Positions 1 to 36,268 of a stretch of DNA of 36,268 nucleotides are shown here, in pieces. The DNA is from a virus. The position numbers and the translations under genes were made by a program. The notes beneath the pieces are model-generated. The model saw nothing but the letters and a program-made list of their open reading frames with translations, had not been told where the DNA came from and did no database searches. Location: positions 1 to 36,268 of IMG/VR virus record IMGVR_UViG_3300046750_000047; one strand, given 5' to 3'. Each line of letters begins with the position of its first letter. The first letter of the stretch is position 1.

Positions 1-191
1 ATATAGAAAGAGGTTAAAAAAATGAGTAATGAATACGATACAAACGAAGTAATACAAGCAATAAAAAACGCAACAAACATACAACCAAAAAAGGAACAAA
101 AACAATTTGCTTGTGTGCATTATTTTCATGACATCCCAAATTCTAAAGAGGGTTGGCAATTTATAAAAATGGTCCGTAAATTTATTAATAA
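1..191. repeat. Left copy of terminal overlap
   Basis: Bases 1-191 match 36078-36268 except at positions 60 (A versus G) and 65 (A versus G). It starts just before the ribosome-binding site of the 22-408 gene and runs into its coding region. Because the overlap lies inside a normal gene, the simplest reading is that the contig is circular (circularly permuted or end-overlapping assembly). A true fixed direct terminal repeat cannot be excluded. Confidence 0.95.
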
Positions 192-408
192 AGATCGTTA
201 TCGGGTCCGTGTGTTGGGTCGTGGGTCCAGGAAAAATTACGGCACGCAATCGTTTGTTCCTTTAAAACATAGTGAAAGATACTCAATTTATATTGATCAT
301 AAAATTATGGATAGAAATCATCCAGATTTTTTAAGTAAAAAATTTTATGATGTAAGAAGCAAAGTTTATGAATTAAATAATTTTTTAAACCAACCAATAG
401 GGGAATAA
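22..408 (+). CDS. Hypothetical early protein, 128 aa
   Basis: I do not recognise a family. The start is preceded by an AGAGG ribosome-binding site. The N-terminus (about residues 1-28) is polar and probably disordered; residues 29-125 look like a compact basic domain with many aromatic residues (VHYFHDIP, GWQFIKMV, RYRVRVLGRG). A lysine/arginine-rich segment around residues 50-72 could contact nucleic acid, but that is inference. The first third recurs at the right end of the window as a truncated copy with one substitution, K15R. It belongs to the plus-strand early operon that runs across the contig junction. Confidence 0.85.
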   Translation: MSNEYDTNEVIQAIKNATNIQPKKEQKQFACVHYFHDIPNSKEGWQFIKMVRKFINKDRYRVRVLGRGSRKNYGTQSFVPLKHSERYSIYIDHKIMDRNHPDFLSKKFYDVRSKVYELNNFLNQPIGE

Positions 409-558
409 ATGAAAACATTTAAAATTATAAGAATAGATAAAGTAAAAGAAGTACAAATTGTAAAAGCAGAAAATCAAGATGAAATAATTTTGTCTCATAA
501 TTGGGATGATTATGAAGTCTTATCATCAGAGGTTGAAATAGAAGAGGTAAAAAAATGA
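409..558 (+). CDS. Small early protein, 49 aa
   Basis: Short ORF encoding MKTFKIIRIDKVKEVQIVKA at its start and an acidic end (EVEIEEVKK). It begins two bases after the stop of the 22-408 gene, with GGGGA upstream as ribosome-binding site. Its stop overlaps the next start as ATGA, the signature of translational coupling. The alternating hydrophobic pattern suggests a small beta-rich protein. No family recognised. Confidence 0.7.
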   Translation: MKTFKIIRIDKVKEVQIVKAENQDEIILSHNWDDYEVLSSEVEIEEVKK

Positions 559-704
559 AACTAACAAAAAAAGAAAAAGACTTTTTAATTAATTGGTTAA
601 GTGATGATTTGGATATTCAAATTTATAAAAGTAATTTTGAAAAAAACTTAACATTAGTTAAATTATTAAAATCAATATTAAAAAAAATAAAAGAGGAAAA
701 ATGA
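555..704 (+). CDS. Small early protein, 49 aa
   Basis: Lysine-rich, mostly helical ORF starting MKLTKKEKDFLINWLSDDLD and ending KKIKEEK. Both ends use ATGA overlaps: its start overlaps the preceding stop and its stop overlaps the methyltransferase-like gene. GAGGTAAAAAA precedes the start. No family recognised; position and coupling are the main evidence that it is real. Confidence 0.7.
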   Translation: MKLTKKEKDFLINWLSDDLDIQIYKSNFEKNLTLVKLLKSILKKIKEEK

Positions 705-1321
705 AAGTATTAATAGCTTGTGAGTATTCTGGGATTGTCAGAGAAGAGTTTAAAAAACTTGGTCATGATGCCTGGTCATGTGATATTTTGGATACAGAAA
801 TTCCAGGAAATCATATTAAAGATGATGTTTTAAAACATCTAAATTTAGAAAAATATAAATGGGATTTAATAATTGCTCATCCACCATGTACTTATTTATC
901 CAATGCAGGAGCCTGTCGTTTATATCCAGAAAAAGGTAAATTAAATATGGAACGATACCATAAAGGATTGGAAGCAAAAAAATTCTTTATGTGTTTTTAT
1001 AATATGGATTGCAAAATTGCGATTGAAAATCCTGTACAATCAAAAATATTTGAATTACCTAAACACGACCAGGAAATTCAACCATACGAATTTGGTCATC
1101 CATACACAAAAAAAACTAGATTGTGGTTGAAAGGATTGCCAAAATTAAAACCTACAAATATCATTAATAAATCAGAAGTTAAAACATTTATTGAAAGTGG
1201 TACTAGTAGATATAAAAATACAAACAAAAACAAAAACAGATATGTTGCAAGAGGTTCTAAAGACAGATCAAAATTTTGGTCTGGGATTGCTCAAGCAATG
1301 GCTCAACAATGGGGGATATAA
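701..1321 (+). CDS. DNA cytosine-5 methyltransferase-like protein
   Basis: The fold of C5-cytosine methyltransferases is recognisable: an N-terminal SAM-binding strand (MKVLIACEYSGIVREEF), an acidic loop around D28-D31, the catalytic-type motif HPPCTYLSNAG with PPC at residues 61-63, and IENPV with ENP at 109-111. The C-terminus (SGIAQAMAQQW) resembles the closing motif of the family. At 206 aa it is much shorter than canonical enzymes and has little room for a target-recognition domain, as in many small phage homologues annotated only as methyltransferase-like. It may modify phage DNA against restriction, or be a catalytically altered relative. The start overlaps the previous stop (ATGA), with AGAGG upstream. 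Confidence 0.8.
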   Translation: MKVLIACEYSGIVREEFKKLGHDAWSCDILDTEIPGNHIKDDVLKHLNLEKYKWDLIIAHPPCTYLSNAGACRLYPEKGKLNMERYHKGLEAKKFFMCFYNMDCKIAIENPVQSKIFELPKHDQEIQPYEFGHPYTKKTRLWLKGLPKLKPTNIINKSEVKTFIESGTSRYKNTNKNKNRYVARGSKDRSKFWSGIAQAMAQQWGI

Positions 1322-1557
1322 TGCCAGATCAAACTAAAGATGAAATAAGAATAGTACAAGAAATAAACAAAGCAAGAAATCATGAAAGAAAAATGAGTGA
1401 TAAACAAAGAAAACATGAGTTATTTATAGACGGAAGAAAACAATTAGATAACTTAGCAAATGCTTATAACAAAGCAGAAAACTTAGAGTTTAAAAAACTT
1501 TATAAAGATAAGTGGTTTAAGTTAATAAAAGTATATGCAAACAAAATAGAAAGGTAA
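1321..1557 (+). CDS. Hypothetical helical basic protein, 78 aa
   Basis: The start is set at the ATG overlapping the preceding stop (TAATG), because GGGGGA lies at the right distance upstream; the same frame is open further upstream but has no comparable site. The protein is almost entirely charged and predicted helical (EIRIVQEINKARNHERKMSD, then a lysine-rich half). It may form a coiled coil. No family recognised. It is translationally coupled to the methyltransferase-like gene. Confidence 0.75.
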   Translation: MPDQTKDEIRIVQEINKARNHERKMSDKQRKHELFIDGRKQLDNLANAYNKAENLEFKKLYKDKWFKLIKVYANKIER

Positions 1558-1564
1558 AAATAAA

Positions 1565-1756
1565 ATGAAAGATTATAAAATAAAACAAGATGAGTACAAA
1601 AAATCTGTTGAAGTATTACATGAATTAATTGAAAGAAAAAGAGATTTAATTTTTGATAATAAAGATAATCAAATTTATAAACAACAATTAGAAAGTTTAA
1701 GGTGTAGCATAGAATTAATTAAGGAAGATATGCCTTATCTTAATCCAAATTATTAA
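1565..1756 (+). CDS. Hypothetical coiled-coil protein, 63 aa
   Basis: Charged helical protein (KQDEYKKSVEVLHELIERKR near the start) with heptad-like leucine/isoleucine spacing and one cysteine. AAAGG lies upstream of the ATG at a slightly long spacing. Seven bases separate it from the previous gene and its stop overlaps the next small ORF. No family recognised. Confidence 0.7.
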   Translation: MKDYKIKQDEYKKSVEVLHELIERKRDLIFDNKDNQIYKQQLESLRCSIELIKEDMPYLNPNY

Positions 1757-1917
1757 TGAATAAACAAAATTTAGAAGAGTTAAAAAAACAAACTCTAATA
1801 AATATTTTGAGTGCTAAAGGAATTATTTACACTCACTATAAAAACAAACAACTAAACAATAAGGATAAAAAAAATGTTAAGCAAATACGAAGCCTGGTTA
1901 CAAACTGCACAAACTAA
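1756..1917 (+). CDS. Possible small protein, 53 aa
   Basis: ORF starting at an ATG that shares one base with the preceding TAA and encoding MNKQNLEELKKQTLINILSA at its start. Its last 15 codons overlap the 1874-2104 gene in another frame, and there is no strong ribosome-binding site, so it depends on coupling. It fills what would otherwise be a 117-base gap in a tightly packed operon, which is the main reason for listing it. Confidence 0.4.
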   Translation: MNKQNLEELKKQTLINILSAKGIIYTHYKNKQLNNKDKKNVKQIRSLVTNCTN

Positions 1918-2104
1918 TGAATCAATAACTTATCATGAGGGTTATCTTGCAAAAGATAGATTTTATGACTACTCCATAAGGGATATAGCAAATTTGTTTA
2001 TGCGTGCTTATGAAAGTAAAAGAGTTGTTTTATTTCAAAAACGTATGGAATATGGGAACGCAAATCATGATCCTAAATTTCAATACATAGCAAAAAAAAT
2101 CTAA
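1874..2104 (+). CDS. Conserved small phage protein, 76 aa
   Basis: Resembles a family of small phage proteins with the layout YxxYHxGxLAxDR, an amphipathic helix, then YExxRVVLFQKR. Here these appear as ITYHEGYLAKDRFYD (residues 18-32) and AYESKRVVLFQKRM (45-58). The function of the family is unknown to me. AAGGATAAAAAAA precedes the ATG. It follows the 53-aa ORF with a 44-base overlap and lies 21 bases upstream of the next gene. Confidence 0.75.
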   Translation: MLSKYEAWLQTAQTNESITYHEGYLAKDRFYDYSIRDIANLFMRAYESKRVVLFQKRMEYGNANHDPKFQYIAKKI

Positions 2105-2125
2105 CAACAAAAAGGAAAGGTAAAT

Positions 2126-2332
2126 ATGTACATAGATAAATACACAATTAATTCTTATGGAAATAAATACAAAGGAAATAAAGAATTAAAAAATCAATTA
2201 CTTACTTCTATTAAAAGTACAGATGGTCAAAGATTAAGAAAGATGGTTGCTTTTTTAGAAGAGTATGAAGATTTACATCATCAATATTCAAGTGATATTG
2301 AATTAATAATAAACATAAAAAGTAATAACTAA
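2126..2332 (+). CDS. Last gene of the plus-strand early block, 68 aa
   Basis: Begins MYIDKYTINSYGNKYKGNKE and continues as a charged helical protein (LRKMVAFLEEYEDLHHQ). AAAGGAAAGG lies upstream as ribosome-binding site. No family recognised. Its TAA overlaps the stop codon of the opposing gene by three bases, so the two operons converge with no space for a terminator between them. Confidence 0.75.
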   Translation: MYIDKYTINSYGNKYKGNKELKNQLLTSIKSTDGQRLRKMVAFLEEYEDLHHQYSSDIELIINIKSNN

Positions 2333-2805
2333 TCTTTATTGTCTGGGGGTATATCGGTTATATCCCCAGATACATCAATCAAATCATCAGAGGTATCTTC
2401 CCAACTAATAGTCATTTTTTGATCTATGTTTTGTTTAATAGGTTTATTATCAGAATATAGATCTGTTAATTTATTTGCTAAAAATGTAATAAACTTAGTT
2501 TTCTCACGGATCCAGAGGATCGCATTAGGATCTTCAATTTCTTGATATTTAAATACTTGAAGTAGTTTATCAATCAGAGTTTGAACTCCGTACTTTCTAG
2601 CTTCAGTTATTTTTATTTCTAATTCCGGATTTTTTTTTAAGTATGCGTAAAACTTCATCAAACTGAACGGATAAGTCTTTTGATCTTCCAGAATTTCTGT
2701 AAGGGTTTTTCCATTTGCTAGAGCATCGCATATTATATCTGCTTGGTTTGTTGTTATCAATTCCTGGTTTGATTTTTTCATGGTAATAGTTTTTGAGTTG
2801 TTCAT
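2329..2805 (-). CDS. Probable terminase small subunit (Sf6 gp1-like)
   Basis: The small subunit recognises phage DNA and delivers it to the large subunit for packaging. Residues 21-85 follow the small-terminase pattern: ADIICDALANGKTLTEILED (helix-turn-helix-like), a short turn, FYAYLKKNPELEIKITEAR, then VQTLIDKLLQVF. Compare the Sf6 gp1-type layout ICxxIAxGxSLRxI, FxxWLxxxxEFxxxYxxARE, AxxLxDEIxxI. The C-terminus is acidic (DDLIDVSGDITDIPPDNKD), fitting a flexible tail. The start at 2805 is supported by AGGA nine bases upstream. Oddly it is not next to the large terminase (32206-33477) but about 6.5 kb away around the circle, in another operon, and it overlaps the upstream gene by about 200 bases. 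Assignment rests on pattern only. Confidence 0.6.
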   Translation of the reverse strand: MNNSKTITMKKSNQELITTNQADIICDALANGKTLTEILEDQKTYPFSLMKFYAYLKKNPELEIKITEARKYGVQTLIDKLLQVFKYQEIEDPNAILWIREKTKFITFLANKLTDLYSDNKPIKQNIDQKMTISWEDTSDDLIDVSGDITDIPPDNKD

Positions 2806-3034
2806 CTGTATAGTTCCTAAACTGCAAGAGGGTTTTTAATTGTTTAATCCTTGTTTTATCTGTATAGTTTTTCTTTTTAAATCCCTTTACATTTTGATAG
2901 CCATGATATTTACACTTGTAAGTATTATTTGCAAGTAGATAACCTTTCATTTTACAGGGTATTTTTAAACCTAATCTTAATCCGGCTCTAGTAAATCCTT
3001 GACAGAAAACTTTTCTCATTGGTCTACCCGGCAT
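2603..3034 (-). CDS. CxxHG-type phage protein, 143 aa
   Basis: The N-terminal half resembles the small phage proteins with the layout C-x-TRxGxPC, CRxHG: here RKVFCQGFTRAGLRLGLKIPC (C11, C27) and YKCKYHGYQNVKGF (C41, H44). These residues could bind zinc. In many phages such genes lie next to terminase genes. The C-terminal 68 residues are translated from the same DNA as the start of the small terminase, in another frame, and look like out-of-frame sequence, so the functional protein may effectively end near residue 75. The start overlaps the preceding stop as TAATG. Confidence 0.55.
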   Translation of the reverse strand: MPGRPMRKVFCQGFTRAGLRLGLKIPCKMKGYLLANNTYKCKYHGYQNVKGFKKKNYTDKTRIKQLKTLLQFRNYTDEQLKNYYHEKIKPGIDNNKPSRYNMRCSSKWKNPYRNSGRSKDLSVQFDEVLRILKKKSGIRNKNN

Positions 3035-3711
3035 TACTTTTTATTCTCCCATGGTTTAATCCCATTACGTTTATTGTATTCAACTTTTTCTCTGTATCTT
3101 GGATTAGCTTGTTTTTTTATCTTGGACAATGCAGCTAATATTTTATCCCCACTAACATATGTTGCATTAGCTTTTATTTCGTTATCTTCTTTTCTTTGAA
3201 TAGCTTGTTTACAGAGGTAAACATTAACAGTTTCTTGTTTTAGTTCATCCAGGGGTAGCTTAGATAATTCATCTAATATCTTCTCGGTATCCCCTGCAAA
3301 ACTCTTAACTATTTTACCTATATTATTAATGGATATTGTTTCTTCTAATGTAGTCGTATTACGGCTATCTCGTGTCGGTGACACGGCTATCTGGGTTGGT
3401 TCGTAAAGTTTTTCTGCTCGCAAAAACACCTCATTTACTACATAAGTTTTACCAGATCTACCTCTTATAGATTTAACAATATTTAATTTATTTAAAGTTT
3501 CCAGGCATTCTTTAATTGTGGTCCTGCAAAGTCCAGTATCTTTATGGATTGTTTCATGTCTTAGTCCAGCTTTATAGCCATTTTTCTTCCATGCATATTT
3601 CATCACAGACAGAAAAACATTTAAACAATAAGACTTTTTAACCCCATCCAATATATCCATATGATGATATAATTTGTAGGTTATGTGCAAAAATCCTCTA
3701 CTTACATTCAT
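3034..3711 (-). CDS. Winged-helix (HTH_36-like) DNA-binding protein
   Basis: Residues 30-97 read as a winged helix: a first helix LNVFLSVMKYAWKKNGYKAG, a recognition unit RHETIHKDTGLCRTTIKECLE, a third helix LETLNKLNIVK, then a beta wing RGRSGKTYVVNEVFL. This layout is common in phage replication-initiation (O-like) proteins and in regulators. The C-terminal half is helical and basic (KIKKQANPRYREKVEY). In a genome with no recognisable initiator it is a candidate origin-binding protein; transcription regulation is equally possible. AAAGGATAAATA precedes the start, which overlaps the previous stop (TAATG). Confidence 0.65.
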   Translation of the reverse strand: MNVSRGFLHITYKLYHHMDILDGVKKSYCLNVFLSVMKYAWKKNGYKAGLRHETIHKDTGLCRTTIKECLETLNKLNIVKSIRGRSGKTYVVNEVFLRAEKLYEPTQIAVSPTRDSRNTTTLEETISINNIGKIVKSFAGDTEKILDELSKLPLDELKQETVNVYLCKQAIQRKEDNEIKANATYVSGDKILAALSKIKKQANPRYREKVEYNKRNGIKPWENKK

Positions 3712-4100
3712 TATTTATCCTTTCTTTTTTTAGATTTACATTTTAATTTATGGTGGTCGTGCAAGGATCGTAAAATTATGACCCATTGATCCTCACTCAT
3801 TAACTGAAACTCCGTCTTACGGCTCTTTATACGCTTGATACGGAAGGTTAGGCTACTTGGTGTCAATTCTTTATAGAATACTAAAAAACAGGGTATATTT
3901 AAGCGTTCAGCGATGATCTTTGAGAGGGTTGTAGCTTTCCATTCTTGACCTTTGTCATAACAAGTTTCAATGATAGCTAAAGGTTCGTAACAATACTGAC
4001 AACACTCGACAGAATCTACATCGATGTAAGAAATTCCGTCATATTTTCTGTGCCAATCAGAATATAAACCATTACTGAAAGCATACACATCACGAGCCAT
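3711..4100 (-). CDS. Cysteine-rich conserved protein, possible PD-(D/E)XK-like fold
   Basis: Residues 1-78 match a layout seen in many phage hypotheticals: NGLYSDWH, ISYIDVDSVECCQYCYEPL, AIIETCYDKGQEWKATTL, then a helix and a strand IPCFLVFYKE. The succession D27/D29, E45 and a following strand is what a degenerate PD-(D/E)XK nuclease core would look like, but the usual E-x-K lysine is a cysteine (ETC). Cysteines C33, C34 and C37 could bind metal. The C-terminus is strongly basic (HHKLKCKSKKRKDK). Function not known; a nucleic-acid role is inference. AAGG lies about ten bases upstream of the start. Confidence 0.6.
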   Translation of the reverse strand: MARDVYAFSNGLYSDWHRKYDGISYIDVDSVECCQYCYEPLAIIETCYDKGQEWKATTLSKIIAERLNIPCFLVFYKELTPSSLTFRIKRIKSRKTEFQLMSEDQWVIILRSLHDHHKLKCKSKKRKDK

Positions 4101-4233
4101 TTTTTAATATCCTTATCTCATTCTCTTTTAATTCAATTTCTTTTTCAAGTGCAGCAATAATACCTTTTAATTTTTTTATTTCTTTCTTTGCTTTTTTTAA
4201 GTCGTACTCATCAAATATTCCAGAATATGTCAT
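4090..4233 (-). CDS. Small coiled-coil protein, 47 aa
   Basis: ORF starting MTYSGIFDEYDLKKAKKEIK and continuing as a regular charged heptad-like helix (LEKEIELKENEIRIL). Its start overlaps the stop of the upstream 4230-4490 gene as ATGA and its last codons overlap the start of the 129-aa gene by 11 bases. This fills the only gap in the minus-strand cassette. No ribosome-binding site beyond coupling. Confidence 0.65.
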   Translation of the reverse strand: MTYSGIFDEYDLKKAKKEIKKLKGIIAALEKEIELKENEIRILKNGS

Positions 4234-4490
4234 TTTTCGTACAATATTTTCTTCACTACTTGGCGTGGATATGCAGTTATATTTCCAATGGATAGTTTGT
4301 CTTCATCATAAGAAAAAGAAGTAAATATTTTTACTACTTTAGAATCTTTATAATATAGAAAACCAACGTCTTCGCACCAGGAGTAGCTAAATTTATCCAC
4401 ATCTGCCAGATCGTCATACCATTGGGAAGATGAGCAAATATCAACCCAAATTACACGCACCTTTTTATAGGGTAGTTTTTTTTTAGTCAT
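4230..4490 (-). CDS. Conserved hypothetical protein, 86 aa, first gene of the minus cassette
   Basis: The family is recognisable though unnamed to me: VRVIWVDICSSSQWYDD, then a variable loop, VGFLYYKDSKVVKIFTSFS, and a C-terminal ITAYPRQVVKKI. Many phages carry this layout (WVDxxSxxxW, VGxLxxxDxxxxxxxxS, IPxxxIxxI) in early regions. The ATG at 4490 is preferred over the one at 4496 because CGGA sits seven bases before it, and because the predicted promoter would start transcription at about 4493, leaving almost no leader. Confidence 0.75.
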   Translation of the reverse strand: MTKKKLPYKKVRVIWVDICSSSQWYDDLADVDKFSYSWCEDVGFLYYKDSKVVKIFTSFSYDEDKLSIGNITAYPRQVVKKILYEK

Positions 4491-4499
4491 TTTCATTCC

Positions 4500-4528
4500 G
4501 TTATATAAATATAATCATCCGTTGACAA
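4500..4528 (-). promoter_or_regulatory. Sigma70-like promoter for the minus cassette
   Basis: Reading leftwards, -35 TTGTCA (4528-4523), a 17-base spacer, and -10 TATAAC (4505-4500). The expected start point at about 4493 falls a few bases before the ATG at 4490, so the mRNA would be nearly leaderless. Confidence 0.6.
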
Positions 4529-4550
4529 CTACTATAAATCCCTGTAATAC
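4522..4550 (+). promoter_or_regulatory. Sigma70-like promoter for the recombination block
   Basis: Perfect -35 TTGACA (4522-4527), a 17-base spacer and -10 TAATAC (4545-4550). The -35 overlaps that of the divergent minus promoter within the palindrome GTTGACAAC (4521-4529). The predicted start, about 4557, is only a few bases before the ATG at 4561, and there is no purine-rich ribosome-binding site. Confidence 0.65.
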
Positions 4551-4560
4551 CTAACAAAAA

Positions 4561-5475
4561 ATGGAAAACAAAAAAATAGAAAAAGCATTTTCAATATTTA
4601 ATGGTGGAGAAGGATTAGATCATTGGTCTTATTCATCAACGTCAACACCCTTTGCAAAAAATTTATTAGGTTATAGTTTCCCTCAAGAAGTTAGAAGGAA
4701 GTTTCCATTTAGATACAAAGCAAATTTTGGCAACCTAGTAAACAATGTGGTCCAGAAACAAATCGCAGATGTAATTTATAAATCTAAAACAATTAAAGAA
4801 ACAGAGTGGGATAAAGATTATAAAGTTTGTTTCGATCAAGAAAAAGAAAATATAAATATCAATCCACCTGTTGATGCAAAAGATAAGTTTGGCAGAGAAG
4901 CTATGATTAAGTTTGCCGAAGATTGTATTCCAATTACAAAAAAAGTTGTGCAGCAGATTGTCGAAAAAGATAAATTAGTTTGTGAAAGATATGTTGAACT
5001 AAAAGAATTTGATATGATTAAGCCTATCATTGGTCGTATCGATTATGAAACTAAAACAAAATTTATAGAATTAAAAACTAAACCACCTAATTTAAGGAAG
5101 GTTAAAGGTAAAGAAGAGTGGAACATGATCACTCAAGATTTACCTAGTGAACCTACAATTGAAAACCTTACACAAACTTCGTTCTACTACATGGCAACAA
5201 AGAAAATACCATACTTGGTATATGTTAATGATAAAGATTTTGTCATCTTTGATAAGAGCCATGAGTTAATGAAGGCAGATCACTTGCAGCATCTTTACAA
5301 TATCATGGTAGATAAAATTCTAACATGGGAAAAGATGATTATGTTTTGTGAAGGCAACATCAATAAATTAGCTAACATGATGGAGCCACCAGATCTTAAT
5401 CATTTCTTTTATTATAAAGATTTAGCAGATGAACAAGTACAACTAATCAATAAACTATGGGGTATAAAAATATGA
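4561..5475 (+). CDS. PD-(D/E)XK exonuclease (RecB/lambda-exo-like)
   Basis: A RecB-family nuclease core is visible: IIGRIDYETKTKFIELKTK (residues 157-174) gives the catalytic set D161, E170 and K172, followed by the QxxxY motif (Q205, Y209) in LTQTSFYYMATKKIPYLVYV. The role is 5'-3' resection of DNA ends to expose single strands for the annealing protein encoded immediately downstream, as in the lambda exo/beta pair. At 304 aa it has the usual size for single-domain phage exonucleases of this clan. The ATG at 4561 lacks a ribosome-binding site and probably starts an almost leaderless transcript. Its stop overlaps the next gene as ATGA. Confidence 0.85.
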   Translation: MENKKIEKAFSIFNGGEGLDHWSYSSTSTPFAKNLLGYSFPQEVRRKFPFRYKANFGNLVNNVVQKQIADVIYKSKTIKETEWDKDYKVCFDQEKENININPPVDAKDKFGREAMIKFAEDCIPITKKVVQQIVEKDKLVCERYVELKEFDMIKPIIGRIDYETKTKFIELKTKPPNLRKVKGKEEWNMITQDLPSEPTIENLTQTSFYYMATKKIPYLVYVNDKDFVIFDKSHELMKADHLQHLYNIMVDKILTWEKMIMFCEGNINKLANMMEPPDLNHFFYYKDLADEQVQLINKLWGIKI

Positions 5476-6146
5476 GTAGTGAAACAAACGTCTATCAAAT
5501 GAAGGGAAACAATATGAGTAATATACATAAGAAACTTTATAACGCTTGTAATCATGCGAGTGGTGTAAAGAAAGCAAGTAAGGTTAAAGGTATGCCTTTT
5601 AATCCTTTACTACATGATGATGTGCAAAGAGTTGCAATGGCAGCTCTATTAGAAAATGGTTTATATCCAACCTGCAATTATGTAACAGACATCACAGATA
5701 AATGTGTGATCGTTACTTGCACCATGAGAATAACTGACATCGATGATCCAAAAAGTTTTATTGTGATCGATGGATGTACTGCCATGGGTGGTTTAGATAA
5801 GTACGGAACAGGTCAAGCAATGTCATACAGTAGAAAGTATGCGTTCTTAAATGCTTTGAACTTAAAGACAGGTATGGATTTAGAAGATGGTTATAATGCA
5901 AAACCATTTCAACAAAATTCTTCAGAGAAATCTGTAGAAGAACCTACATACATGGATGATGAAGTGGATGTGGAAGAGATCATTAACAGGATCACAGAAA
6001 CTAAAACTGCTAAACAATTGTCGGCAGTTAAAAATCAAGTGAGATCGGTTGTTGGTCATCTTAAAACTAATAACTTCAAAGCATACGAACAAATTAGAGA
6101 TTGCTCTGCTGCTCATGAAGTAAAACTAAACAATAATCAACAGTAG
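5472..6146 (+). CDS. erf: ERF-family single-strand annealing protein
   Basis: The ERF core ends in the hallmark GQAMSYSRKYAFLNALNL (residues 114-131) followed by the acidic cluster GMDLEDGYN, matching the GxxxSYxRKYxLxxxLgl...DxD pattern. It would anneal complementary strands exposed by the exonuclease upstream, giving recombination-dependent replication or concatemers. The C-terminal third is probably a flexible/helical tail (VDVEEIINRITETKTAKQL). Two starts are possible: the ATG at 5472, coupled by ATGA to the exonuclease stop, or the ATG at 5514, which has AAGGG at good spacing and fits the usual family N-terminus better. Confidence 0.85.
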   Translation: MSSETNVYQMKGNNMSNIHKKLYNACNHASGVKKASKVKGMPFNPLLHDDVQRVAMAALLENGLYPTCNYVTDITDKCVIVTCTMRITDIDDPKSFIVIDGCTAMGGLDKYGTGQAMSYSRKYAFLNALNLKTGMDLEDGYNAKPFQQNSSEKSVEEPTYMDDEVDVEEIINRITETKTAKQLSAVKNQVRSVVGHLKTNNFKAYEQIRDCSAAHEVKLNNNQQ

Positions 6147-6168
6147 TTGATATAACCAAGGAGTAAAC

Positions 6169-6474
6169 ATGGATAATCAATCCGAAAAAATATACATTAA
6201 CTTAACCAAGAACCCAGATTGGAAGTCTCCAGAAGATAAACTTCCTATATATGTTGGTCCAAAAAATATGAAGCACCCAGATAAGAACTGGACCATTGGA
6301 GTAAACATAAATGGTAAATGGTATAACCAGGCTGCCTTTCCGTCTAAAGATCAAGACGGCAAAATAAAAGCAGGAGAGTTGACTATAATTTTAACACCAA
6401 GTGGAGCAGGTAAACCTGCGAATAATAGCTTTGCAAAAGCAAACGATGGTGGTAATAACGAATATACCTTTTAA
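6169..6474 (+). CDS. Possible ssDNA-binding protein, 101 aa
   Basis: Strong ribosome-binding site AAGGAG five bases before the ATG. The body alternates charged loops and beta strands (WTIGVNINGKWYNQAAF, GELTIILTPSGAG), consistent with a small beta-barrel. The tail is glycine/asparagine-rich and ends in an acidic aromatic tip (GGNNEYTF), reminiscent of SSB C-termini. It follows the exonuclease and annealing genes, where phages often place an SSB. The fold assignment is inference; no family signature is conclusive. Confidence 0.5.
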   Translation: MDNQSEKIYINLTKNPDWKSPEDKLPIYVGPKNMKHPDKNWTIGVNINGKWYNQAAFPSKDQDGKIKAGELTIILTPSGAGKPANNSFAKANDGGNNEYTF

Positions 6475-6492
6475 CTTAGGCTAAAGGGTATC

Positions 6493-6539
6493 AAGCAGGG
6501 TGGGGTTTTTTTTCCCTTTCCGTTTTCCCCACCTTGCTT
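6493..6539 (+). promoter_or_regulatory. Long intergenic RNA hairpin without U-tract
   Basis: AAGCAGGGTGGGG (6493-6505) pairs with CCCCACCTTGCTT (6527-6539), giving a 13-bp stem with one G-U pair. The 21-base loop is almost all pyrimidine (T8, CCC, TTT). It is followed by TAAAAAAGG rather than a run of T, so it is not a standard intrinsic terminator on either strand. It lies between the SSB-like gene and the ribosome-binding site of the DUF3310 gene, and may pause transcription, stabilise the upstream mRNA, or be a protein-binding site. Confidence 0.7.
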
Positions 6540-6554
6540 AAAAAAGGATTTAAC

Positions 6555-6764
6555 ATGGCAGATAATATAAAAGAACCAGAACATTACATAGCAAATAAAA
6601 TTGAACCTATTGACTTTATAATTAAAAATGAATTTGATTTCTGTGAAGGAAATGTAATTAAATATATTTCTAGATATAAAAGAAAAAATGGTATCGAAGA
6701 TCTTAAAAAAGCTAGACAGTATATAGATTTTTTGATCAAAAAAGAAGTTGAAAAAAGTAAATAA
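6555..6764 (+). CDS. DUF3310 family protein, 69 aa
   Basis: The whole ORF matches DUF3310, found in many phages: PEHYIANKIEPIDFI, then FCEGNVIKYISRYKRKNGI, then EDLKKARQYIDFLI. The pattern HY, IEPIDFI, GNxxKYxxRxxxKxxxxDLxKAxxYxxxL is diagnostic. Its role is not settled; some homologues are annotated as nucleotide kinase-like without strong proof. The start is the ATG at 6555, which has AAAAGGA at correct spacing, rather than the TTG at 6534 that lies inside the hairpin stem. Confidence 0.85.
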   Translation: MADNIKEPEHYIANKIEPIDFIIKNEFDFCEGNVIKYISRYKRKNGIEDLKKARQYIDFLIKKEVEKSK

Positions 6765-6766
6765 GT

Positions 6767-7021
6767 ATGACAAAATTTAAAAGAATTATCAATGGAGAGT
6801 GTCATTTTCAAATGATTGAACTCTTTGATGATGTAAAGAAGGCTGCAGACAACTCGAATAGAGGAGAGTTTGTAGAAGTAAAAATCGATAACTTAAAGTA
6901 CGATTTTACAACAGTAGCAAAGGAGCATGATGGAAGACATCAAAGTTCGTCTGCAAAAGCTGAAGGATCTTCAAGCGAAAAAACACAAGAAGTTCCTGGA
7001 AGCAAAGTACAAAGTAAATAA
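6767..7021 (+). CDS. Hypothetical protein, 84 aa
   Basis: Begins MTKFKRIINGECHFQMIELF two bases after the DUF3310 stop, with no clear ribosome-binding site. Residues 1-52 look like a small globular domain. The last 30 are serine/lysine/glutamate-rich (SSSAKAEGSSSEKTQEVPGS) and overlap, in another frame, a well-supported coiled-coil ORF, so the low-complexity tail may be a by-product of that overlap. No family recognised. Confidence 0.6.
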   Translation: MTKFKRIINGECHFQMIELFDDVKKAADNSNRGEFVEVKIDNLKYDFTTVAKEHDGRHQSSSAKAEGSSSEKTQEVPGSKVQSK

Positions 7022-7091
7022 GTATCAACAAGATTCTTATAAATTGCTTTGGCAAATAGAGCAGACAAAAGAAAAGTTAATGGCAAGTTAA
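6927..7091 (+). CDS. Small coiled-coil protein overlapping the previous gene, 54 aa
   Basis: ORF starting MMEDIKVRLQKLKDLQAKKH and forming one long charged helix with heptad spacing (YKLLWQIEQTKEKLMAS at the end). AAAGGAG stands immediately before the tandem ATG ATG, a strong ribosome-binding site placed inside the 84-aa gene in a different frame. The overlap is about 95 bases. No family recognised; similar short coiled-coil proteins are common in phage early operons. Confidence 0.65.
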   Translation: MMEDIKVRLQKLKDLQAKKHKKFLEAKYKVNKYQQDSYKLLWQIEQTKEKLMAS

Positions 7092-7140
7092 GTTATTAAC
7101 TTAATAGTTGAAAAAAAAGAAAGGAAACTGTAGGGGATCT

Positions 7141-7668
7141 ATGACCATAAATGTAAGTCAACACTATAATAAACACATCAATAAGTTAAATCAAAATCAC
7201 TTTATCTATAAAGTTAAAAAAGCATTTTACCTTTTAACAAGCCAAGAAGAAAGATTATATGAGGTAGGGTTTTCAGAAGGATTTCTGTACGCAGCAGAAC
7301 TAATGCAGAGACAACCAATAATGGATAGCAATAATAAAACTAAAGTTGCTACTACATTTAAAACAAAGAATGCAAACTTGGAAGTCGTATCTAAACTTGT
7401 AGATAAAGTGTGTGATAAATATACTGTAAGCAAACATGACATCTTTAGTAAAGGTAGAACTAGGGATGTAGTTCGAGCAAGAAGTATAATCTATAATTTA
7501 TTGTATGAAGGTTACAATGTTAGCTTATCTTCTATGAGCAGATTGTTTAATCAAGATCACACTACAATCATTCATTCTATAAGAAATAAAAAAGATAAGA
7601 AAAATTATTGGGGTGAAGAAAATACTATTTGGAAAGAGTTCGAGGAACTAAAACAAATTACTTTTTAA
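7141..7668 (+). CDS. DnaA domain IV-like DNA-binding protein
   Basis: Residues 85-150 match the C-terminal DNA-binding domain of bacterial DnaA: RARSIIYNLLYEGYNVSLSS, then MSRLFNQDHTTIIHSIRN, which contains the DnaA signature DHTTxxHxxxxI. There is no AAA+ ATPase domain: residues 1-80 are a separate helical region of unknown type. It could bind DnaA boxes at the phage or host origin to recruit or block host initiation. The ATG at 7141 is chosen because AGGGG lies just upstream; an in-frame TTG at 7108 has no site. It is the last gene of the block and converges with the end of the late operon. Confidence 0.8.
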   Translation: MTINVSQHYNKHINKLNQNHFIYKVKKAFYLLTSQEERLYEVGFSEGFLYAAELMQRQPIMDSNNKTKVATTFKTKNANLEVVSKLVDKVCDKYTVSKHDIFSKGRTRDVVRARSIIYNLLYEGYNVSLSSMSRLFNQDHTTIIHSIRNKKDKKNYWGEENTIWKEFEELKQITF

Positions 7669-7819
7669 ATCCAGACTTCATGTTTCTATAAGCCTTCGCA
7701 GAGATTGTACTTTTAGCTTTACTTTTCGAAGTACCAGCTCGTTTTTTTTTATTAATGTTATAGTAAAGACCCTTCTTAGCTGTCTTACCAGTAGCTGTTT
7801 TGTGATAACCTTTTTTCAT
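7658..7819 (-). CDS. Small basic protein, 53 aa, last gene of the late operon
   Basis: ORF with an excellent ribosome-binding site, AAGGAG four bases before the ATG. It encodes MKKGYHKTATGKTAKKGLYY at the start and is highly basic throughout (NKKKRAGTSKSKAKST). Its 3' end overlaps the end of the DnaA-like gene on the other strand by 11 bases. It overlaps the previous gene's 3' end by 35 bases. It resembles the small basic peptides clustered in this part of the genome; possible DNA-condensing or virion-associated role is inference. Confidence 0.7.
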   Translation of the reverse strand: MKKGYHKTATGKTAKKGLYYNINKKKRAGTSKSKAKSTISAKAYRNMKSGFKK

Positions 7820-8015
7820 GTTGCTCCTTATGTTGTTTAAGTTTTAACTCACAATAGTTGTCAAAGCAAGAACCTTCTTTACCATCATGACAAAAATATT
7901 GTTTCTTATGGGTTACTATCCAACCACCCTCATCACTCATTAATTGTTTGTCGCACTCTTTACAATGACCACAAACTAATGATTGAACTTTTGGTTTCTT
8001 CCAGGTTTTTTTCAA
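7785..8015 (-). CDS. Putative zinc-binding protein, 76 aa
   Basis: Cysteine pairs are arranged as CGHCKEC (residues 15-21) and then CHDGKEGSCFDNYC (42-55), with histidines nearby, suggesting one zinc ribbon or treble-clef-type site. The termini are basic (MKKTWKKPKV, and a lysine/histidine-rich C-terminal helix). I do not recognise a family. It follows the DUF6321-like gene by one base and overlaps the start of the 53-aa gene. Confidence 0.65.
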   Translation of the reverse strand: MKKTWKKPKVQSLVCGHCKECDKQLMSDEGGWIVTHKKQYFCHDGKEGSCFDNYCELKLKQHKEQHEKRLSQNSYW

Positions 8016-8016
8016 A

Positions 8017-8298
8017 CTAACACTTCCATCTTCTTCTAGCTTGTCTTATTCTAGAGTTAGGATCGTTTCTTGTTTTAGCAGAAGATCTTTTAAGTTGACC
8101 TGCAGATCTTGCACAATATGATTTTCTTCTTTTAGCTGCCTTTGACCCAGGTTTAACTTTACCTGTAACTGCCGTCTTTAATTTACTTCCAGGATTGGCT
8201 CTTCTATATCTTGCAACACCTTTAGCCGTCATGCCAGCTCCAGACTTTGTGGGTCTGTAGTTTGCGTTTTTACCTTTAGTAGTTTTTCTGATAGCCAT
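8017..8298 (-). CDS. DUF6321-like basic protein, 93 aa
   Basis: Very basic protein matching a family frequent in marine viruses, with the conserved layout SGAGMTAKGVARYRRANPGS, KLKTAVTGKVKPGSKAA, KRRKSYCAR, then a C-terminal NDPNSRIRQARRRWKC. I believe this family is DUF6321. Its function is unknown; the arginine/lysine content and conserved cysteines fit DNA or RNA binding. It sits in the run of small genes after the lysis genes. Confidence 0.8.
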   Translation of the reverse strand: MAIRKTTKGKNANYRPTKSGAGMTAKGVARYRRANPGSKLKTAVTGKVKPGSKAAKRRKSYCARSAGQLKRSSAKTRNDPNSRIRQARRRWKC

Positions 8299-8302
8299 AA
8301 TT

Positions 8303-8521
8303 TTATTCTACTATTTTTTTTATTGCTTTACTACCATCTATATTTTCTTCTAACTCTGCTTTTACTTTACCACACTTATATTCTATATTATCATTTGCTC
8401 CTCGTTCAGCAACTCGTTTACCTTTTAAGCAATCAGACATAGCTGGTTGTATTCTATGTTCAGTTAATTCACCTGCAACAAACATACAAAGAGCCACAAC
8501 TGTACTAATGATTTGTTCCAT
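8303..8521 (-). CDS. Small membrane-anchored or secreted protein, 72 aa
   Basis: An N-terminal hydrophobic segment (IISTVVALCMFVAGEL, residues 4-19) is followed by a charged domain with C31 and C50 that could form a disulphide in the periplasm. The position after the coiled-coil membrane protein, near the holin and endolysin, suggests a role in lysis, perhaps the outer partner of a spanin pair, but no lipobox is evident. It overlaps the 120-aa gene by 17 bases. Function is inference from context. Confidence 0.6.
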   Translation of the reverse strand: MEQIISTVVALCMFVAGELTEHRIQPAMSDCLKGKRVAERGANDNIEYKCGKVKAELEENIDGSKAIKKIVE

Positions 8522-8867
8522 TTGCTCGTACCTTATCTTTTAAATGTTCAATATCTTTTAATGCTTTATCTAACTGTGCTTCTATATGATCTAGCATAAC
8601 TTGTGTATGAATATTCTTATCTAAAAGTTCTTGGTGCTTCTCTACTGTTTCGTATAAATCTTCGAGCAAAAGATATTGTTCCTTGTCTGTAGTTGTTTGT
8701 TCTGATTTTTTAAGTAAGTCAGAGTTCATTAGTTCTCTTGACGTTTCAAGTGAAGTTAATCTTGCAGTAACCTCTGTGTATGCAAAGATACCCATAGCCA
8801 CACCAACAATAATACCAACCATATTTTTAATTGGCATAGCAACATTTGTATTCTCACTTATCTTCAT
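8505..8867 (-). CDS. Membrane-anchored coiled-coil protein, candidate i-spanin
   Basis: Residues 13-30 (IKNMVGIIVGVAMGIFAY) form one N-terminal membrane segment, and residues 33-115 are a long charged coiled coil (LLLEDLYETVEKHQELLDKN, then IEAQLDKALKDIEHLKDKV). This is the architecture of inner-membrane spanins and of some virion/lysis accessory proteins. It lies downstream of endolysin and holin genes in the same operon and overlaps the 72-aa gene that also has an N-terminal hydrophobic segment. Spanin function is an inference from layout. The start overlaps the stop of the 32-aa ORF (ATGA). Confidence 0.65.
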   Translation of the reverse strand: MKISENTNVAMPIKNMVGIIVGVAMGIFAYTEVTARLTSLETSRELMNSDLLKKSEQTTTDKEQYLLLEDLYETVEKHQELLDKNIHTQVMLDHIEAQLDKALKDIEHLKDKVRANGTNH

Positions 8868-8962
8868 TTCTTTTTCCTCTTCTTAGGAAAAAATACTCTA
8901 TCTAAATGATTAGTAAGTTTGTCAAGCAAACCAAAAAAACTATAAATAAATCTATCGATCAT
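8864..8962 (-). CDS. Tiny amphipathic basic peptide, 32 aa
   Basis: ORF beginning MIDRFIYSFFGLLDKLTNHL and ending PKKRKKK: an amphipathic, aromatic helix with a basic C-terminal cluster. Both ends use ATGA overlaps with its neighbours, and AAGG precedes the start. It could associate with the membrane. Too short for family recognition. Confidence 0.55.
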   Translation of the reverse strand: MIDRFIYSFFGLLDKLTNHLDRVFFPKKRKKK

Positions 8963-9093
8963 CTTCCTTGACCCTTGTATCTAGTTTGTTTCTTTTGTCT
9001 CTTAGCACTTTTGTTTTGAGATTTAGTATGAACCCCTTTTCTTTTCTTAGGCTTCTCTCTAGGTATAAAGTGTGTAAATTTTTGTTTAGCCAT
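8959..9093 (-). CDS. Small basic conserved peptide, 44 aa
   Basis: ORF beginning MAKQKFTHFIPREKPKKRKG and ending KKQTRYKGQGR. The layout KKRxGxHxKxxNKxxKRxxKxxRYxGQGR recalls very small basic proteins I have seen in other marine phages. Its start shares one base with the preceding stop (TAATG) and its stop overlaps the next start (ATGA). Function unknown; a nucleic-acid-binding peptide is plausible. Confidence 0.65.
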   Translation of the reverse strand: MAKQKFTHFIPREKPKKRKGVHTKSQNKSAKRQKKQTRYKGQGR

Positions 9094-9209
9094 TACTTCT
9101 TCTTCTTATATTTCTTTTTCTTTTTCTTCTTACCTGTTTGCTGCGAAAGAAGGGTAGGTTTCTTTTTACTGTATTGTGATACCATCATCATTGGTGCTTG
9201 ATTACTCAT
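9093..9209 (-). CDS. Polylysine-tailed small protein, 38 aa
   Basis: ORF starting MSNQAPMMMVSQYSKKKPTL and ending in an almost unbroken lysine tail (about 12 of the last 13 residues). GAGGAAATA precedes the ATG, which shares one base with the holin stop. The next start follows by TAATG. The composition suggests electrostatic binding to nucleic acid or membrane; no family recognised. Confidence 0.6.
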   Translation of the reverse strand: MSNQAPMMMVSQYSKKKPTLLSQQTGKKKKKKKYKKKK

Positions 9210-9586
9210 TATTTCCTCTTAATTAAATCTGTTGCTTTTAAACCATAGACACTCGCAATGACACCTACAAAAATTGATTGATACCAAAATGGTAAGTTAG
9301 AAAAGTATTCAAAGAAGAGCTGCATCTTTTCCATATGAGCAGGATTGTCTGACCATACTGCAAAGCCAAGCATAACAATAGGTACTGACAACAAAATTAA
9401 AATGAACTCGTCTTTCCAATCTGAATTTCTACTCTCTAATAATTTACCTTGATACTCTGCTTCACCACTTGCCATCTTTTGTGCATGATTCATTTGTGCG
9501 TCTGCCATAAGCATCTTAGTTTTCTGCTTGTTCTTATAGATATGACTACCTGCTTGAACAGCTAATTTAATTGCACTTAACCACAT
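9209..9586 (-). CDS. Holin, 3TM-type family candidate
   Basis: Two clear membrane segments are visible, FILILLSVPIVMLGFAVW (residues 61-78) and PFWYQSIFVGVIASVYGL (99-116), after a soluble, helical N-terminus, and the end is basic (LIKRK). The segment SRNSDWKDEF before the first membrane helix and the overall layout match the phage holin family called 'holin of 3TMs'. It would permeabilise the inner membrane at lysis. Its start overlaps the endolysin stop by ten bases, the usual endolysin-holin pairing. Confidence 0.75.
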   Translation of the reverse strand: MWLSAIKLAVQAGSHIYKNKQKTKMLMADAQMNHAQKMASGEAEYQGKLLESRNSDWKDEFILILLSVPIVMLGFAVWSDNPAHMEKMQLFFEYFSNLPFWYQSIFVGVIASVYGLKATDLIKRK

Positions 9587-10050
9587 CTTATATCTCCTAG
9601 TATTGGTTTGTATTTTGTCTTACCATCTTCTTTGTAAGCTCTCAAGAATTGTTTTCTTGGTTTATCTGCTACACTACAATGCACCCAACCACTTGAAGGC
9701 TCTCCAATGGTATAAAACTCAAGGATCATTTGATCCCAACCCTCTATATTATCTTTTATCCAATATGCAAGATCGGCATTATCTGTGCCTGGACACTCAA
9801 AATCAACGGCTTCAGCTTTGCAATGTTGACTATTAATTGAGCTGCCTATTTTAGTACAAAGTTCTGGAGATCTATATCCAGAAGTTATTATAACAACACC
9901 AAACTTATCTCTAACTGGTTGTAGTAAAGTCTCGCAAAGGTTTTGTAGTTTAGCTATCTGATCTGAATTAGGTTCATTAGGTATACCCAATCTTATTGCT
10001 GTGTCTGATTTAGTTAGTTCTTGTAGGGTAAAGTTTTCTGATAATTTCAT
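9577..10050 (-). CDS. Endolysin, peptidase M15 family
   Basis: Peptidoglycan peptidase for host lysis. Zinc and catalytic residues of M15 enzymes are visible: SGYRSPEL (57-64), SQHCKAEAVDFE with H76 and D83, a glutamate around E111 in LEFY, and WVHCS with H124. The N-terminal NFTLQELTKSDTA and the helix LQNLCETLLQPVRDKFG fit the Peptidase_M15_3 subgroup. At 157 aa it is a single catalytic domain without a cell-wall-binding module, normal for phages of Gram-negative hosts. No signal peptide. Holin gene follows, overlapping by ten bases; the preceding gene overlaps as ATGA. Confidence 0.9.
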   Translation of the reverse strand: MKLSENFTLQELTKSDTAIRLGIPNEPNSDQIAKLQNLCETLLQPVRDKFGVVIITSGYRSPELCTKIGSSINSQHCKAEAVDFECPGTDNADLAYWIKDNIEGWDQMILEFYTIGEPSSGWVHCSVADKPRKQFLRAYKEDGKTKYKPILGDIRCG

Positions 10051-10349
10051 TCGTATATAATCCTTACGTTAAGTTTCTTTTGTTCTTTAGTTGCACCTCT
10101 AGATATAAATGATCCTTTAAGATTTCTTTTATATCCATCTTTTGCAGTATAACTATTAACCTTTCTATAATTTTTAGATTTAACATCATAAGCAGTATAC
10201 TCACCTGTTGACATATTTAAAGTAACTATATCTACTGGACCCAAACCACCAACAGGTGTGAACACAAGTAGATTAGGATCTTCACAAAGTCTAAGTTGTG
10301 CTTTCAATTCTGAAGTTAAGCCTGTAATAGCTTTTACTCTTCTAGCCAT
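10047..10349 (-). CDS. Putative PD-(D/E)XK nuclease, 100 aa
   Basis: Contains the core of a small resolvase-like PD-(D/E)XK protein: E14 in the first helix, then GLGPVDIVTLNMSTGEYTAY with PVD at 38-40, then DVKSKN with D55 and K57, and a late GATKEQKKLNVRIIYE strand-helix-strand end. The spacing D40-x14-D55-x-K57 fits the family, with D replacing the commoner E. It may act on DNA junctions during packaging or on host DNA. Its place between lysis genes is unusual. Overlaps the neighbours by 8 and 4 bases. Confidence 0.6.
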   Translation of the reverse strand: MARRVKAITGLTSELKAQLRLCEDPNLLVFTPVGGLGPVDIVTLNMSTGEYTAYDVKSKNYRKVNSYTAKDGYKRNLKGSFISRGATKEQKKLNVRIIYE

Positions 10350-10599
10350 TGTATTTAAAGTAACCTAATGCAGCAGCAAAAAGACTACCAAGAATCATAA
10401 GCAACTTAAAACCACCCTTACTTTTATTTGCATAATCTTTTAGTTCACTAATATCATCCCTTAAATTTTTCATGTCTTTGTTCATGTTATCAATTTTATT
10501 AAATAAAGTTTTCATTCTTTCTGCACAAACTTTTTCATGATAAGATATTCTTATTCCATTGTGATCTTCTATGTTTGAGTGATCTTTTTTTCTAGGCAT
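10342..10599 (-). CDS. Coiled-coil protein with C-terminal membrane segment (XhlA-like)
   Basis: Residues 28-58 form a coiled coil (MKTLFNKIDNMNKDMKNL, then DDISELKDYANKS) and residues 62-80 form one membrane segment (FKLLMILGSLFAAALGYF). This tail-anchored layout is typical of hemolysin XhlA-type proteins found beside phage holins and endolysins. A lysis accessory role is inferred from architecture and neighbourhood. It overlaps both neighbours by eight bases. Confidence 0.6.
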   Translation of the reverse strand: MPRKKDHSNIEDHNGIRISYHEKVCAERMKTLFNKIDNMNKDMKNLRDDISELKDYANKSKGGFKLLMILGSLFAAALGYFKYNG

Positions 10600-10807
10600 C
10601 TTCTAACTCTACCTCGTTACAAAAATAAGTTACATATAATTTTTCTTTATTAAACTTCTCTATGTTTTCATTGGTAACTTGAATGGTAGCTGCTGCACCA
10701 GACTTGGTACAATCTGTCCAGGAATTAAATTCTATTGAGGATACTGTTGTGTTATTACACAAACCTGTGATAGCCGAACAGATCGTATAAGCTAACACAA
10801 ATTTCAT
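10592..10807 (-). CDS. Secreted cysteine-containing small protein, 71 aa
   Basis: An N-terminal segment MKFVLAYTICSAITGLC could act as a short signal or anchor. Four cysteines (C10, C17, C33, C63) and the motif FNSWTDCTKSG resemble a group of small marine phage proteins with SWxDCxxxG and a late FxCxE. Disulphides in the periplasm are likely if exported. Function unknown. The start overlaps the stop of the 18-aa ORF (TAATG). Confidence 0.6.
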   Translation of the reverse strand: MKFVLAYTICSAITGLCNNTTVSSIEFNSWTDCTKSGAAATIQVTNENIEKFNKEKLYVTYFCNEVELEDA

Positions 10808-10863
10808 TATAAACCAGTAGCGATTTCGCTATATTCTTTTGGAGTTATCTTTTTTCTAGGCAT
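10807..10863 (-). CDS. Possible 18-aa peptide linking two genes
   Basis: A minimal ORF, MPRKKITPKEYSEIATGL, whose ATG shares one base with the stop of the 529-aa tail protein (TAATG) and whose TAA shares one base with the start of the 71-aa gene (TAATG). No good ribosome-binding site. It may be a coupling leader that carries ribosomes across the gap rather than a functional peptide. Confidence 0.35.
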   Translation of the reverse strand: MPRKKITPKEYSEIATGL

Positions 10864-12452
10864 TATTTCCAACCAATAGATGTTGCATGTATTTTTGTTT
10901 CTTTTGAACCACCACTTTGATTATGTGTACTAATTTTATAACACAAAGAAGTTCCACTTGGCTGACTTGAAATATCTAAATCGTGAAAAGCTAAAATCTT
11001 TTTATTTGTTCCCCAAGTTCCTTCATCTACTAAAGTTCCTTGCGTAAATGTAGTTCCACCATCTCTTGAAACAAATCCTTTAATATCTGTATTTAATGTT
11101 GCTGTACCAGAAGCGTTTTCTATAAGCATAACCATATCTGATTTTGTTGGAACTGATTGAGCAGTTTTATTTGTAGATTTTAAAGTTAAATTATCTGCTG
11201 GTGCAATCATAGGTCTATACTCTAAACGAACATAACCTTGTCCACCATGTGCAGATGATGAAGAAGTAATACCATCTCCAATACCTCCACCACCACCACC
11301 AAATAATCCTCCACCACCAGCATTATTTTTTGGTCTTGATTGAGAATTTTTTGAACCAGTACCACCAGCTACAGTAGAACCATCAATAGTTGCTGAACCT
11401 CCATCTTCATTACCATCTGTACTTGAACCTTCACCACCAGAAGTAAATCCACTACCTCCAGCTTTACCAGAATTTTCAGTTTCGGAATCTCCACCTCCAC
11501 CTCCTCCTCCTCCAGAGTATGAAGCTGAATTACCATTACCACCAGTAGCACCAGCAGTATCTCCAGAACCACCACCACCACCACCAGCACTTATATAAGT
11601 TGTTCCATCAAGTGTGCCACTATTACCATTAGAGCCACCACTTGCATTTCCAACACCTCTCCCAGTTCCACCTGAACCTCCTTGTAATGTTGTTGAAGTT
11701 ACACTTGCTGAACCACTTTTACTTCCAGAACCACCAGCTCCACCAGCTCCATCTCCAGAACCTATGGGAGATACTTGTCCACCAGCACCACCAGTAGCAG
11801 TTAAAGTTAAATGAGAACCAAATACGATTGAAGATGTGCCTCCAACATTACCAGCAGAGTTTGAACCACCTCCAACACCTCCAGCACCTACAGTAATATT
11901 AGCAGAGTTAATACCAGATGGGATTGTAAAATTTACAGCACCAGCCCAGCCTCCTCCACCTCCTCCACCACAACCAGAGTTAGTACCATCTGCATTTCTA
12001 TTTCCACCAGCACCACCTCCACCAATGACAATCATTTTGTCTATAATACTTCCTTCTGTAATATCAAAAGAAGCATTACTTGAAGAAAATTCTTTAACAA
12101 TAGCACTTCCAAGTACAGGTGTACCTGCACCTTTAAAACTACCATTAATTAAACTTTCATTTGTTGAATTTGAAGTATCTATTCCAGTTGCATCTGTGTA
12201 TTCATCAATAACTTGGTCAACTAAATTATAAACAGCTAAAGAACCATTAGTAGCAGTTTTAAATGCTAATACAGCAAGATTAGATTGTATCTGATTATCA
12301 TCAAAAGATGTTGCGTGTTGAGATACATTAGATGACGCTATTCTTGCATCAGCAAAAGTACCACTTGTAATTTTACTAGCATCTATATTTGGAATATCGT
12401 CTGCTGTAAATCCACCAGATATTATATTTGCTAAATCTCTTGCTTTTGTCAT
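10863..12452 (-). CDS. Glycine-rich tail fibre/adhesin protein, 529 aa
   Basis: The N-terminus (FTADDIPNIDASKITSGTFA) carries the ASKITSGTxxxARI repeat of phage fibre stems. Residues from about 135 to 415 are a long glycine-rich domain with loops such as GCGGGGGGGWAG and SGGGGGGGG, like the glycine-rich receptor-binding modules of phage adhesins. A C-terminal beta domain (about 420-529, ending KIHATSIGWK) follows. It lies directly after the other fibre genes and probably contacts the host surface. Several ORFs antisense to the glycine repeats are compositional shadows. Confidence 0.8.
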   Translation of the reverse strand: MTKARDLANIISGGFTADDIPNIDASKITSGTFADARIASSNVSQHATSFDDNQIQSNLAVLAFKTATNGSLAVYNLVDQVIDEYTDATGIDTSNSTNESLINGSFKGAGTPVLGSAIVKEFSSSNASFDITEGSIIDKMIVIGGGGAGGNRNADGTNSGCGGGGGGGWAGAVNFTIPSGINSANITVGAGGVGGGSNSAGNVGGTSSIVFGSHLTLTATGGAGGQVSPIGSGDGAGGAGGSGSKSGSASVTSTTLQGGSGGTGRGVGNASGGSNGNSGTLDGTTYISAGGGGGGSGDTAGATGGNGNSASYSGGGGGGGGDSETENSGKAGGSGFTSGGEGSSTDGNEDGGSATIDGSTVAGGTGSKNSQSRPKNNAGGGGLFGGGGGGIGDGITSSSSAHGGQGYVRLEYRPMIAPADNLTLKSTNKTAQSVPTKSDMVMLIENASGTATLNTDIKGFVSRDGGTTFTQGTLVDEGTWGTNKKILAFHDLDISSQPSGTSLCYKISTHNQSGGSKETKIHATSIGWK

Positions 12453-12459
12453 ATTCTAT

Positions 12460-13518
12460 TTACCTCGCTGTACATGGTACGTTGTTAGTTCCTACTAGGG
12501 GTGCTGATGCAAATGCCATGTAGATGTAAACTTGACCATTAGTATTTAAACCACTACTGCCAGTTCTAAATTTAAATCCATTTGATACAAAATCACAAGT
12601 ATCTCCATAATCATTTTCAGCATTACTTAAATTTGGAAATAAATTTAATCCTGCAGGATTATTTGGTTCTCTTTTATTATCCATAGTATGCCAATAATAT
12701 CCTGCACTTGTTGTATTTTTCCACATAACAAAAGCAGGTTTAAATCCTGTATAAACAAATGTTCCATCAGTAGAACCATTACCAGTATAAGAACCAAACT
12801 TGCTATAACCAGTTACATCTGCGAAGCAGTAAGCAATCATTGCTGTACTTGAAGGATTAGTTCCACCATAAGAAGTAGGAAATCCAAAAGTATTTGTACT
12901 ACTACTAAATATACCAGATGCAGTAGCTTGAGCATCTGTTTTATTTAAAATTAAATATTTATCTCCACCAATTGCTGAATGATAATTTAACCAATCTCCA
13001 GTGGTTAATCTTTTTATCATAATTACTTTAGGTGCTACACCTAAACCATGACCAACAGTTGCACCATCAGTTCCATTTCCTGTATAAGACACAATACTAA
13101 ATCCACTTGTAGCTGATGCTGAAACTGTAGAACTTATTGAACCATCTGTATTAGCTGAACCTGCTCCATTTGCTAACCAGTTCCATGACACATAATTATC
13201 GCCAGTATTATTTACATGATTTCCTTCATTTGTTCCTGCATTTGTAGTAAAACCATCACTATCAAATCCAGATAAATAACCATTAGCACCAGAATCTACT
13301 TCTGCAATATCTTGTGAACTTCTTACTTCTTTATTTACACCTCTTACTGCATCATAAAGAACATGCTGATAAGAACCACCTCTATTTTTAATCCATACCC
13401 AATCTGGTTGAAAGCCAACTCCTGTTATAGCTTGTGTGTTTCCTGCAGATGTTGCTGTACCAGTATAAAGTTTAGTATTAAAATAATCTGATGATTTATT
13501 GATAGTTGTGTATGCCAT
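12460..13518 (-). CDS. Tail fibre-type protein with three repeated modules, 352 aa
   Basis: Three versions of one module are visible: YTGTATSAGN...GVGFQPDWVWIKNR near the N-terminus, YTGNGTDGAT...GLGVAPKVIMIKRL in the middle, and YTGNGSTDGT...TGFKPAFVMWKNT later. Each has a Y-T-G-N-G strand, a G-F/V-x-P turn and a hydrophobic strand followed by basic residues. This resembles the DUF7483-type proteins common in marine phage tail regions. A host-recognition role fits its position between two other fibre genes. Start shares a base with the previous stop (TAATG). Confidence 0.75.
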   Translation of the reverse strand: MAYTTINKSSDYFNTKLYTGTATSAGNTQAITGVGFQPDWVWIKNRGGSYQHVLYDAVRGVNKEVRSSQDIAEVDSGANGYLSGFDSDGFTTNAGTNEGNHVNNTGDNYVSWNWLANGAGSANTDGSISSTVSASATSGFSIVSYTGNGTDGATVGHGLGVAPKVIMIKRLTTGDWLNYHSAIGGDKYLILNKTDAQATASGIFSSSTNTFGFPTSYGGTNPSSTAMIAYCFADVTGYSKFGSYTGNGSTDGTFVYTGFKPAFVMWKNTTSAGYYWHTMDNKREPNNPAGLNLFPNLSNAENDYGDTCDFVSNGFKFRTGSSGLNTNGQVYIYMAFASAPLVGTNNVPCTAR

Positions 13519-14846
13519 TATAAGTTTAATCCTTTTGTTGATAAAGCAGTAAAGCCAGTTGGTACATCATATTCAAATATTCCTATGCCACTTGCGTTAG
13601 TTCCTGCACTAGATACTGCTGTTGTTCCGAAGTAGCCATTACCGAAGTTTGTTTGATATGTAGATGAAGTATTATGAATATTTGCTCCTTGTGCATAATA
13701 AAAACCACTAGCAGGAGAAGTATCTATATCTAAACCATTTGCACCAGTTGATGGATTTCCAGAACCTTGAAAAACTCCATTTTTACTATAATAAATTTTG
13801 TGATTATCTAAATCCATAGCAACACCAATAATATCCCCTGCTCCAAAAGTAGCACCAAAAGCTGTACCTGTGCTACCAATTACTGATACACCAGTACTGC
13901 CATAGTAAGAACGCATTTTATTATTTCCAGAATAAGGTGTAAAATCATTATTGTTTGATACTTTATCAGCGATACCAATAAAATCTTTATTAGAACCAGA
14001 TGCACTAATTTTTACTTCCCAATAATATTTTCCAGAAGATGCACCTAATGTACTTGTAAAATAATTTTCTTTTGAGGCATTTGTTACTACTGTATTATTT
14101 CCATTAGAAAATGTGCCATCAAACCAACCATTATCTAAAGCGTTCATTGTAGCAAAAACATTGCTTGGACAATCTTCTGTTTTTGTAAGTGTACCACCAC
14201 CAACTGTAAAGTTATTAGAATTACCAGATTGGTCTGTAACTGAATTACCATCTTTTAAAATAAAGAAACCATTAGTTCCATAAGTTACACTTGGAGAAGT
14301 ATTTATTTTCCATTCTCCAGTTGTTGCGTCTGTAGAACCAAATGTAGATGCTTGATAAGCTGTGCCATCTATATTGTGAAAATGAGACATACAACCATCA
14401 AAAAGTCTAGCATTCCAAGCACCCTCTCTACCTATTGAATGTACTCTTGCATCATTCCATTTAAAAACTGCATTTAATGATGGGTGATTAGTTGTACTAA
14501 ATGAAGTTTCTCTAACTCCATTAACATATATTTTAATTCTATCGGCTTCTGTACTTTCTGTGCTATCAGCTGTTAAAACAATATGATACCAACCATTAAA
14601 ATCTCTAAATAATCTATTTGTCACATATTCAAAAGTAAATGCTTCTCCTGCTCCATTTATTTGTGCAATTCTTAAAGCATGACTATTATTAAACTCTACA
14701 AATACTTGGTTATATCCATTACTATCTCCTGAACCAGATATTGCATGGTGACCAGTGCTACTTCTTTTAACCCATACAGATTGTGTAAAAATTTTATTAC
14801 TTGTTCCTGCACCACTTGGTGTTCTTGTTAAATATGTACTAGCCAT
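13518..14846 (-). CDS. LamG/SPRY-type tail protein, 442 aa
   Basis: Two concanavalin-like beta-sandwich domains are suggested. Residues 20-170 read like LamG (FTQSVWVKRSSTGHH, FNGWYHIVLTADSTE, RIKIYVNGVRETSF, FDGCMSHFHNIDGTAY). Residues 250-410 read like SPRY (KYYWEVKISASGSNKDFIG, GDIIGVAMDLDNHKIYYSKN). Such domains bind sugars or proteins, so a receptor-binding role at the tail is likely. The start (14846) and stop (13518) each share one base with the neighbouring genes, indicating coupled expression with the fibre. Confidence 0.75.
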   Translation of the reverse strand: MASTYLTRTPSGAGTSNKIFTQSVWVKRSSTGHHAISGSGDSNGYNQVFVEFNNSHALRIAQINGAGEAFTFEYVTNRLFRDFNGWYHIVLTADSTESTEADRIKIYVNGVRETSFSTTNHPSLNAVFKWNDARVHSIGREGAWNARLFDGCMSHFHNIDGTAYQASTFGSTDATTGEWKINTSPSVTYGTNGFFILKDGNSVTDQSGNSNNFTVGGGTLTKTEDCPSNVFATMNALDNGWFDGTFSNGNNTVVTNASKENYFTSTLGASSGKYYWEVKISASGSNKDFIGIADKVSNNNDFTPYSGNNKMRSYYGSTGVSVIGSTGTAFGATFGAGDIIGVAMDLDNHKIYYSKNGVFQGSGNPSTGANGLDIDTSPASGFYYAQGANIHNTSSTYQTNFGNGYFGTTAVSSAGTNASGIGIFEYDVPTGFTALSTKGLNL

Positions 14847-17476
14847 TAGTTAAATTGTCCCCCACCTGTTGCACCGAAGCTAGAAGTGAAACTAAAGTTT
14901 CTATCTGCTGTTTGACCTTCGGCATCTGTAATCCTTATTGTAAAGTTATATGTTGTAGGTGTAGTTGAACTACCACCAAAGTCTGTAGTTGTTATCACAC
15001 CTGTAGAAGAATTTAAAGTACAATTTGCTGTTGTCAATACAGAAGTTGTTTCGCTAAATGTAATTGCACTATCAGAAGAACCTGCAATTGTTGCTACAGT
15101 TCCAGAGAAGTTTCCTGCGATAGTTCCTAGTGAACCTGCTGCTGTTGAAAATGTAGGTGCAGTAGATGCAGTTAAAATATTATTTGTACTTCTTCCTGCG
15201 TTACCATCTGGGTTTTCTATTCTTACATAGTAGTTACCAGAAGCTAAAGTTACATTAACTGAAAGTGTAGTTGCATTTGTAAATGCTACTGTGTTAGCTA
15301 AAGTTACTGAACCATCTGTTTTAATAAATTCTACTATTGGTATAGATACAAATCCTGTTCCTGTAATATTTATTGTTGTAGCTGTTGCAGGTGCAATTGT
15401 TTGAGATACATCTGCTACTGTTGGTTTTGCTTCTACTGCGTCAACCCAAGATAATTGATTTGTACTTGCTCCATTACTTGCAAGAACTTGACCATTTGAT
15501 CCAACTGAAGTTGGTAATATTAAAGTATAAGATTGTGCAGCAGAGTGAGCAGGTGATTTAATTTTAACACCATGTGAATTTTGTGAACAGTTTAATTGTA
15601 TAGCAGCATCTGTTGATGAACCATCACCTTTAACTGTTAATGTTGGTGAAGGAAGTCTATCAATGTTTAAAGTTCCACTTGTTACATTAGATGCACTAAT
15701 ATTTGCAATATCAAAAGTTCCATAACCAATTATATCTATGCTATCCCCAACTGTTGCACCAGTTGCAAGTACAATGCTAGTTCCAGAAGTTACAGTAACA
15801 TCAACACCATTTACTAATTTTACACCATTTAAATAAATATCAATATATCCTGCATCGTATGCTAAAGTTTCGCCATTGTTATCTGTACCTGTAAAGGTAG
15901 TTTGACCTGCAGTTGCAGTATAATAAAATCTTGCAGCAGTTGCATTAATACTAGACCCAGCATTTATCCAACCTGTTGATGAGTAAACTTTTAACTGACC
16001 TGCAGTAGTATCAAAATATAAATCACCAACATCTAATGCCGAACCATCTGGATCTGCAGTTGGAGCTGAACTATTTGGTCCAAGATAGATATTTGCAAAA
16101 GCGTTTATGTCTGAAAGATTATTTGCTGCAGTATTTATTGAAGCTATGTTTGAGCCTACATTCGTAACATTTGTATTGTTAGTTGCTACTAAATTTATAT
16201 TCGTACTGTTTGCATTAACTGCATTAATATTAGTTTCATTATTGTTGACAGCAACTATTGCAGAACTGTTTGAAGCTACACTCGTCACATCGCTAGAAAT
16301 TCCAGCAGTTGTGTTTATATTCGCTATGTTAGTTGCAGTTGTGTTGACATTCGCTATAGATCCTGCAACACTTCCTATTGTATTAGAACCAGATAAATCT
16401 GCAGCTACAGTATTAACATTTGATTGATCTGAAGTTGAAAGTTGTATTTGTCTCCATTGAGTGTTAGTCAAATCGTAGACTTTCATTACATCATCTGTAG
16501 TATTAAAGTATAATGCTCCGTCTGTTAATGCGTCTCCATCATTATCAACACTTGGATCGCTAGATTTAGCACCTAAAAATTTATCATCAAAATTATCTAA
16601 GGCTGCTTCTGCAGCAGTTTGAGCAGTTTCTGCTGCTGTCTTTGCAGTTTCGGCACTTGTTGCAGATGTTGCTGCATTAGTTGCTGAAGTCGATGCTTCA
16701 CTAGCTTTTGTAGTTGCAGTTGTGGCACTTGTTGCTGCATTGGTTTCACTTGTAGCAGCAGCCGTAGCACTAGCAGCAGCATTAGTAGCACTTGTTGTAG
16801 CACTAGCTGCGTCTACTAATAAATCCCATTTAGCACTATCTGTATTAGTTGTTAATGGTTGTGAACCAGAAGATGTATGACCTGTGTTAGCTAAAAAAAT
16901 ATTATTTGTTGATGTGTCTTTAACTATGTCTCTAGCAGAATAAGTAGTTGATGCAGACCAGTTACCTTTGAATGTACCTAGTTCTTGCGATACAACTAAT
17001 TCACCATTAGAATCAAAACCAAAAATTTTACCTGCTCTATCAGTTGCACCAACAGCAAACTCTGTAGATGTCATTGTGTTTGTTCTTGATAATTTAATTG
17101 ATCTATCTATTTCTTCTTGTAGCTGTTGAATAGCCATCATGGATCTATCTAATCCTTCTTCATGACTTTCAGCAGGGAATGGATCGTTAGCAATATAATC
17201 GATTGCTTGTGTTTGTGGTGATGCTCTTCTTATAACTACAGTTTCTGTATTAGTTGGAATATTACCAGTTGTGAAAACAATAGTTCCACCATTAGCATTT
17301 CCTGCACCTGTAACTGTATAATGTGTAGTTAAAGTTTTAACTGTTTCAGTAGCTGACGCATCCCTAATAATAACTTGAATATCTGTGTTTGCAAATATTT
17401 TAAATGTATAGTTGAAGGTATCTAGAGTACCATTTCCAGAGTAAGAGTTCTTTACTGTAGTAGATGATATTGTCAT
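14846..17476 (-). CDS. Tail fibre protein with T7 gp17-like N-terminus, 876 aa
   Basis: Residues 1-130 match the T7 tail-fibre N-terminal domain that attaches the fibre to the tail (NSYSGNGTLDTFNYTFKIFA, ASPQTQAIDYIANDPFPAES, EEIDRSIKLS). Residues 170-220 look like a small carbohydrate-binding module (WSASTTYSARDIVKD, AKWDLL). Residues 222-295 are an alanine/serine/threonine coiled coil. A module ending in LYFNTTDDVMKVY (299-345) is duplicated at 463-507 as LYFDTTAGQLKVY, and between them lie N-x-x-x-V repeats typical of beta-helical stems. Ig-like/IPT-like C-terminal domains follow. T7 gp17 is 553 aa; this one is longer. Confidence 0.85.
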   Translation of the reverse strand: MTISSTTVKNSYSGNGTLDTFNYTFKIFANTDIQVIIRDASATETVKTLTTHYTVTGAGNANGGTIVFTTGNIPTNTETVVIRRASPQTQAIDYIANDPFPAESHEEGLDRSMMAIQQLQEEIDRSIKLSRTNTMTSTEFAVGATDRAGKIFGFDSNGELVVSQELGTFKGNWSASTTYSARDIVKDTSTNNIFLANTGHTSSGSQPLTTNTDSAKWDLLVDAASATTSATNAAASATAAATSETNAATSATTATTKASEASTSATNAATSATSAETAKTAAETAQTAAEAALDNFDDKFLGAKSSDPSVDNDGDALTDGALYFNTTDDVMKVYDLTNTQWRQIQLSTSDQSNVNTVAADLSGSNTIGSVAGSIANVNTTATNIANINTTAGISSDVTSVASNSSAIVAVNNNETNINAVNANSTNINLVATNNTNVTNVGSNIASINTAANNLSDINAFANIYLGPNSSAPTADPDGSALDVGDLYFDTTAGQLKVYSSTGWINAGSSINATAARFYYTATAGQTTFTGTDNNGETLAYDAGYIDIYLNGVKLVNGVDVTVTSGTSIVLATGATVGDSIDIIGYGTFDIANISASNVTSGTLNIDRLPSPTLTVKGDGSSTDAAIQLNCSQNSHGVKIKSPAHSAAQSYTLILPTSVGSNGQVLASNGASTNQLSWVDAVEAKPTVADVSQTIAPATATTINITGTGFVSIPIVEFIKTDGSVTLANTVAFTNATTLSVNVTLASGNYYVRIENPDGNAGRSTNNILTASTAPTFSTAAGSLGTIAGNFSGTVATIAGSSDSAITFSETTSVLTTANCTLNSSTGVITTTDFGGSSTTPTTYNFTIRITDAEGQTADRNFSFTSSFGATGGGQFN

Positions 17477-17479
17477 ATT

Positions 17480-20038
17480 CTATAAACCTTTAAACAATGT
17501 TGATGGTTTTGTAAACAAAAATTCTTGACCAGATTCACGCATTCTTTTTTCCATACGCCTTAAAGAACCCGGAGACAAAGTTTCCATCATTTGATAACCA
17601 ATAAGATAATCAAATGCTGTCTTTATATAGAATAAATTTAAAAATGGAATGTTTTCTTTAAAAGAATAATATGCTTGTTTTCCTGCTTTACCACCCTCTC
17701 CTCTTATAGCATAATTTAAAGCAGATAATAATCTTACACCTTCTGTGGGTACTGGTCCGGCAATAGTAGCTAAAGCACTTGTCGAGTTTTGAATATTTCC
17801 AAATAAAAAATCAGTATAAATACCTAAACCACCACCTTGTAAAAAAGCAGCAGAAAAGTTTTTAAAATTTAATTCAGTTCTAGGAGTTTTACCTTTTAAT
17901 ATATCTTTTGCTGTCATAGCGATATAACCAAATAAAGCAGATCCACCAACTAACTGTGCAATACCTAACATTGCATCAATTTTTTTACCTTCTTTCCACA
18001 TAGCAGTTTCTCTGCCAATCATTTTTTGATAAAATGCAAATGGAAACGCTTTAAATTGAGACATAAATCTTAATGCTTCACCGGGATGAGTTCCTGCTTG
18101 TTGACCCATTTTCATCCAACCTCTTGTTCTAGCATCTGGTTCTAGTACGGCATAAGTTGCTCTATCTAAAAACATTCCTAATACTTTTGTTTTTAAATTG
18201 TCTCTAGCAACTTCTAATTGTCTTGCAGACATTGTAGTTTTTCCCTCAATATCTTTAATAACAGCATCTGATAATTTATCTATTTTTTGAGTATTAAAAA
18301 ATAATTTACCATCATCAGCTTTATCTAAATCCATTTTTCTAATATGATTCCAAATTTTTTCATCAATACCATAATGTGAAATTAATCTTTTAAATTGAAA
18401 ATTTAAATTTTTAAAAGAAGTTTTAGTTTGTTTGGCAACATAATTACCCATACCTAATATAGCACCATCTTTTAATGAGTTGGTCCACCAAGCAAGACCA
18501 TTAAGTTTAAAGAAAGTTCTTTGTACTTGAGAGAAACCTCTGTTTAAATTATCACCTGCAGAATATCTTGCAGCTAAGTCATAGATAATATTGTCGTTTA
18601 TAAAACCTAACTGTTCAGCAATTTCTTGTTTAGCTTTTGAATTTTTAATTTTAGCAAGTCTACCCATAGCTTCTGCAAGACCCCCTATGTAAGATCTTCC
18701 TTGCCATTTCATTTCTTTTGCATAAAGATGAAGATCAGATATTGCTGAAATTGTTGCACCACCTAGTTTTGCCATAGAAGCAATTGCTCTAGATATTGCA
18801 CTCCATTTAGCATAACCAAATCCATTAATAGTATTTACAGATCCATCTACCTCTGCCATAAATTTTGCATGACCACCTTGTTCTTTTGCAAAAGCACCAA
18901 CTGCTTGAGCTTGAGTTTGTCTACCATCATCTTCTAATTTATTTTTTACTAAATCCATTATCTTTGCATAATTTTTTTGAGGATTGCTTCCAAGTTTACT
19001 CATCATTCCAACATTTTTACCTGCAACATGAAATCCACCAAAGATAGCTTCTTTTAAATTTCTACCACCAAACATAGAATTATAATCATACCAATCATCT
19101 GCACTTTTAAAATGTAAAACTCTTTTTGCTCCAAGTTGTCTAACCATACTTTTTGCACCAAAAGTTTCTCCTGCAGAATTAACAATTTGATTTTCATTTC
19201 TAATCAATGAGTTGTATGATCTAGTTAAAAATCTATCTATATCTTCTGGAGTATTGTCAGTTTCAAAAAAAGTTCTTTTATGATCTAATTTAGGTAAAAT
19301 GTAATCTTTCCATGCTTGTAAATTTATTTCTGCACTACCATTAGATATTTTTGATTTTACATTATTTTTTACATTAATAGTATTTAAAGCATTTCTTAAT
19401 TGAAAAGGATCTGAACTTTGTCTTATAATCCAACCTGGAAGTTTATCTATATTGGCTCCATAATTGTTATATTTTTTTCTTACCGTCTCTGAAAAATCCT
19501 CAATAACTTGAGCAAGTTTAACAATGTCAGCATTTTTTTCTGTAATAGCTTTACCTTCTCCAAGTTCCCAAATAACTCTAGAAATTTTTCTTTCAATATC
19601 ATCGTTAGCTTTAGCAAATAAATCATCTACACCTGCTTCTTTTAGTTTGGCATTAAATGATACAACTAAATTTTTATAGTAAGCATCTTGAGCTGCAGCA
19701 ACTGAATCTCTTGCACCCATTCTTTCCCAGTTACTACCAACAAGTATTGCAGTTAAACCTTCTTTTGGATTATCTTTAAAGTTAGTTAAGTTCCATTCAA
19801 CCCAATCTCTAATTTTTATTTCATCTTCTATTGCGTTTAATTTATTTAATTGTTTTTGTATTTGTTCTTTTTGTAAAATTTCTTTAGCAAGAGCAGCATT
19901 AACTTGATCATCTGCTTCTTTTAATTTTGCGTCACTTTCTGCTTTTTTAATAGATTTAAGAATACCTGCTGCATCATCTTTATCTAAACCTTTTTTAATT
20001 AACGCATCTTCTATTCTTATTAAACATTTATCTGCCAT
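17480..20038 (-). CDS. Internal virion (ejection) protein, gp16-like second part, 852 aa
   Basis: Very long helical protein in the position of T7 gp16, just before the tail fibre. It begins with charged helices (MADKCLIRIEDALIKKGLDK) and includes alanine/glycine-rich semi-hydrophobic segments (residues about 445-470, and MLGIAQLVGGSALFGYIAMT near 710), which fit a protein that enters the host membrane during DNA ejection. No lytic transglycosylase motif is visible. With the adjacent 489-aa gene it totals 1341 residues, close to T7 gp16 (1318). Function is from synteny. Confidence 0.7.
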   Translation of the reverse strand: MADKCLIRIEDALIKKGLDKDDAAGILKSIKKAESDAKLKEADDQVNAALAKEILQKEQIQKQLNKLNAIEDEIKIRDWVEWNLTNFKDNPKEGLTAILVGSNWERMGARDSVAAAQDAYYKNLVVSFNAKLKEAGVDDLFAKANDDIERKISRVIWELGEGKAITEKNADIVKLAQVIEDFSETVRKKYNNYGANIDKLPGWIIRQSSDPFQLRNALNTINVKNNVKSKISNGSAEINLQAWKDYILPKLDHKRTFFETDNTPEDIDRFLTRSYNSLIRNENQIVNSAGETFGAKSMVRQLGAKRVLHFKSADDWYDYNSMFGGRNLKEAIFGGFHVAGKNVGMMSKLGSNPQKNYAKIMDLVKNKLEDDGRQTQAQAVGAFAKEQGGHAKFMAEVDGSVNTINGFGYAKWSAISRAIASMAKLGGATISAISDLHLYAKEMKWQGRSYIGGLAEAMGRLAKIKNSKAKQEIAEQLGFINDNIIYDLAARYSAGDNLNRGFSQVQRTFFKLNGLAWWTNSLKDGAILGMGNYVAKQTKTSFKNLNFQFKRLISHYGIDEKIWNHIRKMDLDKADDGKLFFNTQKIDKLSDAVIKDIEGKTTMSARQLEVARDNLKTKVLGMFLDRATYAVLEPDARTRGWMKMGQQAGTHPGEALRFMSQFKAFPFAFYQKMIGRETAMWKEGKKIDAMLGIAQLVGGSALFGYIAMTAKDILKGKTPRTELNFKNFSAAFLQGGGLGIYTDFLFGNIQNSTSALATIAGPVPTEGVRLLSALNYAIRGEGGKAGKQAYYSFKENIPFLNLFYIKTAFDYLIGYQMMETLSPGSLRRMEKRMRESGQEFLFTKPSTLFKGL

Positions 20039-20040
20039 AA

Positions 20041-21510
20041 TTATTTACCAATCCTACAGTTAATTCCTTCCATAATTGCACTTTCATAATCATCTGATTT
20101 AGTTTTTATATCTTCTAATGCTTTAGCACTAATTCTAGCTTCTTTACTAGTTCCTAAACCTAATTTATTTTGAGCTTCTATTTTAGCTGTTAAGTTATTT
20201 TCAGCAATTCTAAGTTCTTCATCTAAGTTTCTAGATTCCAAAGATGTTTGTGCTTTATCTTTATCGTATGCTTTTACAATACTATCTTCTTGAACATTTT
20301 TAGGTTTTGTTTCAACTCTTGAAGTAATTTCTTGTGGTTTATTTGTAATTCTTTCATCAATTAATTTACTTCTATTAGTAAATTGTTCTACTAATTCTTT
20401 TTCTTTTTTTAATAATTTAGATTTTACTTTTTTTAATTTTTTTAATTCTGGAGTATATTTAACATTTGATATTTTTCTTTTTGGATCAAAATAATTTTCT
20501 AACATATTAATTTTATTTTGAACTTCTTTTAACTGTCTATTAACTTCTACACTTTCTTCATTTACTTTTTTTCTAGCTTTCTCTACTATATTTTCATCTA
20601 TTTGTGAGTGTCTTAATCTAGGATTTAAATCAGCATAATCTTTTGAATTAACAGGAGCTTCTTCAGCAATATCTGCTATTGCTTTTGAAAGCAACAATTC
20701 TCTAGTATCCGAATCTGTTTCGGCAAGTTCTTTCATTATTCTAGAATTTTCTGGATAATATTCTTTGTATAGATTGAATGCAGGATCTTCATCTGCTTTA
20801 GATCCTAATTCTTTTCTAGTTTGTCTAATTCTTTTATTAAATTTTCTACGAGTATTTAGATCTTTTAATTTACCTGCACCTATATGTAGACCACCACCAA
20901 GAATAGTACCAAAAGATACTGCTATAAAACTATCTACTAATCCATAATCAGATTGTTCTGCAGTTGCAGCACCATAAACTAATGGTTCAACAGCAGCTAT
21001 ACCTGTAAAACCTTCCATTGCACCTCTCATCATTCTAGCTTTTGTAAATCCATATTTAGCAACTAGACTTGCAAATCTTGCTTGACCCACTACAGGAATA
21101 AACATCATAGCAAGGTTAATAGGATCTGCCATACTTGCTACCATTGCAGTACCAAATTTTGCAGTACCTGCTACAAATCCTGTTGGTCCACGCTGGATAA
21201 TACTTTGTCTATATCTTTCTTCTTTTTTTCTTTCTGCTAAAATTTCTGCAGTAGATTCTTTTTCATCTTCTTCAAAAAAAATTCCAGTTCCTTTATATTT
21301 TTTATTTAATTCTTGAAATGGTATTAAAGGTTCATCAACATCTCTACTTTGCTCTAACTCATATAATCGTAAAGCAGAAGATACCGGGTTATATTTCCAA
21401 GCATCTTTTGCCGTCTCTACAAGTACATCTGTAAGATCGGTTTGAAATTGATCAAAGCCTGTTTGCTTTGCATATTTATTTACTTCTAAACCGAATCCTA
21501 TATTTGCCAT
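20041..21510 (-). CDS. Internal virion (ejection) protein, gp16-like first part, 489 aa
   Basis: Begins MANIGFGLEVNKYAKQTGFD, an opening I associate with internal virion proteins of marine podoviruses. Residues 105-210 hold several glycine/alanine-rich hydrophobic stretches (TAMVASMADPINLAMMFIPV, FIAVSFGTILGGGLHIGAG) that could insert into membrane. The remaining C-terminal half is a lysine/glutamate-rich coiled coil. It follows the gp15-like gene by five bases and precedes the 852-aa gene by two, so the T7 gp16 position is occupied by two genes. Confidence 0.7.
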   Translation of the reverse strand: MANIGFGLEVNKYAKQTGFDQFQTDLTDVLVETAKDAWKYNPVSSALRLYELEQSRDVDEPLIPFQELNKKYKGTGIFFEEDEKESTAEILAERKKEERYRQSIIQRGPTGFVAGTAKFGTAMVASMADPINLAMMFIPVVGQARFASLVAKYGFTKARMMRGAMEGFTGIAAVEPLVYGAATAEQSDYGLVDSFIAVSFGTILGGGLHIGAGKLKDLNTRRKFNKRIRQTRKELGSKADEDPAFNLYKEYYPENSRIMKELAETDSDTRELLLSKAIADIAEEAPVNSKDYADLNPRLRHSQIDENIVEKARKKVNEESVEVNRQLKEVQNKINMLENYFDPKRKISNVKYTPELKKLKKVKSKLLKKEKELVEQFTNRSKLIDERITNKPQEITSRVETKPKNVQEDSIVKAYDKDKAQTSLESRNLDEELRIAENNLTAKIEAQNKLGLGTSKEARISAKALEDIKTKSDDYESAIMEGINCRIGK

Positions 21511-21515
21511 AATGA

Positions 21516-23654
21516 TTAAGGTGTTTGATCTTCTTTTTTATTAGAATCGTAAATGTTTAATTCTATTCTAATATTTGTAGTAGGTAATATATGAGAACCA
21601 TCATCAAAATTTATTTTTAATAATTCACCTTTTTTATTTTCTACTAAAGCTAATTCTCCATTTGGAAAAGGTATAGCAAAAACAATTCCAGATCCGTCTG
21701 CACTATTAACCCAAACACCATTATCTTTTGCCTGTTCTAACATTTCTTCATTTAATTCTTGATCATCTATTTTTGGATCTTCAGATTGAAAAGTAAACAT
21801 ATCAAAATCTTCTAAATGATTTTCCTTAATAGCTTTTGCTTTTGCTTCTATTAATCTCATTTGACCATCATCTAAACTTTCATTATTATATCTTTTTGGA
21901 ATAAAGTAAGTATTATCACCACCCAACATAGATTCACCACCTGCAAATTTAAAATTTTTTAATACTTCATTAGCAGCTTCTTCAATAGCGTCTTTTTGAT
22001 TTATTTTATTTTGAGAAGACATTTTATTTATAGCTATGTAAGTTATTATATCTTCAATATCATTCATTTCTTTATTAGCTTTTGTGGTATTCATTTTGTT
22101 TCCATACATAACAACACCTCTCAAATCTTTCATTTTATTAGCAACATCTATTTCTATAGTTTTTTTATCAATTTCTTTTTTACTTAAAAAAGAATCTAAA
22201 ATATCTCTTTCTTCTTTAGTATCGACACTCATTGCTTGAATAGCAAATTTTTCATCACCCATATAAGAAACAAGTTTAGCAGTAGTAGGTAAACCATTTT
22301 CAGATAGTTGCATTAAAACTCTACCATACTGTTCTCCATATTGATTTTCTAATCCTTGAAGATAACCAATTTTTTCTAATGGAGATCTACTTTCATAATC
22401 CATTACAAGTTTTTTAGCAAAATCATTAGGTACTACTTTAACAAGCGATTGATCAATACCCATATCTTCTTGAGATTGAACTACTGCATTAACATATTTT
22501 TTAAATAATCTATCTTTAGATTCTGATCCTTCTGGTTCAGATTGATAATTTTCATATAACTTTCTAACAGTTGGATCGTGTTGAAGTATCAATGACGCAG
22601 CATCTTCTTCAATAAGTTTATTTTTTTGAGATATAAAATTTCTTGCTTTGTCTTTATACTGTAAATCTTGAGCTTCATTTCCAGAAGTTAAATTCCAAGA
22701 ATCTAATATAGCATTTTCTTCGCCTACTTTAGAATTAAATATTGCAGATTTAACTGTTGAAAGTTTTATTGTATTATTTTCTGTTTGTATAAAATCAGTA
22801 TATTGTTTTGTTCCAAATACAGATTTAATTGCTTCTTTATTTATATCTATTGTTTCTCCATTTTCTAACATTTTTAGATAATTTGTAATATTTTTTTCTA
22901 ATACTGGAGCAGCTTCTAATTTAGTTTCCTTTAATAATGTTTCTCTAGTTTTGAGAGTTAAGTTATCATACTCTCCTGTTTTTAATTTATGAAATGTTCC
23001 AACAGGATCATCAACAGAATCTTTTTTTACTCTAAAGTAATCTATCTTGTTTGGTATGTCTGCAACTTTAGATTCGTATTCTGTAATACTAATCATACCA
23101 TCTTCAAAATCACTTTGATATATAGATGTTAAGTCTGCATTAAGTGTAGCTACTGCCATAGAGTTGTCTCCATTTGCAGGATACAAAGCATCAGTTATAA
23201 CCCTTTCTTCTTTTGCTGCAGATAATAATGCTCTTGAGTTTACTAAATTTTTATGAACAGCATTATCTACTGAATAGATTTTTTTCTGTTCTTCCATCAA
23301 ATAATTGTTTGCAAAAATTGTTTTTACATTTGCATTTGATGCTTGAGATTCAAATTTAGTTCTAACTAATTTACTTTTTTCCATTAAAAAATTATTTGCT
23401 TTGTCGCTATCTTTCATATTAGATGCTTCTTGCACATAACCATTTAATTCAACTACTGCATTGTTTTCTAATTCTAATGCTTCAGTTTTATTTTCTGCAT
23501 TTTTTTCTTTAATTTTATATTCAGTTAATTTTTTAGTAACAGGAGCCAATGCACTAGCTAAGTTTTGATCTAAACCCATTTGAATATTTGTTTGAGCAGA
23601 ACCTGTTTCAGTTGTCATTGTTCCTTTAGCTGTGTATACTGGAATTTTAGGCAT
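21516..23654 (-). CDS. Internal virion protein, gp15-like, 712 aa
   Basis: Its size is near T7 gp15 (747 aa) and its place in the order gp14-gp15-gp16-fibre matches. The protein is helical and highly charged, beginning MPKIPVYTAKGTMTTETGSA and continuing with helices such as KLTEYKIKEKNAENKTEALE; no membrane segments or catalytic motifs are visible. Homologues form part of the core that is ejected to make the DNA conduit through the periplasm. The start shares a base with the stop of the gp14-like gene. Confidence 0.7.
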   Translation of the reverse strand: MPKIPVYTAKGTMTTETGSAQTNIQMGLDQNLASALAPVTKKLTEYKIKEKNAENKTEALELENNAVVELNGYVQEASNMKDSDKANNFLMEKSKLVRTKFESQASNANVKTIFANNYLMEEQKKIYSVDNAVHKNLVNSRALLSAAKEERVITDALYPANGDNSMAVATLNADLTSIYQSDFEDGMISITEYESKVADIPNKIDYFRVKKDSVDDPVGTFHKLKTGEYDNLTLKTRETLLKETKLEAAPVLEKNITNYLKMLENGETIDINKEAIKSVFGTKQYTDFIQTENNTIKLSTVKSAIFNSKVGEENAILDSWNLTSGNEAQDLQYKDKARNFISQKNKLIEEDAASLILQHDPTVRKLYENYQSEPEGSESKDRLFKKYVNAVVQSQEDMGIDQSLVKVVPNDFAKKLVMDYESRSPLEKIGYLQGLENQYGEQYGRVLMQLSENGLPTTAKLVSYMGDEKFAIQAMSVDTKEERDILDSFLSKKEIDKKTIEIDVANKMKDLRGVVMYGNKMNTTKANKEMNDIEDIITYIAINKMSSQNKINQKDAIEEAANEVLKNFKFAGGESMLGGDNTYFIPKRYNNESLDDGQMRLIEAKAKAIKENHLEDFDMFTFQSEDPKIDDQELNEEMLEQAKDNGVWVNSADGSGIVFAIPFPNGELALVENKKGELLKINFDDGSHILPTTNIRIELNIYDSNKKEDQTP

Positions 23655-24112
23655 TATACTGTCGTTCCTTTCATCATTGTTAATAATGATGTTCCTGCAG
23701 AAGCAGCAGTAGATACTTGAGCAAGTCTAGCTGATTGTCTTGCCATTTGACCTTTGATTCTTGCAAAGTTAGCTTGTTCATTTTTCTTAGCTATATTCAT
23801 TTTAGAATTATATTTTATTAAATTTTCTTGTAGAATTTTTTCTCTTTCGTTTGAATAAGCGATTCTTAATGCAGATCCACTATATTCAGCACCAGATTTT
23901 AAAGTATTAACTACTGTTGTTCCTCTTAATTTTACAAACTCTTTATCAAATTGTTTTAAATCAAATTCTGTTTTTTTTTCTATAGCTTGAGCTTCATTTT
24001 CTAAAACTTCAGCATTACGATTATTTACAGATTCATTAAATTTTCCAATTTCACCTTGAGATTTTATTTGTACTGCAGATGTAGCAGCAACTAAAGCAGT
24101 AGTCCAACCCAT
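23654..24112 (-). CDS. Internal virion protein, gp14-like, 152 aa
   Basis: Starts MGWTTALVAATSAVQIKSQG, a hydrophobic N-terminus of the kind seen in T7 gp14, which inserts in the outer membrane on ejection. The middle is a long charged helix (ENEAQAIEKKTEFDLKQFDK) and the C-terminus alanine/serine-rich (RLAQVSTAASAGTSLLTMM). T7 gp14 is 196 aa. It shares one base with each neighbouring gene. Function from synteny and composition. Confidence 0.7.
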   Translation of the reverse strand: MGWTTALVAATSAVQIKSQGEIGKFNESVNNRNAEVLENEAQAIEKKTEFDLKQFDKEFVKLRGTTVVNTLKSGAEYSGSALRIAYSNEREKILQENLIKYNSKMNIAKKNEQANFARIKGQMARQSARLAQVSTAASAGTSLLTMMKGTTV

Positions 24113-24567
24113 TAGAATAACCTCGCATACATATATTGATCTGAACCATCAAAGCCAAATTTTTTCATTAATCCTTCTTCCTCTAAACCTAACCACTTAG
24201 CAAATTTTAAGCCAATTGTATAGTTAGCTCTTACAGCAGTTTGTACTCTTTTGATATTATTTTCTTTAGCAATTCTTGCAAAATCTTTTCTAATAGCTTT
24301 CGCTACAAGCAATGGATGATCTAAAGCATCTTTAGTAGCTAACACCCAACCTTCTGCAACACCATTCCAAATAATTTTCATACCTGCAGCAAAGATAGGT
24401 TTTCCAGAAATCATACCCGTAAATGCTAAATTATCTTGTTCTAGGTTTTTTGGATTACCATCAAACTCCATATCTTTATCCATTAATGTATGATTCATTT
24501 GTTGTTTCATAATATATATTCCATGTTCTCCTTTATATGCTACTATATTTAATATTTTATCCATCAT
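24112..24567 (-). CDS. gp13-like internal virion protein with GNAT-like fold (DUF2833), 151 aa
   Basis: The layout GKPIFAAGMKIIWNGVAEGW, then ARIAKENNIKRVQTAVRANY, then KFAKWLGLEEEGLMKKFG and QYMYARLF is that of GNAT acetyltransferase-like proteins and of the DUF2833 family that includes T7 gp13. Whether it acetylates anything is unknown; the family is better known as a virion or assembly factor. The start is one of two adjacent ATGs (24567 or 24564) and overlaps the tail-tube B gene by 11 bases. Confidence 0.7.
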   Translation of the reverse strand: MMDKILNIVAYKGEHGIYIMKQQMNHTLMDKDMEFDGNPKNLEQDNLAFTGMISGKPIFAAGMKIIWNGVAEGWVLATKDALDHPLLVAKAIRKDFARIAKENNIKRVQTAVRANYTIGLKFAKWLGLEEEGLMKKFGFDGSDQYMYARLF

Positions 24568-26584
24568 TAGTTTGAAGTTTGGGATATAAAGATAGTATTG
24601 TTAAAGGTAAAGGTTGAGTTTGTCTTACAAATATAAAACCATCTGTCTCATAGTTACCCCTAAATTCTATCTCTTTATCTCCTGTAAATACATTAATGCC
24701 ACTATCCATTGCGTTAGCTGAAGATCTAAATGGTATTCGTTCCATATTATCTATATCTGGACCAATCTCCACACCAATACTTTCATAAAGTCTAGCAGTA
24801 ATCTCATAGATTCTTTTAGTTTTACTTTGTGAAGTACCATTCTGTGAACCTGCATCTATTCTCATTGTTTGTAATAAAGATGTATAACCTAATCCAACTT
24901 TAACTTTACTTGCAGATCTACTTAAAGTTATTTCTCCAGAGCTAACTACAACATCTGGATGTGTTGCACCATCAGCTAATACTGAAACTGTTTGACCCTC
25001 AAGATGAGCAAGACCAGATATAGTTGTAACTGAAGATCCATCGTAAGCTAACTGTGAATCTAAAAAGTTAAATGATGTATCGTCTGTTTCATTAAAGTCA
25101 TATTGATTAATATATTCTACATATCTTTTTGTAGCACCATTAATTGTTCTTTTTACAATAACCCATGTTTGATATTCTGAATCATCTGTAGGAATTGTTG
25201 CAGCACTATCACAAACTGCATTACCACTTCCAAATGCTCCACCAAAAATATGTCTGTGCCAAGCAACTACTTGTTGTTCTCTTTGATAAGTTAGACCAAC
25301 TAATTGACCATCATTTCTAACACACCATATAACTTGATTAGGCTCTTGTTGATATGATAGTTGTTTAAATCCACCTTCCGAAATATGTTCAGCAAGGATA
25401 GTTAAATCTGGAGCTATGTAACCATCAACATCAAAGTTGTATGCTAGTTCTCTTAACTTTCTTCTTGCTCTTTGTAAAAATAAAGTTGCGTTACCAACAG
25501 CTAGAGCATCTACATTTGCAGCTCCATTATTAGATTGTTTTTTAATTAATATGTTTGTAGGTGTGATTGCAATATCAGTACCACCACCACTAACTGCAAA
25601 CTCCCCACCTGCAGTACCAATGATTAAAGTTCTTGTAGCTGTCATGAATCTAATTGCGTTTACTTGGTTCGATGCAATAGTATAAATAATAGCATCATCA
25701 TCTGCTACAGTTCCATGATAGTTATCATTCATGTTTTCATAATCACCAGACTTAGAAAAAAATAATGTTTGTGGTTGAGATAAAGTTGCTGCAAATACCA
25801 ATCTTTGTTCAAAGAAAGTTACGCAAGAAGGATGACCAGTAGTAGAACTAAAAGATCCTAATGCAAAATCAGTTGTAGCTGATCCACTTGATATATCTGA
25901 TAACACTTCCATATCAACAACAGTTGATGATGTGTATCCTGTAATTTTTACATGACCATCAAGTACATGAACTAATCTTCCAACATCAGTTGATAACCAA
26001 CCTTGATTAGAATTAACTCCAGTAGTTGATGATAAAGTTAATGTTCCTGTATGACCAGTATTGGTATGTGATGCTGTTATAGTTGTTGTTTCAATATTGT
26101 GATCCATAAATGGACCATTGGTAAATTCAACACTTGTTAGTGTCCAGGATGTATGACCTGTTCTAGCTAATTTTTTTACAGGATGATTGGGATGACATAA
26201 ATACATAACGTCAGCAGATTGTGCATATTTAATATCAAATAGTTCTGCTTCTAAATAAGGTGAAGCTATTTCATAAGCAGATCCACTAGATAATATTTGA
26301 CCATCATCTTTATAAAATCTTATGTACTGATTTCCAAACTCCAACATATAAGTTTGTGTTGTACTAAACTCAAAAGGAATTAATCTTGTTTCTTTAGAAC
26401 TATCTTTTACTTCTGCCACAAACTGTGTACCAGATCTTCTTGCTGCACTTCCGTGAGGAAACACAATCATGTTTTCTAAAGTTTTACATCCTGTAGAATA
26501 TTTTTGTAAATCATTTCTACCATCTAATCTTGGTGATAGTTCACCACCTGTAAAGTTTGTTAATTGAACAGCAACTCTAGCCAT
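24557..26584 (-). CDS. Tail tubular protein B / tail nozzle-like, 675 aa
   Basis: Opens with VQLTNFTGGELSPRLDGRND, LQKYSTGCKTLENMIVFPHG and AARRSGTQFVAEVKD, the strongly conserved N-terminus of podoviral tail proteins of the T7 gp12/nozzle class. The rest is beta-rich (AVSGGGTDIAITP, WHRHIFGGAFG) with repeated bridging strands. It is somewhat shorter than T7 gp12 (794 aa). It forms the distal tail tube below the gp11-like adaptor, encoded just upstream with a three-base gap. Confidence 0.85.
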   Translation of the reverse strand: MARVAVQLTNFTGGELSPRLDGRNDLQKYSTGCKTLENMIVFPHGSAARRSGTQFVAEVKDSSKETRLIPFEFSTTQTYMLEFGNQYIRFYKDDGQILSSGSAYEIASPYLEAELFDIKYAQSADVMYLCHPNHPVKKLARTGHTSWTLTSVEFTNGPFMDHNIETTTITASHTNTGHTGTLTLSSTTGVNSNQGWLSTDVGRLVHVLDGHVKITGYTSSTVVDMEVLSDISSGSATTDFALGSFSSTTGHPSCVTFFEQRLVFAATLSQPQTLFFSKSGDYENMNDNYHGTVADDDAIIYTIASNQVNAIRFMTATRTLIIGTAGGEFAVSGGGTDIAITPTNILIKKQSNNGAANVDALAVGNATLFLQRARRKLRELAYNFDVDGYIAPDLTILAEHISEGGFKQLSYQQEPNQVIWCVRNDGQLVGLTYQREQQVVAWHRHIFGGAFGSGNAVCDSAATIPTDDSEYQTWVIVKRTINGATKRYVEYINQYDFNETDDTSFNFLDSQLAYDGSSVTTISGLAHLEGQTVSVLADGATHPDVVVSSGEITLSRSASKVKVGLGYTSLLQTMRIDAGSQNGTSQSKTKRIYEITARLYESIGVEIGPDIDNMERIPFRSSANAMDSGINVFTGDKEIEFRGNYETDGFIFVRQTQPLPLTILSLYPKLQTNDG

Positions 26585-26587
26585 AGG

Positions 26588-27169
26588 TTAGTACCTTGAG
26601 TTTATAAAAGTAGAAGCTCCCATTACATCTGATTGACCATTATCTGGATTAGTATTTTGACCTTCAGTAGCATCTACAAATCTAGCTTCTTTTAATTTAT
26701 CTTGAAATAAATTGTACATATTAGAAGCAACAGGATTAGATGATGTAACTGCGTATGCAATATCAGCAGCTAATGCAGAAGATATTGTTTCTCTTAACAA
26801 CTCATCATATTGATTGGGGTCTGTAATTCTTGCAACATATTGTATCTTAACTGTTCCATGATTTGCTACAATCTTTCTTCCTTCAATTTTATAATCATAA
26901 TCATAATTTAAAATTGTAAGAACTCTCAAGCAATCAGCAGGTAAAGTAAATTGATAACTAAAACCCCATGAAGGAGTTTCTGTATCTTTTGCTAGTTCAA
27001 CTCTTTTGATTAAACAGTTCCAAGGGTGAGATCTAAATAAACTATCTCTAACTTGTGTGTATCTTGCGTTGCAAAGTCTTGCATTTTTTGAATCTTCTGT
27101 AAGTGTAAGTATTGTTGATGCACCAAGTTGATTTAATGCTCCATTACAAATGTCTACTACTGATGCCAT
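26588..27169 (-). CDS. Tail tubular protein A-like adaptor, 193 aa
   Basis: Opens VVDICNGALNQLGASTILTL and continues ARLCNARYTQVRDSLFRSHP with WNCLIKR, the signature of the T7 gp11 adaptor family, which connects portal to tail tube. Its length is almost that of T7 gp11 (196 aa). AAGGAAG precedes the ATG. It is followed by the gp12-like gene in the standard order. Confidence 0.9.
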   Translation of the reverse strand: MASVVDICNGALNQLGASTILTLTEDSKNARLCNARYTQVRDSLFRSHPWNCLIKRVELAKDTETPSWGFSYQFTLPADCLRVLTILNYDYDYKIEGRKIVANHGTVKIQYVARITDPNQYDELLRETISSALAADIAYAVTSSNPVASNMYNLFQDKLKEARFVDATEGQNTNPDNGQSDVMGASTFINSRY

Positions 27170-27170
27170 A

Positions 27171-27371
27171 TTACTTCCTTATAATATACTTTCGCCTTAT
27201 CTGTCTATCTTTTTCTAAAGCGAATATTTCTTCTGTTGTTCTCTCTTGTTTAGTGTCAAATCCATAATGATTTTTACCATCATTCTTAAATCTATCTACT
27301 AAAACATATCTATAAACATGATCTCCTTTTTTAAAATGTAGAACAGTTTGTAGATCTTTAATTTGTTTCAT
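27171..27371 (-). CDS. Hypothetical basic protein after the capsid gene, 66 aa
   Basis: Begins MKQIKDLQTVLHFKKGDHVY and is rich in lysine, arginine and aromatic residues, with an end RRKYIIRK. A small beta-rich domain is likely. The only site upstream is a weak AGAG. The ATG lies six bases after a GC-rich hairpin that separates it from the capsid gene, so its expression may be reduced relative to capsid. No family recognised. Confidence 0.65.
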   Translation of the reverse strand: MKQIKDLQTVLHFKKGDHVYRYVLVDRFKNDGKNHYGFDTKQERTTEEIFALEKDRQIRRKYIIRK

Positions 27372-27377
27372 GCACTC

Positions 27378-27409
27378 TAGGGGGTTTCCACTCTCGCTTC
27401 CACCCCCTA
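27378..27409 (-). promoter_or_regulatory. GC-rich hairpin after the major capsid gene
   Basis: TAGGGGGT (27378-27385) and ACCCCCTA (27402-27409) form a perfect 8-bp stem with a 16-base loop, very GC-rich for this genome. On the transcribed (minus) strand it lies 11 bases after the capsid stop and just before the ATG of the 66-aa gene. There is no U-tract, so it is more likely an mRNA-stabilising or pausing element, or a block to the next start codon, than a full terminator. Confidence 0.7.
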
Positions 27410-27420
27410 AAATTTATTTA

Positions 27421-28284
27421 CTATGCTTCGTGAGCAAGTATTTCTACAACTTTAGCTTCTTCCATTCTAGTTGCACCGAATGCAGCAGAATAGTAAACTT
27501 GAGTTGCGTAACCTTTGTCAGATCTTTCATCGATTCTAGCAGTAGAGTCTTTACCCATAGCTAATGCAACACCATCTTGTACGAAAGCGATACATTTTCT
27601 TTTGCTTGAAGCGATTGTTAGTCTGTTAGTTACACAGAAATCAAAACCTAAGAAAGTATTAACATCACCAGATGCTAATGCTTTTACTGTGTTGAAATCA
27701 CTTGAAGTTACTTCAGTAGTTCCTAATAGATCTGTGATCTGTTTTGGAGATACGATGATGTATCTTTTTAGTGAAGGATCAACATCAGCTAGATCGATGA
27801 TTTCTTTCGCTTGTCTTAATTTAGCGATAGTTAAACCAGCAGTTCCAGATTCAGCAATCTTTTGACCAGAAGGTAATGCAACAGAAGTACCACCAGCAAC
27901 ACCTGTGTCAGATGCTCCTGTAGCAGCAGCAATAATTGCATCATCCATTGCTCTACCCATTGCATAAGCAGCAGCTTGTGCATAGCTAGAAGTAGGATCT
28001 ACTAACATTCTTACTTTATCTAGATCGTCAACTAAATCTGCAAACTCATAGTCAACAAGTGATACACGTCTTCTACTATGTGGTGTATCTGCTTGAGGTG
28101 TGTTTGAGTGTCTAGTTGATCTTACTGTTGCAGTAACGCTTCCGATTTGATCGAAAAATGCGTTCTTCCCTGTAACAGATTCAAGTCTCACTTTATCTCT
28201 TAAAAGTGATCCTTTTTGTTGTGATAACATTTGTATGTTTGAACTGTATTGTTCTACAAATGCTTTTGTTATTTCAGTTGACAT
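27421..28284 (-). CDS. Major capsid protein, 287 aa
   Basis: Placed directly after the scaffold region and before the tail adaptor. It reads as a HK97-type podoviral capsid: an N-terminal arm FVEQYSSNIQMLSQQKGSLL, a strand VTATVRSTRHSNTPQADTPH, the spine-type helix SYAQAAAYAMGRAMDDAIIA, then KRYIIVSPKQITDLL and a C-terminal strand-rich domain GYATQVYYSAAFGATRMEE. It is shorter than T7 gp10A (345 aa). AAGGAG seven bases before the ATG is among the strongest ribosome-binding sites in the window, fitting high expression. Confidence 0.85.
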   Translation of the reverse strand: MSTEITKAFVEQYSSNIQMLSQQKGSLLRDKVRLESVTGKNAFFDQIGSVTATVRSTRHSNTPQADTPHSRRRVSLVDYEFADLVDDLDKVRMLVDPTSSYAQAAAYAMGRAMDDAIIAAATGASDTGVAGGTSVALPSGQKIAESGTAGLTIAKLRQAKEIIDLADVDPSLKRYIIVSPKQITDLLGTTEVTSSDFNTVKALASGDVNTFLGFDFCVTNRLTIASSKRKCIAFVQDGVALAMGKDSTARIDERSDKGYATQVYYSAAFGATRMEEAKVVEILAHEA

Positions 28285-28383
28285 ATTATGTCTCCTTAAT
28301 TGTTAAGTTAATGTTAAAACAAAACAGAGACGTTATCAGAAATTCTGGCTTCTCTTGGATTTAAAGTCTTTTAGACTACAATT
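28285..28383 (-). promoter_or_regulatory. Structured leader of the capsid gene
   Basis: Non-coding gap between the 60-aa gene and the capsid gene. It holds a nested inverted repeat, AGAGA (28326-28330) with TCTCT (28351-28355) around the palindrome CAGAAATTCTG (28337-28347), and a short hairpin AGTCT/AGACT (28365-28377) followed on the minus strand by TTT, perhaps a weak terminator. The strand then reads AAGGAG before the capsid ATG. No good promoter hexamers seen, though such a gap in a packed operon is a likely place for one. Confidence 0.4.
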
Positions 28384-28566
28384 CTATTCTTTGTTGTCAG
28401 TAAGGTGCTTACGCATTGTCTTACTTTTCTTAGGCGAATTTTCACTCGCCTTAGAAACCCATGTATAATATTCTTCGCAGATTGGCAAGGGATTAGATTT
28501 TTGATTCTCTGATCCACTCTCTACAACAATACGAAGTATTTCTAATCTTAACTCTTCTTTATCCAT
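28384..28566 (-). CDS. Small protein between scaffold and capsid, 60 aa
   Basis: Starts MDKEELRLEILRIVVESGSE and ends with a basic polar tail (KKSKTMRKHLTDNKE). One helix followed by a cysteine and aromatic motif PICEEYYTWVSKA. It overlaps the scaffold stop by eight bases. No family recognised; position suggests an assembly or head-related role. Confidence 0.65.
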   Translation of the reverse strand: MDKEELRLEILRIVVESGSENQKSNPLPICEEYYTWVSKASENSPKKSKTMRKHLTDNKE

Positions 28567-29407
28567 TAATCATTGTTCTCAAAGTAAATACTTGTTGAAC
28601 TACTTTGTCATGATCTGGATGTGCTTTATTCCAATATGGACCATCTCTATCATTAACAAGTTTACTAATTTCAGCTTCATAGTCTGTACCTCGATCAGTA
28701 TTTTCACTCTCTGTACTTATTAATTTATCTTCAGATAATATGTTTGCAATGTTTGCAAAACCTTTAATAACTTCTGGATGATCTCCTAATCTTGTACCAT
28801 CTTTTAGTTCCATATCTAAGATTTGTGGATTCATATTTGCTTTAGCAACTGATCCAGCTTTTTTAATGTTAGCATCATAGTTACCACCCCACTCTTTACG
28901 AAGTTCAGCTTCTGCATTTGCTTGAGCAGTTTCAGTATCTATTCTTGCTTGTTGCACAGATCCTTCCATAGAATTTTTATAAAATTCTAAGATACCTTGT
29001 GCTTGTTTATTATTTAAACCAAGCTGATGAGCATTCTCTGCAAATTGTTTTATTGCACCTTCATCCAATGGAGCTGTTTCTGATTTTACTTCTAACTTGT
29101 ATTTATCTGCAGATTCTGGTCTACCAAGTTTTCCATATACTTCATTCCATTGATCGTCTGTTGAGTTCTCATTTGGTACTGCAACTTTATCTTGACCAAT
29201 CATTCTAGTTGCGTTGATATAGCTTTTAGCTAACGCATCTATTTCAGTAAACTTAGAAATATTTGGATCATTTCTAAACTCTTCCGAGATTGTTTCTTTC
29301 CAAGATTTGGCAACAGTTGATGGTTGTTCAATTGCTTGAGGAGTGTCTGTAGTAGTTGTTGTCTCTTCTACAGGCACATCAGTTTGTGTTATCTGTTCAC
29401 TTGACAT
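28559..29407 (-). CDS. Capsid scaffolding protein, 282 aa
   Basis: Acidic, helical protein in the scaffold position between portal and capsid. It has a disordered threonine/glutamate-rich start (VPVEETTTTTDTPQA), then SWKETISEEFRNDPNISKFT, the conserved IDALAKSYINATRMIG, and the GRPESADKYKL segment usual in podoviral scaffold or capsid-assembly proteins, followed by alanine/glutamine-rich helices. T7 gp9 is 307 aa. It overlaps the preceding 78-aa gene by 11 bases. Confidence 0.8.
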   Translation of the reverse strand: MSSEQITQTDVPVEETTTTTDTPQAIEQPSTVAKSWKETISEEFRNDPNISKFTEIDALAKSYINATRMIGQDKVAVPNENSTDDQWNEVYGKLGRPESADKYKLEVKSETAPLDEGAIKQFAENAHQLGLNNKQAQGILEFYKNSMEGSVQQARIDTETAQANAEAELRKEWGGNYDANIKKAGSVAKANMNPQILDMELKDGTRLGDHPEVIKGFANIANILSEDKLISTESENTDRGTDYEAEISKLVNDRDGPYWNKAHPDHDKVVQQVFTLRTMING

Positions 29408-29633
29408 TCTTATTCTCCTTTTGTAGCATTTGTTTTATAAATAGAAGTACGCTACGTTGACCTTCCATATATGCACTCTCATGACTATCACCTTTTACAT
29501 TAGTGGTAGAATGATAATGACATCTTTTTTCTAAGTCAGACAAAACTTCTTTGCCTTCGTCTGTATTAAAAATATATTGATAGTTGTCTCTAAGTTTTTT
29601 TACTAGATTCTCTAGCTGTTTATTTGTTTCCAT
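29397..29633 (-). CDS. Bbp19-like podoviral protein, 78 aa
   Basis: The segment YIFNTDEGKEVLSDLEKRCH followed by ESAYMEGQRSVLLFIKQML matches the Bbp19-like family of podoviruses (FNTxEGxxVLxDLxxxC, then AxxxGxRxVxxxI). Members are small proteins encoded between portal and scaffold genes; their role is unknown but may be structural. It starts three bases after the portal stop. Confidence 0.75.
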   Translation of the reverse strand: METNKQLENLVKKLRDNYQYIFNTDEGKEVLSDLEKRCHYHSTTNVKGDSHESAYMEGQRSVLLFIKQMLQKENKNVK

Positions 29634-29636
29634 AAA

Positions 29637-31262
29637 TTATTCAACATCAGCGTTTGCTAAAGCCTGTGCTTCTTCTGGTAATGCTTTTGCTAATGGTGCG
29701 ACTTTTCCCCCTGCTTCTGCTAGTTGTTGTACTTGTTGCATCTGTTGTTGTTGTGCTTGTTGTTGTGCTGCCTGTTCTCTTTCAGCATTTAATTCAGATT
29801 GTGGTTTTAATATTTTTTGTGGAACACCTACAATGTCTGCTAAGTGTCTAACTAATTTATCCATATTAATATGATCGAATACTGGAGCAACATTTGATAA
29901 ACTACCTAATATTTCTATTGTTCTCATAATAGAAGATAACTCTGTAGACTTTTGTGCTTTAGCTAATGGTGATACATATTCTATTTCTATATCTTGACCT
30001 GCTAAAAATTCTGGAGCCGGTCTAAATAAATTTTTTTTTAGTATTAAAGAAAATGCTCTATCGATTAATGGTTTTAATAATTCAGATTGAAGTCTACCCA
30101 AAACTGGTCCAAGTAATCTCATCTTCTCTTCGTTACGTTGAATTACTTCTGTTGCCGTCATTTGTGGACCATTCTGCATCATAAGTTGGTTTACATAAAA
30201 AGCATTTCTAATTGAGTTTCTTCTTTGCTCTTCCATGTTTAAACCTAATGGAGTGTTTGCTCCAATGTTTAATGTTTCAATTCTATCTCTAGTTCCTGCT
30301 CTGTAAAAATTTAAACCACCTGGTACTGTTCTTACAGGTAACATAAAACCATCATCTGGAACTAATAAAGGTGGATCAACTTGTTTCTGTGCAGACTTGA
30401 TTGTAGTCTTTGACATTTCATTTAGCATCTTAACGTCTGGCAAAGCTGTCATTGCAGGAGATCTACCATAAATTTCGTGTGATGCTTTTAAGTATCTTGG
30501 CACTACAAAAGGGAACTCTCTAAAACCAGATACAGATAACTCGTCTCCAGATTCTCCATCTAAGTATACAGATTCAAATGGCATATTTTGTTTGTCTTGT
30601 TTTTTAGGATTAAAGTCAGATCTAGGATAAACTGCGTGAAGTATTTCTACTTCTTCGTAAGGATCTTTATTTGCTTTAGTTGCAATGTTGATTGATACAT
30701 CTCCAAACTTTTGTATTACTGCTCTTGCAGATAAACTAAACTTTCTAAATACTGTATCGATTCTTCCCTTATCATTTTCAGCAATAAATATTTCATTAAT
30801 GTGTCTTGTAGAAAATTTTAAAATATCCTCATCATCTTCTTCAATAAACATTGCTGCTGTGCCAAATGTAATTAAATCATGATACAGTTCAAATATTTCT
30901 TGTTGAAAATTAGATTTGTTAAACGCAGAATACATAACTTCAGTAGCATCTTCCAACCACTCTTTTGCTTCATCCTCTCCATCCATTCCTTCATTTTTAA
31001 ATCTTAAAGAGAACCAAGGTGTAGATGGGTTAGTTAGCATACCATGTAGTGATGCAGCTAATAGTTCTACTGATTGTAATGGTGAGCCATCAAAAATAAG
31101 TTCAGTTCTTTTATCACCTTTAGATCTTGTTTTAGTTACATCTGCTTTTCTTGGTTGCATATAATCTGCAACTTCTTGCCAATGACTTTCCCAATTTTGT
31201 CTTTGAGATTTTAAACGATCATATCGTTTTAATAAATTTTTTGCTTTTTCTGTTTGTGCCAT
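29637..31262 (-). CDS. Portal (head-tail connector) protein, 541 aa
   Basis: The N-terminus (LLKRYDRLKSQRQNWESHWQ) and the helices SVELLAASLHGMLTNPSTPW are those of podoviral head-tail connectors. Length is nearly identical to T7 gp8 (536 aa). Later conserved parts include FREFPFVVPRYLKASHEIYG and the tunnel-helix region TATEVIQRNEEKMRLLG. The C-terminus is glutamine-rich (AAQQQAQQQQMQQVQQL), giving antisense shadow ORFs. It forms the dodecameric portal for packaging and tail attachment. It starts one base into the stop of the 182-aa gene. Confidence 0.9.
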   Translation of the reverse strand: MAQTEKAKNLLKRYDRLKSQRQNWESHWQEVADYMQPRKADVTKTRSKGDKRTELIFDGSPLQSVELLAASLHGMLTNPSTPWFSLRFKNEGMDGEDEAKEWLEDATEVMYSAFNKSNFQQEIFELYHDLITFGTAAMFIEEDDEDILKFSTRHINEIFIAENDKGRIDTVFRKFSLSARAVIQKFGDVSINIATKANKDPYEEVEILHAVYPRSDFNPKKQDKQNMPFESVYLDGESGDELSVSGFREFPFVVPRYLKASHEIYGRSPAMTALPDVKMLNEMSKTTIKSAQKQVDPPLLVPDDGFMLPVRTVPGGLNFYRAGTRDRIETLNIGANTPLGLNMEEQRRNSIRNAFYVNQLMMQNGPQMTATEVIQRNEEKMRLLGPVLGRLQSELLKPLIDRAFSLILKKNLFRPAPEFLAGQDIEIEYVSPLAKAQKSTELSSIMRTIEILGSLSNVAPVFDHINMDKLVRHLADIVGVPQKILKPQSELNAEREQAAQQQAQQQQMQQVQQLAEAGGKVAPLAKALPEEAQALANADVE

Positions 31263-31810
31263 TATCTACCTAATAAACTTGGTTTGCCTAATGTCAAGCT
31301 ACCAGTTGCACCAGTAACACCTGTCATGATTGTTGGAGATCTTCCTTTAGCTTTTGCTTTTCTTTTTCTTAACAAGATTGGATCTTCAGCGTCTGTTTCT
31401 GTACTCTGCGAAACTTCTGCAGTAGTAGGTGCAGTTACTTGTGGAGCTTGTACTACTTGACCACTTGTACCTGTTGCACCACCATTATCACTTTTAGATA
31501 TTGTTCTACCCATAGCATCCACTTCACCTCTGCTTCTTGCTTTTATATAATCCTCGTAAGTTCCTTTTGTGTTTCCAGAATAATTTTTTACTTTAGTGTC
31601 ATAATAATTTCTATTAACTTCTTCACCTTTTGTTAGACCACCAATGATTGCTCCAGTTACTCCACCACCAGAAATAAAATCTACAACTTTATTTGTTTTT
31701 TTTGTGTAACCAAACTTATCTCTTTTTACTTCTTTTACTTTTGATTTTTTATTAACAAAAGCATCTGATCCACTATTTCCACCACCATTAGATGAACTAT
31801 TAGATCCCAT
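31262..31810 (-). CDS. Possible gp7.3/gp6.7-like virion protein, 182 aa
   Basis: Low-complexity N-terminus (SNSSSNGGGNSGSDAF), a basic stretch, then a glycine-rich hydrophobic segment VVDFISGGGVTGAIIGGL (residues 43-60). The C-terminus carries LRKRKAKAKGRSPTIMTG...KPSLLG, a motif shared with the 73-aa protein encoded two genes upstream. In T7, the small ejected or tail-assembly proteins gp6.7 and gp7.3 share a comparable basic GRK-type C-terminus, so I infer a virion role. Between terminase and portal genes; not proven. Confidence 0.6.
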   Translation of the reverse strand: MGSNSSSNGGGNSGSDAFVNKKSKVKEVKRDKFGYTKKTNKVVDFISGGGVTGAIIGGLTKGEEVNRNYYDTKVKNYSGNTKGTYEDYIKARSRGEVDAMGRTISKSDNGGATGTSGQVVQAPQVTAPTTAEVSQSTETDAEDPILLRKRKAKAKGRSPTIMTGVTGATGSLTLGKPSLLGR

Positions 31811-31980
31811 TACTTACCAAATGTTAAAGAAGATTTAGTTTCAGATTTAACTTCTGTTTTTACTTCTGACTTAACTTCTTGATTAATACCTACACCATTA
31901 TCTAAATCATCCATATTACTGATAACTTTTTTTGCAGCAGGTTTCTTTTTTGTAAATGCTTTTTTAATTTTATCTAACAT
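31810..31980 (-). CDS. Small lysine-rich repeat protein, 56 aa
   Basis: ORF with a strong ribosome-binding site (AGGAG, six bases from ATG). It begins MLDKIKKAFTKKKPAAKKVI and holds a short tandem repeat EVKSEVKTEVKSETKS before the end SSLTFGK. The amphipathic basic start and charged repeats suggest a flexible tether. It begins one base after the 73-aa gene and its stop shares a base with the start of the 182-aa gene (TAATG). Its end SLTFGK resembles SLTLGK in the 182-aa protein. Confidence 0.7.
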   Translation of the reverse strand: MLDKIKKAFTKKKPAAKKVISNMDDLDNGVGINQEVKSEVKTEVKSETKSSLTFGK

Positions 31981-31981
31981 A

Positions 31982-32203
31982 TTATTCTCCTAATAAAGTT
32001 TTAAGTTTTGTTTCTTCGGATTCTTGTACACCCAATGGTCCAGTAAGTATTGTAGACTTTCTACCTTTTCTTTTTCTCATAATTGCATCTTGTTCAGCTT
32101 TCATTTTTGCTTCTTCTTCTGCAGATAATTCTGTATCCGGTGGTTCTGGCAAGGGTTGCACAGGTGGTAATGCTGGCATTTTTGGTTTAAGTATTGATCC
32201 CAT
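31982..32203 (-). CDS. Proline-rich small protein with shared C-terminal motif, 73 aa
   Basis: A proline-rich start (PKMPALPPVQPLPEPPD), an acidic helix, and a basic C-terminal motif IMRKRKGRKSTILTGPLG...KTLLG. The same motif ends the 182-aa protein. I have seen this proline-rich plus GRxSTILTG layout in other podoviral operons between terminase and portal. Function unknown; a head- or connector-associated role is inferred. It starts two bases after the large terminase stop. Confidence 0.7.
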   Translation of the reverse strand: MGSILKPKMPALPPVQPLPEPPDTELSAEEEAKMKAEQDAIMRKRKGRKSTILTGPLGVQESEETKLKTLLGE

Positions 32204-32205
32204 AA

Positions 32206-33477
32206 TTAAATAATCCTGTAATCATTATCTGCTACACTTTGTGGAGCAGTTTGTCTAGTATTAATTTCTTGAAGACCAACAGCTAGGTAACGCATAGCAT
32301 CGCAAGCGTGTGAACTCCAATCGTGTACAGGTTTCGATCTGAACATTCTATTTTTGTCGATGTACTTCCTATGGTAATGTCTTAACGCATCTACTAAACT
32401 TTTGCAATGGTCTGTATCTATCCAACATCTAGAGAGTAACATTGTTACTGCGTGTATACCTTCTTCTACTGGTAACTTCGGTACTACCTTAAATCTAATT
32501 CCTAACTGATATGCTATCTCTCTTCTGGTCTTTCCATTACCAAACTCTTGCACATCAATATCGTGTGGAGCAAAGTGATCCTTGTAAATGTATGGTTTTT
32601 CTTCTAGCATCTGGATGTAGTGTGGTAATCCATGACCTCTTTCTTCATGATAATCTATTATCTGTATTGCTGTTCCTTTTTGTTGAAAGAATATAATACT
32701 ACTGTGGTCTGCGACACCGAGATCCCAGGCAGTTGAGACAGGCAAAGTAGGATCGTAAGGAACTCTAGCTATTTGGTTTTTATCTTCAATTTTAGAGATC
32801 TCTTCTCCGTATATAGCACCTTCTATGTTTGCTATCCAATCACACTCAAATTCTTGTAGGTACTTCTTATCACCCATAACTTCTTTTGCTTTCTCTAATT
32901 CTTCTGGATCTACAATCTTAGTATCACTTGCTTTAGCTTTGTAGTTAAACCAATCTTCTGCACCATTTGCGTGTTGGTATAGATCGTAAAAATTATTATT
33001 CATTCCAGCAGGTGTACCAATAAAGACGCAATATCCTTTTCTGTCTGATAAAGCTGGTCTAATTATTTCTGCAAATAGTTTACCATCAATGTTGGCGTAT
33101 TCATCTATGACACACCCATCCAGGTATATACCCCTTAACCCATCTGAATTTTCTGCTCCGAGTAATGTTATTCTGCTGCCATTAGGTAAGTCTACTCTTA
33201 GCTCTGTTTCGTTAAACTTAGTGTTTGGTATTTTTGCCGTGAACTGTTTCATATAATCCCAGGCAATACTTTTGGCTTGTTTGAAAGTAGGAGCTATGTA
33301 TGCAAATCTAGGATTCTTCAACTTACTCATCAATGCTGATCTAATCAAATGGTTGATCATACATACTGTTTTGCCAAACCTTCTGTGGCACACGAGAACA
33401 CTCCATCTGTATCTATTGATCTGTTGATGTAAATAAGATTGATGTTTTCTCGGAGTATAAGGTATTTTGATATTCAT
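32206..33477 (-). CDS. Terminase large subunit, 423 aa
   Basis: DNA-packaging motor and nuclease. The ATPase shows a Walker A-type CHRRFGKT (residues 30-37), Walker B CVIDE (122-126) and the coupling motif IGTPAG (153-158). The nuclease half has AWDLGVADHSSI with D252 and the final acidic residues in HDWSSHACDAMRYL (D386, D393). Compact compared with T7 gp19 (586 aa). It is the second gene of the late operon and overlaps the 63-aa gene by one base; its likely small subunit is encoded in another operon. Confidence 0.93.
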   Translation of the reverse strand: MNIKIPYTPRKHQSYLHQQINRYRWSVLVCHRRFGKTVCMINHLIRSALMSKLKNPRFAYIAPTFKQAKSIAWDYMKQFTAKIPNTKFNETELRVDLPNGSRITLLGAENSDGLRGIYLDGCVIDEYANIDGKLFAEIIRPALSDRKGYCVFIGTPAGMNNNFYDLYQHANGAEDWFNYKAKASDTKIVDPEELEKAKEVMGDKKYLQEFECDWIANIEGAIYGEEISKIEDKNQIARVPYDPTLPVSTAWDLGVADHSSIIFFQQKGTAIQIIDYHEERGHGLPHYIQMLEEKPYIYKDHFAPHDIDVQEFGNGKTRREIAYQLGIRFKVVPKLPVEEGIHAVTMLLSRCWIDTDHCKSLVDALRHYHRKYIDKNRMFRSKPVHDWSSHACDAMRYLAVGLQEINTRQTAPQSVADNDYRII

Positions 33478-33668
33478 TAGTGTATCATTTTAGATCTTTG
33501 AATGCTACTTAATGAAGTATATTCTACACCTAGTGTCATCATAGCATAATCAGTAAACAGCTCTGCTGCTATCGCATTAGGGAAACCAACAAATCTAATT
33601 ATTACATTGTTTGTTTTTTTATCAATATAAGCAATACAATCTAAATCTTCAGTATTAAGATAATCCAT
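33477..33668 (-). CDS. First gene of the late operon, 63 aa
   Basis: Begins MDYLNTEDLDCIAYIDKKTN, with a beta hairpin NVIIRFVGF, then a helix AIAAELFTDYAMMTLGVEYT. It occupies the position where a small terminase is usually found, but it lacks the helix-turn-helix layout and resembles a short protein found in other marine podoviruses. No strong ribosome-binding site, which may reflect a short leader. Function unknown. Confidence 0.65.
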   Translation of the reverse strand: MDYLNTEDLDCIAYIDKKTNNVIIRFVGFPNAIAAELFTDYAMMTLGVEYTSLSSIQRSKMIH

Positions 33669-33679
33669 ATACTACATCT

Positions 33680-33708
33680 AGTATATTGCTTTTTTAAAAC
33701 AACTAAAA
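33680..33708 (-). promoter_or_regulatory. Possible late promoter
   Basis: On the minus strand TATACT (33685-33680) is a good -10 about twelve bases before the first late gene. The hexamer 17 bases upstream, TTTTAG, is a poor -35, so an activator or an alternative promoter further upstream may be needed. Confidence 0.3.
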
Positions 33709-33810
33709 AATATTTTTGGTAAAGAGTTTGTATAACTGGTGCAGGGTATGTCTGTGTGTCTGTGGAGATTATCCATGTATATATATAAGAAAAAACCTAG
33801 AACGATTTGA

Positions 33811-33827
33811 GGGTGGTAGGGGTGGTA
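33811..33827 (+). repeat. G-rich direct repeat
   Basis: GGGTGGTA occurs twice, at 33811-33818 and 33820-33827, separated by one G. The block GGGTGGTAGGGGTGG contains four G tracts of two or more and could form a two-tier quadruplex. It is conspicuous in this AT-rich non-coding region. Confidence 0.7.
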
Positions 33828-33899
33828 TAAGTTTCAAAAATATCTGTAAATTGTAGAGTTTTTTATTAACGATAATTGTCGACTATCAATACAAATGTT

Positions 33900-33918
33900 T
33901 GATAATCATTAATTATCA
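33900..33918. repeat. Inverted repeat TGATAAT/ATTATCA
   Basis: Seven-base arms TGATAAT (33900-33906) and ATTATCA (33912-33918) with a five-base centre. Possible operator in the control region, but short AT-rich palindromes occur by chance in such sequence. Confidence 0.45.
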
Positions 33919-34000
33919 GAAAAAATTCCGGGTTATTAATTCCGTTTGTTATATCGCATAAAATAAAATTGATTTGCTTGAGATAGTTGAACCATAATTC

Positions 34001-34048
34001 AAACTTTAATTTAAACTTTAATTCTAACTCTAATTCTAATTCCAACCT
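34001..34048. repeat. Four imperfect 12-bp tandem repeats (iteron-like)
   Basis: AAACTTTAATTT, AAACTTTAATTC, TAACTCTAATTC and TAATTCCAACCT follow one another without gaps. The 12-bp period is near one helical turn, so bound proteins would be on the same face. Such arrays are typical of replication initiator or regulator sites, but no cognate protein is proven. Confidence 0.65.
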
Positions 34049-34095
34049 CAATAAACATTAGAACAATTCTAAATTATATATGCGTCAATCTGTCA

Positions 34096-34115
34096 TGTTA
34101 TAATTTTAAATTATA
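34096..34115 (+). promoter_or_regulatory. Extended -10 promoter within a palindrome
   Basis: TG-T-TATAAT (34096-34104) is a perfect extended -10, with no good -35. The -10 starts a perfect odd palindrome of 17 bases, 34099-34115 (eight-base arms around one T), which could be an operator. Transcription would begin near 34111 and read the early operon from 34164. A second inverted repeat, AACTT/AAGTT, follows at about 34121-34138. Confidence 0.55.
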
Positions 34116-34163
34116 TCTATAACTTGCCTTTATAAGTTAAATTAAACAACAAAGGAAAAACAA

Positions 34164-34373
34164 ATGAATATAGCTCACAAATTAATTGAAGATAAAAACA
34201 ATTTAGCAATAGAAATTGATAATTTATTTTATGATATTAAAAACATAGAACAACAAGCTAGTGCATTAAGAACAATCGTTAAAGCGTTTGATGTTGAAAC
34301 TATGGAAATTGTTAAAGGTTTTTTAACTCAAGAAGTTAAAGATCAAAAAAATTACATGAAAGGGGGTAAATAA
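34164..34373 (+). CDS. First early gene, coiled-coil protein, 69 aa
   Basis: Begins MNIAHKLIEDKNNLAIEIDN and continues as two helical segments (FYDIKNIEQQASALRTIVKA). AAAGGAAAAACAA precedes the start. The last residues, MKGGK, are encoded by the run of G that serves as ribosome-binding site for the next gene, whose start shares one base with this stop. No family recognised. Confidence 0.75.
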   Translation: MNIAHKLIEDKNNLAIEIDNLFYDIKNIEQQASALRTIVKAFDVETMEIVKGFLTQEVKDQKNYMKGGK

Positions 34374-34546
34374 TGGAAATCAAAGTATCTATAAAAAGTG
34401 TTTATGGGGTTGAGAGAATTTATCCAAAATGTCGAATTGCTCAAACATTTTTAGCATTAATGAGAAAAAGAACTTTTGACCGTGATGAGATCCAGGAAAT
34501 AAAATCAATGGGTTATACTGTCGAAGTTGTTACAGAAACTTTATAG
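34373..34546 (+). CDS. Conserved small early protein, 57 aa
   Basis: ORF with layout KSVYGVERIYPKCRIAQTFL, then RTFDRDEIQEIKSMGYTVEVV. Many phages carry a short protein with VYGxxxIYPxxxxAxxFAxLxxxxTxxxxxxxxIxxLGYxxxVV, which this fits, but I know no function for it. AAAGGGGG gives a strong ribosome-binding site and the ATG shares a base with the previous TAA. Confidence 0.75.
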   Translation: MEIKVSIKSVYGVERIYPKCRIAQTFLALMRKRTFDRDEIQEIKSMGYTVEVVTETL

Positions 34547-34560
34547 AAAGGGGGTTAATT

Positions 34561-34680
34561 ATGTTTACTAAATTATTTAAAAAAATAGACGGCTTAATGC
34601 AAAATTTAACATTAATTACAATTTATCTTATATTTGCTTATTTTATGGTTCAAATATTAAGATATATTTTATTTATTTAA
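34561..34680 (+). CDS. Small membrane protein, 39 aa
   Basis: ORF beginning MFTKLFKKIDGLMQNLTLIT followed by a single membrane helix (IYLIFAYFMVQILRYILFI) up to the C-terminus. AAAGGGGG lies before the ATG. The positive N-terminus predicts a cytoplasmic start. A role in host takeover or superinfection exclusion would be typical for such an early membrane peptide but is not shown. Confidence 0.65.
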   Translation: MFTKLFKKIDGLMQNLTLITIYLIFAYFMVQILRYILFI

Positions 34681-34689
34681 TGCGACATT

Positions 34690-34718
34690 TTGGCAATATT
34701 AAGCAAATAAAAAATAAT
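34690..34718 (+). promoter_or_regulatory. Sigma70-like promoter before the Gp88-like gene
   Basis: -35 TTGGCA (34690-34695, five of six matches), a 17-base spacer and -10 AATAAT (34713-34718, five of six). It lies in the 76-base gap before the Gp88-like gene, with a predicted start near 34725. Confidence 0.5.
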
Positions 34719-34756
34719 TAAGATAATAAGAAAACAAAAAAAAGGAAAAAAAACAA

Positions 34757-35419
34757 ATGATACATATATCAAAAATGACGGGAAAACTTGAGGGTTTTCA
34801 AGCTATATCAACTAATACAACAACAAACGAATATTGTAAAAAACAATATAACAAACAAGATCCAAAAAATATTTGTACTTTTTGCTATTCTCACGAAATG
34901 TTGAATACATTTAGGAAAAATATGGCTCCGGCATTACAAAGGAATACAGATCTTTTAAATTCTAAAGTATTACATCCAGACGCTTTGCCGGTTATTAATT
35001 CGGCTTTTTTTAGATTTAATGCTCATGGGGAATTAGCACTAGATAAAAAGCAAGCAACAATAAATTTAGAAAATTATGTTAATATTGCTTTAAAAAACCC
35101 CCATTGTAATTTTAGCCTTTGGACAAAAAGATTTGATGTGATCAAGCCTTTTTTTGATACACACCAAAAACCAAAAAACTTAATATTGATTTATTCATCG
35201 CCATTAACTAATCATATTATGACAAAAACCCCGAAACATTTTGATAAAACTTTTAATACAGTTGTTGAAACTGATTTCCAGGATCAACAAAATTGCACGG
35301 GTCAAAAATGTAAAGATTGTTTGTTATGCTACAAAAAAGACACAACATCAATCATAGTTGAAAAAGTTAAAACATACGGAAAAAAGAAATTAGAAACCAA
35401 AATGAAAGAGGGTAAATAA
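34757..35419 (+). CDS. Gp88-like cysteine-motif protein, 220 aa
   Basis: The layout of phage Gene-product-88 proteins is recognisable: an N-terminal cysteine set C27, C40 and C43 in NICTFCYSHE, FFRFNAHGEL (85-92, like FRWHDSGD in relatives), NFSLWTKRF, NLILIYSS, and a C-terminal set C180, C185, C188 and C191 in CTGQKCKDCLLC. These cysteines could hold an iron-sulphur cluster or zinc; relatives are sometimes grouped near radical-SAM proteins, but the catalytic role is unknown. It is the largest protein of the early block and has its own predicted promoter. AAAGGAAAAAAAACAA precedes the ATG. Confidence 0.7.
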   Translation: MIHISKMTGKLEGFQAISTNTTTNEYCKKQYNKQDPKNICTFCYSHEMLNTFRKNMAPALQRNTDLLNSKVLHPDALPVINSAFFRFNAHGELALDKKQATINLENYVNIALKNPHCNFSLWTKRFDVIKPFFDTHQKPKNLILIYSSPLTNHIMTKTPKHFDKTFNTVVETDFQDQQNCTGQKCKDCLLCYKKDTTSIIVEKVKTYGKKKLETKMKEGK

Positions 35420-35592
35420 TGACAATAGAAAAATTAGAAAAAGAAATATTAAGAGCAATCAAGATCAATAAAAATTGTATTCCGGATAATTTTGGAATTG
35501 ATGATAAAAATATAAATTTAATAAAAAGTGATTTTGATGATTTAAAAAAATTTGTAATAAAATTATTCAAAGAATATAGAAAGGGGGAATAA
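35419..35592 (+). CDS. Small early protein, 57 aa
   Basis: ORF starting MTIEKLEKEILRAIKINKNC and ending KKFVIKLFKEYRKGE. Helical and charged. AGAGGG precedes an ATG that shares a base with the previous stop; its own C-terminal codons contain the AAAGGGGG ribosome-binding site of the next gene. No family recognised. Confidence 0.7.
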   Translation: MTIEKLEKEILRAIKINKNCIPDNFGIDDKNINLIKSDFDDLKKFVIKLFKEYRKGE

Positions 35593-35846
35593 TGACACTT
35601 AACGAAATAGTTAAAATCCAAAGCGTAATTGATAACAGATCAATTGCGTCAGATACTTTAAAAAGTTTAAAAAAGGTAAAGTATTATTCAGAAAGTAAAA
35701 AGAAATTTCTGTCTATAGGGGATATGCATATAGATCACTATGTCAGATCAACAAATAAAAAATTTAATGAAATATCAAAAATAAATTTTGAATTAGCATT
35801 AGAATTAATTGATTTAAGAAATAAAGTGAAAGGATTAAATGAGTAG
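35592..35846 (+). CDS. Hypothetical early protein, 84 aa
   Basis: Begins MTLNEIVKIQSVIDNRSIAS and is helical and charged throughout, with SIGDMHIDHYVRSTNKKFNE in the centre and a C-terminal coiled-coil-like helix (FELALELIDLRNKVKGL). AAAGGGGGAAT lies before the ATG, which shares one base with the previous TAA. Its stop overlaps the next start by eight bases. No family recognised. Confidence 0.75.
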   Translation: MTLNEIVKIQSVIDNRSIASDTLKSLKKVKYYSESKKKFLSIGDMHIDHYVRSTNKKFNEISKINFELALELIDLRNKVKGLNE

Positions 35847-36015
35847 TAAAAATTGGAAAGAAGAAAGAATAAAAGAAATTAATCATGATATTTCAGAAAC
35901 AAAAAAGAAATATAATTTTAATTTACATGGATATTATGTTGATGAATATTCACAAATAATAAATTCAAATGCAAAAAGTTATTTTGAATTTAAAAAAGAA
36001 AGGGGGGAAATTTGA
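35839..36015 (+). CDS. Small early protein, 58 aa
   Basis: ORF beginning MSSKNWKEERIKEINHDISE and ending YFEFKKERGEI. Charged and helical with a tyrosine-rich centre (HGYYVDEY). AAAGGATTAA precedes the start, within the end of the preceding gene. Its end holds a run of six G that could serve the next TTG start. No family recognised. Confidence 0.65.
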   Translation: MSSKNWKEERIKEINHDISETKKKYNFNLHGYYVDEYSQIINSNAKSYFEFKKERGEI

Positions 36016-36083
36016 GTAATACTAAATATTATTTTTCGGTAACAATATTATTTTTAATAATAGTTTTAATAATAACAATATAG
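36012..36083 (+). CDS. Possible 23-aa membrane peptide with TTG start
   Basis: ORF encoding MSNTKYYFSVTILFLIIVLI plus three residues, one membrane helix. The TTG overlaps the previous stop (TTGA) and is preceded by an AAAGGGGGG ribosome-binding site. It fills the gap up to the next gene. Too short to be certain. Confidence 0.4.
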   Translation: MSNTKYYFSVTILFLIIVLIITI

Positions 36084-36268
36084 AAAGAGGTTAAAAAAAT
36101 GAGTAATGAATACGATACAAACGAAGTAATACAAGCGATAAGAAACGCAACAAACATACAACCAAAAAAGGAACAAAAACAATTTGCTTGTGTGCATTAT
36201 TTTCATGACATCCCAAATTCTAAAGAGGGTTGGCAATTTATAAAAATGGTCCGTAAATTTATTAATAA
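36078..36268. repeat. Right copy of terminal overlap
   Basis: Same sequence as bases 1-191 with G instead of A at 36137 and 36142. The second change alters residue 15 of the encoded protein from Lys to Arg, the first is silent. The contig therefore closes on itself with slight strain-level variation. Confidence 0.95.
36099..36268 (+). CDS. Truncated second copy of the 22-408 gene
   Basis: The first 56 codons of the 128-aa early protein, cut by the end of the window. It is not a separate gene: joining the ends gives the single complete copy at 22-408. It carries K15R relative to the left copy. Confidence 0.9.
   Translation, partial: MSNEYDTNEVIQAIRNATNIQPKKEQKQFACVHYFHDIPNSKEGWQFIKMVRKFIN

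Follow-up and report, generated by a model that had tools for sequence, protein, structure and literature searches.

The gene at 7141-7668 (hereafter DnaA_C) raises the question of what a DnaA DNA-binding domain can do for a phage when it comes without the motor of DnaA, and of which protein and which site might serve such a phage in starting its own replication. We addressed this question in the window, i.e. the whole stretch of DNA that was analysed, together with related phage genomes.

Genomic context of DnaA_C

The window is a whole virus record of 36,268 bases from the HTVC010P-type pelagiphage group. Phages of this type belong to the most abundant of the pelagiphages, whose hosts are the SAR11 bacteria of the ocean. 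In the early region, the DNA is 74-90% identical to that of four deposited Pelagibacter phages (HTVC024P, HTVC100P, Greip and Skadi), and the genes follow one another in the same order. DnaA_C closes a rightward early block, consisting of a nuclease, an ERF annealase, a 101-aa protein, DUF3310, an 84-aa protein and DnaA_C, whose order is kept in relatives. The following genes were assigned:

701-1321, plus strand: orphan DNA methyltransferase (PHROG 757, 2.2e-52)
4561-5475, plus strand: 'putative nuclease' by the annotation of relatives, without a Pfam or PHROG match in the window
5457-6146, plus strand: ERF-family single-strand annealing protein (Pfam ERF 4.2e-8, PHROG 9.8e-14)
7141-7668, plus strand: DnaA_C, stand-alone DnaA domain IV protein of 175 aa, last gene of the early block (PF08299, profile, AlphaFold, fold search)
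29397-29633, minus strand: Phage_Bbp19 protein (Pfam 3.3e-17)
34757-35419, plus strand: GP88-domain protein (Pfam 1.7e-8)

An earlier, sequence-only reading of this DNA had described a phage lacking replication enzymes. When most larger ORFs of the window were scanned with Pfam and PHROG, no polymerase, primase or helicase was detected, and to this extent the description stands; however, replication-related genes are present, namely the ERF annealase, the annotated nuclease and the O-like initiator candidate described below. The Skadi phage likewise has no DNA polymerase, helicase or primase of its own and depends on the host, and host dependence is the main account given so far of how HTVC010P-type phages replicate (PMC10504331).

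DnaA_C is already known as a gene. In relatives, it has been deposited as 'DnaA-like' or 'DNA replication initiation (DnaA)', and DnaA is one of the proteins that Chen et al. (2019) listed as present in every HTVC010P-related genome (PMC6811365). It was conserved throughout the HTVC010P-type pelagiphages that we sampled. A scan of genome contigs for the host relative returned only a phage contig, contained in a Woesearchaeota MAG.

DnaA_C is a DnaA domain IV protein without an ATPase

The predicted start codon of DnaA_C is an ATG preceded by AGGGG. An alternative TTG lies upstream at 7108, has no evident Shine-Dalgarno sequence and is used as the start in some GenBank relatives. The protein can be divided into two parts:

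7141-7377, plus strand: N-terminal part, with a helical extension at residues 1-60 followed by a linker that is mostly disordered (AlphaFold, alignment)
7378-7665, plus strand: domain IV region, residues ~80-175 (profile, alignment, fold search)

The sequence-only reading had recognized a DnaA DNA-binding signature in this protein and had noted that the AAA+ motor is missing, and our analysis bears out both observations. Pfam Bac_DnaA_C (PF08299) matched residues 85-148 with an E-value of 1.2e-15 (57.7 bits against a curated cut-off of 31.5), and a profile of 11 DnaA_C homologues found domain IV of E. coli DnaA (1j1v) in the PDB at 4e-10. In an AlphaFold model built on 39 homologues, residues 80-160 had a pLDDT of ~90, and the top PDB match of the model was again 1j1v (Foldseek E 3.4e-4; VIA Z 13.4, rmsd 1.9, 92/94 residues). 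Neither Pfam nor the AlphaFold model revealed an AAA+ domain (domain III); domain IV alone was matched in the 175 aa.

The HTH motifs of ParB and the Trp repressor also gave weak structural matches to the model, as would be expected if DnaA_C were an unrelated transcription regulator that resembles DnaA by chance. However, the best solved matches in the fold search were all DnaA and unrelated HTH folds did not exceed a Z of 5.7, which, together with the Pfam and profile matches, makes a chance resemblance highly improbable. Structure prediction and fold search thus placed the HTH with DnaA and not with unrelated regulators.

We then compared the residues for DNA contact. R399, R407, D433, H434, T435 and T436 of E. 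coli DnaA, which contact the DNA in 1j1v, align with R106, R114, D139, H140, T141 and T142 of DnaA_C, and all six positions, including the DHTT motif, are invariant across the 39 homologues. The position of E. coli P423 is occupied by S or T in most DnaA_C members, an invariant Q takes the place of R432, and one residue is missing from the loop, suggesting that the specificity of DnaA_C may differ from that of its bacterial counterpart.

The N-terminal part, which the sequence-only reading had put forward as a possible partner-binding region, gave no family match in Pfam or PHROG. Residues 1-60 are predicted to be helical, with pLDDT values of 57-85 per ten-residue block, and residues 60-78 to be mostly disordered; Y40, F44 and G47 are invariant among the 39 homologues. 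Together, sequence comparison and structure prediction indicate that the product of 7141-7668 is a DnaA domain IV with a short helical N-terminal extension and without an ATPase.

An O-like gene is the candidate for the main replication initiator

Leftward of the early block, we found a gene with the features of a phage replication initiator and a candidate origin inside it:

3034-3711, minus strand: O-like replication initiator candidate, 225 aa (PHROG, HTH_36, AF2, wHTH fold)
3311-3351, minus strand: candidate unwinding element, an AT-rich stretch next to the iterons with 80% AT (AT profile)
3349-3392, minus strand: iterons in the O-like linker, 44-bp block (direct-repeat analysis)

In relatives, the 3034-3711 gene is labelled 'putative transcriptional regulator'. 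Its AF2 model comprises a wHTH (residues 1-100), a disordered linker (~99-128) and a helical C-terminal region. PHROG replication-initiation families were matched by all 11 O-like members (best 1.5e-7), PHROG O-like families by 10 of the 11 (best 3.7e-7) and HTH_36 by seven (best 4.9e-6). The O-like protein of the window alone gave a weak PHROG match (1.4e-4), and Pfam Phage_rep_O reached 0.064, in one member. Comparison of the wHTH with the PDB yielded only generic wHTH matches (best Z 9.9), with no replication initiator among the matches listed. Searches with Pfam and PHROG recognized no P-like helicase loader, several early genes being without a family assignment. From the sequence of this gene, we infer that its product is the main replication initiator of the phage.

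Among deposited Pelagibacter phage records, the 19 with DnaA_C are also the 19 with the O-like gene, a co-occurrence that shared ancestry alone could explain. Both were also found on the contig from the Woesearchaeota MAG in GTDB (L141, PBPJ01000001.1), where DnaA_C is 56% identical to that of the window; this contig is probably a mis-binned pelagiphage. Also within the O-like operon, and distant from terL, the gene at 2329-2805 (minus strand) matched the Sf6-type terminase small subunit (Pfam 6.9e-8, PHROG 1.5e-9), and its positional counterpart in relatives is labelled only 'putative DNA binding protein'.

In the linker-coding part of the O-like gene, AGATAGCCGT occurs twice, 22 bp apart, at 3361-3370 and 3383-3392 (plus-strand coordinates), and the copy nearer the AT-rich side forms half of an imperfect dyad extending to 3349. 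Since 22 is not a multiple of 3, the repeat is not a peptide repeat. The iterons were first seen by eye, and only afterwards did we set the limits of the linker, the cut-off score of 18 and the not-multiple-of-3 criterion; the statistics were thus run on the same gene after the repeats had been seen and, with 39 O-like genes that are related to each other and not independent, they describe a pattern and are not a blind test. Read in this way, the best direct repeat of the gene falls in the linker in 35/39 homologues, the period of the linker repeat is exactly 22 bp in 32/39, and in nearly all of the period-22 cases the score was reached by at most 1/100 protein-preserving codon shuffles. Four of the 39 homologues had no significant linker repeat, in one further homologue the period-22 repeat was often matched by codon shuffles (p 0.24), and in HTVC203P the best repeat of the O-like gene lies outside the linker.

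The iteron sequence varies by clade (AGATAGCCGT, GTATAAAAAAGATCA, ATGGGTATTAAAGAACAC, ATGTTTCAG and GTGTCTACAGGAC), and the period of 21-22 bp is constant. Genome-wide, the O-like repeat ranked from 1st to 11th in 11 genomes, the repeats above it being mainly low-complexity ones in tail-region genes. As a control, 313 gene chunks were scored, and three of them had a repeat with a score of at least 18 whose period was not a multiple of 3. Among these three, HTVC035P 4167-4845 (period 22) proved to be an O-like gene that the label filter had overlooked, and the remaining two had periods of 35 and 28. Taken alone, synonymous-site conservation showed no clear embedded signal.

Two O-like homologues, L251:1589-2290 and L240:531-1229, have a divergent wHTH, a recognizable C-terminal part and unrelated iterons (GTGTCTACAGGAC), which suggests that in O-like genes the DNA-binding domain has been swapped along with its sites.

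In lambda, the O iterons and an AT-rich tract are located in the O gene (PMC7466680). The iterons and the AT-rich stretch described here look like such a lambda-type in-gene origin, for which the sequence evidence is good and which would function as the phage origin.

No conserved cluster of DnaA boxes was found in the phage genomes

The sequence-only reading had suggested that DnaA_C places host DnaA or DnaB on a phage origin. We counted three box patterns, TTATCCACA (at most one mismatch), TTWTNCACA and TTATNNACA, in 11 genomes and compared the counts with shuffle expectation. The counts were mostly near or below expectation, and canonical DnaA boxes showed neither enrichment nor a cluster shared between phages in these 11 genomes, for a consensus that may not be that of the host. 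In the window, no box cluster was found near the iterons and candidate origin. An apparent depletion of TTWTNCACA (43 seen against 85 expected at order 1) was dropped, as the ratio was 0.77 at order 3 and ordinary among permuted patterns.

Two local clusters of TTATNNACA were seen. In the window, four copies lie within 500 bp at 13208-13690, inside late tail-region genes (reached in 0/60 shuffles). In Lederberg, four copies lie at 19771-20103 (1/60 shuffles), where they overlap in part with the terL-side intergenic region. Because the two clusters are at different places, they were rejected as an origin, and that of Lederberg was kept as a lead.

The terL-side region of the window, at 33669-34163, is a conserved intergenic region of ~500 bp between the late and early blocks. 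It contains a TTAT motif resembling a DnaA box or a -10 element, CCATGTATATATATA and a GATAA...TTATC dyad; TTAGAAnnnTTCTAA is found in the region in most of the 11 phages. As a DnaA box, the TTAT motif was retained as no more than a lead: it is box-like in 11 phages but has lost its CACA half in many of 54, and it can be a promoter -10 element. Clustering of GATAA/TTATC was inconsistent between phages and was not retained as a signal. The GC-skew minimum near 33-34 kb tracks gene direction and was therefore not used as evidence for an origin. The region is probably control or packaging DNA.

These results weaken the suggestion that DnaA_C places host proteins on a phage origin, for which the O-like gene with its in-gene iterons is a better candidate. 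Under this suggestion, DnaA_C itself would recognize the phage origin, and its N-terminal helices would bring in host DnaA or DnaB, in line with the deposited label 'DNA replication initiation (DnaA)' and the retention of domain IV. However, the 11 genomes contain no conserved DnaA-box array, a separate O-like gene that contains iterons is found in the same phages, and the model of the short N-terminal part of DnaA_C has modest confidence. We therefore consider an origin-recognition role unlikely.

Possible roles of DnaA_C

As there is no canonical box cluster and the phage has an O-like gene with in-gene iterons, DnaA_C is most likely an accessory DnaA-box binder and not the main initiator. 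We propose the following division of labour between the O-like initiator candidate and DnaA_C. The O-like wHTH protein would bind the 22-bp-spaced iterons amid its own gene, open the AT-rich DNA adjoining them and bring in DnaB, primase and polymerase from the host. If the phage has its own initiator and origin, recognition of the origin would not require DnaA_C. DnaA_C would instead bind to and cover DnaA boxes, those of the host oriC being the most likely, its predicted targets being TTATNCACA DNA or SAR11 oriC DNA. Having no ATPase, it would not form an ATP-dependent DnaA assembly, so that initiation on the host chromosome would be hindered and the host helicase (DnaB) and replisome would become available to the phage origin. 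Competition of lambda P with DnaA and DnaC for DnaB (PMC7466680) offers a precedent for such competition with the host.

Taken as a whole, this proposal, with the O-like protein as main initiator and DnaA_C freeing the replisome by occupying host boxes, is one to which we give a little less than an even chance. It builds on domain identity, the kept DNA-reading residues, the absent motor, the lack of a box cluster, the O-like similarity and the iterons, from which we infer DNA binding by DnaA_C, its target sites, its effect on the host and the function of the origin. The narrower idea that a phage with an O-type, in-gene-iteron origin also uses a DnaA domain IV without the motor to block the host oriC in a dominant-negative way, and so shuts down host initiation, is tentative.

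Alternatively, DnaA_C may act on the phage genome, at a few box-like sites, as an accessory replication or transcription factor that stimulates transcription or O-like origin activation. Its position in the early replication/recombination block would suit this role, and host DnaA has such a role at lambda pR/pO, where it gives a footprint close to pO and promotes the activation of the origin by transcription (PMC3985674, PMC7466680). The DnaA-like gene of Rhizobium phage RHph_N28_2 directly adjoins a DUF1376 gene, and that of Aurantimonas AmM-1, encoding 396 aa, adjoins a primase gene. The DnaA-box-like sequence TTATNMA(C/A)A recurs at one spot of the terL-side intergenic region. However, in many relatives this sequence deviates from CACA and is readable as a promoter -10 element, and boxes are neither enriched nor gathered in a conserved cluster near the iterons or elsewhere. 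Action on the phage genome is thus possible but somewhat doubtful. Competition for host boxes, the second suggestion of the sequence-only reading, is in our analysis the leading reading of DnaA_C; a helper function at the phage origin, in replication or in transcription, fits about equally well.

If competition for host boxes is true, the phage would take over replication through a decoy copy of the DNA-binding domain of the host initiator, and host DnaB and replisome would serve the phage. The candidate in-gene origin is a more useful outcome than the already known DnaA_C gene, as it gives a specific, testable start for HTVC010P-type replication: a 44-bp iteron block inside a gene labelled as a transcriptional regulator.

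Comparison with known systems

The 3034-3711 gene differs from lambda O in that no P-like loader was identified with it, its sequence similarity to O families is weak, and it has two or three iterons with a period of 21-22 bp, whereas lambda has four of 19 bp. It resembles lambda O and ori-lambda in its N-terminal DNA-binding domain, its mid-gene iterons and the adjoining AT-rich tract (PMC7466680).

DnaA_C shares its fold and most DNA-contact residues with domain IV of bacterial DnaA (E. coli 1j1v, M. tuberculosis 3pvp). Different from the bacterial proteins, it has no domains I-III and hence neither the AAA+ ATPase nor the DnaB-binding domain I. Phage-borne DnaA domain IV is also found in Sulfitobacter phiGT1 (gp62), Rhizobium RHph_N28_2, Microcystis Mae-JY35 and Aurantimonas AmM-1. 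Several of these DnaA C-terminal proteins are encoded near replication or recombination genes, but the rest of their sequence and their neighbours are unlike those of DnaA_C. The closest counterparts are those of the pelagiphages: DnaA_C is 91% identical to HTVC100P gp21, 82% to HTVC024P gp26, 76% to Greip gp42 and 57% to the product of Skadi-1 gene 28, in alignments of full or near-full length and with the same gene order, and these are the same gene as DnaA_C.
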